Below, in pieces: positions 1 to 64,000 of a stretch of DNA of 64,000 nt. Both the position numbers and the translations under genes were made by a program. The notes below the pieces were generated by a model. That model saw only the letters and a program-made list of their open reading frames with translations, had not been told where the DNA came from and searched no databases. Location: assembly GCA_022821965.1 (NCBI GenBank), contig JAJECN010000059.1, positions 62,001-126,000 on the forward strand. The letters run 5' to 3'. Every line of letters starts with the position of its first letter. Position 1 is the stretch's first letter. This DNA is from Candidatus Poribacteria bacterium (lineage in GTDB: Bacteria; Poribacteria; WGA-4E; WGA-3G).

Positions 1-1009
1 AGAGTTTAAGCCCGCCGTCCATATCCTCTATCCGCCGCGAGTAGAAAAGCTGCCCAACGTTGTAGACATTGCCACCCTCAGAAAAGAAAGGACGACGGTC
101 GGGTACGTAGCGTTCACCGTAGGAGAAATCGATACCTTCTACGGCTTGTTCAATGTTGTCAAAATCGGGATTGGCTGTGCCGATGAGCCGTAACTGCGGG
201 GTAACCTCATAGCGGATGTCTGCCCCTGCGCGGGCAGTATACTCTCTGTCATCAGTTTCTGTTTCACTGAGACCACCAATCAAATAGGGTAATACCTTGA
301 GCTCGCGCTTACGAGGCGGGGGCAGCACATCAATCCAATGCCCATCATTTTCCCGAAATTCGTTAACGCCAAGATTGCACCACCATGATTTTTCACCAGT
401 GCGTTGCTGTAGTCTGTCAACATTGATACCCATCCAGATCGGTTCTTTTGTATCGGGATAATCGAGCATCTGCCACGGAATTTCCATCTCGACAACCCAT
501 CCGTCGTCTACAATCTTTGCGGCAGCTTTCCAGAGTCCGATCCATTCGCTTTTTTCTGCGCGTCCGGTGGCGAGATGTGCATATTTCGTGCCGAGTGGAT
601 TTACGATAAAGAAATTCCTGTCGGAAAACTGATGTGTGTGAAACGGATCAAGACTAAAAGATACGGAGTCTTCGCCCCGAATCCGCGTCTGATCTTTGGT
701 TTGACGCGCCACAATTTTATCGGGCATATCATCGTAGAGGTGAAGTCCGACGTAGATAGCGGTGTCTGTGTAAACGAGCCGACCCACCGATTGGTTCTTT
801 GCTGGTTTTTCGGTGCGTTCATCGGTGAAACCTGTAACTTGCGGGGTGTCTTGCCAGCACGTATCGTCAAGGACTCCGTCAATGGTGGGTGGTTGATCTG
901 TTTTTATGGCGGTTAGATCTTTTTTTATTGTTGTGTCATTTGAAACAGCCGTTAGTTGAGAGCATATAGTGAGTGTTAAGACTATGATCAGTAACAAATT
1001 TGTTTTCAT
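1..1009 (-). CDS. DUF5916 / CBM9-like exported protein, 5' part only (partial)
   Basis: The frame enters from the left window edge and stays open for 336 codons back to an ATG at 1009-1007, so the C-terminal part lies outside. AAAGGT just upstream serves as Shine-Dalgarno. Residues 1-22 are a hydrophobic signal peptide, so the product is exported. A CBM9-like beta-sandwich follows (IDGVLDDTCW near residue 45; MEIPW near 175). Near residue 300 comes the DUF5916 signature PDRRPFFSEG followed by FYSRRI. DUF5916 proteins are typically 700-800 aa exported proteins, possibly outer-membrane associated, with no established activity. An ECF-type promoter motif about 200 bp upstream (1211-1248) matches the one in front of the ECF sigma gene at 28953, suggesting control by that sigma factor (inference). 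Confidence 0.85.
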   Translation of the reverse strand, partial: MKTNLLLIIVLTLTICSQLTAVSNDTTIKKDLTAIKTDQPPTIDGVLDDTCWQDTPQVTGFTDERTEKPAKNQSVGRLVYTDTAIYVGLHLYDDMPDKIVARQTKDQTRIRGEDSVSFSLDPFHTHQFSDRNFFIVNPLGTKYAHLATGRAEKSEWIGLWKAAAKIVDDGWVVEMEIPWQMLDYPDTKEPIWMGINVDRLQQRTGEKSWWCNLGVNEFRENDGHWIDVLPPPRKRELKVLPYLIGGLSETETDDREYTARAGADIRYEVTPQLRLIGTANPDFDNIEQAVEGIDFSYGERYVPDRRPFFSEGGNVYNVGQLFYSRRIEDMDGGLKL

Positions 1010-1210
1010 GTGTTTACCTTTTATTTTTTTGTTTGGGATTTATCCCAAATTAACCTTAACTTGTAGGGGCGGGTTCCTGTAACTCAGTTTCCCTACCCAG
1101 CTTTAGCAGAGTATTTCTAAAGAAAAATACTCGGAAATTTATCAAGTGAATTGTGAGACGATACCTTGATTGGGTTCTGGCTCACGAAACACGACAAGAT
1201 GCTTGTGATT

Positions 1211-1248
1211 GGTACTACAAATGGGGTGTAAAAAAGTTGCACTTTTTT
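1211..1248 (-). promoter_or_regulatory. Putative ECF-sigma promoter upstream of the DUF5916 gene
   Basis: This 38-bp block matches 28983-29020 at 32 of 38 positions with no gaps. The block AAAAAGTTGCACTTTTTT is identical, and a second conserved block, TACTACAA on the plus strand, lies at the same distance. Read on the minus strand this is GTGCAAC-T6, about 14 nt, then TTTGTAGTA, in the order expected of -35 and -10 elements. It points toward the DUF5916 start at 1009. The sigma recognition itself is inference. Confidence 0.5.
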
Positions 1249-1384
1249 GCCTATGTTCATGCTGATAGCAATAGATATATCGGGATTTACTGCTGTAGTG
1301 TGGTATTTACTCTTATAGAGGCGCGGCTTCTTGAAAGGATAGTAAAAAGTGTTTTTTCTGGACTTGGATAAAAAATTTAATATT

Positions 1385-1619
1385 GTAGGTTGGGTTGAAC
1401 GGATCACACCGGACACTTGCCAATGAAAGAAAGCTGTGCTTGCTTTGGATATCCGCTATTGTAAAGAGATCGAGTGAAACCCAACGTTTTCCTCTACGTC
1501 AGAGACGTAGCGATATGATGTTGGGTTTCACTCGGTTTTTGGGTCTATATGACGGTATGTTAGATTTGATGTCCGTTTGGGATACGTGCCTGATTTCAAC
1601 GCCATTCAACCCAACCTAC
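1385..1619. mobile_element. MITE-like palindromic element, copy 1
   Basis: A 235-bp element begins with GTAGGTTGGGTTGAACGG and ends with its near-exact inverse (CCATTCAACCCAACCTAC). Inside is a second perfect inverted pair, GAGTGAAACCCAAC at 1472-1485 and GTTGGGTTTCACTC at 1520-1533. The same architecture recurs at 29233-29472. It encodes nothing recognisable and lies between the DUF5916 gene and the S9 peptidase, so it is probably a non-autonomous mobile element. Confidence 0.7.
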
Positions 1620-1660
1620 AGGACTTCGTGCAGCTTGTGCTACAATGAAGACAACTTGGG

Positions 1661-3889
1661 TTAGGATATATCATCTTCTGGAAAATGTTCATCAAACCAA
1701 CAGAGCACCCGATGCCAATAGTCAGCTACATTTGGGTATCGCCATGTTGTGACTTGTGAATGTCCTTCGCCTTCATATCGTGCTAAAACGGCTTTTTTCC
1801 CAAGTCTGCGCAAGCCTGAGAGCATTTCCCCTGCCTGTGGGACAGCAGGAACGCCATCTAAAGCACCAACGACCAACAGTAGAGGTGTTTCCACCTTGTC
1901 CAGGAAAAAGATGGGTGAGTTTTCAATATATCGGTCCCGGAATTCCCAAAGCGAACCTCCCATTTTGGCTTGTCCGCTTTCCGTCCAATCAATCCACTGG
2001 CTATCCCCTTCATCCGTCAGGTGTCCATAGAAACTAATTAAATTCCCAATCGGGGCACTGCTGACAGCTGCGGCAAACCTTGGTGTTTGTGTAATCAGGG
2101 CGTTGACGCAATAACCGCCATAACTGTGTCCCATTATTCCTAAACGGTTGGGATCGGCAATTCCCATGTCAATTAGGGTATCTATCCCAGAGAGCACCAT
2201 TTCTGTTAACTCTTTGACAGGCGCGTTGGTTTCCATAGGCGTGTCAGGAAGAAGGACGGCGTAACCTTGGTTCGTTAGCAGAAAATTGCCTCCATGGTGA
2301 TCTGTGCCAAAATCGTTAAATTGATATGAGAGAAATTTGCCGCCGTAGACCTGCGTAATTAATGGATAGCATTTACTCTCTACGTAGTCTGGTGGGAGTA
2401 ACAAGGCACCTCTGAGAGTCTTGCCAGAGGGTGTCTGCCAAGTGACGATCTGTGAAGTGCCGAGCGGCTCTGTTTCAATGTTTGGATTCAGTCGAGTGAG
2501 TTGCCGTGGATTTTGAAAGTTGGCATCCGCTACCCACACATCCGGGGCGTGATTTACGTCCTCAATGCTGTAGAAAATGTTTCCCGTTTGCGGTGCTACA
2601 TCCATGTTTCTACCCATAGGATTGTAATTGCGCTTTTCTTCAACCAACTGTGTAATTTCGAGCGTTTTCAGGTTGACGCTATGAAAACTGTGTTGAGCAC
2701 TTTTAAAGTGTACTGTATGAATGTATATCACTTCAGCGTCGTTCGGTGTCCAGACGGTGTCTGCTTGGGCACAACGAACAATCCGGACAACATGACGGTC
2801 AAATCCATCTGTCAGTTTCTCAACAGTTTTATCAGCGACAGAGATTCGCCAGAGATCGCCTCGCGCAACCCAGAATAGATGTTTGCTATCTGAACTCCAT
2901 AAAGGTGATAAAGGTGGGTGCGAACCATTTGTCAGTTCAATATCGGTGTCTTGAGTGAGATTCAGTTGGCTACCGTCAGTTGTCGAAATAAGGAAAAGTT
3001 CATCTTTTGCTTCTTTGTTTTCTGTCATGTACGCAATGTAGCGTCCATTTGGCGACCAAGTGAACGAAAGTCCCCAGTCAGATTTGAGCGAGTCAGCAAG
3101 TAATTTCGGGGGACCACCCTTCAGAGGTGAAAGATAGAGATCGTAAAATAGTTGGGAGTTACTTTCTATTCCTTGAAAACTCATAAACGCCGCGGAGGTT
3201 CCATCTGGGGCGACGCGAATACCGGATGGGTAGAATCCGTGCGCTAACGTTTGGACTTCCCTTGTGGCAACCGTTATTATGCCAATGTCTGCGCGATACC
3301 TCGCATCAAACCATGCGGTTCGCCGCGGTCGAAATTCATTTTTCGATTGTCCAACAATAGGACTGGTAAAGACTGACACTGATGCCTTTTTTGGGTCTGG
3401 GGGTGGTTCTTTGCCTATCTCTGTTTCTGCATGCAGCCTAACGATAATACGCGTTCCATCAGGTGTCCAGAGCGGTGGGGGTGTGAACGCCAAAAAAGGT
3501 CGGATCATGACATCACTCGCGAGTTGTGGTTCATCTTCGCCGACCTCCCATATCCACAATTGGGCTGTTTCATGTTTATCCGAATAAAAAGCCAGTCTTT
3601 TTCCATCTGGTGACCAAGCAGGGCAGTAACTTGTTCCCCAGTTCGGTGTGAGATTCCGAGATTCGCCACTTTGAACATTGACAAGCCAAATTTCACTGCC
3701 TTCCTGCAAGCCATCTAAACCGGTTGGAAGATACTGATCATCAATTCCAGTTCCTACGCGTTTTCTGGAATAACTTTGGACAGCAACAGCAAGTTGTGTC
3801 CCATCTGGGGAAGCAGCAATTGGATCAAATAACGTGAGGAGTTCTATTGACAGAATGTCCTCGATACTTCTTAACATTTCGGTGTGCAT
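1661..3889 (-). CDS. S9 family peptidase (prolyl oligopeptidase / acylaminoacyl-peptidase type)
   Basis: A 742-aa serine peptidase. Residues ~20-470 hold repeated WD40/TolB-like beta-propeller blades (SPDGTQLA, SPDGKRLAFYS, SPNGRYIAYM), which in this family gate access to the active site. The C-terminal alpha/beta-hydrolase domain carries the full catalytic triad: Ser589 in GHSYGG, Asp678 in GALDG, His710 in GEGHS. No signal peptide is evident, so it is probably cytosolic and cleaves short peptides or acylated N-termini. It starts 14 nt after the stop of the ECF-FtsZ fusion, with AAGGCG before its ATG, so the two are very likely co-transcribed. Family is certain; substrate is unknown. Confidence 0.93.
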   Translation of the reverse strand: MHTEMLRSIEDILSIELLTLFDPIAASPDGTQLAVAVQSYSRKRVGTGIDDQYLPTGLDGLQEGSEIWLVNVQSGESRNLTPNWGTSYCPAWSPDGKRLAFYSDKHETAQLWIWEVGEDEPQLASDVMIRPFLAFTPPPLWTPDGTRIIVRLHAETEIGKEPPPDPKKASVSVFTSPIVGQSKNEFRPRRTAWFDARYRADIGIITVATREVQTLAHGFYPSGIRVAPDGTSAAFMSFQGIESNSQLFYDLYLSPLKGGPPKLLADSLKSDWGLSFTWSPNGRYIAYMTENKEAKDELFLISTTDGSQLNLTQDTDIELTNGSHPPLSPLWSSDSKHLFWVARGDLWRISVADKTVEKLTDGFDRHVVRIVRCAQADTVWTPNDAEVIYIHTVHFKSAQHSFHSVNLKTLEITQLVEEKRNYNPMGRNMDVAPQTGNIFYSIEDVNHAPDVWVADANFQNPRQLTRLNPNIETEPLGTSQIVTWQTPSGKTLRGALLLPPDYVESKCYPLITQVYGGKFLSYQFNDFGTDHHGGNFLLTNQGYAVLLPDTPMETNAPVKELTEMVLSGIDTLIDMGIADPNRLGIMGHSYGGYCVNALITQTPRFAAAVSSAPIGNLISFYGHLTDEGDSQWIDWTESGQAKMGGSLWEFRDRYIENSPIFFLDKVETPLLLVVGALDGVPAVPQAGEMLSGLRRLGKKAVLARYEGEGHSQVTTWRYPNVADYWHRVLCWFDEHFPEDDIS

Positions 3890-3903
3890 TATTTCGCCTT
3901 TCC

Positions 3904-5109
3904 TTATACCATTTCTGAGATGCTTCTTTCAACGCTGCGGCGCAGCATTTCATCGCTGAGATGGAACGCCTCACGTATTGTGATTGGCAGTTTCTGTTTC
4001 TCTTCTATGGAGTCAAGCAATTGTTGATTCGATACGACAACGACAGAGTCAGCATTTTCTCGAAGTTCCTGCAGTCCATATTCTGCTTGTTCAGCGCGTC
4101 GTTCTCCTTCAAACCTAAACGGGCAAGAGACAATGCCGACACTTAAGGCACCTTGTTCCCGTGCAAGAGATGCAATCAGAGGTGAAGCACCTGCGCCTGT
4201 TCCACCACCCATACCCGCTATAACAAAAACGATGTCCGTGTCCGCGACGACGGTGCGGAGTTTTTCCCTGTCTTCTTCAGCCGACCTTTTACCGATCTCT
4301 GGATTCGCTCCACAACCAAGCCCCTGCGTGGTGTTAGCACCGATCTGGACAGGTGTTGCGTTCTTGCTGTTATTGAGTGCTTGCTGATCTGTGTTCACAA
4401 CATAAAATTCAATGTCTGTCAAACCGTCTTCAATCATTCGTTTGACGGCGTTGCCGCCCGCACTACCGACCCCAATAACCTTGATTCTGGATTGGATGTG
4501 TTTGGATTTTTCCTGTTTAGATGACATGGTTCCCCCTCTTTCAGGTTCGACACCGAACTCCTCCCGCAGGCGTTCACGTGTCTGTCTTAATTTAGTCTTG
4601 ATTGTGCCTATTGCTAATCCGAGTTCGGCGTGAATCTCTTTGACGCTCCACGATTCCAAGTAGTATAGTACTGCGACGCTGCGCATTTTATATGGGAGGT
4701 GGTGCACTGCTTCCCTGACAGCCTCACGGAGTTCTATGTCACGAAAACGTGCAACCGCGTCTTGATCGATGTGATCAGTTAAGTCAGCGTAACTATACGG
4801 CATCTCGTCTGTTGAATGATGCAGTGAAGCGTAGTACCGTTTGCAAGCATTATAAGCAATGCGATGCAGCCATCCACCAAAACTTTCAACATTCCGCAGT
4901 CCACTGATATTTTCCCAGACAGATTTCCAGACATCCATGAGAATTTCTTCGGCATCGCGGCGTTGTCTCGAATTTGCGATAATCACTTTCCAGACGCGAG
5001 GACTGTAACGCGACATCAACTCTGTAAACGCTGACTCATCACCAACTTGTACGAGTTGAATGAGTTCTTCATCTTTCAAATCAGTGTACCTTGGTAGTTC
5101 CGATCGCAT
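3904..5109 (-). CDS. ECF sigma factor fused to a truncated FtsZ GTPase domain
   Basis: A 401-aa two-part protein. Residues 1-190 are an ECF sigma factor: region 2 (FTELMSRYSPRVWKV, then EEILMDVWKSVW), a linker, and region 4 (LPYKMRSVAVLYYL, then EIHAELGLAIGTIKTKL). Residues 195-401 are an FtsZ N-terminal GTPase domain closely resembling the window's own FtsZ (59706-61007): IKVIGVGSAGGNAVKRM, VNTDQQAL, nucleotide signature GGGTGAG (GGGTGTG in the real FtsZ), PFRFEGERR and NQQLL. The protein stops right after helix H7, so the T7 loop (NVDFAD in the real FtsZ) and the C-terminal domain are absent. ATG 5109 has GAGGA upstream. Met195 has its own Shine-Dalgarno, so a separate FtsZ-like product is possible. 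No anti-sigma gene is adjacent; the C-terminal domain may regulate the sigma part (inference). Confidence 0.9.
   Translation of the reverse strand: MRSELPRYTDLKDEELIQLVQVGDESAFTELMSRYSPRVWKVIIANSRQRRDAEEILMDVWKSVWENISGLRNVESFGGWLHRIAYNACKRYYASLHHSTDEMPYSYADLTDHIDQDAVARFRDIELREAVREAVHHLPYKMRSVAVLYYLESWSVKEIHAELGLAIGTIKTKLRQTRERLREEFGVEPERGGTMSSKQEKSKHIQSRIKVIGVGSAGGNAVKRMIEDGLTDIEFYVVNTDQQALNNSKNATPVQIGANTTQGLGCGANPEIGKRSAEEDREKLRTVVADTDIVFVIAGMGGGTGAGASPLIASLAREQGALSVGIVSCPFRFEGERRAEQAEYGLQELRENADSVVVVSNQQLLDSIEEKQKLPITIREAFHLSDEMLRRSVERSISEMV
4525..4538 (-). promoter_or_regulatory. Internal ribosome binding site and ATG at the sigma/FtsZ joint
   Basis: On the minus strand GAGGGGG (4538-4532), then AACC, then ATG (4527-4525) sits exactly between the sigma-4 helix-turn-helix and the start of the FtsZ fold. 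The spacing is short, but the site is the strongest Shine-Dalgarno-like sequence in the gene. It would start a 207-aa FtsZ-domain product at Met195. Whether it is used is unknown. Confidence 0.5.
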
Positions 5110-5336
5110 AGACAGTCCTCAATTTGATTTTAACTTAATGAGCGGGATTCTTCGGGGGGTGGTTTAAAAAAATAAAATTACTTGAGAATTTATTATACCA
5201 TTTCTGGAAGGGTCCACGGTGGCACAAACTAAAAGTTTATGCTACAACGCACGGCACAACCTAACAGGTTAGGCAACAAATAGTATTATGTGTTTTTGCA
5301 GGCTGTGGTGATTTTCGCTATGCCTTTTGTAGCGGC

Positions 5337-6788
5337 TTATATTTCTGAACGGAGGAAGACGAGGAATGCACCTGAAAGAAATATACCGAGTAGTAAAATG
5401 AGCAACAGTATATCCATTATAGCCGAGTTGAGTGTATCTTGAAAAGTTAACTTATCCTCAAACATCGGTATAGCCTCTGGTGAGACAGGCTTTTCTGACA
5501 TGCCTTTCGGGATGCCGATGAAGTGAAGGCTTTCTGGATCTGCTCTATCCATTTCAACGATAAAGTCTCGGAACTGACGGATATGAAAATGGCAATGTTC
5601 TAAGAACTGCAAATGGCGATTAAAACCTGTACCTGCCATGGATTCAAGGGCGTATTGGACAATCGCCGCAGGGGAGCACCGGGTTATCTGTCTTGCGCGC
5701 AGCACTTGCGCACTTTGTGCAGCGAGATATTGGCGGCTAATCCGCTCCCGCGTCTCCATATCTTTGTTAACGAACTCGCGCTGGATCTCTAATTCTGAAG
5801 TGTCTACCTCTGCAACTTCTTCCTGAGAGGTTCCTGCTGATTGACGGCGTTGTTTTAAAGTTTCCCTTTTGTTGAGGAAATCGCTTAAAATTTGGTCGAA
5901 GGCGGTCCCTTTTGCCATCCGAAATTGATGGTGCGTTTGGACAGAGGGCATCCATTTTGTTGAGAGGGTGCCAAGGGTTGATGGCATAAACACGACGACG
6001 GTCACCCAAATTAGCAACAGGACAACGAGGCTTAACCGGCTTTCTCGTGTCATCGCGGAGACGATAAGCCCAACTGCGATGAAGATGCCAGCATAGCAAG
6101 AAGCGATGAGGACGATGAGCCCTACGCGTCCCCAGTCTGTCCCACTGAGCTGCGTCCAACTCTCGGTGGAAATGATGGCAAGATTGAACAACACCGCAAA
6201 ATAGAAAGGGATAAGGACTGCGATCACCGAGCCAAGGAATTTACCGACTAACAGGGCGGGGCGCGAGATGGAATTTGCGAGACACAGCCGCAATGTACCG
6301 CGTTCTCGTTCCCCAGAGAGCGCGTCAAAAGTAAAGAGAAGGGGAATGAACGAGAGCAGGTAAGTGATGATAAAGACCCAATCAATCACCACGGCGGTCG
6401 GGCGGTGATTGCTGATCGCATTCATATTCAGACGTGGAACGCCCATTGCCCAAATGCTGGTGGATCCGTAGAGTCTCCAGGAACCGGCACTCATGGTTTT
6501 GCTTGGCAAGAACGCGTCTCCTCCATCGGCAATGAAGGTGAGGGTGGAGGGACGTTTGTATAGTTTACCGGGACCCTTTTGCAGCAGCGCATATAACTGA
6601 GTGCGAGATTTCAACTCGGTGTGCGATGCACTAACGTTCTCGGAATATTTCCGAACGCGTTCAGGGTGTGTCTGAAGATGCACAACGGCGTTGGTGACCA
6701 TTAATGCTACAAGGATGAGCGTGGTTAAGGCGAAGCGGAGACTTGTAAGATGGTCTAAAAGTTCATGTGTGACAATATGCCAAATCAT
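5337..6788 (-). CDS. ABC-2 type permease, paralogue A
   Basis: A 483-aa inner-membrane protein of the ABC-2 permease superfamily. One TM helix at residues ~16-36 is followed by a periplasmic stretch to ~135. A TM cluster starting at W137 contains the hallmark FTFDALSGERERGTLRL, a long polar loop spans ~275-450, and a last TM ends the protein. It lies 124 nt downstream of permease B (6913-8484); the two probably form a heterodimeric channel. The same A/B pair is repeated at 16922-20073. A and A' share the LTF.ADG.D.F motif and similar C-terminal tails. No ATP-binding subunit is encoded next to it. The substrate is unknown. Confidence 0.85.
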   Translation of the reverse strand: MIWHIVTHELLDHLTSLRFALTTLILVALMVTNAVVHLQTHPERVRKYSENVSASHTELKSRTQLYALLQKGPGKLYKRPSTLTFIADGGDAFLPSKTMSAGSWRLYGSTSIWAMGVPRLNMNAISNHRPTAVVIDWVFIITYLLSFIPLLFTFDALSGERERGTLRLCLANSISRPALLVGKFLGSVIAVLIPFYFAVLFNLAIISTESWTQLSGTDWGRVGLIVLIASCYAGIFIAVGLIVSAMTRESRLSLVVLLLIWVTVVVFMPSTLGTLSTKWMPSVQTHHQFRMAKGTAFDQILSDFLNKRETLKQRRQSAGTSQEEVAEVDTSELEIQREFVNKDMETRERISRQYLAAQSAQVLRARQITRCSPAAIVQYALESMAGTGFNRHLQFLEHCHFHIRQFRDFIVEMDRADPESLHFIGIPKGMSEKPVSPEAIPMFEDKLTFQDTLNSAIMDILLLILLLGIFLSGAFLVFLRSEI

Positions 6789-6912
6789 TCTTTTACTTTT
6801 CCTTGCGGTTCGTTCAGGTCAGTTGTAGAAGGAACGATTCTGTCCGTATATCCAGCCCGGCCCGTTGGTTGGGCTTACATGCCTTGGCCCTATCCGTAGC
6901 CTAACGACCATT

Positions 6913-8484
6913 CTATACTTCAATTTTGATGAAGACCAGAAATGTTACCATGAATAGGACGAGGTTGATGAATACCAGCAAAAGTAATTCCGGTAGGGCG
7001 CGCTGTGCGTTGATGCTGACATCTGCTCGCTCAAAACGAAAGTCAGGCAGAATCGACCAGTCTACCGTTCCTTGATTCGTTGAAAACCATTGTAGACTCG
7101 CGAAGGCATCTCTTTCATGAAAAGCGTCAATGAGGGTACGCCGGTATGTCTGCGCGGCTCGTATATAGTCGGTCATGCTGTCTAAATCGGTACCTGCCCA
7201 CGCGGCGGTTGCGAACGTGTACAGACTCGCCGGACTGAGTTTCATGAGTCGTTCATCCCATTGTGCTTGCCGGCGGGATATCTGTGCGACCAGTTGCTCC
7301 CCAACTAAGTACACCTTTTCGGCATTCTGGATTTGCAGCATCGCGGCGAATTCATAGTAACGGCGCAAGTGTGTTACCAAGGGATCCGCAGTATTTTTCA
7401 ATTCAATTTCGATGTTAACCCGAGGGAAATCTCCAAGATACCACCCTCCGCCTTTAAAGAAGTCGGTCCCTGTAAATGTGTCGAAAAATATTGGGGGGTC
7501 TCCCTTAAGGGGACTACTCGCCAAGAACCGATCCCGTTCTCGATCTGCCTCTTCCCGAATCTGTGCTATCTGCTGGTTAGCGGATAATTTCTCTGCACGC
7601 ATGTCGCCGACTGGATTCAGGGCAAACCGGCTCCAGTTTGGATAGACAAACACCAAAACTACCCACAGGAACATGCAGAGCATCAGGGATGTGGCAGCCC
7701 GGCGGGTTGTTGTGGAAATGAGCAGACCGATCAGGTAGAAAACCGATAGGTAGACGATTGTTGTCAAAACAATACCGCCAATTCGTAGAAAGTCGTCTGT
7801 GCCGAATTGCAGGGAACGCGCGAAAGAACACTGAATCAGGGCGAGCAGTAGACTCATTAATATAGGGAGCAGGAGACAGACCATCGCCGCGATATATTTG
7901 GCAAGCAGAACGCTCCCGCGCCCGACAGGGTGTGAGAGCACCAATCGTAAGGTGCCGGTTTCCCAATCTCCCGCAATGGCATCATAAGCAAAAAGCAGGG
8001 ACAGTAGACTCAACACAACTTGAAAGGTAAAGACGAGGTCTATCTGTGAAAAGAGATGGAGATAGGGGTTCTTTAAACCGAGGGGTGCCCCGGGGTTTGA
8101 GAGGGACGGCACTCTATTAAACGTCCACTGGTATTCTTCGTCGGATTTGCCCTCGGCTATGGGGTCTGATAGGGCTGGGACACTGTTAAAGGCTATATCA
8201 ATATCGCTGCCAAAACGCGTCTCTAAGCCAGCACTAAAGAGACTCAGGGGGTTCGGAGGACGCTGAACTTTCAACTTCAAGACCGAATAGGCAGGTGTTG
8301 CGGCGACTGTCTCGCGATTCACGGCTTCTTTCTGGCTATAGTCGGCGAGGCGTTCTTCGTGTGCACCGATCAGGACAAACGTATTGGCGACAACGAGCAG
8401 GAGTGTAATGATGACCGCAGCGAAAAAACGCGCGCTCATCAGATGGGTCAAAAGTTCTTGGCGTATCAGGGTTAGGAACATCAT
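6913..8484 (-). CDS. ABC-2 type permease, paralogue B
   Basis: A 523-aa ABC-2 type permease. An N-terminal TM lies at residues ~20-40, followed by a ~110-residue periplasmic region. The TM cluster contains FAYDAIAGDWETGTLRLVLS, the family's cytoplasmic signature, then a long polar loop with a final TM near residues 500-520. Its ATGATG start follows the PhyH stop codon with zero spacing (TAAATGATG), so translation is probably coupled to the PhyH gene. Its closest relative in the window is 18535-20073, shown by the shared PNPLSLF/NPLGIF segment and the FS.(N/D)QG motif near the C-terminus. No ATPase partner lies nearby. Exported substrate is unknown. Confidence 0.85.
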   Translation of the reverse strand: MMFLTLIRQELLTHLMSARFFAAVIITLLLVVANTFVLIGAHEERLADYSQKEAVNRETVAATPAYSVLKLKVQRPPNPLSLFSAGLETRFGSDIDIAFNSVPALSDPIAEGKSDEEYQWTFNRVPSLSNPGAPLGLKNPYLHLFSQIDLVFTFQVVLSLLSLLFAYDAIAGDWETGTLRLVLSHPVGRGSVLLAKYIAAMVCLLLPILMSLLLALIQCSFARSLQFGTDDFLRIGGIVLTTIVYLSVFYLIGLLISTTTRRAATSLMLCMFLWVVLVFVYPNWSRFALNPVGDMRAEKLSANQQIAQIREEADRERDRFLASSPLKGDPPIFFDTFTGTDFFKGGGWYLGDFPRVNIEIELKNTADPLVTHLRRYYEFAAMLQIQNAEKVYLVGEQLVAQISRRQAQWDERLMKLSPASLYTFATAAWAGTDLDSMTDYIRAAQTYRRTLIDAFHERDAFASLQWFSTNQGTVDWSILPDFRFERADVSINAQRALPELLLLVFINLVLFMVTFLVFIKIEV

Positions 8485-9285
8485 TTAATTTAAAAATTCA
8501 TTGGGAATCTGTGAGTTGGGATAGTCCTTGGTTTCATCTCGATTTAAAACGGATTCAGGGATTTCGTCGTTCCAATAGTCTGGAATAGTGCTCGGGCGGC
8601 GAATCCATACGAGAAGCATTGTGCGTCTTCTGTCCGTATAGTTTTTCCGTACGGAATGCAAAAGGCGTGCATCTCGCATCACTAATGAACCTGCTTTGAC
8701 ACAAACATCTACCTGATCCGGATGGTCACTGAACATCACAGTATATTTTTCCTTAGATTCTGATCCGGGTTGATGGATATCACCGAGTTCGCTTCCGTAG
8801 AGAAGTTTATCGTGCAAATCAATACGCTTGTAATGTGTGCTCGGAATAACCTTTAAACAGCCGTTTTCTGGTGTTGTATCCGTGAGATAATACTTCATAA
8901 AGATATCTTGCGGCCAAGGCGCGCAACTGATTGGATCGTTCCAATGGTACCAATCTTGATGCCAGTAGAGTGGGGGTGCTCCTGGATCTTTCGTTAGAAT
9001 CGTGATGCCTTTGGCGACTGGGAAATCGCCAAACCCCATTTTTTCTAATGCATTGAGCGTAGGTTGCCATTCTAATAGTTTCTGAACGAGCGTATTGTCT
9101 TTGCTTGTAACTTGTAGGTGATGTCCATGGTATCTGGTGTGTTCCGGTGGCACATAATTAGCGAGAAGTTGTTCCGATTCGTCACGGAGTTCCTGCAAGA
9201 ATTCATCTGCGAGAATGTTGTTGATGACACAGAAACCGTCGCTAATCATTTGCTCGCGTTTTTGCAAAGCGATTTCAGGGGGCAT
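8485..9285 (-). CDS. Phytanoyl-CoA dioxygenase (PhyH) family protein
   Basis: A 266-aa member of the PhyH family of Fe(II)/2-oxoglutarate-dependent oxygenases. The iron-binding HxD is visible in YWHQDWYHW and the distal His in ARLLHSV, followed by the Arg-rich 2-oxoglutarate-binding stretch (RRRTMLLVW). The ATG has GGAGAA upstream. It lies between the ECF-DnaN fusion (153 nt upstream) and ABC permease B, which it abuts directly. The family hydroxylates diverse small molecules, so the substrate cannot be predicted. Confidence 0.9.
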   Translation of the reverse strand: MPPEIALQKREQMISDGFCVINNILADEFLQELRDESEQLLANYVPPEHTRYHGHHLQVTSKDNTLVQKLLEWQPTLNALEKMGFGDFPVAKGITILTKDPGAPPLYWHQDWYHWNDPISCAPWPQDIFMKYYLTDTTPENGCLKVIPSTHYKRIDLHDKLLYGSELGDIHQPGSESKEKYTVMFSDHPDQVDVCVKAGSLVMRDARLLHSVRKNYTDRRRTMLLVWIRRPSTIPDYWNDEIPESVLNRDETKDYPNSQIPNEFLN

Positions 9286-9297
9286 TAAAGTTCTCCA

Positions 9298-9314
9298 TTA
9301 GGACTTACGCAGTG
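9298..9314 (+). repeat. TTAGGACTTACGCA motif, possible insertion-sequence end
   Basis: TTAGGACTTACGCAGTG lies just before the PhyH start. It closely matches TTAGGATTTACGCAAAA at 24077-24093, where it borders a probable transposase remnant. This is probably a solitary IS-end relic. Confidence 0.35.
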
Positions 9315-9320
9315 TCCTTT

Positions 9321-9348
9321 GCTGGGCGAGGTTTTAAACCTCGCCAGC
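9321..9348. repeat. GC-rich palindrome between the ECF-DnaN fusion and PhyH
   Basis: GCTGGGCGAGGTTT and AAACCTCGCCAGC form a near-perfect hairpin with one bulged G. It is not followed by a T-run, so it is more likely a dispersed palindromic repeat or mRNA-processing hairpin than an intrinsic terminator. Confidence 0.5.
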
Positions 9349-9438
9349 GGCGTGCGGGCCGATAGTATCCTTCTAAACCGTGTGGACATTTCTTGAAGGT
9401 TGGTTGTTGATCACTGACTGCTGTAAGAAAAGAGATGC

Positions 9439-11160
9439 TTAGGATTCTAAGTTCATTGGGCAGATGAGACAGAGATGTCCTTCTGCACCAATCGGTTTAA
9501 CAATGACAGGTTGCAGCGCACTTGAGAACTCCAGTATGACAGACTCCGTTTCAATGTGTGAGAGTGTCTCTATGAACAGCTGAGCATTCATACCGATACG
9601 GATACTTCCAGTGCTGGATTCCACTGCTAATGTCTCATGTACCTCATCCGGTTCAGGGGTTTCCGCTGAGACCCGCATCTGTTGTTCATCTATTTCTAAA
9701 CAAACCTTAAAGGTTTTCGGATCTGACACCAACGAAACCTTACGCATCGCCTGCAAAATAGGTGCTTTCGGTACAACTGTCCGCACCTCAGGAGACACTG
9801 GAATGATCTTCTCATACGGCGGATATTCAGCGTCTACCAATCGCGTCGTCACCGTAGCGCGCTCATCCGCAAAGAGAATCTGGTTCTCAATGTGTGAAAT
9901 CCTTACCTCTGCGGAATTGGCGAAGGTTCGTTCAATCTCTTTGACGGCTTTGAGCGGTACGATGAATCCATCGCTATCTTCAGACAATTTAAAGGGTTCG
10001 CAATGTGCGAGGGCAAGTTGTATACCATCGGCTGCAACGATCTCGGTTCTGTCCTCAAGCAGGTTAAAGTAAAGCCCGTTTAGACAGGTCTGTCGGGCTT
10101 TCTTTGCAGGTGCAGCAAATTCAGTTTTGTAAAGAACAGACCTCAGTGTTTCTCCGTCAATAGCGAATGCTGCCTTGTCAACGGAAGGGAGTTGTGGGAA
10201 TTCTTCATCGGCAAGTTTGACGGTTTTGTGAACACCGTTTCCAGAAGTGATTTCAATCCGGTTGCCTGTTGTTGTGGTCAGGTCTATCGGTTTCTCAGCG
10301 GGCCACGCTTTAACGATATCCGCCAATTTCCCAGCGGGGACAAGGATTGTGCCTGTTTCTTTGACTGTCCCGTCAACTGTCATTTTGATGCCGATTTCCA
10401 TGTCTGTCGCCATGCACTCAATCGTGCTTCCCTCCGCACGGATGAGAACATTTGAGGCAATAGGTGAGATATTCGCGACTCCCTGCAGCATTTGTAGAGA
10501 GGCTAAAAGGTTATCTCTTTCAAAGGTTAATTTCATTCCGAAATCTCCATTCAAATGTTTTTGCGAGCGATGTTCGCCTTCGATTGTGATATCTAACGCT
10601 TCTTGAATCATGAATTCATACTTCTTTAGCTGTTGCCGCGCACGGAGGAGACGGCTCCTAATCGTATTTTCTGGTACACCTAAGAGGTTAACTATTTCTG
10701 CATAAGTCATGCCTTCAAGGTAATGAAGCGTGATGACTGTTCGGTTGGTTTCCTTTAACTTCGCAAGCAACTTTTCGACCAAGTCGCGTCGCGCTTCAGC
10801 AAAAGTTTCCGCGTGTTCTGTTGCGACAAATCGGGAGTATGCTTCTGTCTCTATTCCTGAGAGGTCGGTTTCTTCGAGTGGTTCGGTTTGTCGCTGATTT
10901 TTTCGGAGCCACGCGATACAGAGCCGATCTGCAATCACATAAAGCCATCTTGGAAAGCGTGTTGGGTCTTCCAAGGTTTCCAATTTCTGATAGGCTTGCA
11001 GAAAGGTCTCCTGCGTAATATCTTCAGCGATATGGAAATCCCGAATTTTCCGCCATGCGAGCGTGTGGACCTGTTTCTGGTACTTTCTAACCAGACTTGC
11101 AAAGGCGGTCTCATCACCCGCAAGGATGCATTGGATCAACACAACATCGTCGTTTTTCAT
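9439..11160 (-). CDS. ECF sigma factor fused to a complete DnaN-like sliding clamp
   Basis: A 573-aa fusion. Residues 1-185 are an ECF sigma factor: region 2 (ITQETFLQAYQKL, FPRWLYVIADRL) and region 4 (TVITLHYLEGMTYAEIVNLL, then NTIRSRLLRARQQL). After a ~25-residue linker, residues 209-573 are a full three-domain DNA polymerase III beta clamp starting MKLTFERDNLL and about as long as E. coli DnaN (366 aa). The clamp's partner-pocket motif, TDGHRLA in E. coli, reads ADGIQLA here, and the usual C-terminal MPMRL reads CPMNLES, so partner binding is probably altered. I chose ATG 11160 (GGAGA seven bases upstream) over TTG 11163. Met209 has its own Shine-Dalgarno. No anti-sigma gene is adjacent. 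It is probably regulated through the clamp domain (inference). Confidence 0.92.
   Translation of the reverse strand: MKNDDVVLIQCILAGDETAFASLVRKYQKQVHTLAWRKIRDFHIAEDITQETFLQAYQKLETLEDPTRFPRWLYVIADRLCIAWLRKNQRQTEPLEETDLSGIETEAYSRFVATEHAETFAEARRDLVEKLLAKLKETNRTVITLHYLEGMTYAEIVNLLGVPENTIRSRLLRARQQLKKYEFMIQEALDITIEGEHRSQKHLNGDFGMKLTFERDNLLASLQMLQGVANISPIASNVLIRAEGSTIECMATDMEIGIKMTVDGTVKETGTILVPAGKLADIVKAWPAEKPIDLTTTTGNRIEITSGNGVHKTVKLADEEFPQLPSVDKAAFAIDGETLRSVLYKTEFAAPAKKARQTCLNGLYFNLLEDRTEIVAADGIQLALAHCEPFKLSEDSDGFIVPLKAVKEIERTFANSAEVRISHIENQILFADERATVTTRLVDAEYPPYEKIIPVSPEVRTVVPKAPILQAMRKVSLVSDPKTFKVCLEIDEQQMRVSAETPEPDEVHETLAVESSTGSIRIGMNAQLFIETLSHIETESVILEFSSALQPVIVKPIGAEGHLCLICPMNLES
10534..10548 (-). 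promoter_or_regulatory. Internal ribosome binding site and ATG at the sigma/DnaN joint
   Basis: GGAGA (10548-10544), seven bases, then ATG (10536-10534) sits exactly where a free-standing DnaN would begin (MKLTFERDN). The spacing is ideal, so a separate 365-aa clamp could be made from the same message. Confidence 0.55.
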
Positions 11161-11163
11161 CAA

Positions 11164-11576
11164 ATATCTCCAGCAAGACTGTTTTCATCAAAGAAGCTTA
11201 TACGATTTCCGTATGGTTACAAATCGCAAAGAAGCACTCTATCAATTCCGTTCACTATAGTGACGCGAACTACTAAAAAAAAGTGTGCATAATTCTGCAA
11301 AAGAAGCGAAAAAACACATTTGAAAGGTTTGAAAGGAGGCTGATAATACCTCTCGTTTTCTACCTATACATATTTTAGTCGAATTTCATTCTTAACTCAA
11401 CCCAGATTTCACGCCGTTTTGTGCGTTCTTTCTGGGTTGATCGTGTTTTGCTATAGGTGTGCTTGTGGATAGAGGTTCTCAATTAGATTTGAACCTAAAG
11501 AAGGGCTTTTTCAGGAAAGAGATAAAAAAGCGAAAACTACGTTTCTGGGGTTTAAATATCTTTGTCGTTCCAAATT
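11164..11576. other. Intergenic region upstream of the ECF-DnaN fusion
   Basis: No gene was recognised in these 413 bases. They hold the 12-bp palindrome TCACTATAGTGA at 11252-11263. Next to it, on the minus strand, is a TGCACAC-T8 run followed by CGCGTC, loosely resembling ECF promoters. An inverted repeat CAACCCAGA/TCTGGGTTG at 11398-11439 could end transcription from the MacB-like gene. Confidence 0.5.
11252..11263. promoter_or_regulatory. TCACTATAGTGA palindrome, possible operator
   Basis: A perfect 12-bp palindrome ~90 bp upstream of the ECF-DnaN start. Its 10-bp core CACTATAGTG recurs at 12890-12899 immediately upstream of the MacB-like gene. This is a candidate binding site for a shared regulator. 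Confidence 0.35.
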
Positions 11577-12878
11577 CTAATCTTTGCGAAGAGCTTCAAT
11601 GGGAGAAAGCGACGATGCCTTCAGCGCGGGATACAGACCAAAGGAGATGCCGATTATTGCTGAAACCGATACAGAAATCAATATCCATTGCGGCGAGACA
11701 ACTGCGGGCCATTCGGGAACAATTTTCACGATTTTGACAGCCAGCATTGCCATCGCTTCACCGGCGAGAATGCCCAACCCAACGCCGATTGCACCCCCTA
11801 CACCACACATGATCACTGACTCTATTAGAAATTGCAGTAGAATATCCAACCGTTTCGCACCGAGTGCCTTCCGAAGCCCAATTTCACGAGTGCGTTCGGT
11901 GACAGCGACAAGCATCATGTTCATAATTCCAATACCACCGACGAGGAGCGAGAATCCGGCGATGCTGCCTAAGGTAATTTTTATGATTTTACTAATTTTA
12001 TCTAATTGCGCCATACCGGCTTGCATCTCAAAAATCTCGATGAAATCGTCTTGATTTCTATGCCGTTTCCGGATGACGGTTTTTACCTCTTCAACTGCCT
12101 GAGGCACATCGTCAACGGTATTTGCATAGACCGTGATACGCGGAATCTGGTCATTGCCGGTGAAGCGTTCTTGGATGGTTGATACAGGAATAAAAACAAG
12201 GTTGTCGAAACTAACACCGAACCGGAGACTTGTGCCTCTCGGCACGAATGTTCCAATAACTGTGAAGCGTTCCGTGTATCTTCTCCCCTCTTTTTGTCCC
12301 CACCGGTTGTGATATTCGCTGTCTCGTGCGATTTTAATCTCTTGTCCCAATGGCGATCTATCACCGAACAGGGCGGTCGCAACCTCATCTCCAAGTACAC
12401 AAACTTTTGATGCGTTTCTAACCTCTTCGTCTGTAATAAAACGTCCATCTTTAACGTTCCAGTCCATTGCGGTGTTATAATTGGCATCTACGCCGTTCCA
12501 GCCTGCACGGGTTTCAGTGCCGCCTGAAGCTTGGATGAGCACGCCGCCCCAGTTCCAGATTTGTGGCGTGGCTGCACGAACAGTTGGGCATTCTGCCTCC
12601 ATTGCCAACACATCTTCGTATTTCAGGTACTCGCTGCTACGATTACGGACCCACCGGTTGTTTACACGTTTGTACCACATACGGTACACGAAGAACTGAT
12701 TTGCACCACCTAATTTCTGGGCATCTTGCTGGACAATCTCCTTGGCACCATCACCGATGGCTATCATTGCCAATACTGAAGCAACACCGATGATAATACC
12801 AAGCATCGTTAACAATGAACGCATTTTGTTGCTACGAATCGCAGAAATTCCGACAGATACCGCCTCGACTATACGCAT
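11577..12878 (-). CDS. MacB/FtsX-type ABC transporter permease
   Basis: A 433-aa permease with MacB architecture. There is an N-terminal TM (SLLTMLGIIIGVASVLAMIA, residues ~20-45), a periplasmic MacB_PCD domain to ~residue 280, then three C-terminal TMs of the FtsX domain, including the conserved MLVAVTERTREIGLRKALGA. The reading frame extends to a GTG at 12890, but GGAGGAT directly precedes ATG 12878, which I take as the start. Such permeases normally work with a LolD/MacB-type ATPase and a periplasmic adaptor in export or lipoprotein handling. Neither partner is adjacent. A CACTATAGTG palindrome overlaps the probable promoter/leader. Confidence 0.9.
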   Translation of the reverse strand: MRIVEAVSVGISAIRSNKMRSLLTMLGIIIGVASVLAMIAIGDGAKEIVQQDAQKLGGANQFFVYRMWYKRVNNRWVRNRSSEYLKYEDVLAMEAECPTVRAATPQIWNWGGVLIQASGGTETRAGWNGVDANYNTAMDWNVKDGRFITDEEVRNASKVCVLGDEVATALFGDRSPLGQEIKIARDSEYHNRWGQKEGRRYTERFTVIGTFVPRGTSLRFGVSFDNLVFIPVSTIQERFTGNDQIPRITVYANTVDDVPQAVEEVKTVIRKRHRNQDDFIEIFEMQAGMAQLDKISKIIKITLGSIAGFSLLVGGIGIMNMMLVAVTERTREIGLRKALGAKRLDILLQFLIESVIMCGVGGAIGVGLGILAGEAMAMLAVKIVKIVPEWPAVVSPQWILISVSVSAIIGISFGLYPALKASSLSPIEALRKD

Positions 12879-13338
12879 TTTATCCTCCACACTATAGTGA
12901 AATCTTTGTGTACTGATTTTCGATTAGATTTTTTGTTGTTGTGTATTAAAGGGATATAGGTTCAATATCAGAAACATAAGTCTGATGTAAAAAGGTATTC
13001 TTTCTCCTCAACTATTATAGATACAATTTTAGCGCGAAAGGATTGCATGAATCTTAAATTGGTAGAAGTCTTACGCTGAGGACACGTTTTAGTTTAGGGA
13101 GGCTTATGCCTTTCGTGGAGAGGGTTTTTGGGAATACCACACAGGCATTCGCTGGGATGCCATTCTCTATAAAACGAGAAGTCTGTTTTTAGAACCAACA
13201 ATTTTATCCAACTATTGCTCGTGGGTATTGCCTGGTCTCCCAAGCAATATCCCACACAGGCAAAAAGTAGGTTAGATAGATCATCATTACGCAATGAATT
13301 GCGCGTCGCGTCAATTCTATGTTATTGAATCGCGGTAT
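12879..13338. other. Intergenic region upstream of the MacB-like permease
   Basis: No convincing gene was seen in 460 bases. Features are the CACTATAGTG palindrome at 12890-12899, an imperfect hairpin GGGTATTGC/GCAATATCCC at 13223-13253 downstream of the ABC exporter gene, and a CCACACAGGCA direct repeat near 13137 and 13251. A 66-codon open frame at 13094-13294 has no family resemblance and no good ribosome site. Confidence 0.45.
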
Positions 13339-15117
13339 TTAAGCGTACCATGATGCTTGTGCTTCCCACATTTCGGCGTATAACCCGCCCATGGCGAGTA
13401 ACTCTTCGTGTGTGCCGTCTTCAACGAGTTGTCCTTCGTCTAAAACGAGAATTCTGTCGCACAGGCGGGCGACTCCAAGCCGGTGTGAGATGACAAGGGT
13501 GGTACGCGATTCGTCTTTGGTGAGCAGTTCACGGATCATTTCAACTTCGGCGACTGGATCGATGGCGGCAGTGGGTTCATCAAACACGACGAATTGGCTC
13601 TGTCGGAAAAGTCCACGCGCAACTGCGAGGCGCAGCCATTCTCCACCGGATACATCGCGTCCGCCGAATTCGTGTCCCAACCAAGTATCGAGTTCTTGTG
13701 AGAAAGTGGAACCTGCTCTGTCGAGTGTGTGCCGCATACGGTTGTCGTCTTGCATACGATTCAGGTCAGCGAAACCGACGTTGTCTCTGACAGGCAGTAA
13801 GAACTTCGTGAAGTCTTGAAAGACAGCGCTTGTTGTGGGTTTTTCAGAAGTTGTATCGCTTTGTGAAAACGTGAGTGTTCCACTATCTGGAGCGTACAGA
13901 CCGAGTAATATGTTTGCCAGTGTTGTCTTTCCTGCACCATTTTTTCCGACGAGCGCGACGGTTTCGCCGGGTGCAATTTTTGCGGTAATCTTTTTGAGCG
14001 TCTGCGTCGCTGCGCGCGGGTATTGGAACGAGAGATCGTTCATGGCAACTGTCATCTCTCCTGCTTCTGCAGCGGATGACGGAGTGTCCTGATGTTTCTC
14101 TGTTGTATTAGCAACGCTTTCCTCTTCGGTGGACTGCGTTGTGAACAGCGTCGCCAGGTCACGTAAGATACCGCTCTGTTCGGCGAGATTTCCCATAGAG
14201 TGTGCCATATATGAGAGAAATCCTTGTAATCCAGCGGCGGCGGCAATTAAGCCGGTGAAGATACCGGCGATTTTTTCAGGGTCACCGTTATGTGCGGTTT
14301 GGGCTGCGATGAAAACAATCACGCAATATCCGAGGATAGAACTGAGGTTGGCGAGTGCGTTCCAAGCGGTTTTCCTTTTGAGTGATCCTATTTCCACAGT
14401 AGCGAGCGTATGATATGCGTTTTCCCATTTTGAAAGTAGCCAGCGTTGGAGGGTAAAGAGACGCACCTCTGGACTGTTGACACGTTCATAAAGTCGAGCT
14501 GCCCACGCTGTCTGTGTTCGGTTAGGACGTGCTGCTGCTCGGTCTCGTTCGAGTTCAAGCCTCGCAATAGGTTTCCTTGTGAAGAGAATGATAGCGGAAC
14601 TGACGAGTAAAGCGACCATACACCATATATTACGACTTATAATGAGGACCGCTCCTAACAGTCCGCACACGCCAGCAACACTATGGATATTTGCCAGAAC
14701 ACTCTGAAACCAGCTGACAACTCGCCCGCTGAAGCCTTGGGTTGCCCGGCTAAGATTATCGTGAAAGTCAGCATCCAAAAAATGAAGCAATGGTGTTTGT
14801 CCGGCTTGACGCAGAAGTTCTTGTTGGAAATGGAGGACAGCTTTATTGGAGAACCACATCTGTGTTACACCATTGAAAACATCGGTTAATATCTCCACGG
14901 TCATTAGCACGAGATAAACACCCATCCAGAAAAGGAGTCCCTCGGCGTTTATTAACGCGTTTGTGAATCCAGCAATAATAATCGGCGAAAAACCGCGATG
15001 TCCGGCGTTTATCAAACGGAGCAAAAGAATGACAAAGAGGGGAAATGGTGCAATCCGTATAAATTGCCAAATTAAGCGGAGAACTGCGCGTCTCGGTAAT
15101 GTGTTTGTATTTTTCAT
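13339..15117 (-). CDS. ABC exporter half-transporter (TMD-NBD), second subunit
   Basis: A 592-aa ABC exporter with a six-helix transmembrane domain (residues ~15-330) followed by a nucleotide-binding domain. Walker A is VGKNGAGKTT, the signature is DVSGGEWLRLAVARG, Walker B is VVFDEPTAAID, and the H-loop is in VISHRLG. The signature reads SGGEW rather than the classical SGGQ. The start is taken as ATG 15117, inside the ATGA overlap with the stop of the upstream exporter gene; a GTG at 15126 is possible. The two subunits almost certainly form a heterodimeric inner-membrane exporter. Substrate is unknown; lipids, peptides and drugs are all exported by this family. Confidence 0.92.
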   Translation of the reverse strand: MKNTNTLPRRAVLRLIWQFIRIAPFPLFVILLLRLINAGHRGFSPIIIAGFTNALINAEGLLFWMGVYLVLMTVEILTDVFNGVTQMWFSNKAVLHFQQELLRQAGQTPLLHFLDADFHDNLSRATQGFSGRVVSWFQSVLANIHSVAGVCGLLGAVLIISRNIWCMVALLVSSAIILFTRKPIARLELERDRAAARPNRTQTAWAARLYERVNSPEVRLFTLQRWLLSKWENAYHTLATVEIGSLKRKTAWNALANLSSILGYCVIVFIAAQTAHNGDPEKIAGIFTGLIAAAAGLQGFLSYMAHSMGNLAEQSGILRDLATLFTTQSTEEESVANTTEKHQDTPSSAAEAGEMTVAMNDLSFQYPRAATQTLKKITAKIAPGETVALVGKNGAGKTTLANILLGLYAPDSGTLTFSQSDTTSEKPTTSAVFQDFTKFLLPVRDNVGFADLNRMQDDNRMRHTLDRAGSTFSQELDTWLGHEFGGRDVSGGEWLRLAVARGLFRQSQFVVFDEPTAAIDPVAEVEMIRELLTKDESRTTLVISHRLGVARLCDRILVLDEGQLVEDGTHEELLAMGGLYAEMWEAQASWYA

Positions 15118-16880
15118 TGGTACCACTCACTTTGGGCTGCGAACATTTCAGCGTATTTTCCATTTCGCTGTAGGAGTTCAGTGGGATTTCCGATTTCTGC
15201 AATGTGTCCATTCTCCAAAACAACAACGCGATCGGCAAGCCGTGTGGGCCCGAGTCGATGGGCGATGAGCAGTGCAGTTTTACCTTCTACTAATTCAACG
15301 AACTGTTGAAAAATTTCCAGTTCAGCGAGCGGATCCAGGGCTGCCGTGGGTTCGTCAAAAATGACAAATTCGCCTCCTGCTTTAATCAGACTTCGGGCGA
15401 TAGCGACGCGTTGCCATTCGCCACCGGAGAAATCTACACCCCCGAATTCGGGACCTAAAAACGAGTTTAGTGGGAACTTTTCTGCTGGCAATCCGACTTG
15501 GGTTAAGACTGCCTCAACATCTGCATCGGAGGCGTTAGCACTGTCCAAAACCAAATTTTCTTGTAGGGTGGTCGGATAGCGTGCCGGATGCTGAAAAACT
15601 ACGGTGCAAGCGTGCCGGAGGTCTTCCGATGGGATTGTAGCGGTATCAATACCGTCTATTGTGACATGTCCTGCTGTTGGAGAACGCAAGCCTGCTAAGA
15701 TGTGTGCCAAAGTCGTTTTTCCAGCACCGTTTTCACCGACTATAGCGAGAATTTCACCGGGATGAATATCAATGTTAATATCGGAGAGCGCGTCTGTATC
15801 TGCACCCGGGTAACGATACGCGACATCATACAAACGGATACCCTCACGTATCGGGTGAGGATAGGGTGTACGCTTTGTGGGGGAATCTTCATCTTGGTCT
15901 CTTTCTAACAGACGGCGAAGGTCTTCTCCGTAGCCAGCGTGTTGGACAAAACCGATGATGAGATGCTGCATGGAGTTCATACCTGCAGTGATATTGCGGA
16001 GTGCCGTTAGCACCAAAGCGGCGAGTCCTGCTTCGGTCCTTCCCTGCGAGAGCGATGTAACGAGTAATGCTCCAGCGATGATGGCTACGAAAATAAACAC
16101 TTGGAAAATACCTTGGGAGGCATTTTGAAATGAGATACCCAAGCGTTCCCGAAGATATTGGGCGAGGATCGTCCGCCAGCGGTGGAGAAGGGTTTCGCTG
16201 ATCGTCCATAAACGGATTTCGGGGGCACTGCGTCGTTCTGTTAGAAGTTGGGCGTAGTAATCGGCGAGTCGTTTGTTGCGTGTATTTTCTACCTCAAAGT
16301 GGCGTACGCGCGCCCCCATCCGAATTTCAAAAACTCGCAGCAATATTGCACCGCTGATGATGATGGCAGGGATCCAAATTGAAATCAGTCCTAAAACAAC
16401 GGTACTGGTGAGTAGGACTGGGATAAATTCAATAAGGCTCAGACCGTTTTGCATCAATTGGACAACGCTCGAATCCCCTCCGGCAAGGACGCGATTGATG
16501 AGGTCATGCGATTCTTCGTCGTCAAACGCCTCCAGTGGCAGTTTGCCTGTCTTTTGCAAGGCAGCACGCTGCAAAGTAAAACCGGCTCTAATGCGGAGTT
16601 GTTCGCGCAAAAGTGGAAGGAGTGTCGAAACCGCCTGCTCTATAAAAAAGAGGGAACAGAGCGCGACCAGCCATGGGATAGCACTGTTTATAAGGTCTGC
16701 ATCGACGAGGGTGTTAACGGTTTCTCGGATCACGAGGAGCTGGGCTGCACCGGCACCTGCGTTGATGAGGACAAGGATTATCCACACTGTAGCGATAAAA
16801 GGCGATGTTTTCAACACTCGTGCGAACAGCCAGAGTAGGTCTCGAAATGAAGGACGGGTTAAGTTTGCTTTGTCCCACAT
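15114..16880 (-). CDS. ABC exporter half-transporter (TMD-NBD), first subunit
   Basis: A 588-aa ABC exporter subunit. The TM domain occupies residues ~20-340. The NBD carries Walker A VGENGAGKTT, signature DFSGGEWQRVAIARS, Walker B VIFDEPTAALD and switch His in LIAHRLG. Its stop overlaps the start of the next exporter gene by 4 bp, so the pair is translationally coupled. It begins 41 nt after the ABC-2 permease at 16922-18385, so export functions are clustered here. It shares the unusual SGGEW signature with its partner, consistent with ancient duplication of the pair. Confidence 0.92.
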   Translation of the reverse strand: MWDKANLTRPSFRDLLWLFARVLKTSPFIATVWIILVLINAGAGAAQLLVIRETVNTLVDADLINSAIPWLVALCSLFFIEQAVSTLLPLLREQLRIRAGFTLQRAALQKTGKLPLEAFDDEESHDLINRVLAGGDSSVVQLMQNGLSLIEFIPVLLTSTVVLGLISIWIPAIIISGAILLRVFEIRMGARVRHFEVENTRNKRLADYYAQLLTERRSAPEIRLWTISETLLHRWRTILAQYLRERLGISFQNASQGIFQVFIFVAIIAGALLVTSLSQGRTEAGLAALVLTALRNITAGMNSMQHLIIGFVQHAGYGEDLRRLLERDQDEDSPTKRTPYPHPIREGIRLYDVAYRYPGADTDALSDINIDIHPGEILAIVGENGAGKTTLAHILAGLRSPTAGHVTIDGIDTATIPSEDLRHACTVVFQHPARYPTTLQENLVLDSANASDADVEAVLTQVGLPAEKFPLNSFLGPEFGGVDFSGGEWQRVAIARSLIKAGGEFVIFDEPTAALDPLAELEIFQQFVELVEGKTALLIAHRLGPTRLADRVVVLENGHIAEIGNPTELLQRNGKYAEMFAAQSEWYQ

Positions 16881-16921
16881 GGTTTTTTATCTACCTCCGA
16901 TATAGGAGCCTTACGTCATAT

Positions 16922-18385
16922 CTACTTCAAATCGCTTTTCATAAAAGAAATTTGTGCGATAATAAAGAATAGCAGATTAAACAGCACCAACAAACCGACT
17001 TGGGATAACACGCTGCGGTAAGAGATCTGTTCTTCAAAAATCGGCACAGCGTCCAAATCCACCGGTTTCTGAGATAACCCCTCCCTTACAGGATAGATAT
17101 GTAGGCTTTCTGGATCATCCTGATCTTCTGCTTTAATGAAGTCTATGAACGTCTGCCGATAACGACGCGCTTGTTTGACAAAATTCATATAACTAACGAT
17201 CCCTGTGTTCGCAAGCCCTTCCATCGCATATTGGAAAGTCGCTATCGGAGAGATTTGGGTGAGGTCGCGGGCGAGTTGCACTTGCTTAAATTGCTGGTCG
17301 ATGTGCCCATCTGAAAACCGAGTTTTCGTCTCTACTTCTTTGGCAAGGAAGTCTGCCCAAAGGCGCGTGGCTTTGGAATTTTCGGCAGATGCTGCCTTGC
17401 TTAACTTAGGCGGAATATATCCGGCGTTATTAAAGGGGTCGTATTCAGCATACAACTGTCCTAATTGTGAGTGTTTCTGCCTCAAAACTTCGTCAACGGA
17501 TGGAATCGGATTCAGATTACCCACAAAAGTTCCGAGTAAGCTTGGAAAAATAAACGCCAAAAAAACCCAAGTAAGCAAGAGCCATACTAAGCTTGTAATG
17601 GCGTTTGAGACACGACTGGAGAAAAAAAGCCCGAGAAAGATAAAAATGGAAACGAGCAATGCAAATAACCCCATCATCCCCAAAATACGTAGCCAATGTT
17701 CAGACGCAAAGGGAATATTTCCAAAGAAATAGATGGTGAGTAGATTTATTAGGATACTTATGATAAGGGGTAGAAAGATTGTCACAAAAGCACCGAGATA
17801 TTTTCCCAACAACACCTGTCCACGCGATACTGCATTCGACATCATAAGGCTCAGCGTACCACGCGCTCGTTCTCCGGCAATAGCATCGAAAGTGAACAAG
17901 ATCGCAAAGAAACTCATCAAAATACCGATGAAGACCCAGTCGATTTTGATGCGTTGTATCACGTTACCACCCTTATTCTGCAACGGATACTCTAATATCC
18001 ACGGAGGTCTCCACTGGTAACCTTCAACCACTTCATCATAACCGGCTCGGCTGAGCATTCCGACATTTTGCATTGTGACAGAGCTCGGCACAAATTTATC
18101 CGCCCCATCGGCACAGAAAGTCAACCGGTTAGGACGCTTCGGAATCTCTCCAGGTCCTATCAGTGCCAATTCCGCCAGCCCTTTATTCGCGAAATCTTCA
18201 ATGTGATTCCTATTTTGTGCAACTTGTTGGTTATAGGTGTTAACCTGCGCGGTATAACTGTAACCACCCAAACTGTATATTAGCGAGTTTGCCACAAACA
18301 GGATGGGTAGTATAATTATTATCAAAGCGAATCGCAGGGTTGTGAGATTGTGGTATATCTCTTTGAATGCTATCTGCCAAATCAT
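16922..18385 (-). CDS. ABC-2 type permease, paralogue A'
   Basis: A 487-aa ABC-2 type permease. An N-terminal TM (LRFALIIIILPILFVANSLI) is followed by a periplasmic segment containing LTFCADGADKFVPS, a TM cluster with FTFDAIAGERARGTLSLMMS, a polar loop, and a last TM near the C-terminus. It is a clear paralogue of 5337-6788. It lies downstream of B' (18535-20073), separated by a 128-bp inverted-repeat element, and upstream of the ABC exporter pair. No cognate ATP-binding subunit is visible. Confidence 0.85.
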   Translation of the reverse strand: MIWQIAFKEIYHNLTTLRFALIIIILPILFVANSLIYSLGGYSYTAQVNTYNQQVAQNRNHIEDFANKGLAELALIGPGEIPKRPNRLTFCADGADKFVPSSVTMQNVGMLSRAGYDEVVEGYQWRPPWILEYPLQNKGGNVIQRIKIDWVFIGILMSFFAILFTFDAIAGERARGTLSLMMSNAVSRGQVLLGKYLGAFVTIFLPLIISILINLLTIYFFGNIPFASEHWLRILGMMGLFALLVSIFIFLGLFFSSRVSNAITSLVWLLLTWVFLAFIFPSLLGTFVGNLNPIPSVDEVLRQKHSQLGQLYAEYDPFNNAGYIPPKLSKAASAENSKATRLWADFLAKEVETKTRFSDGHIDQQFKQVQLARDLTQISPIATFQYAMEGLANTGIVSYMNFVKQARRYRQTFIDFIKAEDQDDPESLHIYPVREGLSQKPVDLDAVPIFEEQISYRSVLSQVGLLVLFNLLFFIIAQISFMKSDLK

Positions 18386-18399
18386 TTTTAATTGTTGTC

Positions 18400-18527
18400 G
18401 GTTGTCAGTTATCAGTTATCAGTTAAGAGATTGGTTTATAACATATCATCGCCCTGAAAAACTCCAAGGGTCAAATTCGTTACAAAAGTCCTCTTAACCA
18501 ACAACCAATGACTGACAACTGATAACC
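18400..18527. repeat. 128-bp inverted-repeat element between two permease genes
   Basis: The left arm begins GGTTGTCAGTTATCAGTTAT and ends in TTAAGAG. The right arm, read inversely, begins GGTTATCAGTTGTCAGTCAT and also ends in TTAAGAG. A ~60-bp unpaired centre separates the arms, and the left arm contains a short tandem repeat (TCAGTTA). It fits the gap between A' and B' almost exactly. It is probably a MITE-like or REP-like element, absent from the 6789-6912 gap of the paralogous pair. Confidence 0.6.
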
Positions 18528-18534
18528 CTCCTGT

Positions 18535-20073
18535 TCAACCTAAATTATATCGTAGGAAGGACACATAAGCTGTCATGAATAAAACGACATTCCATGCTAA
18601 TAATATCAAAATATCTATGTAGGCGCGGGATAAACTTTTGAAAAGTGAAGGTCGTCGGTACTGGAAAACAGGTAGATATGTTAGATCAGCGGCACCTTGA
18701 TCATTAGAAAACCACGCTCGAGAAGTAAACGCCTCTTTATCTTTCAAATATTCAACAATTTTACGCTTATAGGCTCTGGAGTCCTGAATAAAATTTTTAT
18801 AACTCTGTCGGTCTGTCCCCGCTATTGTTCCGATAGCAAAGTGATATACATCTGCAAAGGAGATACGGGAAAGGGCATCTGCGAACTTGGCATTCCTCTC
18901 TCGTTGCTCCGCAGGTTTATTGAGAACTTCCTCCACTTTATCCGCATACGCAATCCGAAGCGGTTCCTGATAACCTAAAATCTCTTGAAAGATAGAGGTA
19001 TCCGCCTTGTCAACATCCGTGATAATGTAGCCTTCTAACAAATGTAATTCATGCATCCCGTATGAAAAAAACGTAACAAAGCGATTAGTTCTTTCTGAAT
19101 CCGCCCCAGATTCCCAAGAAATTGAATCCTGCAGGTTTTCGTAACCCCTCCGTTTGATGTAGGTATCCCGTTCTTTTCTGAACTGATCCCACACGTCACC
19201 GGCGGAACGAACAAACTCTGTCTCAGGCTTGGACTGATAGGGTGGAAATTTTTCGACAACAATCGTCGCCACGTTTGAATGAACGATTGTTAGCATCACC
19301 CAAATAACCATCGAAAGAATTAAGGTCGTCGCAGGTGTCTTTGTCCAAATTGATAGAAGCAATCCTAAAAGATACCATGTTGACACGTACAACAGCGAGA
19401 CGGCAAATATCAGCACAATATGTGAAATATCGTTCCCATCAAAAGCAGTCACACGGGAAGAAAGCGCGATGACCAGTGCCACGATTAAACTTATCAAAAC
19501 AATAGGAAACAGCGATAACATCCCACCGAGGTATTTTCCCAGCACTATCATATCTCTGGGTATCGCGTTGGATAACACGAGTTTCAATGTACCATCTTCT
19601 CTCTCCCCTGAAATTGTATTGAAAGCAAATAAAATCGCTAAGGCACTAAGTATGATTTTGAAGATAAAAACCACATCAATGGTTAGGAACATTGTCAGAA
19701 AAGAATTGTCTGAACCTCGTTTCTGTGCCGGTTCGCCCATTATGGGAAAGGTGAGTTCAAAGACAGGCTTAGCCAATTCGATGGTGACCGTATTTGCGCC
19801 GAAGTTCTCCGCACCTACGTTAAAGATACCTAAAGGATTCGGTTTCCGGTGTGTTTTCGGTTTAATGTTGTAGTAGAGATCCCACTCTTGTGCTTCCGCT
19901 TCTGCTTCTCGGACAGCAGCGTTATACCCCACCAAACGTTTTTCGTAATCATCCACTTGGACGAAAACAGCAACAGCAGTTGAGAGCAGACAGACAATAA
20001 ACCCAATCATAAATCGGGAGGTTAACACATTTGAGACGAATTCTCGCTGGATAACAAGCCAAAGCGTATGCAT
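18535..20073 (-). CDS. ABC-2 type permease, paralogue B'
   Basis: A 512-aa ABC-2 type permease paralogous to 6913-8484. The N-terminal TM lies at residues ~20-40. The periplasmic region contains NPLGIFNVGAENFG. The TM cluster contains FAFNTISGEREDGTLKLVLS, followed by a polar loop and a C-terminal TM. It is the upstream member of the second A/B pair and starts 74 nt after the last DUF5694 gene, so it may belong to the same long minus-strand transcription unit. Substrate is unknown. Confidence 0.85.
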   Translation of the reverse strand: MHTLWLVIQREFVSNVLTSRFMIGFIVCLLSTAVAVFVQVDDYEKRLVGYNAAVREAEAEAQEWDLYYNIKPKTHRKPNPLGIFNVGAENFGANTVTIELAKPVFELTFPIMGEPAQKRGSDNSFLTMFLTIDVVFIFKIILSALAILFAFNTISGEREDGTLKLVLSNAIPRDMIVLGKYLGGMLSLFPIVLISLIVALVIALSSRVTAFDGNDISHIVLIFAVSLLYVSTWYLLGLLLSIWTKTPATTLILSMVIWVMLTIVHSNVATIVVEKFPPYQSKPETEFVRSAGDVWDQFRKERDTYIKRRGYENLQDSISWESGADSERTNRFVTFFSYGMHELHLLEGYIITDVDKADTSIFQEILGYQEPLRIAYADKVEEVLNKPAEQRERNAKFADALSRISFADVYHFAIGTIAGTDRQSYKNFIQDSRAYKRKIVEYLKDKEAFTSRAWFSNDQGAADLTYLPVFQYRRPSLFKSLSRAYIDILILLAWNVVLFMTAYVSFLRYNLG

Positions 20074-20146
20074 TAATATGCCTCATCACCTTTGTCGGTA
20101 AGAACAAGTTGTGATTACAACTCCTCTGGATGACACATTAAGAAGT

Positions 20147-20959
20147 CTACATCCCCTCGCCATCCAAGTATTTGAGTGGGCTTTCGACGATGTAATCTCC
20201 CGAATCCTCAAGGAATTGTTGGACGAGGAAGACGTGCTCGGCACCAATAATCAACAGAATGCGATCGTCAGCAGATTCGGTGATGCGCGTCAGATTCACA
20301 AAAATCTTGAGATTCCGAGTATACCACAAACGCCCAACCCAATTGGCACCTGGGTACTGATCGCCGAGCCCAACACGCGCTATCCGCAAGTACTCTTGAT
20401 GGTCAGCGCGTGTGCCTTCAGGCTGATTGAATCGTCTGTACATGTCGATTATCGGTTCGTATTCCTCAGGTTCAATCCAGACTGTGCCATCTGCATCCTG
20501 TGTAACCTTCCCTTCAGCCGTAGGAGGTTGCCCCATGAGGTGTTCCTGATTATTTGCTTTTGCGAACTTGTCAGGGTTTACCAAATCCCAGTCAAAGTCC
20601 TCTGGAAAAAAACCGTCGGGTTCCTCAGAATAGTTTCGGAAATAATCAACGCAGTAGAGCTTGGGATGACCCATCTGTTTAGCTAACCGAAATCCAATTT
20701 GGTTGCCCTCTCCACGCTTGAGTTCGTATGTGCCTTCCAGATAGCCGTGGTAGTCTGCGTTAATCCCAGCGTCAAATCTTTCGTCTACCTCAAGGGCTAT
20801 TTTGGTGGGCTGAAACGGCTTGAGTTGCGTCACGAGTTGTTCTATTTCGCGCTGGCGTTTTGGCGCGAGCACATCATCCATTTTATAATTAAAACCATCC
20901 ATTCCGGGATTCGCTAAGTGTCCGCTGCCGAGAATCATGACTGTGGGTTTTTGCGTCAT
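20147..20959 (-). CDS. DUF5694 family protein, array member 1
   Basis: A 270-aa protein of the DUF5694 type: MILGSGHLANPG at the N-terminus, then DDVLAPKRQREIEQL, FQPTKIALEVD, and a C-terminal ILLIIGAEHVFLVQQFL. The GxxH-plus-Glu-plus-second-H layout resembles TraB/PrgY/TIKI-like putative metallohydrolases (family resemblance from memory). Here the first His (GSGH), the Glu (ALEVD) and the second His (GAEH) are all present. There is no signal peptide, so it is cytosolic. Its start overlaps the stop of the next array member by 4 bp, so the genes are coupled. Function is unknown. Confidence 0.85.
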   Translation of the reverse strand: MTQKPTVMILGSGHLANPGMDGFNYKMDDVLAPKRQREIEQLVTQLKPFQPTKIALEVDERFDAGINADYHGYLEGTYELKRGEGNQIGFRLAKQMGHPKLYCVDYFRNYSEEPDGFFPEDFDWDLVNPDKFAKANNQEHLMGQPPTAEGKVTQDADGTVWIEPEEYEPIIDMYRRFNQPEGTRADHQEYLRIARVGLGDQYPGANWVGRLWYTRNLKIFVNLTRITESADDRILLIIGAEHVFLVQQFLEDSGDYIVESPLKYLDGEGM

Positions 20960-21771
20960 TTGTTTAGTTTCTCCTCTCCACCTGCTTCTAAATATTGCAA
21001 TGGGCTTTCTATGTCATAGACTTCAGAGTCTTTGACAATTTGTTTAAGGAATCCTAAGTGCCCAGCACCGATGATTAGCAAAATACGCTCATCTTCTGAT
21101 TCCGTAATTCGGGTGAGATTGACGAAAGTTTTGAGATTCCGATTATACCAAAAATGTGCGACCCAATTCGCCCCCGGGTACTCGTCTTGAAGGCCAATTC
21201 GGGCAATCCGTAGGTAGTCGCGGAGGTTTGTGCGTATTTTTTCATCTTGATTGATCTGTATATACATGTCAACTATGGGTTCGTATTTTTCAGGCTCAAT
21301 CCAGATTTTGCCATCTTCATCCTGCGTCATTTTTCCAGTAGGTGGCGGCCCCAGAAGATGTTCCTGATCGTTCGTCTCTGCAAACGCGCCATAATCAGTC
21401 CAATGATCCTCCCGATCCTCCCGAACGATTGGATCATCGCGCAAATAATCTACACAGTGGACCTTTGGATGTCCCATCTGTTTCGCTAATCGGAATCCGA
21501 TCTGGTGGATTTCATGGGGTTTAAGTTGGAAGTTGTCCTTCAGATAGGCATCATATTCGTTCTGAAGTTCAGCCTCCCAATGTGTATCAACTTCGACGGC
21601 TATCTTCGTCGGTTTGAAACGGGCGAGTTGTTCAGCGAATTGTTGAAGTTCGGCTTGGCGTTTGGGTGCAAGGACATCGTCCATTCTATAATTGATTCGA
21701 TCTGCTCCCCAATTTGCCAAATGTCCACTACCGAGAATCATAATTGTCGGTTTCATTTGATCTTTCATCAA
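20956..21771 (-). CDS. DUF5694 family protein, array member 2
   Basis: A 271-aa paralogue with intact putative active-site motifs: MILGSGHLANWG, DDVLAPKRQAELQQF, FKPTKIAVEVD and the C-terminal IIGAGHLGFLKQI. The last is closest to the GxGH form expected of the wider TraB/TIKI group. There is no signal peptide. Both ends overlap neighbours by 4 bp (20956-20959 and 21768-21771). This is the most canonical member of the array and the best candidate for an active enzyme. Reaction is unknown. Confidence 0.85.
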   Translation of the reverse strand: MMKDQMKPTIMILGSGHLANWGADRINYRMDDVLAPKRQAELQQFAEQLARFKPTKIAVEVDTHWEAELQNEYDAYLKDNFQLKPHEIHQIGFRLAKQMGHPKVHCVDYLRDDPIVREDREDHWTDYGAFAETNDQEHLLGPPPTGKMTQDEDGKIWIEPEKYEPIVDMYIQINQDEKIRTNLRDYLRIARIGLQDEYPGANWVAHFWYNRNLKTFVNLTRITESEDERILLIIGAGHLGFLKQIVKDSEVYDIESPLQYLEAGGEEKLNK

Positions 21772-22697
21772 TTAGCGTCCTCCGTTTTTAGGTATTTGAG
21801 CGGGCTTTCGATGATGTAATCGCCTGAATCCTCAAGGAACTGCTGAATTAGAAAGACATGCTCGGCACCGATAATTAGCAGAATGCGATCATCGGTAGAT
21901 TCAGTGATTCGCGTCAGGTTCACAAAAATTTTGAAATTCCGAGCGTACCAATTATGAATGACCCAGTGTGCCCCTGGGTATTGAGTATCTATCCCAATTC
22001 GTGCAATGCGCATGTATGCTTGGTGATCGGCACGCCTGCCTTTAGGTTGATTGAGGTGCATGTATAGGTCAATAAGAGATTCGTGTTTGTCAGATTCAAT
22101 TAAGACTGTGCCATCTGCGTCCGGCGTAACTTTCCTATCAGTAGTAGGTTTCGGAGGAAGCAAGTGATCCTGATTGTGGGTTTTTGCAAACTGCTGATAG
22201 TCCATCAATTCTGAATCAATCTCACTCTCAGGGATACGGGGGGATTGTTCTGCCCAAAAATAATCCACACAGTGGACCTTCGGATGTCCCATCTGGTTTG
22301 CCAATCGAAACGCAATCTGATGAATTTCATGGCGTTTAAGCTGCAAGTTATCATCCAGATAGGCATTGTATTCCGCCTGTAGATCAGCATCCAAACGTGC
22401 GTCAACTTCAACGGCTATTTTCGTCGGTTTGAAGCGAGCAAGTTGTTCAACGAGTTGTTGAATCTCCGCTTGGCGTTTGAGAGCAAGCACATCATCCATT
22501 TTTGTGTTGTGTACATCCGCTCCCGGATTTGCCAAGTATGAACTGCCAAGAATCATAACTGTTGATTTTCTTGCCATTTGTGTAGTATTTCCTGTAGATA
22601 AGTCTGTCTTGTCGTCGCTTACGGTTGTGCCGACTGTAAATAACACAGTGGCGAGCAAAATCATCAAATAGAACTTGCATCTCACTAAGGATCTCAT
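21768..22697 (-). CDS. DUF5694 family protein with signal peptide, array member 3
   Basis: The start is placed at ATG 22697, preceded by AGGAGAAAG with good spacing; the frame extends to 22751 but lacks a ribosome site there. It gives 309 aa with an N-terminal signal peptide (MRSLVRCKFYLMILLATVLF), so it is exported, unlike members 1 and 2. The first motif reads MILGSSYLANPG: the histidine of GSxH is replaced by Tyr. The KIAVEVD Glu and the second motif (IIGAEHVF) remain. Probably altered or inactive at the first metal or catalytic position (inference). Confidence 0.83.
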   Translation of the reverse strand: MRSLVRCKFYLMILLATVLFTVGTTVSDDKTDLSTGNTTQMARKSTVMILGSSYLANPGADVHNTKMDDVLALKRQAEIQQLVEQLARFKPTKIAVEVDARLDADLQAEYNAYLDDNLQLKRHEIHQIAFRLANQMGHPKVHCVDYFWAEQSPRIPESEIDSELMDYQQFAKTHNQDHLLPPKPTTDRKVTPDADGTVLIESDKHESLIDLYMHLNQPKGRRADHQAYMRIARIGIDTQYPGAHWVIHNWYARNFKIFVNLTRITESTDDRILLIIGAEHVFLIQQFLEDSGDYIIESPLKYLKTEDAN

Positions 22698-22775
22698 AAA
22701 ACTTTCTCCTATTCGTGGTGAAGTTGATATTATGGAAAAAAGAATTACCAAATTTTCGACAATTGGAACAACGTG

Positions 22776-23693
22776 TTAAGGGGTCTGTATCTTCTCCGCA
22801 TCCAAGTATTTCAAGGGACTTTCTAAGTGGTAATCCCCTGAATTCTCAAGGAATTGTTGCACCAGATAGACATGCCCAGTGCCGATAATTAACAGAATTC
22901 GATCATCAGCGGATTCAGTGATGCGTGTTGTGTTCACAAAAATCTTGAGGTTCCGAGAATACCAACTGTGAACAAGCCAATTCGCACCTGGGTACTCGGT
23001 CCCGAGTCCAACTCGTGCAGAACGGATGTATCCTTGATGATCAGCACGTCTACTTTCAGGCTGATTGATTCGGATGTACTTGTCAATTATTGGTTCGTAT
23101 TTTTCAGGTTCAATCCAGATTTTGCCATCTGCGTCCCGAGTGACATTTTTCCCTGTAGGTGGTGGTCGGAGGAGGTGCTCTTGATTGTGAGCTTTTGCAA
23201 ATGCACCAGTGGCCATTAATTCGTGATCAATATGAACAGGCCAGTGTTTTGGCCAGTAATCCACACAATACACCTTTGGATGTCCGAACTCTTTTGCCAA
23301 CCTATATCCAATCTGGTCCCCCTCGTAAGGTTCGAGTTCGTATGTCCCGTTCAGATAGCCTTGATACCTTTTATTTTCAGTATCGCAACGGCTTGGATCC
23401 AACTCAACTGCTATCTTGGTAGGTTTAAATGCTTTGAGTTGTTCAACCAACTGTTCAATCTCGCGCTGGCGTTTAGGTGCGAGGACATCATCCGTTTTAG
23501 TATTGACTCCATCCAGTCCGGAACTTGTAAAGTGCCAACTACCAAGGATCATAATCGTCGGTTTTTTCGTTATTTGTGTCGTATCCCCTGTAGATTGGTC
23601 TGTCTGGTCATCGCTCATGGCTGTGCCGCCTGTAAGTAACACAATGGTGAGTAAAGTCATCAAATAGAATCGACATTTCACTAAGGCTTTCAT
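22776..23693 (-). CDS. DUF5694 family protein with signal peptide, array member 4
   Basis: A 305-aa exported paralogue: signal peptide MKALVKCRFYLMTLLTIVLL, closely similar to member 3, so these two are recent duplicates. Motifs are MILGSWHFTSSG (His kept), KIAVELD (Glu kept) and IIGTGHVYLVQQ (His kept). AGGAGAAAA precedes the ATG. The 78-bp gap to member 3 and the similar leader sequences fit a tandem duplication. Likely periplasmic; function unknown. Confidence 0.85.
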   Translation of the reverse strand: MKALVKCRFYLMTLLTIVLLTGGTAMSDDQTDQSTGDTTQITKKPTIMILGSWHFTSSGLDGVNTKTDDVLAPKRQREIEQLVEQLKAFKPTKIAVELDPSRCDTENKRYQGYLNGTYELEPYEGDQIGYRLAKEFGHPKVYCVDYWPKHWPVHIDHELMATGAFAKAHNQEHLLRPPPTGKNVTRDADGKIWIEPEKYEPIIDKYIRINQPESRRADHQGYIRSARVGLGTEYPGANWLVHSWYSRNLKIFVNTTRITESADDRILLIIGTGHVYLVQQFLENSGDYHLESPLKYLDAEKIQTP

Positions 23694-23778
23694 AAAATTT
23701 TCTCCTATCTGTAGTGGGATTAACCCGCTTGGAAAAGGGTTACCAAATTTTCAAAAATTCAACATTTGAAGTGACAGG

Positions 23779-24076
23779 TTATGGAGTCTGCATTCCCTCC
23801 GTTTTTAGGTATTTCAGTGGACTTTCGACAATGTAATTTCCTGAATTCTCAAGGTACTGCTGCACCGGAAAGACATACCCGGCACCGATAATCAGTAGAA
23901 TTTGGTCGTCGTTAGATTCGGTGATCCGCGTCAAGTTCACAAAAATTTTGAGATTCCGGGCATACCAGAAGTGTGAAAGCCAATTCACCTCTTGATATTG
24001 GGCACCCATCCGGATACGGGTGCTCCGTAAGTGTGATTGATGATCAACACGCCTGACTTTAGTCTGATTATTCCGG
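23779..24076 (-). pseudogene. 5'-truncated DUF5694 remnant
   Basis: Only the last ~98 codons of a DUF5694 gene remain. The frame matches the family from NQTKVRRVDHQSHLRSTRI through IFVNLTRITES to VESPLKYL. Upstream the match ends abruptly at 24076, where the TTAGGATTTACGCA repeat begins, so the N-terminal two-thirds have been removed. The second motif has also changed to GAGY, with His lost. The break coincides with a probable IS end, suggesting insertion-mediated truncation. Confidence 0.75.
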
Positions 24077-24296
24077 TTAGGATTTACGCAAAATTGACGA
24101 GAATAGGAAGTTTTTCGATTTCACGTCGTATGTAATCATCGAATAAACTTTGTTTGAGGCGGTAGAGGAACTCCGCCATAGACAAGAATTTTGGGGTATT
24201 AAACCTTGTCGTATTCCCCGACATAAGCGTGAAACCTAACATTCTATGACACAATCTTTTTGTCTTGGTAAACACAGTTTCTGTCTGAGAGCGTGC
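24077..24296 (-). mobile_element. Probable insertion-sequence remnant (transposase 3' end with terminal repeat)
   Basis: An open frame reads TKTKRLCHRMLGF, then FNTPKFLSMAEFLYRLKQSL, and ends in PILVNFA. Its stop codon lies inside TTTGCGTAAATCCTAA, the inverse of the TTAGGAYTTACGCA repeat at 24077. A coding end running into a terminal repeat is typical of an IS. A TTACGCAAAAC counterpart in inverse orientation lies at 25568-25583. The protein fragment was not assigned to a transposase family, so this is a structural inference. Confidence 0.4.
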
Positions 24297-25448
24297 TTAA
24301 TCCGTAGTCTTCTGTAAATGAATGTTCCCACCGGAGGTGCGCAATTTCAGCAAGGGACCACCGCCATTTATACTACCTTTCAGGTTATTTCTCGGCACCT
24401 TCCCTTGAATAACCGAGTGCACCACAAAATCTGTTGAGACGCGCCCGCCACTGGTTTGCGCGTCTACGTCTATTGCGATATCTGGGATGAGCGTAATGGT
24501 TATACCGCCCCCTGATGTATGCAAATGGCACTTCTTCTGGGGTTGCGTTGTCATAGTGGTACGGATAGAACCGCCCGAGGTTTTGGCGTTTACATCCCCT
24601 TCGACCCTTTCTAAATTGATGCCACCGCCGGAGGTTTGGACATCTACCCTACCATTACATTTAGCAACCTTGATGCTCCCTCCTGAAGTTTTGCCCCAAA
24701 TAGAGCCCTGAATTTCGCCAAAACGGAGGCTGCCACCAGAGGTTCGCGCTTGAACATCACCTGCGACATCACTTACTTCAATACTACCACCAGACGTTTT
24801 CAAATCCACGGGGCTCCTACACGATGTGAGCTTGATGCTTCCACCGGATGTCCGTCCCCACACTTGACCTGTAATGTTCCGCAAACGCAAACTGCCGCCC
24901 GAGGTCTTCGCACGGACATCACCATCAAGGTCGGTTACCGAAATGCTACCTCTTGAGGTGTCCAAATCAACGTTGTACTGTTGAGGCACCGTCACCAGAA
25001 AATGAATTTTCAGTTGATTCAACTGTTTGCGCCAATGCTCTCGTCCCCGTTTGAACTTTCCCTCAATATAGACATCAGTGTTCTCGGGGGGGACTGACAC
25101 ATAAGCCGGATCCGCTTCTTCAAATATATGGGGACCGGTGTTCTCGGGGGTGAATGCCACTTCAAAATCAGAAAGTGCCTCTTTCACTGATCGATTTAAT
25201 GATGTTGTTGATTTTGTGACGACGATCTCAACCTTATCCTGCTCAGCGGTTTGAATATCAATCGCGCCGAACTCCGATACGATAGTCAAACTTCCACCAG
25301 CCTTGACACTAAGCGTTTTCTCAATCTTTTCCAAAACAGGTTCCTCCGCTCTTAGAGATGTAAATTGGCAGCTGGTACTATAGAGTAAAAGTAATACTGA
25401 ACAAAAAACGGGTAAGGGACTAAATATTTTCATTGTATTGTTAAACAT
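24297..25448 (-). CDS. DUF4097-type beta-strand repeat protein, exported
   Basis: A 383-aa exported protein. The N-terminal hydrophobic segment ends in a cysteine (YSTSC), so it may be a lipoprotein. After a ~130-residue lead-in, residues ~160-375 contain at least nine repeats of TSGG(S/G)I spaced ~20 residues apart, the right-handed beta-solenoid pattern of DUF4097. GAGAGGAA lies upstream of ATG 25448. DUF4097 proteins often accompany ECF/anti-sigma/DUF4252 genes, as here, and are thought to act in the cell envelope; no enzymatic role is known. The 5' region is partly duplicated upstream (a similar ATGAAGATATTAG at 25497), leaving an 18-codon frame overlapping this start. Confidence 0.85.
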   Translation of the reverse strand: MFNNTMKIFSPLPVFCSVLLLLYSTSCQFTSLRAEEPVLEKIEKTLSVKAGGSLTIVSEFGAIDIQTAEQDKVEIVVTKSTTSLNRSVKEALSDFEVAFTPENTGPHIFEEADPAYVSVPPENTDVYIEGKFKRGREHWRKQLNQLKIHFLVTVPQQYNVDLDTSRGSISVTDLDGDVRAKTSGGSLRLRNITGQVWGRTSGGSIKLTSCRSPVDLKTSGGSIEVSDVAGDVQARTSGGSLRFGEIQGSIWGKTSGGSIKVAKCNGRVDVQTSGGGINLERVEGDVNAKTSGGSIRTTMTTQPQKKCHLHTSGGGITITLIPDIAIDVDAQTSGGRVSTDFVVHSVIQGKVPRNNLKGSINGGGPLLKLRTSGGNIHLQKTTD

Positions 25449-25567
25449 TTTGATATTCCTCTCTGATGTTGCTCTGGTAAGAGACTAATATCTTCATTGT
25501 ATTGGTTATCAACCCTCAACTGGAACACTGTCCTCGTTTCAAGGTCTTGGTGTCTCAGGGCATTCCT

Positions 25568-25583
25568 GTTTTGCGTAAGTTAA
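25568..25583 (-). repeat. TTACGCAAAAC motif, possible inverted partner of the IS end at 24077
   Basis: On the minus strand this reads TTAACTTACGCAAAAC, similar to TTAGGATTTACGCAAAA at 24077-24093 but in opposite orientation. The two bracket the IS remnant and the DUF4097 gene. Confidence 0.3.
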
Positions 25584-25606
25584 TGCTGTTGCAAACTTGG
25601 GGTTTA

Positions 25607-26995
25607 TCAATTGATTACTGCTGGGCTTAAGTATTGCAGCGGGCTTTCGACGATGTAATCTCCCGAATCCTCAAGGAACTGCTGAATGAGGAAGACATGT
25701 CCGGCACCGATAATCAGCAGAATGCGATCATCGGTGGACTCTGTGATTCGCGTTAGGTTCACAAAATTCTTGAGATTATGCGCATACCACCAATGTGCAA
25801 CCCAATTGGCACCTGGGTATTGGTCACCAAGTCCGATGCGTGCGGTGCGCAGATAGCCTTGATGGTCGGCGCGGAGTTTTTCAGGCTCGTTAATCCGTAT
25901 GTACATGTCAATCAGGGGTTCGTATCCCTCAGGTTCAACCCAGAGTGTGCCATCTGCACTCTGCCGAATCTTTCCTTCGCTTGCAGAAATGCGCGGTAGG
26001 AGGTACGCCTGATTGTGTGCCTCCGCGAACGCGTCGTAGTCCATTAAACTCCCATCAATTTCATCACGAATCGGCCTGTGTTCGGGCCAGTCAGCAATAC
26101 AGTAAAGTTTCGGGTGTTCCATCTGTTTTGCTAACGGAAAACCGATCTGGTCCTCCAGCCTCCGTGTGGGTTCGTAGGTGCCTTCCAAGTAGCTTTGATA
26201 GTTTGCGTTAAGCTCGGCATCATAGCTATCGTCTGCATAAACAGCTATCTTGGTAGGATTAAACGCTTTAATTTGAGATATCAGTTGTGCCATTTCGCTT
26301 TGGCGTTTTGGCGCGAGCACATCATCCATTCTATAGTTGAATCTATTGATTCCCGGATTTGTGAAAAATCCACTACCGAGAATCATGACTGTCGTTTTCT
26401 CTCGCGGGTCTTCTCTTTTCCATTGCCCCTTCAATTTGTCGCCAAAATCGATGTCTATCGCACCAAAATTGCTTAGATTTCCGAGCAATTCCTCAATGCG
26501 TTCTGGTGCAATCTCTCCGACGATGTTGACAAAGGTGGCTTCTCCAGACCTTTTAGGAATTATGATAGCGAAGATCCCGTATACCTTGTCTTCGTCAAAC
26601 AGTAGATTAATCTCCACCGTTTCACTCTTTTCCTCAATCTTGACGAGGACTTCCCACTCATCTTTTTTGAGTTTTTCCTTGAAATAGTTAACCAATTTCT
26701 TCTCATCAATAGTTGCCCTGTCATAGGTGCGGACATAGATGCCGTCCAACATCTGAATCAGTTCGGCGACTTCTGGTTGATTGCTCACCGATTTGGTGAC
26801 CAAATTGATGAGTTTCGCGGTTAAGTTAACCTCGACTTTTGCCTCAAGCGGCTCCGGGAAATCGAAGAGGATAAGTCCTTTTTGATCGGTTTTGTCCGAT
26901 TTTTTCTGTTGCGCGACTGCTGAATGCGTCAGTGTTAGCGATAAGGTCAGAAACAGCAGTGTGAACAGTCGTATAAGGTGCTTTTGCAGTTTCAT
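25607..26995 (-). CDS. DUF4252-DUF5694 fusion protein, exported
   Basis: A 462-aa exported protein with a signal peptide (residues 1-28, ending SAVAQQ). Residues ~40-200 are a DUF4252 domain, homologous to the neighbour at 27048-27737 (KVEVNLTAKLINL, IYVRTYD, FVNIVGEI). From Met204 a DUF5694 domain begins (MILGSGFFTNPG). Putative catalytic residues are lost: GSxH reads GSGF and KIAVE reads KIAVY, while the second motif IIGAGHVF is kept. It is therefore probably a non-catalytic or binding version joined to the DUF4252 module. AAAAGGAG precedes the ATG. It lies in the ECF operon, 52 bp after the DUF4252 gene. Confidence 0.88.
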   Translation of the reverse strand: MKLQKHLIRLFTLLFLTLSLTLTHSAVAQQKKSDKTDQKGLILFDFPEPLEAKVEVNLTAKLINLVTKSVSNQPEVAELIQMLDGIYVRTYDRATIDEKKLVNYFKEKLKKDEWEVLVKIEEKSETVEINLLFDEDKVYGIFAIIIPKRSGEATFVNIVGEIAPERIEELLGNLSNFGAIDIDFGDKLKGQWKREDPREKTTVMILGSGFFTNPGINRFNYRMDDVLAPKRQSEMAQLISQIKAFNPTKIAVYADDSYDAELNANYQSYLEGTYEPTRRLEDQIGFPLAKQMEHPKLYCIADWPEHRPIRDEIDGSLMDYDAFAEAHNQAYLLPRISASEGKIRQSADGTLWVEPEGYEPLIDMYIRINEPEKLRADHQGYLRTARIGLGDQYPGANWVAHWWYAHNLKNFVNLTRITESTDDRILLIIGAGHVFLIQQFLEDSGDYIVESPLQYLSPAVIN

Positions 26996-27047
26996 GGGTT
27001 TTACTCCTTTTGATGACGGGCTGGGGAAACCCTGCCCCTACGTGACT

Positions 27048-27737
27048 TTAATGGTCGGTTGTTGTGGTTTCTGGTTTCGGCGCACTGTCCAGTTTTCCGG
27101 CGTTATTAATCCTTGCTACCCACTGTTGAGGCACGGAGGTGTTGGTCCAATTGCGAACGGCTTTAGAGATCGCCTCCTCCGAATTAGATTCCAGAAGTTG
27201 TCCAAATAGCGCACCGAGCTTCTGAAAGTCGATCTCTCCGTAGATGTTCACAAAGTTTGAATTCCTGTCATCTGTGAACATAAGGAAGATACCGTGCAGT
27301 ATGCCCGGTTTTTCGGCATAAAGCAGACTGAGATTGAATTTGTCCCTGATTTTGACGAGATGTTCCCACTTCTCGTTTTCAAGAATGCCACAATAGTGGT
27401 CGACTATCCGGTCGAGATCTTTCATCTCTTTATCGTAAGTTCGGATAGAGGCACCTTTTAACATTTCGGTATACGCTGCATATTCGGACAAATCTACCGA
27501 TTTATCTCCGGTAAGTTTCGGGTTACTCGCGATGCCGAAATTGATAAAGAGGTCCAGGAGACTCTTGTCCAAGTTAATTTCAACTTTAGGGACAGGGGTA
27601 TCTGGTAGATTCATTTCTATTTTACCGCGGGCTGTTTCTGTTCCGTCGTTTTTCAGGGCGTGCCCGTCGGTGAAGAAACAGCAGGCTATTAAAAAGGCTA
27701 TACCTATTAAAAGGGTTGTAAACGTGGATCTTTTCAT
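27048..27737 (-). CDS. DUF4252 family putative lipoprotein
   Basis: A 229-aa protein with a lipobox-like LIAC at residues 16-19, so it is probably a membrane-anchored lipoprotein. The DUF4252 domain covers ~45-190 (KVEINLDKSLLDLF, ASIRTYD, FVNIYGEIDF). Its start overlaps the anti-sigma stop by 4 bp. DUF4252 proteins are known mainly from their association with ECF sigma/anti-sigma pairs; their biochemical role is not established. The linker after 195 is polar and ends in a Thr-rich tail. Confidence 0.85.
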   Translation of the reverse strand: MKRSTFTTLLIGIAFLIACCFFTDGHALKNDGTETARGKIEMNLPDTPVPKVEINLDKSLLDLFINFGIASNPKLTGDKSVDLSEYAAYTEMLKGASIRTYDKEMKDLDRIVDHYCGILENEKWEHLVKIRDKFNLSLLYAEKPGILHGIFLMFTDDRNSNFVNIYGEIDFQKLGALFGQLLESNSEEAISKAVRNWTNTSVPQQWVARINNAGKLDSAPKPETTTTDH

Positions 27738-28411
27738 GGGGTTTCTCCTTCTTGCTGTGAGCGTTGATGTTCTGGACCTAAAACGTTCTGGGGGAACCGG
27801 TGAAGGCTATCCAGACCGCGGTGAAGTGCTGATGAAATACTGTTTTTCTGCTTCAAAGCACTACGAGAGGCTTTTTCTATCTGCACAAAAGGGCGACCTG
27901 ATGCCTCGTTAATCTGCACATCTGGGAGTTTCTCGCTAACGACGTTGCCTGTGCGCTCCACGGCGTAATTCAACTTACCGAGGGCATAAGCCAAGTCACG
28001 GGAGGCTTGTTGCACTTTCAGATGCTGTTGGTATTGATAGGTGCCAAATAGTGCGATTCCAATGAGGCACGCCAACGCACCTGCGCGAGCGAGTACCGAA
28101 GTTAAATCCTCCGAGAACGTGAACATTTGGAATATCTGATTTAGCCACTTTGGTCCCTTGTTGGGATGCGAGCGAACGTAAGCCTCGACCGCGTTGAAGA
28201 TTTCCTGCGGTGGCTCTGGTTTCGGAAGTTCGTGTAATGCTCCGCTAATTGCTTGAACGAAGCGAATTTCATCCTGACACATTGAACAGGATGCGACGTG
28301 TGCTTCTACTGTCGCGTGTGTGTCTGCATCCAATTCATTGTCAAGATACGCTTCTAAGGTATCCTGAACTTCCGTACAAGTTGGATCTTGACGGGCGGTA
28401 AATTGGTTCAT
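27734..28411 (-). CDS. Anti-sigma factor with zinc-finger (ZAS) domain
   Basis: A 225-aa membrane-anchored anti-sigma factor. The N-terminal ZAS motif is HVASCSMC (H-x3-C-x2-C, residues ~36-43). A single TM (ARAGALACLIGIALFGTY) lies near residues 113-130, with ~95 residues beyond it, probably periplasmic. Its start overlaps the ECF sigma stop by 4 bp (28408-28411) and its stop overlaps the DUF4252 start, giving a tightly coupled sigma/anti-sigma/effector operon. It should hold the sigma factor at the membrane until an envelope signal releases it. Confidence 0.9.
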   Translation of the reverse strand: MNQFTARQDPTCTEVQDTLEAYLDNELDADTHATVEAHVASCSMCQDEIRFVQAISGALHELPKPEPPQEIFNAVEAYVRSHPNKGPKWLNQIFQMFTFSEDLTSVLARAGALACLIGIALFGTYQYQQHLKVQQASRDLAYALGKLNYAVERTGNVVSEKLPDVQINEASGRPFVQIEKASRSALKQKNSISSALHRGLDSLHRFPQNVLGPEHQRSQQEGETP

Positions 28412-28953
28412 TCGTCATTTCTCCAGTAAGGACGCAGTAGTTCCCGCAATTTCTTGCGAGCACGAAATGCTGTTGATTTCACAGTACCTTCGGGTTGTTC
28501 TAAGATTTCTGCGATCTCTTTGAAACTCATGCCGTTCAATTCCCGCATAATTATCACTGACTGCATATCTGGCGGCAATTTTTTAATGGCACAATGGACG
28601 GATTCTTTGAGTTCTTGCTCGATCACAATTTCATCTGGTGTCGGATTTGACCGGTCAGAATGTGCGTTCATTAAAGTTTCGAGTTCTGTTCCAACGTCTG
28701 TATCGTCTCCTTCTGTTAAGTGCACCTGAAATTTGTGTCGCTTTAGCAGATTGAAACAGAGATTCTGCGCACATTTTAACATCCATGAACGTGCAGTCTT
28801 CGGACGCAATTTGGAACGGTGTTCCCACGCCTTGATGAATGTCTCTTGTGTTATATCCTCTGCATCTTCTCGATTTTTGAGTAGATAGAGGGTGTGTTGA
28901 TAAATCTGAGCCTTGTGTTTATGGACAAGTTCAAGGAATTTATCTTCTGTCAT
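28408..28953 (-). CDS. ECF RNA polymerase sigma factor
   Basis: A 181-aa two-domain ECF sigma factor without extension. Region 2 includes EDAEDITQETFIKAWEHR and WMLKCAQNL. Region 4 includes LPPDMQSVIIMRELNGMSFK and the helix-turn-helix EGTVKSTAFRARKKL. It is first in the operon with anti-sigma, DUF4252, DUF4252-DUF5694, DUF4097 and the DUF5694 array. A promoter-like motif at 28983-29020 is 30-70 bp upstream and probably marks autoregulation. In contrast to the two fused ECF factors in this window, it has a separate membrane anti-sigma. Confidence 0.93.
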   Translation of the reverse strand: MTEDKFLELVHKHKAQIYQHTLYLLKNREDAEDITQETFIKAWEHRSKLRPKTARSWMLKCAQNLCFNLLKRHKFQVHLTEGDDTDVGTELETLMNAHSDRSNPTPDEIVIEQELKESVHCAIKKLPPDMQSVIIMRELNGMSFKEIAEILEQPEGTVKSTAFRARKKLRELLRPYWRNDE

Positions 28954-28982
28954 GTTTCAACTCCGCGCATTTTGAGGTTGTC

Positions 28983-29020
28983 GTTACTACAAACGAGTTT
29001 CAAAAAAGTTGCACTTTTTT
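28983..29020 (-). promoter_or_regulatory. Putative autoregulated ECF-sigma promoter
   Basis: On the minus strand GTGCAAC-T6 is followed ~14 nt later by TTTGTAGTA, just upstream of the ECF sigma start at 28953. It is 32/38 identical to 1211-1248. GCAAC/T-run -35 elements are common for ECF promoters. Binding is inference. Confidence 0.55.
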
Positions 29021-29155
29021 TAATTTAAAGTTTTCGGAGGGGTTTAAGTAGGACTGTTTGTAGATGATTTCGGGTAATTGGACACCTAAAGATTGGCTGG
29101 GTTATATGAAGATTAAGAATTTAATTGGGTGACGTGCAATGTTAATTGTCTGAAT

Positions 29156-29189
29156 CGCGGATTACGCGGATGGCGCGGATTACGCGGAT
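29156..29189. repeat. Perfect 16-bp direct repeat in intergenic DNA
   Basis: CGCGGATTACGCGGAT occurs twice (29156-29171 and 29174-29189), separated by GG. This kind of CGCGGATT repeat is a dispersed intergenic sequence; two units are too few for an array. The rest of the 28954-29584 gap holds the ECF promoter, the MITE-like element and ~110 bp with nothing recognised. Confidence 0.6.
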
Positions 29190-29232
29190 TTTAAACGTCT
29201 TTTCAATGGGCTTCCTTTAGTCCGGCAGTCCC

Positions 29233-29472
29233 GTAGGTTGGGTTGAGCGGAACCGAAAAGCGGAATGTGGTGGTCCAAATACGCCTGAAATCCGACCTTG
29301 CTTTATCTCCACTCAACAATCCAGCGAAACCCAACTTTATACTACATCTCAAGAAAGCACAGAGAAAAACGTTGGGTTTTACTCGGTCTCTCTGCGACGG
29401 AGGATGTCCTACCCAAACATCGGTTTTCTTTGAGTTGTTAGCGTTTGGTCCTGCCCGTTCAACCCAACCTAC
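29233..29472. mobile_element. MITE-like palindromic element, copy 2
   Basis: A 240-bp element with ends GTAGGTTGGGTTGAGCGG and the inverse of GTAGGTTGGGTTGAACGGG, plus an inner inverted pair (GCGAAACCCAAC and GTTGGGTTTTACTCGG). Length and design match copy 1 at 1385-1619, while the sequence between the paired parts has diverged. Confidence 0.7.
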
Positions 29473-29584
29473 GCCTTTACGACGCAAGTTTTTTAAAATT
29501 GACAGTTATGGGTACGCCCCAAAACCGCACCGAATTATTTTGGGTTGCGCGTTTTGTGATGCATGGGGGAGGTGAAATCCGTTT

Positions 29585-30535
29585 CTACTCCCATTGAAAT
29601 ACTGTGCCTAACAGACGCATCGGTTCATCGCGGAGCCAGTTATATATCTGTGGTGCTTCATCAATGCTTACCCGATGTCGAATCACGGGTGCAATCTTGA
29701 CAGAACCTTGACGGAGCAACCGACAGAGGTTTTCCAAATCATCACACGTAAAATGGCTGCACTGGAGGATGCTGATCTCTTTACCTTGTCCGACATTAAA
29801 GGTGTAATTGACATCGAACCGTCCGGCAACTAAGAGGAGTCTACCACGGGTTTTGCAGGCACTGATCATCGGTGTGACCATCTCTGGAACACCAGCAAAA
29901 TCCATTACAGCATCAAATTCTCCGTCTTGAATCTGTTTCTGCCAACCGTCGTTACTTGTGTTAAGTACGTGTTCGGCGACACCCAATTGGCGAATCTGTT
30001 CCAGTCGGGATTCTTCGATGTCGCAGACCGTGACGCGGGCACCCATAGCATTGGCAATCTGTGCGGCGAACATACCGATGCAACCTTGTCCGACAATAAG
30101 CACTTTTTCTCCGATGCGCGGATCGACGCGCCGACAGCAATGCATTGCGACACCGGAGATGCCGAAGAGGGCAGCCTCGCCTGGGTCAATGTCTTCTGGC
30201 AATTTTAGCAGGAGTCCGTCTTCTGGGATAGTGAACCGCTCCACATGGTTTACACTGGCATAGATGAGATTGCCAATCTGAAGTTGTGCTACATCTGGTC
30301 CTGTTTTAATAACTCTGCCCACGTTCTGGTATCCATCGGTGGTTGGCAGCCGATCATCGGAGGTTGCGTAGTTACCACCGATCAGTTGATTCCGTTCTGT
30401 ACCGTTGGTAAGCCCCGTAAATACGGCTTGACACAGTACCTCGTTTCCGTTAGGCGGTGCTGGCTCTTTCCAATCGTTGACAACAACCTTTTCGCGTCGT
30501 TTATCTGGTAGGGATTTGACGACAAGTGCTCTCAC
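29585..30535 (-). CDS. MDR-superfamily dehydrogenase (zinc-type alcohol dehydrogenase-like)
   Basis: A 316-aa medium-chain dehydrogenase/reductase. The N-terminal GroES-like domain (residues ~1-125) is followed by a Rossmann domain with the nucleotide-binding stretch IVGQGCIGMFAAQIANAMGA near residue 150. The four structural-zinc cysteines of classical alcohol dehydrogenases are not seen, so it may be a zinc-independent or single-zinc member. It is divergent from the HpcH aldolase gene, with a 243-bp shared upstream region. Substrate is unknown; a small alcohol, sugar or quinone is possible. Confidence 0.87.
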   Translation of the reverse strand: MRALVVKSLPDKRREKVVVNDWKEPAPPNGNEVLCQAVFTGLTNGTERNQLIGGNYATSDDRLPTTDGYQNVGRVIKTGPDVAQLQIGNLIYASVNHVERFTIPEDGLLLKLPEDIDPGEAALFGISGVAMHCCRRVDPRIGEKVLIVGQGCIGMFAAQIANAMGARVTVCDIEESRLEQIRQLGVAEHVLNTSNDGWQKQIQDGEFDAVMDFAGVPEMVTPMISACKTRGRLLLVAGRFDVNYTFNVGQGKEISILQCSHFTCDDLENLCRLLRQGSVKIAPVIRHRVSIDEAPQIYNWLRDEPMRLLGTVFQWE

Positions 30536-30665
30536 AATGTTGATAACTCCTTAAAGAAATTTTTTAATGTGTAATTCATTTTTTTAACCTATCCACTATT
30601 CCTTTATTTGTCAAGGAATTTCAAGATTTTGATTTCTATCGCGGGCGGTTTCTTAGAAAATTATG

Positions 30666-30694
30666 TTGACAGATTGTTACATTTTCTATACAAT
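30666..30694 (+). promoter_or_regulatory. Sigma-70-type promoter for the HpcH/RraA genes
   Basis: TTGACA, a 17-nt spacer, then TACAAT, ~85 bp upstream of the aldolase start at 30779. The -35 is a perfect consensus and the -10 matches in five of six positions. Confidence 0.65.
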
Positions 30695-30778
30695 TTTTAA
30701 AGGACAAAACCGAAAATACTCGAAACCGTTTTTCATGTATTGCACGTTATATATTGCACGTTAGAAGGAGAATCCATA

Positions 30779-31657
30779 ATGCCGAAACGCGTTAATAAAG
30801 CGATTGAATTGTTAGCAGATGACTTGCCTGTTTTCTATACCGGCAGTCACACAGGCGCGGAGTTGAACTATGACGCGGGCCGCGCGATGGCAAAAACTTG
30901 GGCAGACTATATCAATGTCGGCATGGAACACGGCAGTTTCGATCTCTCCGGATTGGATAGCTTCATGCGTGGTCTTGCTGATGGTGGTCCCACTAATAGC
31001 GGACACAAGACCCCAGCTGTCGTTGTTGAATTACCGGTGGATGGCATCAGCGCGGACGTAATTCGTGCCAATGGTTGGCAGATGCGGCAACTCCTCGCGC
31101 GCGGTGTGCACGGCTTACTGCTTTGTCATGCCGAATCTCCAGAAGCGGTTAAAGCATTTGTTGAGGCGTGTCGTTATCCGTTCCAGACAATCGGTGTTGG
31201 TACTCAGTTAGATGTTGGGAGACGCGGCTCTGCAGGTCAAGGCTCCGCTGCACCTATATGGGGCATTTCCGCTAACGAATACCTTGATGTTGCCGATCCG
31301 TGGCCGTTGAATCCAGATGGCGAACTCCTGTTGGGTCTCAAGTTTGAAAATAAGCGTGCCTTGGCGAACGTTGAAATCACCTCACAAGTTCCCGGAATCG
31401 GTTTCGCTGAGTGGGGACCGGGTGATATGAGCATGTCGTTCGGCTATAAGAATCCGCCAAGCCCACGTCCACAGGAATTGGAAGATGCTCGAAATCGCGT
31501 CTTTGCAGCATGCAAAGCGACTGGTATTAAATTTTTGGAAAGCGCGTCACCTGATACAATCGAGGCGAGCATTGACGCTGGTGTGCGGATCACCGGTGGC
31601 GGCGAAGAAGCTGCACGCATCGGACGGGCTTATGCCGGTAGGACCATGCCTGTCTAA
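30779..31657 (+). CDS. HpcH/HpaI aldolase family protein
   Basis: A 292-aa member of the HpcH/HpaI class II pyruvate aldolase family (TIM barrel). The series ARGVHGLLLCHAESPEA, GVGTQLDVGRRGSAGQGSA and AEWGPGDMSMSFGY fits this fold and its metal/pyruvate site. ATG 30779 with AAGGAG nine bases upstream is preferred to the frame's earlier start at 30740. These enzymes reversibly cleave 2-keto-3-deoxy acids to pyruvate and an aldehyde. It is followed by an RraA-like gene 63 bp on, another pyruvate-aldolase-type fold, suggesting a shared catabolic step (inference). Confidence 0.85.
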   Translation: MPKRVNKAIELLADDLPVFYTGSHTGAELNYDAGRAMAKTWADYINVGMEHGSFDLSGLDSFMRGLADGGPTNSGHKTPAVVVELPVDGISADVIRANGWQMRQLLARGVHGLLLCHAESPEAVKAFVEACRYPFQTIGVGTQLDVGRRGSAGQGSAAPIWGISANEYLDVADPWPLNPDGELLLGLKFENKRALANVEITSQVPGIGFAEWGPGDMSMSFGYKNPPSPRPQELEDARNRVFAACKATGIKFLESASPDTIEASIDAGVRITGGGEEAARIGRAYAGRTMPV

Positions 31658-31696
31658 AACCCACTTATCAATCAATATCCGAAACACTTACGTTAT

Positions 31697-31720
31697 TTAA
31701 CCGCAAGGAAAATTAGAAAA
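31697..31720 (+). promoter_or_regulatory. 24-nt leader identical to that of murF
   Basis: TTAACCGCAAGGAAAATTAG followed by AAAA directly abuts the ATG of the RraA-like gene. The same 24 bases abut the TTG start of murF at 47434. It contains a plausible AAGGAAA ribosome site. Confidence 0.55.
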
Positions 31721-32455
31721 ATGGCATTAACAGAACAGGAAATGTTGGCGGAATTGCGCAAATATGATACGCCCTCGATCACAAATGTGGTTGCTACCTA
31801 TCCGGGGAATCCTCTCTGCCTTGGACTTTACAATCCATGGACAGAAAATTGGTATACGGATACAACGATCCGTTGTATGTACCCTGAACTCGGTGCTATC
31901 GCAGGATATGCAGTGACGTGCGTTTACGGTATACCCGATCCAAACTATTCGGAACTCTCCTTTATGGATGTTATTGATGCGTTAGGTGCTTCCAAGCAAC
32001 CGACAATCTTTGCCTTTGAGCAGAAGTTTCCACCGGAATTCGCGAATAAGGTCGGCTTAGCGGGTGGCAACATGACAGCAGCAATGAAGTCAATAGGCTG
32101 TCTGGGAGCGATCTCGAATGGTCCGTCACGCGATATTGACGAAATCCGACCAATGGAGTTCCAGTATCTGTTAAGTGGTATCACACCTGGGCACGGGGCA
32201 ATGGCGGTTCAATCTGTTAATGTGCCGGTCTCAATAGCGGGGATGGATGTCGCACCAGGTGAGATTATCCACATGGATGAAAACGGTGCATGCAAGTTTC
32301 CAGCGGACAAACTGGAGGCAGTGCTCACGAATGTCAAGGCATTGCTTGAAGAGGAGGGTGATCGGATTGGAAAACTGCTCTCAGGTCCGAAGACGGCGAA
32401 ACAGGTCCGTGCGATCTTCAGTGGGCATTCTTATGCGGAAGATGAGGAGGAATAG
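31721..32455 (+). CDS. RraA-like family protein (putative aldolase/demethylmenaquinone-methyltransferase-like)
   Basis: A 244-aa member of the RraA fold: DTPSITNVVATYP at the N-terminus, GNMTAAMKSIGCLGAISNG and SRDIDEIRPM (the conserved GxxxD..R region of this group), and GEIIHMDENGACKFP. Family members are either regulators of RNase E or divalent-metal-dependent 4-hydroxy-4-methyl-2-oxoglutarate/oxaloacetate aldolases. The pairing with an HpcH aldolase makes an enzymatic role more likely here. The start directly follows the shared 24-nt leader. Confidence 0.83.
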   Translation: MALTEQEMLAELRKYDTPSITNVVATYPGNPLCLGLYNPWTENWYTDTTIRCMYPELGAIAGYAVTCVYGIPDPNYSELSFMDVIDALGASKQPTIFAFEQKFPPEFANKVGLAGGNMTAAMKSIGCLGAISNGPSRDIDEIRPMEFQYLLSGITPGHGAMAVQSVNVPVSIAGMDVAPGEIIHMDENGACKFPADKLEAVLTNVKALLEEEGDRIGKLLSGPKTAKQVRAIFSGHSYAEDEEE

Positions 32456-32480
32456 TTCGTTTTTTGCACACATGGCAGTA

Positions 32481-32512
32481 CCGGTCTCGATGTAGAGATA
32501 AATTGAGACCGG
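32481..32512 (+). terminator. Hairpin after the RraA-like gene
   Basis: CCGGTCTC and GAGACCGG form an 8-bp stem with a 16-nt loop, 25 bp after the stop codon. No T-run follows, so termination is uncertain. Confidence 0.35.
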
Positions 32513-32682
32513 GACAATCTGGAAATGGTCACAACCTTTTTGGTATTTGAAATTAAATTGATGAGCGGATTTATAGCATTTTTTGCATTACAAACCTGTG
32601 TGCTGCCTGACTTTGAATTGACTCGTAACATTTTCTCGTGACGAAAATCTGTGAGGTAAATTCGCTAGCAAAAAATATAAAA

Positions 32683-32711
32683 TTGCTATATAAATAAAGT
32701 TGATATATAAT
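32683..32711 (+). promoter_or_regulatory. Possible sigma-70 promoter for tyrS
   Basis: TTGCTA, 17 nt, TATAAT, ~200 bp upstream of tyrS. The surroundings are very AT-rich, so a chance match is possible. Confidence 0.4.
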
Positions 32712-32912
32712 AATATATGTGGAAATTTTTAAACGTAGTTTCCAAATTTCTGTCTTAGATTGCAAGCATAAATTTTCTATCAATTTTCCCATCGTACCTC
32801 TTATGTATTTTGGTGTGGGAAGCTGCTCATAGGTCAGGATTGAGATGCGAACCGCACCAACCGAGTTTCTTATAATAAAACCTAAAAAACCTAAATTCAA
32901 ACAGGACAAAAA

Positions 32913-34193
32913 ATGGACAACGTTTTTGAAGCCCTGAACGAACGAGGCTTTATCAAACAGGTCACAATTGCTGAACAGGTCGCGCGCTTGTTGGCAGAAA
33001 AACAGGTTACTTACTACGTCGGTTTTGATCCGACAGCACCGAGTTTGCATGTAGGGAGTCTTGTTCCGATCATGGCGATGGCACACTTACAACGCGCAGG
33101 ACATAAGCCGATTGCAATCATCGGTGGTGGGACAACCATGATAGGTGATCCGACTGATAAGACCGAGATGCGTCCAATGTTGTCGCAAGAACAAATTTCG
33201 GCAAACGGCAAGGATATTCTTGCTCAGCTGCAACGCTACTTAAATCTTGATAATACACTCGCAAATGCCGAAAACTCACAGGAAACCCCGTCGAGAGTGG
33301 GTGGTTTCTTCAACAACGCTGACTGGCTACTTTCTATAAATTACATCGGATTTTTACGCGACATTGGTAAACACTTCCGAGTCAATGAGATGATCCGCGC
33401 TGAGGGGTACAGGCAACGGCTTGATCGCGAACTCGGTCTCTCATTCCTTGAATTTAACTATCAATTGCTCCAAGCCTACGACTATTTATATCTTTTTCGC
33501 GAATATGGGTGCCAACTTCAACTCGGCGGGGACGATCAGTGGGGTAATATCCTTGCTGGTGTCGATCTTGTCCGCCGGATTGAAGGCGAACGGGTTCACG
33601 CGGTTACTTTTCCGCTGCTTACGACGGCGAGCGGTGCGAAGATGGGAAAAACTGCAGGTGGTGCAGTCTGGCTTGATGCTGAACGCACATCACCTTATGA
33701 ATTTTATCAGTACTGGATTAACGTAGACGACCGAGATGTCTCGCGATTTTTAGCGTATTTTACTTTCCTTCCGATGGATGAGGTTCGACGACTCGGCAGT
33801 TTGGAGGATGAAGCGATTCGGGAGGCAAAGGAAGTCCTTGCTTATGAAGTTACACAACTTGCTCACGGAAAGGCGGAGGCAGATAAAGCACAAGCAGCAT
33901 CCCGCGCTGCGTTTGGCGGTGGTAACCTTGATGAGGCTGAGATGCCGAGATCGGTTATCGCAGCGGAGCGACTCAATGGTGGTATTCCAATCATGGCGTT
34001 GTTCCATGAAGTTGGATTGGCGAATTCACGCAGCGAAGCGCGGCGACTTGTTCAACAGGGCGGTGCCTACATCAACGAAAAACAGTACCGTGCGATAGAT
34101 ATGATCGTTGGTACTGACCTGCTTGAGGACAATGCTCTGCTACTCCGTGCTGGCAAAAAACGTTATCATCGAATTGTTTTAATAGAGAATTAA
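32913..34193 (+). CDS. tyrS: Tyrosyl-tRNA synthetase
   Basis: A 426-aa class I aminoacyl-tRNA synthetase that charges tRNA-Tyr. The N-terminal catalytic domain has the HIGH-type motif LHVGSL (YYVGFDPTAPSLHVGSL near residue 42), tyrosine-binding residues in NYQLLQAYDYLYL, QLGGDDQWGNI, and a KMSKS-type loop KMGKT. The C-terminal S4-like domain (residues ~360-426; NSRSEARRLVQQGGAYIN) binds tRNA. Length is normal for bacterial TyrRS. Confidence 0.97.
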   Translation: MDNVFEALNERGFIKQVTIAEQVARLLAEKQVTYYVGFDPTAPSLHVGSLVPIMAMAHLQRAGHKPIAIIGGGTTMIGDPTDKTEMRPMLSQEQISANGKDILAQLQRYLNLDNTLANAENSQETPSRVGGFFNNADWLLSINYIGFLRDIGKHFRVNEMIRAEGYRQRLDRELGLSFLEFNYQLLQAYDYLYLFREYGCQLQLGGDDQWGNILAGVDLVRRIEGERVHAVTFPLLTTASGAKMGKTAGGAVWLDAERTSPYEFYQYWINVDDRDVSRFLAYFTFLPMDEVRRLGSLEDEAIREAKEVLAYEVTQLAHGKAEADKAQAASRAAFGGGNLDEAEMPRSVIAAERLNGGIPIMALFHEVGLANSRSEARRLVQQGGAYINEKQYRAIDMIVGTDLLEDNALLLRAGKKRYHRIVLIEN

Positions 34194-34297
34194 TACTAAC
34201 CCTGAAATATTTATGAACGTGCTTCTAAAAGCGCATTATTATAAAATGATTGTCGGTGTGTCTCCATGGACGCACCGATAATCAAAGAGGTATGAGT

Positions 34298-37200
34298 ATG
34301 ACAATTGATAATCCGAAGGGGGTTGATGAAGGGACAACCTCTCCGAAGCATTCCAGCGGAGGTAATCGGATGGGACTCACTTTCACACCCTATTTTACCA
34401 CGCCTGGCGTTCATCCTTATGATTTGTTGGAGTGGGAACGCCGCGACGCGGTCATTTACAATGAGAAGGGTGATGTCATCTTTAAACAGGACCAGGTTGA
34501 AGTGCCAGTGGACTGGACGCAACTCGCGACGGATATTGCGGCATCAAAATATTTCCGTAAGGCTGGGGTCCCCGGTGTAGAATCGGAGGATAGCGTTCGT
34601 CAGTTGGTTACCCGTGTTGCGCGTACGCTGCGTCGCGCGGGAGAAGAACTCGGTGGCTATTTCGCAAGTCCCGAAGACGCGCAGACATTTGAGATGGAAT
34701 TGACGCATATCCTCGTCACGCAGCGCGGTGCCTTCAACTCGCCTGTCTGGTTTAACTGTGGCTTGTGGCACGAATATAATATTGAGGGGGGCGGTGGTAA
34801 CTACTATTGGGACCGGGACGCGGAAAGGGTCCAGGTCACTACCAATGCGTATGAACACCCGCAAAATTCCGCCTGCTTCATTCAAAGCGTTGACGATTCC
34901 TTGGACTCTATGCTTGAACTTCAGAAGGCTGAAGTGCGACTCTTTAAATACGGTAGTGGTACAGGTTCTAACTTCAGTAAAGTTCGTGCAAAGGGTGAAC
35001 TCCTCTCTGGCGGCGGTGAGAGTTCAGGGGTACTTTCCTTCCTTGAAGGTTTTGATCGGTGGGCAGGCAGTATCAAATCTGGTGGCACCACGAGGCGAGC
35101 AGCCAAAATGGTTATCCTTGATATGGATCATCCAGAGATCGCCGACTATATTGATTGGAAGTTGAAGGAAGAGGATAAAGCGAAGGCACTTATTGCCGCA
35201 GGATATCCTGCCGACTTCAACGGTGAGGCGTACAGCACTATCAGCGGGCAAAACAGTAACAACTCTGTCCGGATACCTGATGACTTCATGAACGCCTATC
35301 TACAGGGAGACTCTTGGAAAACCACGTATCGAACGAGTGGTAAGGTCGCCGATGAGTATGATGCCAGAACACTGATGGAAAAGATTGCCTACGCGGCGTG
35401 GGCATGCGCGGATCCTGGTGTTCAATTTGATAGCACGATTCAGAAGTGGCATACGTGTAAAAACACTGGTCCGATTAATGCGAGTAACCCTTGTAGTGAA
35501 TACCTTTTCTTAGACGATTCTGCCTGTAATCTCGCAAGCATTAACCTCGCCAAATTCTTGAAAGATGATAACAACTTTGACATTGATGCCTTCCGCGCCA
35601 CTGTTCGGGTATTTGCCACTGCGATGGAAATTATAGTGGATCTCTCTTCTTATCCGACAGAAGATATCGCGCGGCGTTCTCATGAGTATCGTCCCCTCGG
35701 ACTCGGTTATGCTAATTTGGGTGCACTCTTGATGCGTTTAGGTATCCCTTACGACAGCGAACAGGCTTTTGCTTATGCGGGTGCTATTACTGCTATCCTG
35801 AGCGGACACGGATATCACACAAGTGCGGAGATCGCTGAGAGCATCGGGGCTTTTAATGGATACGCGAAAAATGAAGACTCGATGTTGGACGTTATGCGGC
35901 TACACCGCGATGCTGCCTACAGCATTGATCCTGTTGCATGTCCGTCTGACCTATTAGACGCGGCAAAGGCGGATTGGGATCGTTGTCTTGAGAAAGGTGA
36001 AGAGTCGGGGTATCGAAATTCCCAAATTAGTGTCATCGCACCGACGGGAACGATTTCTTTCCTGATGGATTGTGATACAACAGGAATTGAGCCAGAGTTT
36101 GCCCTCGTCAAATTCAAGAAATTGGCGGGCGGCGGATACATGAAGATTGTCAACCAGAGCGTTCGCGATGCCCTGCACAATTTGGATTACACGCTCCAGC
36201 AGACTGAGGCAATTATTACGTACATTGTTGGGACGGGGACTTTTGAAGGGACACCGCATATCAACCAGGACACGTTGAAGCGGAAAGGTTTCACACCGGA
36301 AGATATCGCTCGTGTTGCGGAGGGACTGCCGAGTGCATTTGACTTAAATCTCGCCTTTGCTCCCGGTTTCCTCGGTGAAGAGTGTCTTGAGCGGTTAGGC
36401 ATAACTGAAGAAGAAGCGGCGGATCCGAGTTTTGACCTTCTTTCTACACTCGGATTTGATGAAGATGAGATTAGTATGGCTGAAGAGGTTATCTGTGGAA
36501 CAGGTACGGTTGAGGGCGCACCCCATCTTTCACCGATGCACTATCCTGTTTTCGATTGCGCTGTCCAATGTGGTAAGCACGGAACTCGTTATATAAATCA
36601 CATGGGGCCGTTGAAAATGATGGCGGCTGTGCAACCCTTTATCTCCGGTGCTATTTCCAAGACCGTTAACGTCCCGCATGATGCAAAGGTAGAGGACATC
36701 AAGACGTTATACGTGGAAGCGTGGCGGCGTGGTGTCAAATGTCTCGCCGTTTATCGGGACGGCAGCAAAGGCAGCCAACCGCTTTCAACTCGAAGCCAAC
36801 AGGATGCTGAGAGTGAAACCGATGAGGTTATTGCTGATGCTCTCACTGAACGTCCCATCAGGAAGCGTCTCTCAGACACGCGTTCTTCTCTTACGCACAA
36901 ATTTAGCGTTGGTGGTCATGAAGGCTACATCCATGTTGGGTTTTATGAGGACGGTAGTCCTGGCGAAGTCTTTCTCCGTATGAGCAAAGAAGGCACAGCT
37001 GTTTCTGGACTGATGGACTCTGTTGCAGTTCTCACCTCTATCGCATTGCAGTACGGTGTGCCCTTAGAATCGCTCGTCAATAAGTTCAGCCATGTCCGGT
37101 TTGAACCGTCAGGTTTCACGTCTAACCCTGACATTCCGATGGCGAAGTCGATTATAGATTACGTTTTCCGGTGGCTCGGCATACGGTTTCTCTCCCAAGA

Positions 37201-37435
37201 ACCACACGGAAACCCCGACGTGCAGGCTTTTGATGAAGAGATGGTGCCTCCCGAGGAACTCCATCCGTATGGACACGGCAGTAACGGTGAAACGGACTCT
37301 TGGGTGGCTCATGAGAAGCAGGTTGCGCTGCAGCATGCCGATGCACCGCCGTGTCTTGAGTGTGGTGCGCTCATGTTGAGAAGTGGTGTCTGCTATCGCT
37401 GTACGAACTGTGGTGCGACGAGTGGATGTTCCTAA
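34298..37435 (+). CDS. nrdJ: Adenosylcobalamin-dependent (class II) ribonucleoside-diphosphate reductase
   Basis: A 1045-aa class II ribonucleotide reductase, making deoxyribonucleotides with coenzyme B12 and needing neither oxygen nor a small subunit. Signatures are FNSPVWFNCG, KYGSGTGSNFSKVR, GGTTRRAAKM, the active-site loop NPCSEYLFLDDSACNLASIN and APTGTISFLMDCDTTGIEP. The C-terminus is a Cys-rich zinc-ribbon-like tail (CLECGALMLRSGVCYRCTNC) that in relatives recycles the active-site disulfide. ATG 34298 is chosen because AGAGGT lies seven bases upstream; ATG 34292 and the longer frame from 34250 are less likely. An intrinsic terminator follows. There is no cobalamin riboswitch in the short upstream gap. 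Confidence 0.95.
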   Translation: MTIDNPKGVDEGTTSPKHSSGGNRMGLTFTPYFTTPGVHPYDLLEWERRDAVIYNEKGDVIFKQDQVEVPVDWTQLATDIAASKYFRKAGVPGVESEDSVRQLVTRVARTLRRAGEELGGYFASPEDAQTFEMELTHILVTQRGAFNSPVWFNCGLWHEYNIEGGGGNYYWDRDAERVQVTTNAYEHPQNSACFIQSVDDSLDSMLELQKAEVRLFKYGSGTGSNFSKVRAKGELLSGGGESSGVLSFLEGFDRWAGSIKSGGTTRRAAKMVILDMDHPEIADYIDWKLKEEDKAKALIAAGYPADFNGEAYSTISGQNSNNSVRIPDDFMNAYLQGDSWKTTYRTSGKVADEYDARTLMEKIAYAAWACADPGVQFDSTIQKWHTCKNTGPINASNPCSEYLFLDDSACNLASINLAKFLKDDNNFDIDAFRATVRVFATAMEIIVDLSSYPTEDIARRSHEYRPLGLGYANLGALLMRLGIPYDSEQAFAYAGAITAILSGHGYHTSAEIAESIGAFNGYAKNEDSMLDVMRLHRDAAYSIDPVACPSDLLDAAKADWDRCLEKGEESGYRNSQISVIAPTGTISFLMDCDTTGIEPEFALVKFKKLAGGGYMKIVNQSVRDALHNLDYTLQQTEAIITYIVGTGTFEGTPHINQDTLKRKGFTPEDIARVAEGLPSAFDLNLAFAPGFLGEECLERLGITEEEAADPSFDLLSTLGFDEDEISMAEEVICGTGTVEGAPHLSPMHYPVFDCAVQCGKHGTRYINHMGPLKMMAAVQPFISGAISKTVNVPHDAKVEDIKTLYVEAWRRGVKCLAVYRDGSKGSQPLSTRSQQDAESETDEVIADALTERPIRKRLSDTRSSLTHKFSVGGHEGYIHVGFYEDGSPGEVFLRMSKEGTAVSGLMDSVAVLTSIALQYGVPLESLVNKFSHVRFEPSGFTSNPDIPMAKSIIDYVFRWLGIRFLSQEPHGNPDVQAFDEEMVPPEELHPYGHGSNGETDSWVAHEKQVALQHADAPPCLECGALMLRSGVCYRCTNCGATSGCS

Positions 37436-37460
37436 TTTCTGGTTTGAAAAAATAAATTTT

Positions 37461-37487
37461 AGGCGCGCTTTCAAAGCGCGCCTTTTT
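37461..37487 (+). terminator. Rho-independent terminator after nrdJ
   Basis: AGGCGCGCTTTCAAAGCGCGCCT forms a strong 9-10-bp GC-rich stem followed by TTTTT, 25 bp after the nrdJ stop. Confidence 0.9.
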
Positions 37488-37532
37488 GTTTTCTTGATAA
37501 ACCAAATCGCCCTGAAACATTTTCCGATTTCA

Positions 37533-37562
37533 TTGCCTTTAAGTTACCAAATGGGTTATAAT
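37533..37562 (+). promoter_or_regulatory. Promoter of rnpB
   Basis: TTGCCT, 18 nt, then TATAAT ends 7 bp before the first base of the RNase P RNA P1 helix, an ideal distance to the start site. Confidence 0.7.
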
Positions 37563-37569
37563 AGGAAGG

Positions 37570-37924
37570 CTTGAGTTGAGTAGATGGTCGCGTCTCGAAC
37601 ATAATTTTATGATCGAGATGAGGAAAGTCCGGACTCCACAGGGCAGGATGCTGGGTAACCCCCAGGAGCGGCGACGCTATGGAAAGTGCAACAGAAAGTA
37701 GACTACAATACTCAAGGGTATTGTACAGGTGAAACGGTGCGGTAAAAGCGCACCAGTCTGTAAGGTGACTTATGGAGCTTGGTAAACCCCGTTTGGAGCA
37801 AGGTAAATGGGGGACACGTCAAGATTGCCCGTCTCGTCCCCAGGTAACCGCTTGAGGTGGGTGGTAACATCCATCCCAGATGAATGATCATCACATACAG
37901 AATCCGGCTTATTCTCAACTCAAG
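37570..37924 (+). ncRNA. rnpB: RNase P RNA (bacterial type A)
   Basis: The catalytic RNA of RNase P, which matures tRNA 5' ends. The ends CTTGAGTTGAG (37570-37580) and CTCAACTCAAG (37914-37924) pair as helix P1. The universally conserved GAGGAAAGTCCGGACTCC (CR I) lies near 37620, ACAGAAA with downstream GGTGAAACGGTGCGGTAA in the middle, and the AGAATCCGGCTTA 3' core near 37910. At ~355 nt it has normal length. It is convergent with the gene ending at 37933. Confidence 0.95.
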
Positions 37925-37932
37925 TTTACATT

Positions 37933-38859
37933 CTATTCATCTATTTGTTCAATGCGACCAAAATCTTTCAATGTTTTCAAAGTATCGACCGTGAATCTGG
38001 ATTGCCATTCCCGTTTGGCAGTTCGCCACGCCTCTGGATATTGATCGCCCCATGAGAAATTTGGGGACCAAGAGCCATCCTCGCCCTGCTGTTCGATCTC
38101 AAAGTCCAAGTTCATCTCCACTTCATCCTTGAACCCAGCGGCTAAGGGTGATTCTGGGGAGGACACCAACCACAGAGGTTTAAGAACATAGCCGGTCAAC
38201 TGCTCCGGGGTCCTGGCAACACTATGCGCTGCCGATCGAGCGAGTTTCGCCCAGACCTTGTCCCTATTTGGTAAATCCTCCGTCTCCGCGAGCCTTACGA
38301 AACAGAGGGAGTCGTGCATCTCCATTTCGTTGGATAGGGAATCCAGATATTCCAGAACAGCTGCTGTTAATGTCTTCAGCAATTTCGTCGGCACGCCATC
38401 GCTAAATTCGTGCAAATATCCGACAATCTCAGCGCGGGGGTTGACCAGAAACTGACCGAAAGTTTCCGTACTATTCTCATAATTCCACCAAGGCGCGTGA
38501 GGCGCATCATCCACTTCGGGTGGAACGATAGACCATACCTGCCGGGCCTCCTCATAGGTGGCGATAAAATACTGAATTCCCTTCCGTACCAATGTGTGAT
38601 TTGCGGGTGCTCGAATTTCTCTGAGAATCTGGAAACCTACTGTGGTCACAATCGCAGATGAAAACGGTGTTCTGATGTCAGGTTCCAGACTGTGGGCAAA
38701 ACCACCGTCGGCGTTCTGATAAGGTGTTAGCGCAGCAAGCACGGCATCAGCGGATCCATCTTCAAAATGGAATTCAAAGCGTCTTTGGTCCAACGCTCTC
38801 CCGTGATCCATTATAAAGTCCCTTGCTCTCTGAAATGCTGATTGCGTCAGTTTTTTCAT
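37933..38859 (-). CDS. Hypothetical alpha/alpha-toroid (terpenoid-cyclase-like) protein
   Basis: A 308-aa protein with QW-like motifs (YQNADGGFAHSLEPD near residue 47; QGEDGSWSPNFSWGDQYPEAW near 265), as found in squalene-hopene cyclase and prenyltransferase alpha/alpha-barrels. It is much shorter than a cyclase and lacks a visible DxDD acid motif, so it is a barrel protein of unknown role rather than a recognised cyclase. No signal peptide. It starts 21 bp after the hydantoinase gene's stop on the same strand, so they are probably co-transcribed. Confidence 0.7.
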   Translation of the reverse strand: MKKLTQSAFQRARDFIMDHGRALDQRRFEFHFEDGSADAVLAALTPYQNADGGFAHSLEPDIRTPFSSAIVTTVGFQILREIRAPANHTLVRKGIQYFIATYEEARQVWSIVPPEVDDAPHAPWWNYENSTETFGQFLVNPRAEIVGYLHEFSDGVPTKLLKTLTAAVLEYLDSLSNEMEMHDSLCFVRLAETEDLPNRDKVWAKLARSAAHSVARTPEQLTGYVLKPLWLVSSPESPLAAGFKDEVEMNLDFEIEQQGEDGSWSPNFSWGDQYPEAWRTAKREWQSRFTVDTLKTLKDFGRIEQIDE

Positions 38860-38880
38860 TGTCGCTCTCCGTGTTAATTG

Positions 38881-40458
38881 CTAAGACGAAAATCCGCCGC
38901 CACCGGGTGTTTCTATACGAATAACGTCGCCTTCGCTCGTAGAAACGGAGACCTTACCACCTAATAGATGTTCTTCTTCATCAGAGATGAGCAGATTATG
39001 CCCCGGTTGTCCTGGTTCTCCGCCTTGCAAGCCGTAAGGACCTCGTGTTCTCCGTTCTGAAAGGATGGTGACTTCTGCCTCTGTTAAGAGGCGTAATGCC
39101 CGAATAACACCGGCACCGCCGCGGAACCTTCCCGCCCCACCTGTCCCGCGTCGGATCGCATAGGTTGTTACTTGCATCGGGTAGTTCGTCTCAATCGCCT
39201 CTATCGGCGTGTTCATTGTGTTGGTCATGTGGGTGTGGATGGCATCAATACCGTCTCGGTCTGGACGTGCGCCCATTCCGCCTGCGATAGTCTCGTAGTA
39301 GGTGAAGTCTTTTCCGCGTAAGGCATCGTAGCCACCGATTGTGAGGTTATTCATCGTACCGGAACTGGCAGCGGGGATCTGATCCGGACAGGCTTGTGCC
39401 AATGCGCCGAGCAGTACGTCAACAATACGCTGTGATGTTTCGACGTTTCCGCCTGCAACTGCTGCTGGAAACTTCGCGTTCACAACGCTCCCCTCTGGTG
39501 CAATGACTCGGATCGGTTCCAAACACCCAGCATTCGCAGGAACGTCTGCCCCGGCGATGCATCGAAAGGTATAAAAAACTGCGGAGAGGGTGATCGCGTA
39601 AATAGCGTTAACTGAGCCTCGTGCTTGTTCTGCCGTGCCAGTGAAATCAACTAATGCCGTGTCATTTTCGATCTCAATCGCGACCTGTATTTCAATAGGT
39701 TCGTCGGTGATGCCGTCGTTATCAAGCACATCGGTGTATGTGTAACGTCCATCAGGGATTTCTCGAAGGCGTGCCCGGACCATCCGACTTGCGTACGTGC
39801 ACAGTTCCTGCATGTATGCTGTAATTTCTGTCGAGCCGTATTTGGCTACCATCTCTTGTAATCGACGTTCGCCGACGCGGTTCGCTGCGAGTTGTGCTTC
39901 CATATCGCCGCGTCGCTCTTCCGGTGTGCGTACATTCGCGAGGATTAGTTCCCAGAGATCGGTGTCGAGTTCCCTACCTCGGATGAGTTTGACAGGCGGA
40001 ATCCTAATGCCTTCCTGAATTACGCTCGTTGCAATCGGCATTGAGCCGGGTGTCATCCCGCCTACGTCTGCGTGGTGTGCACGGTTCGCGACAAAAAAGA
40101 CGGGTTTATTTTCCAATTCGTTTCCGTTTTCACCTGAGAAAACGGGCGCGACGAGCGTGATATCGGGCAGATGGGTGCCGCCGCGATAGGGGTCATTAAG
40201 CGCGATCATGTCGCCGGGTGCCATCTCGGTATGAGCAATAGCCGCAAGAACCGAGAGCGGCATAGAGCCGAGATGTACGGGAATGTGTGCGGCTTGTGCA
40301 ACCATTTTGCCGCTACTATCGAACACGGCACATGAAAAATCGAGCCGTTCCTTGATGTTCGGTGAGAATGCTGTGCGTTGTAGCGTTACGCCCATCTCCT
40401 CCGCTACAGATTCCAGCATATTTTTATAAAGTTCTAATTTGATAGGATCTGTGTTCAT
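38881..40458 (-). CDS. Hydantoinase B / oxoprolinase family protein
   Basis: A 525-aa HyuB-type subunit. Signatures are ERLDFSCAVFD, HIPVHLGSM, NDPYRGGTHLPDITL, VANRAHHADVGGMTPGSMP, and the C-terminal GGxGRFRGGAG and TPGGGGFS. HyuB normally works with HyuA in ATP-dependent opening of hydantoins or 5-oxoproline, or as the alpha subunit of acetone carboxylase-like enzymes. No HyuA gene is present in the window. ATG 40458 matches the family N-terminus (MNTDPIKLELYKN) better than the TTG at 40488, though no strong ribosome site is seen. Confidence 0.9.
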   Translation of the reverse strand: MNTDPIKLELYKNMLESVAEEMGVTLQRTAFSPNIKERLDFSCAVFDSSGKMVAQAAHIPVHLGSMPLSVLAAIAHTEMAPGDMIALNDPYRGGTHLPDITLVAPVFSGENGNELENKPVFFVANRAHHADVGGMTPGSMPIATSVIQEGIRIPPVKLIRGRELDTDLWELILANVRTPEERRGDMEAQLAANRVGERRLQEMVAKYGSTEITAYMQELCTYASRMVRARLREIPDGRYTYTDVLDNDGITDEPIEIQVAIEIENDTALVDFTGTAEQARGSVNAIYAITLSAVFYTFRCIAGADVPANAGCLEPIRVIAPEGSVVNAKFPAAVAGGNVETSQRIVDVLLGALAQACPDQIPAASSGTMNNLTIGGYDALRGKDFTYYETIAGGMGARPDRDGIDAIHTHMTNTMNTPIEAIETNYPMQVTTYAIRRGTGGAGRFRGGAGVIRALRLLTEAEVTILSERRTRGPYGLQGGEPGQPGHNLLISDEEEHLLGGKVSVSTSEGDVIRIETPGGGGFSS

Positions 40459-40512
40459 TTTACTGTTAATATTTGCGTTTGTAGGCAAGTAGCATCAATG
40501 TTCAAAAGTTGA

Positions 40513-40540
40513 TTGCAATTTTAACACCTTCCCCTATAAT
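40513..40540 (+). promoter_or_regulatory. Sigma-70-type promoter for the Gfo/Idh/MocA gene
   Basis: TTGCAA, 16 nt, then a perfect TATAAT, ending 32 bp before ATG 40573; AGGAGG lies 10 bp before the ATG. Confidence 0.6.
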
Positions 40541-40572
40541 ATGCAAGGAAAGATTGGTTAGGAGGATTTCAG

Positions 40573-41538
40573 ATGGGAAAAGTCAATATTGCGCTAATTG
40601 GCGCGGGTGGGATGGCAAACGGTGTCCATTACCCATCGCTCAGAGAGTGTGAAGATGTGAATCTTGTTGGATTGTGTGATTTAGTACCCTCGAAACTTCA
40701 GGCAACAGCGGAGCGGTTTGAGATTGAACGGACTTTTACCAACTATCAAGAAATGCTCGAAAAGACGAGTCCGGATGCAGTATATATTTTAATGCCGCCG
40801 CAACACCTATTTTCGCTTGCTATCCACTGCCTTTCGCAGGGGCATCATGTTTTTATTGAGAAACCGCCCGGTGTTACGCTTCATCAAACGAAGGAGATGG
40901 CACTCGCTGCAGAGAAGAACGACTGTAAGACAATGGTGGGTTTCAATCGTCGATTTATTCCGCTCTTGCGAAAGGTTAAGGCAATCGTTGAGGAACGCGG
41001 ACCAATTATCCAATGCATGTCAACCTTCCATAAGAACACACCTAACGCCCTCTACTACGACGGTGTAATAGATGTTTTAACTTGCGATGCAATTCACGCT
41101 GTAGATGCACTTCGTTGGCTTGGCGGTGGCGAGGTGAAAGCCGTTGCAAGCGACATCAATAGTTTCGATTCCGAGCGTGAAAACAGTTTCAACGCCCTCG
41201 TCAAGTTTACGAGTGGTGCTTCTGGATATCTTTGCACGAATTGGGCTGTCGGTGGACGTATCCATACGTTTGAGATGCACGCGCGTGAGATTTCCGCCTA
41301 TATCAATCCCGATGCTGGCGGTCGTGCCGTGCTTTATACGCCCGAAGGTACAACTGAGATTACGCCTGAGGAAGCGGCGGAGTCCGATGCCTCGCACAGG
41401 GCGTACGGGTTTTATGGGGAGAGTCGGCATTTCGTTGATTGTATCCAGCAGGATCGGCAGCCGTTAACCTGTTTTGCAGATGCCGTTAAGACAATGGAGC
41501 TTGTGTCGGCTATCTATCGGAATCGGATAGATGCTTAA
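40573..41538 (+). CDS. Gfo/Idh/MocA family oxidoreductase
   Basis: A 321-aa NAD(P)-dependent oxidoreductase. The Rossmann motif is ALIGAGGMANGVHYPS at the N-terminus. The family's EKPPGVTL motif, with the catalytic-site Lys, is near residue 97. The C-terminal GFO/IDH alpha/beta domain begins after ~120, with DAIHAVDALRWLGG holding the likely catalytic His. AGGAGG is upstream. The family oxidises sugars, inositols or similar polyols; the substrate is not predictable. It is the last gene before the dcw cluster, with a 77-bp gap, and is probably a separate unit. Confidence 0.92.
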   Translation: MGKVNIALIGAGGMANGVHYPSLRECEDVNLVGLCDLVPSKLQATAERFEIERTFTNYQEMLEKTSPDAVYILMPPQHLFSLAIHCLSQGHHVFIEKPPGVTLHQTKEMALAAEKNDCKTMVGFNRRFIPLLRKVKAIVEERGPIIQCMSTFHKNTPNALYYDGVIDVLTCDAIHAVDALRWLGGGEVKAVASDINSFDSERENSFNALVKFTSGASGYLCTNWAVGGRIHTFEMHAREISAYINPDAGGRAVLYTPEGTTEITPEEAAESDASHRAYGFYGESRHFVDCIQQDRQPLTCFADAVKTMELVSAIYRNRIDA

Positions 41539-41615
41539 TGTCTCGTCGCTGACGAGCGAAAATGAATTGGCACGTTTCTTGCTAAGATTCAATCAAGGAT
41601 AGGGTTGAAAAGGTT

Positions 41616-42569
41616 ATGAATACACAGCACATACCCGTTTTATGTGATAAAGTGATTGAGTTTCTCAGACCGAAACCGGATAGTGTTTATATAGATGGTA
41701 CCGTCGGTTTGGGTGGACATAGTGCTACTATCCTTGAAACCTCCGCACCGGATGGGCGTGTGATCGGAATTGATTTAGACTTTGAGGCTCTCGCTGTAGC
41801 GGAAGATAGGTTACGCGCCTTTGGAGAGCGGTACTCTCTTATTAACGGCAATTTTGCTGAGATGGATGTCTTACTGGAAAGACATTCTGTTCATGCTGTA
41901 GACGGTATTCTACTTGACTTAGGGGTGTCGTCTCTACAGCTGGATACACCGCATCGAGGGTTTAGTTTTAGCCATACCGGCCCTTTGGATATGCGTATGA
42001 ATCCGAGGGAGGTGTTGAGTCGTGAGCCGAAAGCCTCTCTGACAGCCATGGAGGTCGTCAACGATAGTCCGATGAATGTTCTCGTTGATATTTTTAAGCG
42101 ATATGGCGAAGAACGGTTTGCTAAACGGATTGCCGATCGGGTTGTTCGAGCGAGGCAACAGGGACCGATAACGACGACAACACAGTTCGCAGAAATTGTC
42201 AAGCAAGCCGTCCCGCGAAAGGCATCCAAAATCCATCCGGCGACTCGTGTTTTTCAGGCACTGCGGGTTCATGTCAACGCTGAGTTGGAGAACCTTGAGG
42301 TAGGTTTAGATGCCGCAGTATCGCTTTTGAAACCGGCGGGTTGTTTGTGTGTGATCGCGTTTCATTCGCTTGAGGATAGGATTGTCAAGCATCGCTTTCA
42401 GACATGGGCGAGGACGTGTATCTGTCCTCCCAAAACACCTGTCTGTATTTGTGAACACAGCCCATCAGTGGAGATTCTTACGAAGCGTCCAGTGCTACCG
42501 GATGTGGCTGAAATTCAACAAAACCCGCGGGCACGAAGTGCTAAATTGCGCGCGGTTTGCAAATTATAG
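41616..42569 (+). CDS. rsmH: 16S rRNA (cytosine(1402)-N(4))-methyltransferase
   Basis: A 317-aa RsmH (MraW), methylating N4 of C1402 in the 16S rRNA decoding centre with S-adenosylmethionine. Signatures are HIPVLCDKVIEFL, DGTVGLGGHS (SAM motif), DLGVSSLQLD, RGFSF and CVIAFHSLEDRIVKHRF. The Cys-rich C-terminal segment (CICPPKTPVCIC) and NPRARSAKLRAV are typical. It opens the dcw cluster as usual, but no mraZ gene precedes it: the upstream neighbour is an oxidoreductase. Confidence 0.97.
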   Translation: MNTQHIPVLCDKVIEFLRPKPDSVYIDGTVGLGGHSATILETSAPDGRVIGIDLDFEALAVAEDRLRAFGERYSLINGNFAEMDVLLERHSVHAVDGILLDLGVSSLQLDTPHRGFSFSHTGPLDMRMNPREVLSREPKASLTAMEVVNDSPMNVLVDIFKRYGEERFAKRIADRVVRARQQGPITTTTQFAEIVKQAVPRKASKIHPATRVFQALRVHVNAELENLEVGLDAAVSLLKPAGCLCVIAFHSLEDRIVKHRFQTWARTCICPPKTPVCICEHSPSVEILTKRPVLPDVAEIQQNPRARSAKLRAVCKL

Positions 42570-42748
42570 TGTAAGGTGCCTTATTTCCTATCCTCGGCAA
42601 GAAAAAAATTGTACCTTAAATGCGGTATTCGGCGTTACAACAAAGAGAGCCTTCGCCTGAGCGAAAGCACGCGAAAAAGTTGTGAAGTGACACGGTACTG
42701 AAGTTCTGAAACATAAAAAATCTGTCCTCTTAATATCGATTAAATAAA

Positions 42749-43072
42749 ATGCAGACGCCACATCACTATTCAACACGTATCACAAAAACAGAAGATGCCA
42801 AACCCAGAAAGAAATTTCCATTAGTCTATATTGTTTTGGTATTGTCCTTCTGTACCTTCGCTGGCAGTATCTGGTTCTCATCTTACGCTAAGAAAGTTGC
42901 TTTACAACGACAGCCTGTCTACGAAAGACAGAAGCACCAAGTTCAGGATGAAATTCATCGACTTGAATTGGAAGAATCGACGTTAACCAGCGTTCAAAGG
43001 ATTCGGAAAATCGCTACTGAACTTGGAATGGTTGAACCGACTGAAACCTCGCAAGTTCTCTGGGATAAATAA
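42749..43072 (+). CDS. ftsL: Cell division protein FtsL-like
   Basis: A 107-aa bitopic protein with a ~27-residue cytoplasmic tail, one TM (FPLVYIVLVLSFCTFAGSIW, residues ~28-48), and a periplasmic heptad-like coiled coil (ERQKHQVQDEIHRLELEEST). Size, topology and position between rsmH and ftsI identify it as FtsL, which bridges the FtsQ/FtsB and FtsI/FtsW parts of the divisome. Sequence conservation is low in this family, so the call rests on context. Confidence 0.8.
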   Translation: MQTPHHYSTRITKTEDAKPRKKFPLVYIVLVLSFCTFAGSIWFSSYAKKVALQRQPVYERQKHQVQDEIHRLELEESTLTSVQRIRKIATELGMVEPTETSQVLWDK

Positions 43073-43152
43073 TTTTCAGTGTTTGTAGGGGCCGTCCTTT
43101 TCGCCCTTCTGGAAGGTATTTGAATTTATCTTAATAATTTGATGGGAAAAAT

Positions 43153-44949
43153 ATGAAAAACAACTCGCACTTATCTATTCGTCGCCTTGTTTTTGTACTT
43201 ATTATTCTACAGGTCGGGTTCTTATTGTTGGTTGGTAAACTATTCAAAGTACAGATTTCTGACAACGTATCGCGTGAGGAAACAGCTGATCGCACTTGGC
43301 TTTCCCCGCGCACGGCTGCGATAAAACGCGGCAAGATTTTAGATCGACACGGGAACGTCTTAGCTTTAAGTCGTCATAGTCTCTCTGTCTACGCTGATCC
43401 GACGTATATGAAAACGGATCCGAGCGAGGCTGCCCGCAGACTTGCGCCGGTTTTGGAGGTTTCCGAATCTGAGTTACTTACCCAACTCCGTCGCAAGGAT
43501 AAGCGGTTTGTGTGGCTTAAGAAGGATATGAGTTATGAACGGCTCGATGAACTTCGCGCAATTGAGAAAGACATTCGGGGTATAAAGCACGAGGTTGAAC
43601 AGAAACGCACCTATCCGAAAGGGAAACTCGCTTCTCAGGTCATTGGACATATCAACGATCAGAATATGGGTGAGGGAATTGAGTATCAGTACAACAATTA
43701 CCTTTTGAGTGCGAGGGAGCGACAAGCCGCGCGACGAGCGGAAGCTGCGCGCAATGAACCTGTAAATTTACTAACCGATGGAAACTCTACCGATGATTAT
43801 GGATATAGCGTCGTCCTGACACTTGACGAATACATTCAGTATACCGCCGAGAAGGAGTTGGCAGCAGCTTGCCGAAAGTGGAACTCACCACGGGGCACAG
43901 TCATTGTCTTAGCATCGAAAACCGCTGAGATATTGGCACTGGCGAGTTATCCGACATACGATTTAAATAATTACGCGCGTGGAAACGAGGAAGCGAAAAG
44001 AAATTTCGGTGTTTGGTTTGCGTATGAGCCTGGTTCAATTTTTAAAATTATTCCATCTTCGGCTGTACTGAACGAAGGGGTTATGACCCCTGATTCAACG
44101 GTTTTTTGTGAAAATGGGCGGTACCGGCTCTCAAACGGTAGGATTATTCGCGACGTTTCAGGAAAAGGGTGGCTTACACTGGAACAGGTCCTCCACAAAT
44201 CGAGCAATATCGGTATGATTAAGGTTGTAAAGCAGTTGGGACATGAAGACTTCAGGACTTATATTGAAAGTTACGGATTTGGAAAAATGACAGGTATTGA
44301 TCTGCCTTATGAGCACAGGGGAAGTCTTTATGCGGTAAGACATTGGGATATCAATTCTCTCGGTGCCGTGCCTTTTGGACAAGGCATTATGGTAACGCCT
44401 CTTCAGATGGTCAATGCGTTAAATGTTATTGCGAATGGTGGCAAGCTTCTCCGTCCATATATTACACGAGAAATTCGGGACAGTAGTGGGAAGCTCGTTG
44501 AAAAGAAATATCCCATTGAAGTCCGACAGGTGATTCGACCGATAGTAGCGAAACAGATGACGGATATACTTGTTGGTGTTGTTGAAGGCGGTAGTGGTCG
44601 ACGGGCGCGCGTTGAAGGATATAACGTCGCTGGAAAAACGGGGACCGCCCAAAAGGCTGAAAAAAATGGTAAGGGCTATCTTGGAAAAGAGATTATGTCG
44701 TTTATGGGATTCCTACCAGCAGAGAATCCTATGGTATCAATAATTGTCATGCTTGATGAACCGAAAGGGGCACGTTTTAGTGGACAAATCGCCGGACCTC
44801 TTTTTCAGAAAGTTGCCGCTCAAACAATGCAATACTTAAAACAGACAGAGTTTTTTGGACCCGAACTTCAAAAAACACCTAAATATACATCTGTTGTGCC
44901 AAAACAGACACCGACACAACACTTTACTCAGAAAGGAGAGGGGATGTGA
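43153..44949 (+). CDS. ftsI: Peptidoglycan D,D-transpeptidase FtsI (PBP3)
   Basis: A 598-aa class B penicillin-binding protein. There is one N-terminal TM (VFVLIILQVGFLLLVGKLF), the dimerisation domain with RGKILDRHGNVLA, and a transpeptidase domain with active-site Ser295 in SIFK, SSN (SxN motif) and KTGTAQ. No PASTA domains are seen. It cross-links septal peptidoglycan together with FtsW. Its TGA stop overlaps the GTG start of murE (GATGTGA), so the two are coupled. Confidence 0.96.
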   Translation: MKNNSHLSIRRLVFVLIILQVGFLLLVGKLFKVQISDNVSREETADRTWLSPRTAAIKRGKILDRHGNVLALSRHSLSVYADPTYMKTDPSEAARRLAPVLEVSESELLTQLRRKDKRFVWLKKDMSYERLDELRAIEKDIRGIKHEVEQKRTYPKGKLASQVIGHINDQNMGEGIEYQYNNYLLSARERQAARRAEAARNEPVNLLTDGNSTDDYGYSVVLTLDEYIQYTAEKELAAACRKWNSPRGTVIVLASKTAEILALASYPTYDLNNYARGNEEAKRNFGVWFAYEPGSIFKIIPSSAVLNEGVMTPDSTVFCENGRYRLSNGRIIRDVSGKGWLTLEQVLHKSSNIGMIKVVKQLGHEDFRTYIESYGFGKMTGIDLPYEHRGSLYAVRHWDINSLGAVPFGQGIMVTPLQMVNALNVIANGGKLLRPYITREIRDSSGKLVEKKYPIEVRQVIRPIVAKQMTDILVGVVEGGSGRRARVEGYNVAGKTGTAQKAEKNGKGYLGKEIMSFMGFLPAENPMVSIIVMLDEPKGARFSGQIAGPLFQKVAAQTMQYLKQTEFFGPELQKTPKYTSVVPKQTPTQHFTQKGEGM

Positions 44950-46424
44950 GGCTTCATAAGCTGCTCCACGGGCTGAACATTACTGCAAGCACTGGATCGC
45001 TGGATGTTGATATCACTGGTGTTGCCAGTGACAATCGGGAAGTCAAGCAGGGTAATGTTTTTGTCTGTTATCAAGGCATCAGCGTGGACAGTCATAGCTT
45101 CATTCCAGATGCCCTTCAGAGGGGAGCGGCAGTCGTCATTGGTGAAAAGCCGATAACAGCTTTAGAGGTCCCAAAAAAGTCGATTACTTACGTACAAGTT
45201 CCTAATGGACGGCGGGCAATATCCTTGATTGCAGCCAATTGGCACGACAATCCTGCGCAACACCTTAAACTCATCGGTATTACAGGCACCAACGGTAAAA
45301 CCTCTACAGCACATCTCATACACGCCATACTTAAGGCAAGTAGGCAGGAAACGGCACTTATCGGCACGGTTGGACACCAGTACATAAACGCTCAAGGAGA
45401 AGAAGAAACACTTCCAGCTTCCCTCACGACCCCCGATGCCTTTGCACTTCACGCTCTCTTCAAGCAGTTTCGCGAGAATGGCGTGAAATATGTCACAATG
45501 GAAACCTCATCCCAGGGACTGGCACTGCAGCGCCTGGCTGGACTTACCTTTGATACCGCTGTCTTTACCAATTTCACCCAAGATCACCTGGATTATCACC
45601 AGACGATGGAGATATACTTGAAAGCAAAGTTAATGCTGTTTGAACAGCTTGGTGAAGCGAGTTTTGCAATTTTAAACAGCGATTCGCCAGTCGCGGAACG
45701 TATCGCCCAGGTCTGCTTGGACTCGCGACTTTTGATGTATGGACTTGATGAAAACGCCGATCTACATGCCGAAGATATTCGTTATTCTCATAATCGATTG
45801 ACATTTACAGCAGTGACACCATGTGGTCGGATTCCTGCTAAGTTGCAATTGCTCGGAGACTATAACCTTTACAATGCGCTTGCTGCCGTTGCCGTTGGAC
45901 TCCGTTACGATTGCCCTATCTCAGCAATTCAAGAAGGTCTCGCTACCACTATAGTCCCTGGACGGTTTGAACTCATTGACAGGGGACAGGATTTTGCCGT
46001 TATTGTTGATTATGCCCATACGCCTGACGGCTTAGAAAATGTACTGACTGCCGCGAAGCGCGTCGCCAAGCGGGATCTGATTTGTGTTTTTGGGTGCGGA
46101 GGGGACCGCGACAATGGGAAACGCCCGAAAATGGGAAATATTTCCGCCCAAATTGCAGATTACAGTGTGATTACGTCTGATAATCCGCGCACTGAAGACC
46201 CGGATGAAATCATCGCGCAAATTGTGTCAAATTTACCACATGACACCCAATATGTGTGTATTTCAGAGAGACGGGATGCCATCCATCACGCAATCGCCAC
46301 AGCAAAATCTGGAGATGTTGTTGTCATCGCAGGCAAAGGGCATGAAGATTATCAGGAGATCCACGGTGAAAGATTTCCGTTTGACGATAGGGTTGTCGCT
46401 TCAGAGATTCTGGAGTCCTTTTAA
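44946..46424 (+). CDS. murE: UDP-MurNAc-L-Ala-D-Glu:meso-diaminopimelate ligase
   Basis: A 492-aa Mur ligase adding the third stem residue. The N-terminal UDP-binding domain (SDNREVKQGNVFVCYQG) is followed by the ATP loop GITGTNGKTSTAHL near residue 115, the central domain with YVTMETSSQGL, and the C-terminal domain. The specificity motif DNPRTEDP is the DNPR form linked to meso-diaminopimelate rather than lysine. It starts at GTG 44946 with AAAGGAGAGG upstream, overlapping the ftsI stop. Confidence 0.96.
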   Translation: MRLHKLLHGLNITASTGSLDVDITGVASDNREVKQGNVFVCYQGISVDSHSFIPDALQRGAAVVIGEKPITALEVPKKSITYVQVPNGRRAISLIAANWHDNPAQHLKLIGITGTNGKTSTAHLIHAILKASRQETALIGTVGHQYINAQGEEETLPASLTTPDAFALHALFKQFRENGVKYVTMETSSQGLALQRLAGLTFDTAVFTNFTQDHLDYHQTMEIYLKAKLMLFEQLGEASFAILNSDSPVAERIAQVCLDSRLLMYGLDENADLHAEDIRYSHNRLTFTAVTPCGRIPAKLQLLGDYNLYNALAAVAVGLRYDCPISAIQEGLATTIVPGRFELIDRGQDFAVIVDYAHTPDGLENVLTAAKRVAKRDLICVFGCGGDRDNGKRPKMGNISAQIADYSVITSDNPRTEDPDEIIAQIVSNLPHDTQYVCISERRDAIHHAIATAKSGDVVVIAGKGHEDYQEIHGERFPFDDRVVASEILESF

Positions 46425-46453
46425 TTAGTTGTGTAAGCACGAAATGTTTGTAG

Positions 46454-47215
46454 ATGCCAAGTACGGAAATTAACAATCTTAACATTTCATATCAGGTTGC
46501 TGGAGAAGGCGACGTAGTGCTCCTTTTACATGGCTGGGGCGGTGAGGCTGCGAGTTTTCAACCCGTTTTTGAATGGTTGGCGCAATCCCACAAAGTTTAC
46601 GCACTTGATTTGCCGGGGTTCGGCAAAAGTCAGCTTCCACCTACCGCATGGGATACGTCTGACTACGCTCAGTTTGTTACAGCGTTTTTGGAGAAGTTTG
46701 ATGTCCCGAAGGTCCACCTCATCGGCCACTCCTTTGGTGGTAGAATTTCGATTATTATCTCAGCGGAACACCCCGAAAAAGTCGATAAACTCATCTTGGT
46801 TGACAGTGCCGGAATCAAACCGCGTCGAACTGTAAAATACTATCTCCGTGTAGGTGTTGCAAAAGTCGGTAAATTGATTCGTCGGTGTGGGAAATATGGT
46901 GTTCTCGTGGCAAACGCGATGTCTGCACGTGTCGGTTCCAAAGACTATCAGAATGCTGGGGATATGCGTGCCACGCTCGTCAAAGTCGTGAATCAGGACC
47001 TGCGCGCGCTCCTGCCTCGAATAACTGCCTCAACGTTGTTAATCTGGGGTGAAGACGATAAGGATACGCCTGTGTCATTCGGACGGATTATGGAAAAGGA
47101 AATACCTGATGCAGGACTGGTTGTTCTAAAGGAGGCGGGACACTTTTCGTATCTCGACAAGTTTCCACAATTTTGCCGAATCGTCGCGAGTTTCTTGAAG
47201 ATCGCAAACGCTTAG
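46454..47215 (+). CDS. Alpha/beta hydrolase inserted between murE and murF
   Basis: A 253-aa alpha/beta-hydrolase-fold protein: oxyanion-hole HGWGGEAASF, nucleophile Ser93 in GHSFGG, likely acid Asp in WGEDD, and His in EAGHFSYLDK. No signal peptide, so it is cytosolic. It lies 29 bp after murE and before the membrane-type murF, in the same direction, so it is probably part of the dcw transcription unit. No hydrolase is part of the standard dcw cluster. A role in trimming or recycling a precursor is only a guess. Confidence 0.88.
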   Translation: MPSTEINNLNISYQVAGEGDVVLLLHGWGGEAASFQPVFEWLAQSHKVYALDLPGFGKSQLPPTAWDTSDYAQFVTAFLEKFDVPKVHLIGHSFGGRISIIISAEHPEKVDKLILVDSAGIKPRRTVKYYLRVGVAKVGKLIRRCGKYGVLVANAMSARVGSKDYQNAGDMRATLVKVVNQDLRALLPRITASTLLIWGEDDKDTPVSFGRIMEKEIPDAGLVVLKEAGHFSYLDKFPQFCRIVASFLKIANA

Positions 47216-47231
47216 CGTTGGTGATAAATAC

Positions 47232-47255
47232 AATACTTAAGTAAGTTTAAGTATT
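47232..47255. repeat. Perfect 9-bp inverted repeat downstream of the hydrolase gene
   Basis: AATACTTAA, six bases, TTAAGTATT, 16 bp after the hydrolase stop. AT-rich and without a T-run, it is a weak hairpin of unknown meaning. Confidence 0.35.
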
Positions 47256-47409
47256 AACATTCGAGTTTTGCATTCCCAATTGGGTTGGAAAGTTGGAAGT
47301 TTGAAAGTGTTTTTGCTTGTGCTTGGGTGTTTCCCCTTGGAAGATAGCACACAACGTTTTTCACAGTTTTCCTGTTTTCCAACCTTCCTGAAAACTTAAA
47401 ATATATTGC

Positions 47410-47433
47410 TTAACCGCAAGGAAAATTAGAAAA
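47410..47433 (+). promoter_or_regulatory. 24-nt leader identical to that of the RraA-like gene
   Basis: The same 24 bases as 31697-31720, ending directly before the TTG start of murF. The position match supports TTG 47434 rather than the in-frame ATG at 47443. Confidence 0.55.
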
Positions 47434-49095
47434 TTGGAAACGATGAGTACTGTTTTTTTCTACTTCGTAGCATTGACCTGTTTGGTGAGGGCTGTCGTCA
47501 GAACGGTAGGTGGACTCCATATACTTCAACTTGATGGTTATAAGACGGGGCGATACCTGAAGTGGATGCGTCAGCATCTAAGGAACTGTTTTGAAGTTAA
47601 AGAAATTCTTATCATTGGTGCTGCCCTGATTCTCACCGCCTTCTACCCACAATATCATAATACGTGGTTCTTTTCTGTGTTGTGTATAGCTTGGGGTGGG
47701 TTCCAAGTCTATATGAGCACGAGACGTAAAAAGGTTGAGGCGAAAAAACCGCTTGTTTACACGGCACGTGCGAAGCGGGTCTTTGGACTCTCTATCTGTT
47801 TGCTCGTTTGTACAGCTGCGGTGCTTGTGTTATTAGCACAGGCGAGTCCATGGCGGATCGCTGTTTTCCTCTTTAGCGAGGTTGCTGTTATTAATTTAAC
47901 CATTGCCACCCTTCTCATTTATCCTTTAGAGCGAACAATAAATGGGGCGTATCTCCTTTCGGCGAGAAAGCGAATCAAGACTCTCCAACCTAAAGTCATC
48001 GGTATTACAGGGAGTTATGGCAAAACGAGCACGAAATATATTTTACGTCAGATTTTATCCCAGAAATTTAATACGTTGATGACCCCTGATAGTTATAACA
48101 CGCCGATGGGTATTTGCAAGGTCATTCGTGGTGAACTGACCCCTGAGCACGAGATATTCATTGTTGAGATGGGTGCTTATAAACGCGGCGACATCCGCGA
48201 ATTGTGTAATTTAGCATCGCCGGAAATCGGCATCCTGACAGCAGTCGGTCCGCAACACTTAGAGCGATTTAAGAGTATAGAGAATATAGCGAAAACAAAG
48301 TATGAATTGATTGAATCGTTACCATTGAGCGGACTCGCAGTCTTCAATTGCGACAACGAAATTTGTGCAGAACTCGCTAATAAACGGGAGCAAAGCGGTA
48401 ATCCTGTGCGTCGTTATGCTACAGAACCGTTTTCTGTGGCTTCAGCTTCTGAAAGTGCCGAGTTAACTGCCGCGGATATCCGACAGACCGACGAAGGACT
48501 CGCTTTCACGGCGCGTGTATCTATCGGTTCTGGAGAGATTACCGAAGCAGAAATTCGGACGCAACTTTTGGGGAAGCATAACGTATCGAACATACTTGCT
48601 GCAATGGCAGTTGCGGTAGAATGTGGGATGACGCTTGAGGAAATTCGAGTTGCGATTGCTAATGTTGAACCTGTTCCACATCGCTTGCAATTGACCTCTA
48701 ATGGGGGTGATGTAACTATCATTGATGATAGTTTCAACTCGAACCCGGTCGGTGCGGAAGCTGCACTTGAGGTTCTCACTGAGATTCAAGGTCGCAAAAA
48801 AGTATTAGTGACACCTGGTATGGTGGAACTTGGCGAAAGAGAATACGAAGAGAACAAACGCCTCGGTGAACGTGCCGCTGATGTCTGCGATTTAGTTATT
48901 TTGGTCGGTCCTACGCGGACTACCCCGATTTTAGATGGATTAAAAGCTGCACAATACCCAAGCCAACAAATTATTGTTGCCCTTAACTTAGAAGAGGTTA
49001 AACAACATTTAGCAACACAGGTGCAAGCCGGTGATGTTGTCCTTTTTGAGAACGATCTCCCTGACAATTATAATGAGGAAAGAATTGCCTCATGA
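47434..49095 (+). CDS. murF: MurF-type Mur ligase with N-terminal membrane domain
   Basis: A 553-aa protein. Residues ~165-553 are a Mur ligase with ATP loop GITGSYGKTSTKY (Gly190), the carbamylated-Lys/Glu region FIVEMGAYKRGDI, AVGPQHLERFKS and DDSFNSNPVGAEAAL, fitting MurF, which adds D-Ala-D-Ala to the UDP-MurNAc-tripeptide. In place of the usual soluble UDP-binding N-terminal domain (~100 aa) there are ~165 residues with about five TM segments (near 7-26, 54-71, 76-93, 113-133 and 139-162), so the enzyme is membrane-anchored. It lies directly before ddl, which supplies its D-Ala-D-Ala. Start is TTG 47434 on leader evidence. Confidence 0.88.
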   Translation: METMSTVFFYFVALTCLVRAVVRTVGGLHILQLDGYKTGRYLKWMRQHLRNCFEVKEILIIGAALILTAFYPQYHNTWFFSVLCIAWGGFQVYMSTRRKKVEAKKPLVYTARAKRVFGLSICLLVCTAAVLVLLAQASPWRIAVFLFSEVAVINLTIATLLIYPLERTINGAYLLSARKRIKTLQPKVIGITGSYGKTSTKYILRQILSQKFNTLMTPDSYNTPMGICKVIRGELTPEHEIFIVEMGAYKRGDIRELCNLASPEIGILTAVGPQHLERFKSIENIAKTKYELIESLPLSGLAVFNCDNEICAELANKREQSGNPVRRYATEPFSVASASESAELTAADIRQTDEGLAFTARVSIGSGEITEAEIRTQLLGKHNVSNILAAMAVAVECGMTLEEIRVAIANVEPVPHRLQLTSNGGDVTIIDDSFNSNPVGAEAALEVLTEIQGRKKVLVTPGMVELGEREYEENKRLGERAADVCDLVILVGPTRTTPILDGLKAAQYPSQQIIVALNLEEVKQHLATQVQAGDVVLFENDLPDNYNEERIAS

Positions 49096-49139
49096 TATCG
49101 GCTTCCAACGTTACTCCGCAAGCGTATAACTATAGTCTT

Positions 49140-49157
49140 CCCGATGAGCCTATCGGG
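49140..49157. repeat. Small hairpin between murF and ddl
   Basis: CCCGAT, six bases, ATCGGG. A weak hairpin in the 90-bp gap; function unknown. Confidence 0.3.
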
Positions 49158-49185
49158 CAGGCGGCGCGGAGGGAAAAAATAAAAA

Positions 49186-50397
49186 ATGTCAAAACACAAT
49201 GTAGCCCTTATATTTGGTGGATGCACGCCTGAACATGAAGTCTCAATCGTAACTGCACATCAGGTTTACCTTGCTTTACAAGAAAACTATCAAGTCACCC
49301 CTATTTACATCACGAAGAATGGCGAGTGGTTAACCGGTGATGCACTTCGTGATTTGTCCGCCTTTACCGATGGAACGCTACCGCACCCATCCGATTTTGA
49401 TAAAGTCACCCTTGAATTTCATCCAAATCCGCAATTTGTTATTACCTCCAAACATTGGCTTGGCCAGAAAGTTCACAGAAGAGAACTTCTTCCGGTAGAT
49501 GTTGTCTTTCCAGCGATACACGGTATGCATGGTGAAGATGGGACGCTCCAAGGATTGCTTGAACTCATGAATCTGCCTTACGTAGGTGCGAGAGTCGTCG
49601 GTTCTGCTGTCGGTATGGATAAGATCATGATGAAGGCGATTCTCAGCGAAAATGGGCTTCCGATACTTCCCTATTTGTTTTGGACGCATCACGATTGGGA
49701 GGTGCAGCGTGACGAAATCCTTGAAAAAGTGGAAGCAGTACTCTCTTACCCGTTGTTTGTGAAACCCGCAATGAGTGGTTCAAGTATTGGAGTCAGCCGT
49801 GTTGAGAATTCGTCTGAACTTTGTACTGCTGCCGAGGTAGCAGGGAGTTATTCGCGTAGAGTTCTCGTTGAGAAAGCGGTTGAAAATCCTCTTGAAATCA
49901 ACTGTGCTGTTATGGGGATAGACGAGCCGATGCCTTCTGTCTGTGAGCAACCTGTGACGCAAGCAAATTTTCTTAGTTTTGATGATAAATATATCCATCA
50001 AGATGGAGAATCTTCAGGGATGGCTGGTGCAGATCGAAAAATTCCTGCACCCATTTCAGAAGAATTGACGTTACATATACAAGGTCTGGCAACACATACT
50101 TTTCGGGTTTTAGATTGCGCTGGTGTCGCACGTATTGATTTCCTCGTGGATGCGGATGAAAACGTTTACGTGAATGAAATCAACACTATTCCCGGCTCAT
50201 ACAGTTACTACTTATGGGCGCATCAGGGCATTGCGTTTCCTCAACTTGTATCAGATCTTATCGAATTGGCATTTGCAGCGCATGGGCAGAAAAATGCTTT
50301 GACTTATACGTATACGACGAACCTCCTAAGCCAAGCGGGCGCGAGTCTTGCCAAGTTGAAGGGGGATGGAAAACTTGGGAGTACGGGGTCAGATTAA
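49186..50397 (+). CDS. ddl: D-alanine--D-alanine ligase
   Basis: A 403-aa ATP-grasp enzyme making D-Ala-D-Ala for peptidoglycan. Motifs are FGGCTPEHEVS (N-terminal D-Ala site with Glu), AIHGMHGEDGTLQGLLEL, PLFVKPAMSGSSIGVS (ATP-grasp), ARIDFLVDADENVYVNEINTIPG (metal ligands and second D-Ala site). It is longer than E. coli DdlB (306 aa) because of insertions like those of the longer DdlA/Van group and a ~30-residue polar C-terminal tail. Its location between murF and mraY is atypical; ddl usually sits after murC/murB. Confidence 0.95.
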   Translation: MSKHNVALIFGGCTPEHEVSIVTAHQVYLALQENYQVTPIYITKNGEWLTGDALRDLSAFTDGTLPHPSDFDKVTLEFHPNPQFVITSKHWLGQKVHRRELLPVDVVFPAIHGMHGEDGTLQGLLELMNLPYVGARVVGSAVGMDKIMMKAILSENGLPILPYLFWTHHDWEVQRDEILEKVEAVLSYPLFVKPAMSGSSIGVSRVENSSELCTAAEVAGSYSRRVLVEKAVENPLEINCAVMGIDEPMPSVCEQPVTQANFLSFDDKYIHQDGESSGMAGADRKIPAPISEELTLHIQGLATHTFRVLDCAGVARIDFLVDADENVYVNEINTIPGSYSYYLWAHQGIAFPQLVSDLIELAFAAHGQKNALTYTYTTNLLSQAGASLAKLKGDGKLGSTGSD

Positions 50398-50522
50398 AGT
50401 GTTCAGAGTGTTCCTGGATGAGGTGCTAAAATGTCTCCGCTCCAAGCCTGTCGAATGCAACGAAGTGCCCTTAAATGGGATGTTAGTCAACTAAATCTAT
50501 TTGCACGAAAGCTACAGAAGAA

Positions 50523-51641
50523 ATGTTTTATCATCTCTTTTTTGAGAATTTGATTGAGTTCTTTTCACCGTTCAATATTTTTCGCTATATTAGTTTTCGC
50601 GCAATTTATGCGACAGCTACTGCCCTCCTCATTTCCCTTGTTTTGGGACCTTTTATGATAGAGAAGTTAAAACAGCTGCGCATCGGAGAACATATTCAAG
50701 AGGAGGTCGCAAAGGCACAGCAGGATACCGAAAATCAGAACAAGGCGGGTGTCCCGACAATGGGAGGCATTCTCATCATTGTGTCTGTTTTGATATCGGT
50801 ACTGTTCTGGTCGCGTTTAGACCAACCGTATATCTACCTGATGATTTTGACGACACTGTGGTTCGGTGGGCTTGGATTTCTGGATGATTACAGCAAATTA
50901 GTAAAACAACAATCCTTGGGACTCCGAGGGTGGCATAAGATTGGACTTCAAACGGTAGGGGCATTGGTGATCGCCGGATATCTTTACCAGTGGGGGCCTA
51001 TGGAAGCTGGAGATCCAACGACGCGAACAGCACTGGTTCTTCCTTTTTTCAAAGATGTCCAACCCAGTTTGGGGATCCTGTTTATCCCTTTCGCAACTTT
51101 AGTTATAGTTGGTGCTTCTAATGCAGTCAATCTCACAGATGGAATGGATGGGTTAGCGATCGGATGTACGCTGTTTGTTGCGGGCACTTTGGGTATCGTC
51201 GGGTATATGACAAGCCACAATGAGATTGCATCGTACCTAAACATCTTTCACCTACCAGTGGGTGGGGAAGTTACGGCACTTTTCTGCGCTGCATTAGTCG
51301 GAGCCGGTCTTGGATTTTTATGGTATAACGGTCATCCAGCGCAGGTCATTATGGGGGATACTGGATCGCTGGCACTCGGTGCTACACTTGGAACGGTAGC
51401 ATTGCTTATAAAGCAGGAATTTCTACTCGTAATAGTCGGTGCTATTTTTGTTGCTGAAGTATTATCAGTAATCATCCAAGTCTGGTCGTTCCGGACGTTT
51501 GGTAGACGTGTGTTCAAGATGTCTCCTATCCATTATCATTTCCTGCTTTCGGGCTGGAAGGAATCCAAGGTTGTTATCCGGTTCTGGATTGTGGGACTTA
51601 TTTTGGTTTTAATAGCCTTGAGCACATTGAAACTTCGGTAG
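50523..51641 (+). CDS. mraY: Phospho-N-acetylmuramoyl-pentapeptide-transferase
   Basis: A 372-aa multi-spanning membrane enzyme (about ten TMs) that transfers phospho-MurNAc-pentapeptide to undecaprenyl phosphate, forming lipid I. Family motifs are VPTMGGILI, GFLDDYSKL (catalytic Asp pair), NAVNLTDGMDGLAIG (catalytic Asp), MGDTGSLALG and SPIHYHFLLSGWKESKVV (His-rich loop). Length is typical. Confidence 0.97.
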   Translation: MFYHLFFENLIEFFSPFNIFRYISFRAIYATATALLISLVLGPFMIEKLKQLRIGEHIQEEVAKAQQDTENQNKAGVPTMGGILIIVSVLISVLFWSRLDQPYIYLMILTTLWFGGLGFLDDYSKLVKQQSLGLRGWHKIGLQTVGALVIAGYLYQWGPMEAGDPTTRTALVLPFFKDVQPSLGILFIPFATLVIVGASNAVNLTDGMDGLAIGCTLFVAGTLGIVGYMTSHNEIASYLNIFHLPVGGEVTALFCAALVGAGLGFLWYNGHPAQVIMGDTGSLALGATLGTVALLIKQEFLLVIVGAIFVAEVLSVIIQVWSFRTFGRRVFKMSPIHYHFLLSGWKESKVVIRFWIVGLILVLIALSTLKLR

Positions 51642-51678
51642 TTGTGGTTTCCAATCGTGCGTGTTGGGAGAAATTGGG

Positions 51679-53112
51679 GTGCAATTACAAGGGAAGCGGG
51701 TCACGGTCTTTGGTTTGAATCGGAGTGGAATCGCTGCTGCGAAACTGCTACGTTTGTATGGTGCCGTTGTTTCTGTTACAGACACGCGTTCCGGTGAAGC
51801 GTTGTCAAAAGAAATGGCTACACTTAACGGTTCCTCGGAACTGGACAAAACACCGATGGCTAACAGGCCGTCTGTGAACACTTGTGATCCGTATCGAACA
51901 TATTTTGGTGGGCATCCGTTGGAATGTATTACGGATACAGATTTTATAGTTGTTTCTCCCGGTGTGCCTCTTGATATTCCTATTCTGTGTGAGGCGCGGG
52001 CCAGAGACCTCCCGATTCTCGCGGAGTTGGAAATTTCTGCGAGCTTGTGTCCAGCACCGATTGTCGCTATTACCGGCACGAAGGGTAAATCAACGACAAC
52101 ACTGCTTACGGCTGCGATACTAAAAGCGGATGGCAGATTTCCGAACGTCTGTGTCGCAGGTAACATCGGGGTGCCGTTGGCGGCGGAGGTTCAAAACCTG
52201 ACGGATCAGGATATTGTTGTGGTTGAGGCAAGCAGTTTCCAATTGGAAAGCACCGTTACTTTCCAGCCAAAGGTTAGTGTCGTGCTTAATTTATCACGCG
52301 ATCACTTGGACAGGCATGGGACGATGTCGGCTTATCGTGAGGCGAAACAGAAAATCTCCGATAATCAGACAGCTGCAGATTGGATAGTTCTCAATGATGT
52401 GGAAGCGTCTGTCAAGGATTTTGCGGCATCAACTGCAGCACAAGCCATTTATTTTACGGACAAAGGTGTTCCTGAGAATTTGTCGTTTTCAGGAACGTTT
52501 AGAGATGGTTCAGGGATTTTCGCTCAGCAGAATGGGACACGCGAAAGGATATGTGAGCTTGCGGAGGTTCCCCTTCCCGGCGCACACAATGTACAAAATG
52601 TTCTCGCCGCTATTGCTGTGGGGCGGATTTTTGGTGTAGAAGGGGAGAAAATTCGGAAGGCACTTCTGGGCTTTGACCGGTCGCATCCTGCCTTATCTCA
52701 CGCTTTTGAGTTGCTCCGGACTTTAGACGGGATCCGTTTCATAAACGATTCAAAGGCGACAAACGTGGCAGCGGTCAAAGCAGCACTCGAATCGTTAGTA
52801 GATTCTCAGGTTGTGTTGATAATGGGCGGGTATGACAAGGGCAACGATTATACGCCTCTGTGTGAAATTGTTCAAACAAGGGTCAAAGGGGCAGTCATGC
52901 TCGGTGAACACACCCAACAGATTGAAAAGACGCTTGCTGGTGCAACCGATATAATGAAAGCCGGAACAATGACAGAGGCAGTGCAGATCGCTTACAAATA
53001 TGCGGTATCCGGTGATGTTGTTCTATTGTCGCCTGCAAATGCGAGTTTTGATATGTACACCGATTATAAAGCGCGAGGTGCTGACTTTAAGGCGGCAGTT
53101 GATGCGCTTTAA
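51679..53112 (+). CDS. murD: UDP-N-acetylmuramoyl-L-alanine--D-glutamate ligase
   Basis: A 477-aa Mur ligase adding D-Glu as second stem residue. The N-terminal VTVFGLNRSGIAAAKLL is the dinucleotide-like UDP-binding fold, the ATP loop is AITGTKGKSTTTLL near residue 136, and DIVVVEASSFQLES, NLSRDHLDRHG and FINDSKATN are all MurD-specific. GTG 51679 is preferred: GGGAG lies eight bases upstream and the family fold begins right after, whereas the frame's GTG at 51661 has no ribosome site. An insert of ~20 residues after position 55 lengthens the N-terminal domain. Confidence 0.95.
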   Translation: MQLQGKRVTVFGLNRSGIAAAKLLRLYGAVVSVTDTRSGEALSKEMATLNGSSELDKTPMANRPSVNTCDPYRTYFGGHPLECITDTDFIVVSPGVPLDIPILCEARARDLPILAELEISASLCPAPIVAITGTKGKSTTTLLTAAILKADGRFPNVCVAGNIGVPLAAEVQNLTDQDIVVVEASSFQLESTVTFQPKVSVVLNLSRDHLDRHGTMSAYREAKQKISDNQTAADWIVLNDVEASVKDFAASTAAQAIYFTDKGVPENLSFSGTFRDGSGIFAQQNGTRERICELAEVPLPGAHNVQNVLAAIAVGRIFGVEGEKIRKALLGFDRSHPALSHAFELLRTLDGIRFINDSKATNVAAVKAALESLVDSQVVLIMGGYDKGNDYTPLCEIVQTRVKGAVMLGEHTQQIEKTLAGATDIMKAGTMTEAVQIAYKYAVSGDVVLLSPANASFDMYTDYKARGADFKAAVDAL

Positions 53113-53187
53113 GTGCTTCATTAGAAATTTTCAGAAACCTGAATTTTTAGGCATTGGGCAACACGGAAAAGGATTAGAAATACCGCG

Positions 53188-54456
53188 ATGGTCCGCAACT
53201 ACCTAAAAAACTCTTCCCGTAGCAATCGGGGTTCCAAATCTAACCCAAAATCTGGGTTTAAATGGACAAACACGCGCACCTACTCTGTTCCAGAAGAACA
53301 GCCGGAGCAAGTCGTAGAGGCACCTCCTGTACAAAATGGGCGAATGGATAGAGGATTGATTGCGATTACCCTTTGTCTCATTGCGATAGGCATCTTGATG
53401 GTATACAGTGCAAGCCATCTTCTTTCTTCAAGACACTACGATGGTTATAGTTACCGTTATTTGCAGATACACATTATCGCATGTGGTATCGGTTTATTAG
53501 GTATGTTTTTAGCGTCCTACCTGCCCTATAGGTTTTATGCGATGTATGCCAACCTCTTTTTGATACTTGCCTTTGTGTTGTTGTTATTGGTTTTCGTGCC
53601 GGGCTTGGGCTCAAGCGTTCAGGGTGCGGAAGGCAGTAGATTTAGACGCTGGATCCGGCTCGGGAATTTTTCCGTTAATTTTCAACCTGTTGAATTTGCG
53701 AAGATAGCGTTGGTTATGCATGTGGCGAATTTTATAAGCCGTAATCCAGAGCGCGTCAAGAGTTTTTTTAACGGTATAGTTCCAAATATGCTGATTGTGG
53801 GGACCGCTTTCGGTCTCGTGTACATCCAACCGGATTTCGGTTCGGCGTTCTTATTGATGGTAACTGTTTGTATCTTGTTATTTATCGGGGGTATGCGTAT
53901 CTGGCATGTGCTGACACTTGGTGGTGTAGGTGGTGGGCTGCTCAGTTTCCTTATAATTCGAGATCCATATAAGTTGAAACGGGTCAAGGATTATTTTGCG
54001 ATGTTGCAGTCTCCGGATGGCACCAACTATCAATTAACGCGCTCTTTGGACGCACTTGAAGGTGGTGGACTCCTTGGTGTAGGAATCGATAGTAGTCTGC
54101 AGAAAATATCTCGTCTCCCTTATCCGCACACGGATTTTATTTTCGCTGTTTTGGGGGAGGAATTTGGATTTATCGGTACTGTGGCTGTGACGTTTATTTT
54201 CATGTTATTTATATGGCGCGGGCTTCACATCGCCAGACATGCGAGTAGTTTGTTTGGGTCTTTGCTCGCCACCGGAATCACAATTATGATCGGTTTACAA
54301 GCGTTTATTAACATTGGTGTCGTAACGGGTTTGTTACCAACGAAAGGAATTACATTACCTTTTATCAGTTATGGTGGTTCTTCAATTGTTCTCAGTCTTG
54401 TGAGCGTTGGCATCCTTCTTAATATATCGCGGGGTAGTGTTAAGAACATGGACTGA
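53188..54456 (+). CDS. ftsW: Peptidoglycan glycosyltransferase FtsW
   Basis: A 422-aa SEDS-family lipid II polymerase for septal peptidoglycan. A ~50-residue basic, Ser/Asn/Pro-rich cytoplasmic extension precedes the first of about ten TMs. Family motifs are RRWIRLGNFSVNFQPVEFAKI, RVKDYFAM (RVxxF) and GLLPTKGITLPFISYGGSS. It is between murD and murG as in most bacteria and should pair with FtsI. The long N-terminal tail could contact cytoplasmic divisome proteins (inference). Confidence 0.96.
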   Translation: MVRNYLKNSSRSNRGSKSNPKSGFKWTNTRTYSVPEEQPEQVVEAPPVQNGRMDRGLIAITLCLIAIGILMVYSASHLLSSRHYDGYSYRYLQIHIIACGIGLLGMFLASYLPYRFYAMYANLFLILAFVLLLLVFVPGLGSSVQGAEGSRFRRWIRLGNFSVNFQPVEFAKIALVMHVANFISRNPERVKSFFNGIVPNMLIVGTAFGLVYIQPDFGSAFLLMVTVCILLFIGGMRIWHVLTLGGVGGGLLSFLIIRDPYKLKRVKDYFAMLQSPDGTNYQLTRSLDALEGGGLLGVGIDSSLQKISRLPYPHTDFIFAVLGEEFGFIGTVAVTFIFMLFIWRGLHIARHASSLFGSLLATGITIMIGLQAFINIGVVTGLLPTKGITLPFISYGGSSIVLSLVSVGILLNISRGSVKNMD

Positions 54457-54515
54457 ATTAATCCGGTTTTGTAAGGTGAAGTTTTCCAAATAGCACCGTT
54501 TAATAGGATTAAAGT

Positions 54516-55715
54516 ATGATGACTTCTGAGCGTTGCAATACAGATTTATCAAAGACTGACAATCCCAATTTACCGTCACCGTCAGAGGGACCAACACACA
54601 AGAAAGTTGTTATTGCTGGCGGTGGTACAGGTGGACATATCTATCCTGCGATTGGGATCGCACAGGCACTGCATCGCTTGGATACCACAGTAGATATTGT
54701 GTTCATCGGTGGGGAAGGTAAGTTGGAATCAACCCTCATTCCGCAACATGGGTTTCGGTTCTTACCAATTTCGGTTGCGGGGTTTCCGCGCCGCTTCACT
54801 TTACAGTGGTTCCCGGTTATTTGGAAGGTTTTTCGCGGCGTTATCCAATCGTTGCGGTATATGAAGGAACTACAGCCAGATGTTGTTATAGGAACGGGGG
54901 GCTATGTTTCAGGTCCGGTGCTTTTCGCCGGTCTTTTAGGCAAAATTCCGATTGCTATCCAGGAACAGAACGCTTCTGTTGGCTTGACGAACGGTATCTT
55001 GGCGCGATGGGCAGACGCTGCTTATCTCGCGATGGAATCAGTTCGCGAGAACGGTTCGTTTCGATCTACCATGCATGTAGCGGTCACAGGAAACCCTATT
55101 CGTCCGTCAATCACTACATTCCCGAAACGCGACGAAACTTATAAAAAATTTGGGTTGTGCCCAGATCGGAAAACAATCTTTGTCATGGGTGGCAGTCAAG
55201 GTGCTCATGCCATTAATGAAGCGATTGTAGCTGCGCTGCCACACTTAATCGGATTTGCTGATCGTATCCAGGTAGTTCATCAAACTGGTGCAGCTGAAGT
55301 TGAGAACGTTCAAGCGGCGTATGACCGGGAACTGGCATCGCATAAGGAATTTCTATATTACGTGCGCCCCTTTTTTGATACTGTTGAGGAAATTTATAGC
55401 ATCACGGACGTTATGGTGTGCAGAGCTGGCGGAATGACTGTTGCCGAGGTTACAGCATGCGGTATTCCGGCAATTTTCATCCCATTACCTTCACAAACAG
55501 GAAATGATCAGGTGTTAAACGCTCGGACTGTTGCTCAACAAGGTGCCGCTGTTGTGCTTGAGCAGGGTGCCTTTACAGTTGAGACATTGGTTGAGAATCT
55601 TATGAACGTGGCGTTAGATGGAAGCACGCGTCAGCGGATGGTAACCGCAAGTCGGGCTCTTGGCAAACCACACGCAAGTGATGATATCGCCAAGTCGATT
55701 CTTTCTTACGCGTAG
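54516..55715 (+). CDS. murG: UDP-GlcNAc--MurNAc-pentapeptide-undecaprenol GlcNAc transferase
   Basis: A 399-aa membrane-associated GT-B glycosyltransferase converting lipid I to lipid II. A ~28-residue polar N-terminal extension precedes VVIAGGGTGGHIYPAIGIA (G-loop). Further motifs are GTGGYVSGPVLFAG, QEQNASVG, FVMGGSQGAHAIN, CRAGGMTVAEVTACG and PLPSQTGNDQ (UDP-GlcNAc binding). ATG 54516 has AGGATTAAAGT in front; a start at a later codon nearer to VVIAGG cannot be excluded. Confidence 0.96.
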   Translation: MMTSERCNTDLSKTDNPNLPSPSEGPTHKKVVIAGGGTGGHIYPAIGIAQALHRLDTTVDIVFIGGEGKLESTLIPQHGFRFLPISVAGFPRRFTLQWFPVIWKVFRGVIQSLRYMKELQPDVVIGTGGYVSGPVLFAGLLGKIPIAIQEQNASVGLTNGILARWADAAYLAMESVRENGSFRSTMHVAVTGNPIRPSITTFPKRDETYKKFGLCPDRKTIFVMGGSQGAHAINEAIVAALPHLIGFADRIQVVHQTGAAEVENVQAAYDRELASHKEFLYYVRPFFDTVEEIYSITDVMVCRAGGMTVAEVTACGIPAIFIPLPSQTGNDQVLNARTVAQQGAAVVLEQGAFTVETLVENLMNVALDGSTRQRMVTASRALGKPHASDDIAKSILSYA

Positions 55716-55770
55716 TTAGTAGTGTTCAAGGTGTCGTTTGCAAGCCTTAAACTGGAAAGAAAAGAACAAG

Positions 55771-57138
55771 ATGTTTGGAAAAACAAAACATATCCATATC
55801 ATTGGTATTGGCGGTGCTGGCTTGAGTGGTATCACTGAGATTCTGCTGGATCTCGGATTTCGTGTGACCGGATCAGATATTCAAAAGTCGTATACTACAG
55901 AACACTTGCGCAGTCGCGGAGCAACTATCTATAATGGGCATGCTGCCTCGCAAATGTGTGGTGCCGACGTTGTTGTTATGTCGCCTGCTATTCCTCCTGA
56001 CAATCCGGAGTTCCTCGCCGCAGAGGCACAAAAAATCCCGATTATCAGAGGCGCGGAGATGTTGAATGAGATCACCCGAATGCGCTACAGTGTTGCCGTT
56101 AGTGGAACACATGGAAAAACGACCACAACGGCTATGACGGCGACAGTCCTTGCTGATCTAGATCCGACGGTTGTTGTGGGTGGGAAACTTGTGGATGGCA
56201 GTCACGCTCGAACTGGTGAAGGTGATGTTATGGTAGTTGAAGCAGACGAAGCCTACGGCTCAATTGAGATGTTCTATCCGACCGTTGCTGTTGTAACGTC
56301 CGTTGATGCTGATCATCTGGATTATTATAGTAGTGTTGACGAGATTGGTGAAACTTTTCTTAAATTCATCAATAAAGTGCCGTTCTATGGTGCGGCCGTT
56401 CTGTGCTTGGATTCAGAGAACGTTCAAAGATTCATCCCACGGGTTAAGAAGCGTTATGTTACCTATGGGCTTGAAATAGGGGCAGATCTGGTTGCTGAAG
56501 GAATTACGGTAGAAGGTCCCACCTCGCGGTATCGAGTCCGCAAAAATGGACACCTGTACGGCGAAATTCACCTCAAAATGCCGGGTCGCCATAATATTTC
56601 CAACTCTTTAGCAGCGATAGCCGTTGGACTTGAACTTGATATTCCGTTTGATCGAATTCGGGAGAGGCTTGAGTCGTTTCGGGGCGTGCATCGTCGTTTT
56701 GAAGTGCTCGGTGAGGTTAACGACATCATTGTTGTTGACGATTACGCCCATAATCCAGCCAAGTTGAAGGCAGCATTGAGTGGTGCGCGCGATGGATATA
56801 AACGTCGTATTGTCGCTATTTTCCAACCGCATCGATACCAACGGGTCCGGGATTTGGCGGACGAATTCTCTCGTTCTTTTTATCAGGCGGATGTGCTTAT
56901 TGTCACCTCAATCTATAGTGCTGGGGAGGTGCCTATTAAAAACGTCACAGCTGAAAAACTGGCGAAAGCGATACAAGCGCATGGGCATCGTAATGTTCAC
57001 TATGTACCGAACACAGATGAAATTACAGACGTTCTGATGAAGATCACGCAGCCCAAAGATATCGTCATCACACTTGGAGCAGGCGATATAAGTAAAGTGG
57101 GGCACGAGTTTTTAAACAGGCTTCAGGCGGAGAATTAA
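55771..57138 (+). CDS. murC: UDP-N-acetylmuramate--L-alanine ligase
   Basis: A 455-aa Mur ligase adding L-Ala to UDP-MurNAc, the first committed stem-peptide step. Motifs are HIIGIGGAGLSGI at the N-terminus, AVSGTHGKTTTTAMTA (ATP loop), VVEADEAYGS, DADHLDYYSS, GRHNISNSLAA and VVDDYAHNPAKL. ATG 55771 matches the family N-terminus; the frame extends to a TTG at 55738 with no ribosome site. MurB, usually adjacent to MurC, is missing here. Confidence 0.96.
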   Translation: MFGKTKHIHIIGIGGAGLSGITEILLDLGFRVTGSDIQKSYTTEHLRSRGATIYNGHAASQMCGADVVVMSPAIPPDNPEFLAAEAQKIPIIRGAEMLNEITRMRYSVAVSGTHGKTTTTAMTATVLADLDPTVVVGGKLVDGSHARTGEGDVMVVEADEAYGSIEMFYPTVAVVTSVDADHLDYYSSVDEIGETFLKFINKVPFYGAAVLCLDSENVQRFIPRVKKRYVTYGLEIGADLVAEGITVEGPTSRYRVRKNGHLYGEIHLKMPGRHNISNSLAAIAVGLELDIPFDRIRERLESFRGVHRRFEVLGEVNDIIVVDDYAHNPAKLKAALSGARDGYKRRIVAIFQPHRYQRVRDLADEFSRSFYQADVLIVTSIYSAGEVPIKNVTAEKLAKAIQAHGHRNVHYVPNTDEITDVLMKITQPKDIVITLGAGDISKVGHEFLNRLQAEN

Positions 57139-57223
57139 TCAAAACATACTTCTTTTGCCGTGGACACGTTTTTTCGCGACGAGGTTTACCCGAACCACGC
57201 ACTTGACAAGTGAAAATAATCAG

Positions 57224-58186
57224 ATGCAAATTCAATTAACTTCAAATAGACAACTTGCTATTACAAAAGAAACCAGAAAAAAGTCAGCGTTCTTCGGTAA
57301 AAAGCGTAGTGGATATACACGACAAAGTTCCATGCCTGCGCGGCGACTTGGTAAACATCCTAACGCAAAGATATATATGTGGCGGCGTGTGATATTCGTC
57401 CTCGCGTTTCTGATCACTTTATCATTTATCGGAAAGATAGCACTCGGTTTTTTTGGTGCTGAATACGTTTCTCTTGAACTTTCAGGAAATATACACTATA
57501 CTGATGTACAAATTTATGATGTGCTCGGCGAAAAGTTAGAAAATATCGTCACAGATTCTGAAGAGCAAACAGCCGCCTATCTTCAGGAGAATTTGAGTTA
57601 TATTAAAGATGTGCACGTTGTCAAGCATGTGATGAAGCGGATCCTCACCATAACTGTTACCGAGCGTGAACCCTTTGCCCTTCTGAGGTTTGATGATGCC
57701 GCGCAAACTCCTGCATCTGCTGATAGTTCATTTTTTCTGGTAGATATTGATGGACATGTGTTAAAAAATATAGAGGTTGGAAAAGCAGGTTTACAGAAAT
57801 CTGGGGAACTCGAAGGAAAGGTAATACTTCTGGCGGAAGGCGATCAACTCCCTAAAGTTGGTACTGCGGTGCAGATGCCCGAAGTTACATTGGGATTAAC
57901 GGTTCTAAAAACGACCCTGCTTCAGGAACCGAATCTTGCGGCGCAGATGGAGACTATTGATGCGAGTGATTCCCAGAAAATTGAGCTGCGGATTGATGGG
58001 CTACCTGTGCCAGTATGGCTTGCTGCAGATACGATTGAATCTGGGCTTCATCATACGGTTCTGCTTCTAAAGCAGCATAGAACTCGGGTCCTTGGGCTTA
58101 TTAGTGATGCTCCAAACGCAACACCGTATCTTGATGCAAGGTTCCAAGATGCGCTCTACTTAGGGGGTTATACTGAAGACGATTAG
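57224..58186 (+). CDS. ftsQ: Cell division protein FtsQ
   Basis: A 320-aa bitopic protein with a basic ~50-residue cytoplasmic tail, one TM (VIFVLAFLITLSFIGKIAL), then a POTRA domain (VSLELSGNIHYTDVQIYDVL) and the beta-rich FtsQ domain. Position between murC and ftsA supports the call. ATG 57224 is used; the frame's earlier TTG at 57155 would add 23 residues without a ribosome site. FtsQ scaffolds FtsB/FtsL at the septum. Confidence 0.88.
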   Translation: MQIQLTSNRQLAITKETRKKSAFFGKKRSGYTRQSSMPARRLGKHPNAKIYMWRRVIFVLAFLITLSFIGKIALGFFGAEYVSLELSGNIHYTDVQIYDVLGEKLENIVTDSEEQTAAYLQENLSYIKDVHVVKHVMKRILTITVTEREPFALLRFDDAAQTPASADSSFFLVDIDGHVLKNIEVGKAGLQKSGELEGKVILLAEGDQLPKVGTAVQMPEVTLGLTVLKTTLLQEPNLAAQMETIDASDSQKIELRIDGLPVPVWLAADTIESGLHHTVLLLKQHRTRVLGLISDAPNATPYLDARFQDALYLGGYTEDD

Positions 58187-58282
58187 TCCTATCTCGTAAG
58201 TACCGCTGGGTACTATGGAACGACGTCTCTGCTCCTGCCTAATGTCCTTGCTACCAAAGGCGGAGGAGGTGAAAATATCTAA

Positions 58283-59509
58283 ATGCCAAAACAAAATATT
58301 ATCGCGGGACTTGATATCGGTTCAAGCAAAATTTCAGTAGTTGTTGGGAATACTCTGCACGGGAACGCCCAAAAAATAGGTATTATCGGCGTTGGACATG
58401 CTACATCCGAAGGGCTTCGCCGTGGTGTTGTCGTTGACATCAATCAGACAGCTGAAGCGATCCGCAAAGCCATTTCGAGTGCTGAGTTGATGGCAGGCGT
58501 GAAAATAGACGCTGTCTGTGTCGGTGTTTCTGGTGAACATGTTATTGGTCAAACGTCGCATGGTGTCGTTTCAGTGGCAAATACTGAGATTTCGCAGGAT
58601 GATGTTGACCGAGCGATGTTAGCGGCGAAAGCAATATCTATTCCGGCTGACCGAGAAATTCTACATGTAATCGAACAAAATTTTGTCGTTGATGCACAAA
58701 ATCGTATTAGGGAACCCGTTGGTATGTCCGGTGCGCGTCTTGAGGCTTACGCCTATATTATTACAGGGGGCACAACGGCTATTCAAAATCTGCTCAATAG
58801 TATCGAAAAGGCAGGGGTGCCCATAGTTGAGACCCTTGTAGCCGCACCTCTTGCTGCTACACAAGCAACTATCTCAAGAGATGAACGTGAAGTTGGCATC
58901 GCCCTTGTTGACATTGGTGATGGAACGACTGAAATTATCGTTTATAAAGAAGATTCTATCCAACATACAGCAGTGATTCCTGTCGGGGGACAGCACATTA
59001 CTAACGATATTGCTCAGTACTTAAAAGTTACTCTTCCTGAAGCGGAGGAACTGAAACTTAACCGTGGTTGTGCTTGGACAGAATTAGTGGATCCTGATGA
59101 AACAAGGTCTATTCCAGTTACGAGTGATTCAACACCACCGCGTTTCATTGACCGAATTGAACTCGCCCAAATTATTGAGTACCGTATGGCTGAAATCTTA
59201 GAAGTGATTGGTGATGAATTGGGTGACATTCAACTCCCGGGTGGACTTGTACTGACTGGTGGTACTGCCCTCTTGGACGGTTTGCAAGAACTCGCCGAGG
59301 CTATGCTCCACTTGCGCGTCCAGATCGGTTACCCGCGCGGATTACAAGGCTTAACTGACCGAGTCAACCATCCGATGTACACTGGAGGGATAGGGCTTGC
59401 TCTTTATGGTGAGACTTTGCGGCAGCAAGAGCGTGAACATGACGCTCGCCATGGAAGCAATGCCTTCGGGTCGTTCTTGCAGCGTATCAAAGAGTGGTTC
59501 GGGTATTAG
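58283..59509 (+). CDS. ftsA: Cell division protein FtsA
   Basis: A 408-aa actin-fold ATPase that tethers FtsZ to the membrane. Motifs are IAGLDIGSSKISVVVG (phosphate-1), SGARLEAYAYII, ALVDIGDGTTEIIVY (phosphate-2) and LVLTGGTALLDGL (adenosine). The C-terminal FLQRIKEWFGY is the amphipathic membrane-targeting helix. GGAGGTG lies upstream. A separate ftsZ promoter lies in the gap that follows. Confidence 0.97.
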   Translation: MPKQNIIAGLDIGSSKISVVVGNTLHGNAQKIGIIGVGHATSEGLRRGVVVDINQTAEAIRKAISSAELMAGVKIDAVCVGVSGEHVIGQTSHGVVSVANTEISQDDVDRAMLAAKAISIPADREILHVIEQNFVVDAQNRIREPVGMSGARLEAYAYIITGGTTAIQNLLNSIEKAGVPIVETLVAAPLAATQATISRDEREVGIALVDIGDGTTEIIVYKEDSIQHTAVIPVGGQHITNDIAQYLKVTLPEAEELKLNRGCAWTELVDPDETRSIPVTSDSTPPRFIDRIELAQIIEYRMAEILEVIGDELGDIQLPGGLVLTGGTALLDGLQELAEAMLHLRVQIGYPRGLQGLTDRVNHPMYTGGIGLALYGETLRQQEREHDARHGSNAFGSFLQRIKEWFGY

Positions 59510-59558
59510 GTATGTTCTTAATAGGGCAACCCTATTTACGCTAAACTTGCGGGAACAT

Positions 59559-59587
59559 TTGACATAACTTCTCTAATAGCGTATAAT
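59559..59587 (+). promoter_or_regulatory. Perfect consensus sigma-70 promoter for ftsZ
   Basis: TTGACA, exactly 17 nt, TATAAT: all twelve consensus bases match. It lies between ftsA and ftsZ, ~118 bp before the ftsZ ATG, giving ftsZ its own strong transcription within the dcw cluster. Confidence 0.85.
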
Positions 59588-59670
59588 TTAATGTGAAAAA
59601 GCGAATCCGATGAAAGTTATCAGAGGACCTCGGTCTGGAGATTGAGGCTACAACGATAGGAGGAATTAGG

Positions 59671-59697
59671 TTGCTGTGTCTTTGTTATAGTAACTGA
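59671..59697 (+). CDS. Possible 8-codon leader ORF before ftsZ
   Basis: AGGAGG lies six bases before TTG 59671, opening an 8-codon frame (MLCLCYSN) that stops at 59697, nine bases before the ftsZ ATG. ftsZ itself has only a weak ribosome site, so the leader could couple translation. It may equally be a chance frame; it is too short for family evidence. Confidence 0.3.
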   Translation: MLCLCYSN

Positions 59698-59705
59698 AAT
59701 CCAAG

Positions 59706-61007
59706 ATGATACAATTTGAACAGGAAGAATTTGAAAGTGTACGTGCCAAAATTAAAGTCATAGGAGTTGGTGGAGCGGGTGGAAACGCTGTGAAACGTAT
59801 GATTGAAGCGGGGCTCACTGGCATAGAATTTTACGCTGTCAATACTGACCAACAAGCACTTATGACTTGCCTCGGGGCTGCCCAAATCCAGATCGGCTAT
59901 AACACTACCGAGGGCTTAGGTTCCGGAGCAGACCCCGAAATCGGCAGAAAAGCTGCTGATGAAGACAGAGAACAGCTCGAAACTATTGTAGAAAATGCAA
60001 ATATGGTTTTCATCACTGCTGGTATGGGCGGTGGAACTGGTACCGGTGCAGCACCGCTCATTGCTTTGCTGGCAAAAGAACGCGGTGCGCTCACTATTGG
60101 GGTCGTGACACGTCCTTTTAACTTTGAAGGACAACGCCGTGCAGCCGCCGCTGAGACAGGACTTGAAGAACTCCGCGCAGCTGCAGATTCCGTAATTGTT
60201 GTACCAAACCAGCGTCTCATCGATACTATGGACAGGAAGCTTCCAATCCGAGAGGCATTTCGTAAGGGAGATGAGATTCTTCTGCATGGGGTTCAGAGCA
60301 TATCCGACATTGTGACGGAATCAGGCGAAATTAACGTTGACTTTGCCGATGTTGAATCTATTATGCGCGATGCCGGCAGCGCGTTGATGGGCATGGGGAG
60401 TGCTACGGGTGATAATCGCGCACCAATTGCTGCAGAACAGGCGATCAGTTCACCCCTCCTTGAACAGACCGACATCGCTGGAGCTGTCGGTATGATTGTC
60501 AACATCACTGCACCCCCTGATTTCATGATGCACGAACTCGATGAAGCGATGGGGGTTATTCAGGATACTGCACCTGATGCCCAAATTATCTTTGGTCTCG
60601 TTTACAGGGATGAAATGGAACACGGAGATGAAGTTCTTGTAACTGTCATCGCGACAGGTTTTGATTCTAATGAGGAAGAGGTATTCAGAGGTACTGACAG
60701 AAGTGCTGCGCGATATGATGACGCGGATACATATCAGAGACAGCCAGCGGCTGCATCTAAGCGGCGTGTTCCGGGTTCTGGCAGGTCCCTGTCCGGTGTC
60801 GGTGGACCATCATCTGGTAGATCCACAGTTCCAAGGCGTGGGCGCGCTGAAAATACCACACCACCCGCGGAACAGGAGCAGGAACCCCAAGGCAGACCAC
60901 AACGAAAACCTACCCGCGGAAAGGATCAAGGTACACCGCAGCGTGAAACAGATTGGGAGATTCCAGCGTTTCTGCGTGTTCAAAAAAGGGGTAGAGACGA
61001 CAAATAG
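59706..61007 (+). CDS. ftsZ: Cell division protein FtsZ
   Basis: A 433-aa tubulin-like GTPase forming the Z-ring. The GTPase domain has IKVIGVGGAGGNAVKRM, VNTDQQAL, GGGTGTG and PFNFEGQRR. The T7 loop NVDFAD follows helix H7, then the C-terminal polymerisation domain to ~residue 315. A ~95-residue Pro/Arg/Gln-rich disordered linker leads to the conserved tail DWEIPAFLRVQKR that binds FtsA. It is the complete counterpart of the truncated domain in the ECF-FtsZ fusion at 3904-5109. Its own consensus promoter precedes it. Confidence 0.98.
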   Translation: MIQFEQEEFESVRAKIKVIGVGGAGGNAVKRMIEAGLTGIEFYAVNTDQQALMTCLGAAQIQIGYNTTEGLGSGADPEIGRKAADEDREQLETIVENANMVFITAGMGGGTGTGAAPLIALLAKERGALTIGVVTRPFNFEGQRRAAAAETGLEELRAAADSVIVVPNQRLIDTMDRKLPIREAFRKGDEILLHGVQSISDIVTESGEINVDFADVESIMRDAGSALMGMGSATGDNRAPIAAEQAISSPLLEQTDIAGAVGMIVNITAPPDFMMHELDEAMGVIQDTAPDAQIIFGLVYRDEMEHGDEVLVTVIATGFDSNEEEVFRGTDRSAARYDDADTYQRQPAAASKRRVPGSGRSLSGVGGPSSGRSTVPRRGRAENTTPPAEQEQEPQGRPQRKPTRGKDQGTPQRETDWEIPAFLRVQKRGRDDK

Positions 61008-61061
61008 GAATTAACTCTATATTAACTCTTATCGTTTGATTCGGATTCCTAAACGGACTAA

Positions 61062-61094
61062 CGCCGCATTGTGTTTTGATAGGACAATGTGGCG
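61062..61094. terminator. Hairpin between ftsZ and the radical SAM gene
   Basis: CGCCGCATTGT and ACAATGTGGCG form an 11-bp stem (one mismatch) with an 11-nt loop. It overlaps the most upstream possible start (TTG 61076) of the following gene and may separate the two units. There is no T-run. Confidence 0.4.
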
Positions 61095-62899
61095 TGCATC
61101 GTATTTTCGCTTTTCGTTTATTTTATTTTTTAAGTGCGGTTTCTAAGCGCGCTTTGTTATATTTGAGGCAAACATTGGACTTACGTCAGCACTACCAACA
61201 TCTGCATAGTGAAGAACACGGCGCACATAATAATTTCAGAAAACCTAACAGATTTGCGCTTGTTTATCCGAGCACGTACGCCTTGGGTATGTCAAGTCTT
61301 GGTGTTCAGGTAATGTACGCGATTCTCAACAGTCGGGAGGACACCGGTTGCGAGCGCGTTTTTGTGCCTGAGCTTGACTATCTTCGGAAACTTGCTGCCC
61401 AGAAAAAGGCACTTTTCTCGTTTGAGACCCAGACCGCATTGAACCAATTTGACATCGTTGGGTTTTCAGTTTCCTTTGAGTCGGATTATGTAAACATTCC
61501 TCGCACGTTAGAGTTAGCGAACATCCCACCGCTTGCTGAAGCACGTACGGAGTGGGATCCACTTGTCATTGCAGGTGGCATTAACATTTCTTACAATCCA
61601 GAACCGATTGCTGACTTCGTTGATGTTTTTGTCGTCGGGGAAGCCGAGCTTGTCATCCATCAACTCATGGCGTACTTTGATGAGTGGAAGCGGTCTGGCG
61701 CGCCGAAGAGTGAATTGCTTGAGGTGCTTGCGACTGTTCCAGGGCTTTATGTGCCCCGTTTTTACGATGTAACCTATCGCGATGATGGAACTATTGATGC
61801 TGTTTCTCCAAAGCCCGGTATGCCGCCTCAGATTCATGCTGGTGCTGTTCCGAAACTTGATGATGTTGAGACCTGCACGCACATCCACACACCGAATACT
61901 GAATTTTCAAACGCACATCTGATTGAAATTGTACGAGGATGCGGTAGGCAGTGCCGTTTCTGTGTTGCTGATTATGCACGCCGATGGCCGAGGCATCGAT
62001 CTATAGAGAGCACGCTCGCACTTGCGGAACGCGCACGCGGCATTACAGACAGGATCGGACTCGTAGGTGCTTCTATCTCTGACCATCCGCATATTGATGA
62101 GATCGCCACGGGTCTTGTTGAACGTGGGTTCCGAATCTCTTGTGCCTCGCTCCGTGCTGAAACTGTCCGTGCCCCTTTATTGGACGCGCTTGCAGACAGC
62201 GAACAAGGGACGATTACCATTGCCCCGGAAGTTGCGACTGAAGAACTCCAAAAGGTCGTCAATAAGGCGATCCCACGCGAACGTCTCTATCACGTTTTCG
62301 AGGAAGCGTTGAAACGGGACATTCTCAACCTTCGTCTATATTTCCTTATCGGTGTCCCGCATGAGACCCCCGAAGATGTAGAGGCTATTGTCGATATGGC
62401 AAAAGAGATGCGAACTATTCTTCTACCTCATGCCAAGCGAACGGGGAGGATAGCCCGTATCAGTTTCACCATCTCACCTATGGTGCCTAAACCACATACA
62501 CCTTTCCAATGGGTAGCGATGGAACCCCCGAAAACCATCTCCCGAAAACTTGATTTTCTGAAACGCGAGATTAACCGGCTTGGTAGCATAAAGGTCGGCT
62601 CAGCAAGTGCCAGACTTGCACACCAAGAGGCAGTCTTCGCGCGTGGTGACCGACGGCTTGGAAAAGTTATCCTTGAACTTGCGCACGGTGTGCCGTGGAA
62701 TCAAGCCTTCCGTAAGCACGAATTAGTTCCGCACTTTTACGCGACACGCCAACGCCCACTGCATGAAGTCAACCCGTGGGACCATCTTGATCTCAATGTC
62801 AAACCCCAATTCCTACAACTTGAGTTCCACAAGCACGAAAAAGGTTTTACAACCAGTGAATGTGATACGGCTGTTTGTAAGAAATGTGGTGCCTGTTAG
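61076..62899 (+). CDS. B12-binding-type radical SAM protein (TIGR03960-like)
   Basis: Up to 607 aa. The N-terminal region (LVYPSTYALGMSSLGVQVMY, VFVPELDY) is a B12-binding-like domain. The radical SAM core has the 4Fe-4S motif CGRQCRFC (C289, C293, C296 from the TTG start). The C-terminus ends in a Cys cluster CDTAVCKKCGAC, seen in TIGR03960 relatives, whose reaction is unknown. TTG 61076 lies inside a hairpin, so translation more likely begins somewhat downstream. The homology-supported region starts near KPNRFALVYPS (about codon 57). It follows ftsZ by 68 bp. Confidence 0.88.
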   Translation: MIGQCGVHRIFAFRLFYFLSAVSKRALLYLRQTLDLRQHYQHLHSEEHGAHNNFRKPNRFALVYPSTYALGMSSLGVQVMYAILNSREDTGCERVFVPELDYLRKLAAQKKALFSFETQTALNQFDIVGFSVSFESDYVNIPRTLELANIPPLAEARTEWDPLVIAGGINISYNPEPIADFVDVFVVGEAELVIHQLMAYFDEWKRSGAPKSELLEVLATVPGLYVPRFYDVTYRDDGTIDAVSPKPGMPPQIHAGAVPKLDDVETCTHIHTPNTEFSNAHLIEIVRGCGRQCRFCVADYARRWPRHRSIESTLALAERARGITDRIGLVGASISDHPHIDEIATGLVERGFRISCASLRAETVRAPLLDALADSEQGTITIAPEVATEELQKVVNKAIPRERLYHVFEEALKRDILNLRLYFLIGVPHETPEDVEAIVDMAKEMRTILLPHAKRTGRIARISFTISPMVPKPHTPFQWVAMEPPKTISRKLDFLKREINRLGSIKVGSASARLAHQEAVFARGDRRLGKVILELAHGVPWNQAFRKHELVPHFYATRQRPLHEVNPWDHLDLNVKPQFLQLEFHKHEKGFTTSECDTAVCKKCGAC

Positions 62900-63033
62900 T
62901 GTTTTTACTGCTTAGCACCCATCGAATAAATTTACACGGTCGTCTAAGTTTAAATTAGGTTTCTCTCGTAATATCCGATTTATCGTTTCGGCAAGTCATA
63001 CAGCGTTTTGTATGATTAAAGGAGGAATGCACT

Positions 63034-63807
63034 GTGCGCAAATTCAAACAATTTACAGGAGTGCTTGTTGCAATATTCGTCCTGTTCACCCTTACAACAT
63101 CTTTATATGCTGGGTTGGATGACAAATCTCTCGTTTTATATCTCTCTTTTGATGAAGGAAAAGGCGGTGATGCTGGAGATGGTTCCGTGCATGGTCATGA
63201 TGGCGAACTTATCGAAAGTCCTAAATGGGTAGATGGACAGTTCGGTAAGGCATTGGAATTTGACGGAACGAAGGGACAGCATGTAATGGTGCCTATCAAT
63301 GATACTTTACAGTTAAGAGAACAGTTCTCTATCGCTTTCTGGGTTAAACGCGGCAAAGCCCAAATTCGGGACTGGAATTACATGGTGACGGCGGGGTCCC
63401 TGAAATGGGCATCAATTTTCAGAAATGGCGATAAGAAAACCTATTTCTGGTCGAGTGCCCCCGGTTGGGCGCAAAAAGCCGTTAGCGATGAGATTCAACC
63501 TGAAGACTGGGTACACCTTGCAGTGACCCACGACACCAAATCGGAGGTTGTCATCTACAACGATGCCAAGAAAGCAGGCGGCGGACCTAAACCCCCAGCT
63601 GTTGCTGAGATTGATGGCTCTATTATGGTTGGGGCACGTCACCCCGGCGAAGAATTTTTCACGGGTATTATTGACGAGGTGTTTATCTTTAACAGAATTC
63701 TCACCGCTGCAGAAATCGAAGAAATTATGACTGGCGATTTCCTACCGGTGGAACCAGCAGAGAAACTCGCGACGACGTGGAGCAGTATTAAGGCTGATCG
63801 CGATTAG
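63034..63807 (+). CDS. Exported LamG-domain (concanavalin A-like) protein
   Basis: A 257-aa exported protein with a signal peptide (residues ~1-26, ending SLYAG) and one LamG/ConA-like jelly-roll domain (residues ~32-230: LVLYLSFDEGKGG, GKALEFDG, FSIAFWVKRG, IDEVFIFNRILTAAEIEEIM). The GTG start is supported by AAAGGAGG eight bases upstream. Single LamG proteins of this sort are common exported proteins of unknown ligand, probably carbohydrate-binding. A hairpin follows before the next gene. Confidence 0.9.
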   Translation: MRKFKQFTGVLVAIFVLFTLTTSLYAGLDDKSLVLYLSFDEGKGGDAGDGSVHGHDGELIESPKWVDGQFGKALEFDGTKGQHVMVPINDTLQLREQFSIAFWVKRGKAQIRDWNYMVTAGSLKWASIFRNGDKKTYFWSSAPGWAQKAVSDEIQPEDWVHLAVTHDTKSEVVIYNDAKKAGGGPKPPAVAEIDGSIMVGARHPGEEFFTGIIDEVFIFNRILTAAEIEEIMTGDFLPVEPAEKLATTWSSIKADRD

Positions 63808-63820
63808 AAATACGCTTGAT

Positions 63821-63844
63821 AAGGGCGACATTCGCGTCGCCCTT
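63821..63844. terminator. Hairpin after the LamG gene
   Basis: AAGGGCGAC, six bases, GTCGCCCTT: a perfect 9-bp stem 13 bp after the stop, lacking a T-run. It could be a weak terminator or a processing site before the next gene. Confidence 0.45.
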
Positions 63845-63861
63845 ACACCAGAGGAAAGCGT

Positions 63862-64000
63862 ATGCTAAAGTATCTCACCATATTTATCCTCTTTAGTGTC
63901 TTTGGAAGCATTGCCTTATCCGATTCTTCACCTGCCGAAAAGCACTATAAGAATGCCACTGCCTATCACGCTATTGGAGAGTTTGAGCGAGCTATCTCCG
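63862..64000 (+). CDS. Exported, possibly TPR-containing protein, 5' end only (partial)
   Basis: Open from ATG 63862 (AGAGGAAAG upstream) to the window edge, 46 codons. A signal peptide (MLKYLTIFILFSVFGSIALS) is followed by AEKHYKNATAYHAIGEFERA, which has the spacing of a tetratricopeptide repeat helix pair. The rest lies outside, so the identity is unknown. Confidence 0.6.
   Translation, partial: MLKYLTIFILFSVFGSIALSDSSPAEKHYKNATAYHAIGEFERAIS

Follow-up and report, generated by a model that had tools for sequence, protein, structure and literature searches.

Does the joining of two protein families in one reading frame indicate that the families act together, and does the joined domain retain the function of its relatives? 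These questions are raised by a gene in a 64,000-nucleotide stretch (the window) of contig JAJECN010000059.1 from a Candidatus Poribacteria genome. The gene product couples a DUF4252 domain to a DUF5694 domain. To our knowledge, neither family has a known function. An earlier note on this DNA had described the reading frame as a fusion of the two families. Indeed, both halves scored far above their Pfam cut-offs: the DUF4252 half is a clear member of PF14060 (53.8 bits versus a curated cut-off of 23.9), and the DUF5694 half matched PF18950 with 138.9 bits versus 27.5 (residues 259-456, E = 3.2e-40). The proposed origins of the halves were also borne out. Specifically, the N-terminal half is homologous to the product of the upstream neighbour, 27048-27737 (30% identity, E = 2e-17), and the C-terminal half shares 52-63% identity with the four proteins of the DUF5694 array.

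The fusion gene is part of a run of genes on one strand, in the order sigma factor, anti-sigma factor, DUF4252, fusion, DUF4097, DUF5694 remnant and four DUF5694 genes (Table 1). Several of these genes overlap by 4 bases. The sigma and zf-HC2 genes, overlapping and on the same strand upstream of the fusion, constitute a predicted ECF sigma/anti-sigma operon. A promoter and terminator scan of the region was uninformative, yielding counts equal to those of shuffled sequences. The array gene encoding GSSY (21768-22751) is the sole full-length array copy in the genus set that lacks the first His, and it occupies a long branch. The DUF5694 remnant (23779-24296) adjoins the DUF4097 gene. No counterpart of the latter turned up in congeneric fusion loci, and its arrival in the window locus may have cut a DUF5694 gene. 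A second locus of the same genome (L079, G000:C61:172000-184008; L and G numbers denote loci and genomes of the comparison) encodes an ECF sigma factor with BNR-like repeats and a pair of Omp85 barrel proteins, of which one clearly matches DUF4252 (8324-10813), and contains a DUF4159 gene (6197-6979).

Table 1. Features of the fusion locus, in window coordinates; residue numbers are those of the fusion protein.
Feature	Coordinates	Strand	Basis or remark
ECF sigma factor, start of gene run	28408..28953	minus	Pfam
Anti-sigma factor, zf-HC2	27734..28411	minus	Pfam
Stand-alone DUF4252 protein, predicted signal peptide	27048..27737	minus	Pfam, alignment; N-terminus by inspection
Fusion gene DUF4252 + DUF5694: signal peptide, DUF4252, linker, degenerate DUF5694	25607..26995	minus	462 aa, ATG start
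Predicted signal peptide of fusion, residues 1-28 (end AVA)	26912..26995	minus	Sequence inspection and hydrophobicity
DUF4252 domain of fusion, residues 55-170	26486..26833	minus	Pfam, E = 2.8e-14
DUF5694 domain of fusion, residues 200-456, predicted pseudoenzyme	25628..26398	minus	Pfam and alignment with array
F210, family His (first GxxH)	26366..26368	minus	H in 81/83 array and 32/32 outside copies; fusions F 16/17, L 1/17
N217, family Asp	26345..26347	minus	N in 17/17 fusions
Y253, family Glu (KIAVE)	26237..26239	minus	E in 79/83 array and 32/32 outside copies; Y in 17/17 fusions
Residue 280, family invariant Glu	26156..26158	minus	E in 115/115 non-fusion copies; L, Y or S in 17/17 fusions
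A301, family Asp	26093..26095	minus	D in 82/83 array and 32/32 outside copies; A in 17/17 fusions
H406, family Arg (WYxRN)	25778..25780	minus	H in 17/17 fusions
H433 of second GxxH (GAGH), retained	25697..25699	minus	H in 17/17 fusions
DUF4097 (toastrack) protein, between fusion and array	24297..25448	minus	Pfam
DUF5694 remnant, truncated, C-terminal part only	23779..24075 (about)	minus	Sequence comparison
Array DUF5694, signal peptide, intact motifs GSWH, KIAVE, GTGH	22776..23693	minus	Alignment
Array DUF5694, signal peptide, GSSY (no first His), with Glu and second His retained	21768..22751	minus	Alignment
Array DUF5694 without signal peptide, intact motifs, structure modelled	20956..21771	minus	Alignment
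Array DUF5694 without signal peptide, intact motifs GSGH, KIALE, GAEH	20147..20959	minus	Alignment

The earlier note had also predicted that the fusion lost active-site residues, with GSGF for GSxH and KIAVY for KIAVE, and that it kept the C-terminal GAGH. All three motif states were confirmed in the fusion. Family invariance was assessed in 83 copies from arrays and 32 from outside (Bacillota plus one distant Poribacterium), which yielded 36 invariant positions by the thresholds used. Aligning array and remote copies with 17 orthologous fusions revealed that the fusions lack six of these 36 positions, in every orthologue: H17, D24, E60, E87, D108 and R211 in the numbering of the modelled array protein (20956-21771), equivalent to fusion residues 210, 217, 253, 280, 301 and 406, respectively. 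The loss is therefore broader than first described, four near-invariant positions (D217N, E280L/Y/S, D301A and R406H) having gone unmentioned. All six lost positions are H, D, E or R, and none of the 26 positions of other kinds was lost by the set (Fisher p = 1.1e-4, lost H/D/E/R versus lost others). Five of the six replacements are fixed or nearly so, and only position 280 is variable. Among the other 30 invariant positions, 28 are unchanged in 17/17 fusions and two leucines are loosened, being kept in 8/17. The 17 orthologues rule out a sequencing error or an oddity of one genome as the source of the motif losses and, as all 17 share the same residue state, chance as the source of that state. 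Judged by these residues, the fusion is a DUF5694 member by descent and not by presumed chemistry.

The model of the intact array copy (20956-21771; mean pLDDT 86.5) contains strands at residues 9-12, 56-62, 105-108 and 230-233. In this model, H17, E60, D108 and H238 are located at or just past predicted strand ends. Active sites of parallel α/β folds sit at such strand ends, and the modelled positions would fit a site along the C-terminal edge of a sheet. In the fusion model, the DUF4252 half is similar to DcrB (6e8a; Foldseek E = 5.7e-5, prob 1.00), of the DcrB/EagT6/Mog1/PsbP fold, although the TM-score is low (0.42 by target), the model is of modest confidence, and the likeness is known from the fold match, not from sequence similarity. 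The DcrB/Mog1/PsbP fold is a fold of binding proteins.

A literature search found no paper naming DUF5694, a PDB sequence search with DUF5694 found no relative, and a Foldseek search with the array model returned no PDB match at E ≤ 0.001. Two divergent DUF5694 members gave sub-threshold matches to Pfam TraB_PrgY_gumN (PF01963), one at the N-terminal motif and one at the C-terminal motif. The TIKI/TraB-PrgY-GumN superfamily (PF01963, with Ere/ChaN relatives) resembles DUF5694 in having a GxxH after the first strand, a Glu ending the second and another GxxH near the end. Using hhalign, the DUF5694 profile aligned end-to-end with those of GumN and PrgY, with GxxH, Glu and GxxH in register. The scores, 32.3 with GumN and 29.5 with PrgY, were higher than any of 60 column shuffles for each pair (at most 27.6 and 25.6, respectively) and were about as strong as that of GumN with PrgY, 31.8. 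The pair E values were 0.002-0.003, at low probability and above 60/60 shuffles. Unlike the superfamily, DUF5694 has no match to PF01963 above the Pfam cut-off and no PDB fold match, and possesses extra invariant D, E, D and R residues without a tested TIKI counterpart. Based on the profile alignments and the absent fold match, DUF5694 is a likely, if unproven, member of a TIKI-like superfamily. As DUF5694 has no known activity and its model matched no PDB structure, the presumed catalytic nature of the site rests on conservation and weak profile similarity. In solved TIKI enzymes, hydrolysis requires a His-Glu pair (PMC6254334). In the fusion, by contrast, this pair is gone. A precedent exists in TIKI-fold proteins that kept the fold and lost the 2His/2Glu set (PMC6254334). 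The biology of those proteins is unrelated, whereas here the domain is joined to DUF4252 and belongs to an ECF-sigma operon in Poribacteria.

All 17 fusion frames are open. The median pairwise dN/dS was lowest in the DUF4252 half (0.094), intermediate in three array groups (0.134-0.140) and highest in the fused DUF5694 half (0.216). Thus, the fused DUF5694 domain is under selection, albeit less tightly than live copies. Based on the six shared losses and this continued constraint, it is well supported at the sequence level that the DUF5694 half is a conserved pseudoenzyme, the lost residues being presumed catalytic. The pseudoenzyme claim of the earlier note stands in this sense: the six losses in 17/17 orthologues and persisting purifying selection point to a domain retained for something besides ancestral catalysis. 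As the domain is kept by selection despite the lost residues, it is probably a binding part, not an enzyme.

Within the phylum, DUF5694 occurs in 55 of 85 Poribacteria genomes and DUF4252 in 65 of 85. The fused open frame, of 450-487 aa, was present in 17/38 genomes of the window's genus and in 0/47 other genomes of the phylum. Among 102 DUF5694 domains placed in a tree, the 17 from fusions grouped as a single clade (SH-aLRT 100) within the array radiation, establishing that the fusion arose once. The DUF4252 halves are short and gave a weakly resolved tree, which did not reject a single origin (AU p = 0.556). Two other DUF5694 genes were observed in this survey. The first, from a distant family of the class (L064:6669-7532), clusters with array genes from the window's genus, making it a candidate for lateral transfer. 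The other is an open frame (L051:3805-5211) in which DUF5694 is preceded by a stretch resembling an ABC transporter membrane region (weak Pfam match, below the cut-off).

Other congeners and the sister genus have, in the slot that separates the DUF5694 array from the anti-sigma (or DUF4252) gene, a DUF4252-CBM9-Omp85 gene encoding ~820-870 aa. With the sister genus taken as the outgroup, a choice on which the ancestral status of the barrel form depends, replacement is the simplest account of the fusion. Sequence comparison suggests that DUF5694 most likely replaced the barrel half and came from next door. In one congener, the slot-2 gene (L149:5184-6749) encodes DUF4252, CBM9 and a truncated barrel ending in the last ~25 residues of a DUF5694 protein, and is a snapshot of joining by deletion. 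In another, L072, the barrel has an internal deletion. Thus, deletions joining slot 2 to the array do occur, and we infer both the direction of the swap and a deletion mechanism. No CBM9 or barrel remnant was found beside the fusions. The one match, in L040, was rejected as such a remnant: it is well downstream and resembles the separate CBM9 gene that often follows these arrays. Gene conversion by array copies was similarly rejected as the cause of the retained C-terminal GAGH, as every segment of the G000 fusion was at least as close to orthologous fusions as to its own array. A short candidate conversion tract was found in L041, in one genome only. In another family of the order, sigma and anti-sigma genes are followed by a gene that fuses DUF4252 to a DUF4097-like region (L157:5536-6678, L158:2890-4254 and L162:5671-6819); in the window, DUF4097 adjoins the fusion.

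The earlier note had read the fusion as a Rosetta-stone hint that DUF4252 and DUF5694 proteins work jointly. In a general form of this reading, the two families would usually be coupled in function and the fusion would report it. Consistent with such coupling, the families are neighbours in one gene run in many Poribacteria, and DUF4252 is present in 49/55 DUF5694-bearing genomes versus 16/30 without DUF5694 (Fisher p = 4e-4, not corrected for kinship). However, DUF4252 is absent from 20/20 tested DUF5694-bearing Bacillota genomes and from six DUF5694-bearing Poribacteria genomes. Elsewhere in the phylum, DUF4252 proteins (PF14060) stand alone or the domain precedes other partners, relatives joining it to POTRA-Omp85-type barrels, CBM9-Omp85 or DUF4097. 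Moreover, the fusion is the sole DUF5694 gene of G005, a single-contig genome of 95% completeness, and the drafts G029 and G084 look alike; the fusion can therefore persist without array partners. Finally, adjacent genes were joined only once, at a locus prone to deletions, and the joining most likely replaced a CBM9-Omp85 half. As adjacency and deletion explain the fusion, it is weak evidence for joint action. We accordingly regard the Rosetta-stone reading as unsupported in its stated form and general coupling of the two families as unlikely.

The fusion probably represents an envelope adaptor that carries a non-catalytic binding module, arising from the one-time replacement of a CBM9-Omp85 half by an array DUF5694 domain. 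The ancestor would have been a DUF4252-CBM9-Omp85 protein encoded in an ECF-sigma operon in one genus of Candidatus Poribacteria. Its CBM9-Omp85 half would have been swapped once for the DUF5694 domain of the adjoining array, most simply by deletion between neighbours. The acquired domain would then have shed the charged-residue constellation of a presumed hydrolase site of TIKI/TraB-like type, with purifying selection continuing to act on its folding core. In the present protein, DUF4252 would serve as the envelope, or docking, module of an exported protein, and the dead DUF5694 half may bind, without turnover, a ligand or partner on which active DUF5694 proteins act. An obligatory envelope role is a poor fit with four fusions from related genomes (G004, G005, G017 and G029; loci L047, L049, L050 and L052), in which the signal peptide is cleanly deleted in frame; the stand-alone DUF4252 gene is missing from these loci.

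Other fates of the DUF5694 half were weighed against binding. In the regulatory role suggested by the earlier note, the fusion would form mixed assemblies with array DUF5694 enzymes and activate, inhibit or place them. The fusion adjoins intact paralogues in most fusion genomes, its conserved folding core could keep an interface, and a second dead lineage, described below, is likewise in tandem with an intact copy and under purifying selection. This role is nevertheless rather doubtful: G005 and the two similar drafts have the fusion as their only DUF5694 gene, and two of the intact array members of the window lack the signal peptide that the fusion has and so would not meet it. Alternatively, only DUF4252 would matter and the DUF5694 half would be a deletion by-product decaying slowly. 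Its evolution is faster than that of the DUF4252 half and intact copies, and the locus is rich in truncations and remnants. However, a dN/dS of ~0.22, well below 1 across 17 species, uninterrupted frames, the near-complete retention of the other invariant positions and the fixation of most replacements render passive decay quite improbable. It is more improbable still that the replacements build a different active site instead of none. The fixed replacements do include Tyr and His, and the His of the second GxxH is kept, but most replacements are Phe, Asn, Ala or Leu, and the fixed switches form no new acidic or metal-binding cluster.

Loss of these residues is not confined to the fusions. In a DUF5694 lineage of the sister genus, the Glu is replaced by Gln and the second His by Leu; in some members, the first His is also replaced by Leu. 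The Glu-to-Gln, second His-to-Leu state was observed at L117:5153-6001, L118:5971-6804, L125:6813-7613, L128:5965-6822, L132:5141-5998, L134:6771-7622 and L135:5965-6813. Several genomes have this lineage and an intact copy as a tandem pair, and the dN/dS of the lineage is 0.11-0.16. Dead copies beside live ones thus arose at least twice, through different losses. One tentative possibility is that Poribacteria repeatedly make dedicated binding subunits from hydrolase-like DUF5694 proteins, in at least two independent lineages of conserved dead members that mostly accompany live ones, and that DUF4252 is an envelope adaptor that swaps output domains (Omp85 barrel, CBM9-Omp85, DUF4097 or dead DUF5694) under one ECF-sigma switch.

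For the DUF5694 family, the contrast between the intact copies and the 17 dead ones points to residues to mutate in studies of its activity. The locus also provides a case in which gene fusion is weak evidence of joint action, being explained by adjacency and deletion. For DUF4252, an operon slot in which a dead enzyme half has taken the place of a barrel half yields the testable idea that it is an envelope adaptor. The host setting is that of sponge-associated Poribacteria, in which the fusion is predicted to be a cell-envelope protein with a swapped half.
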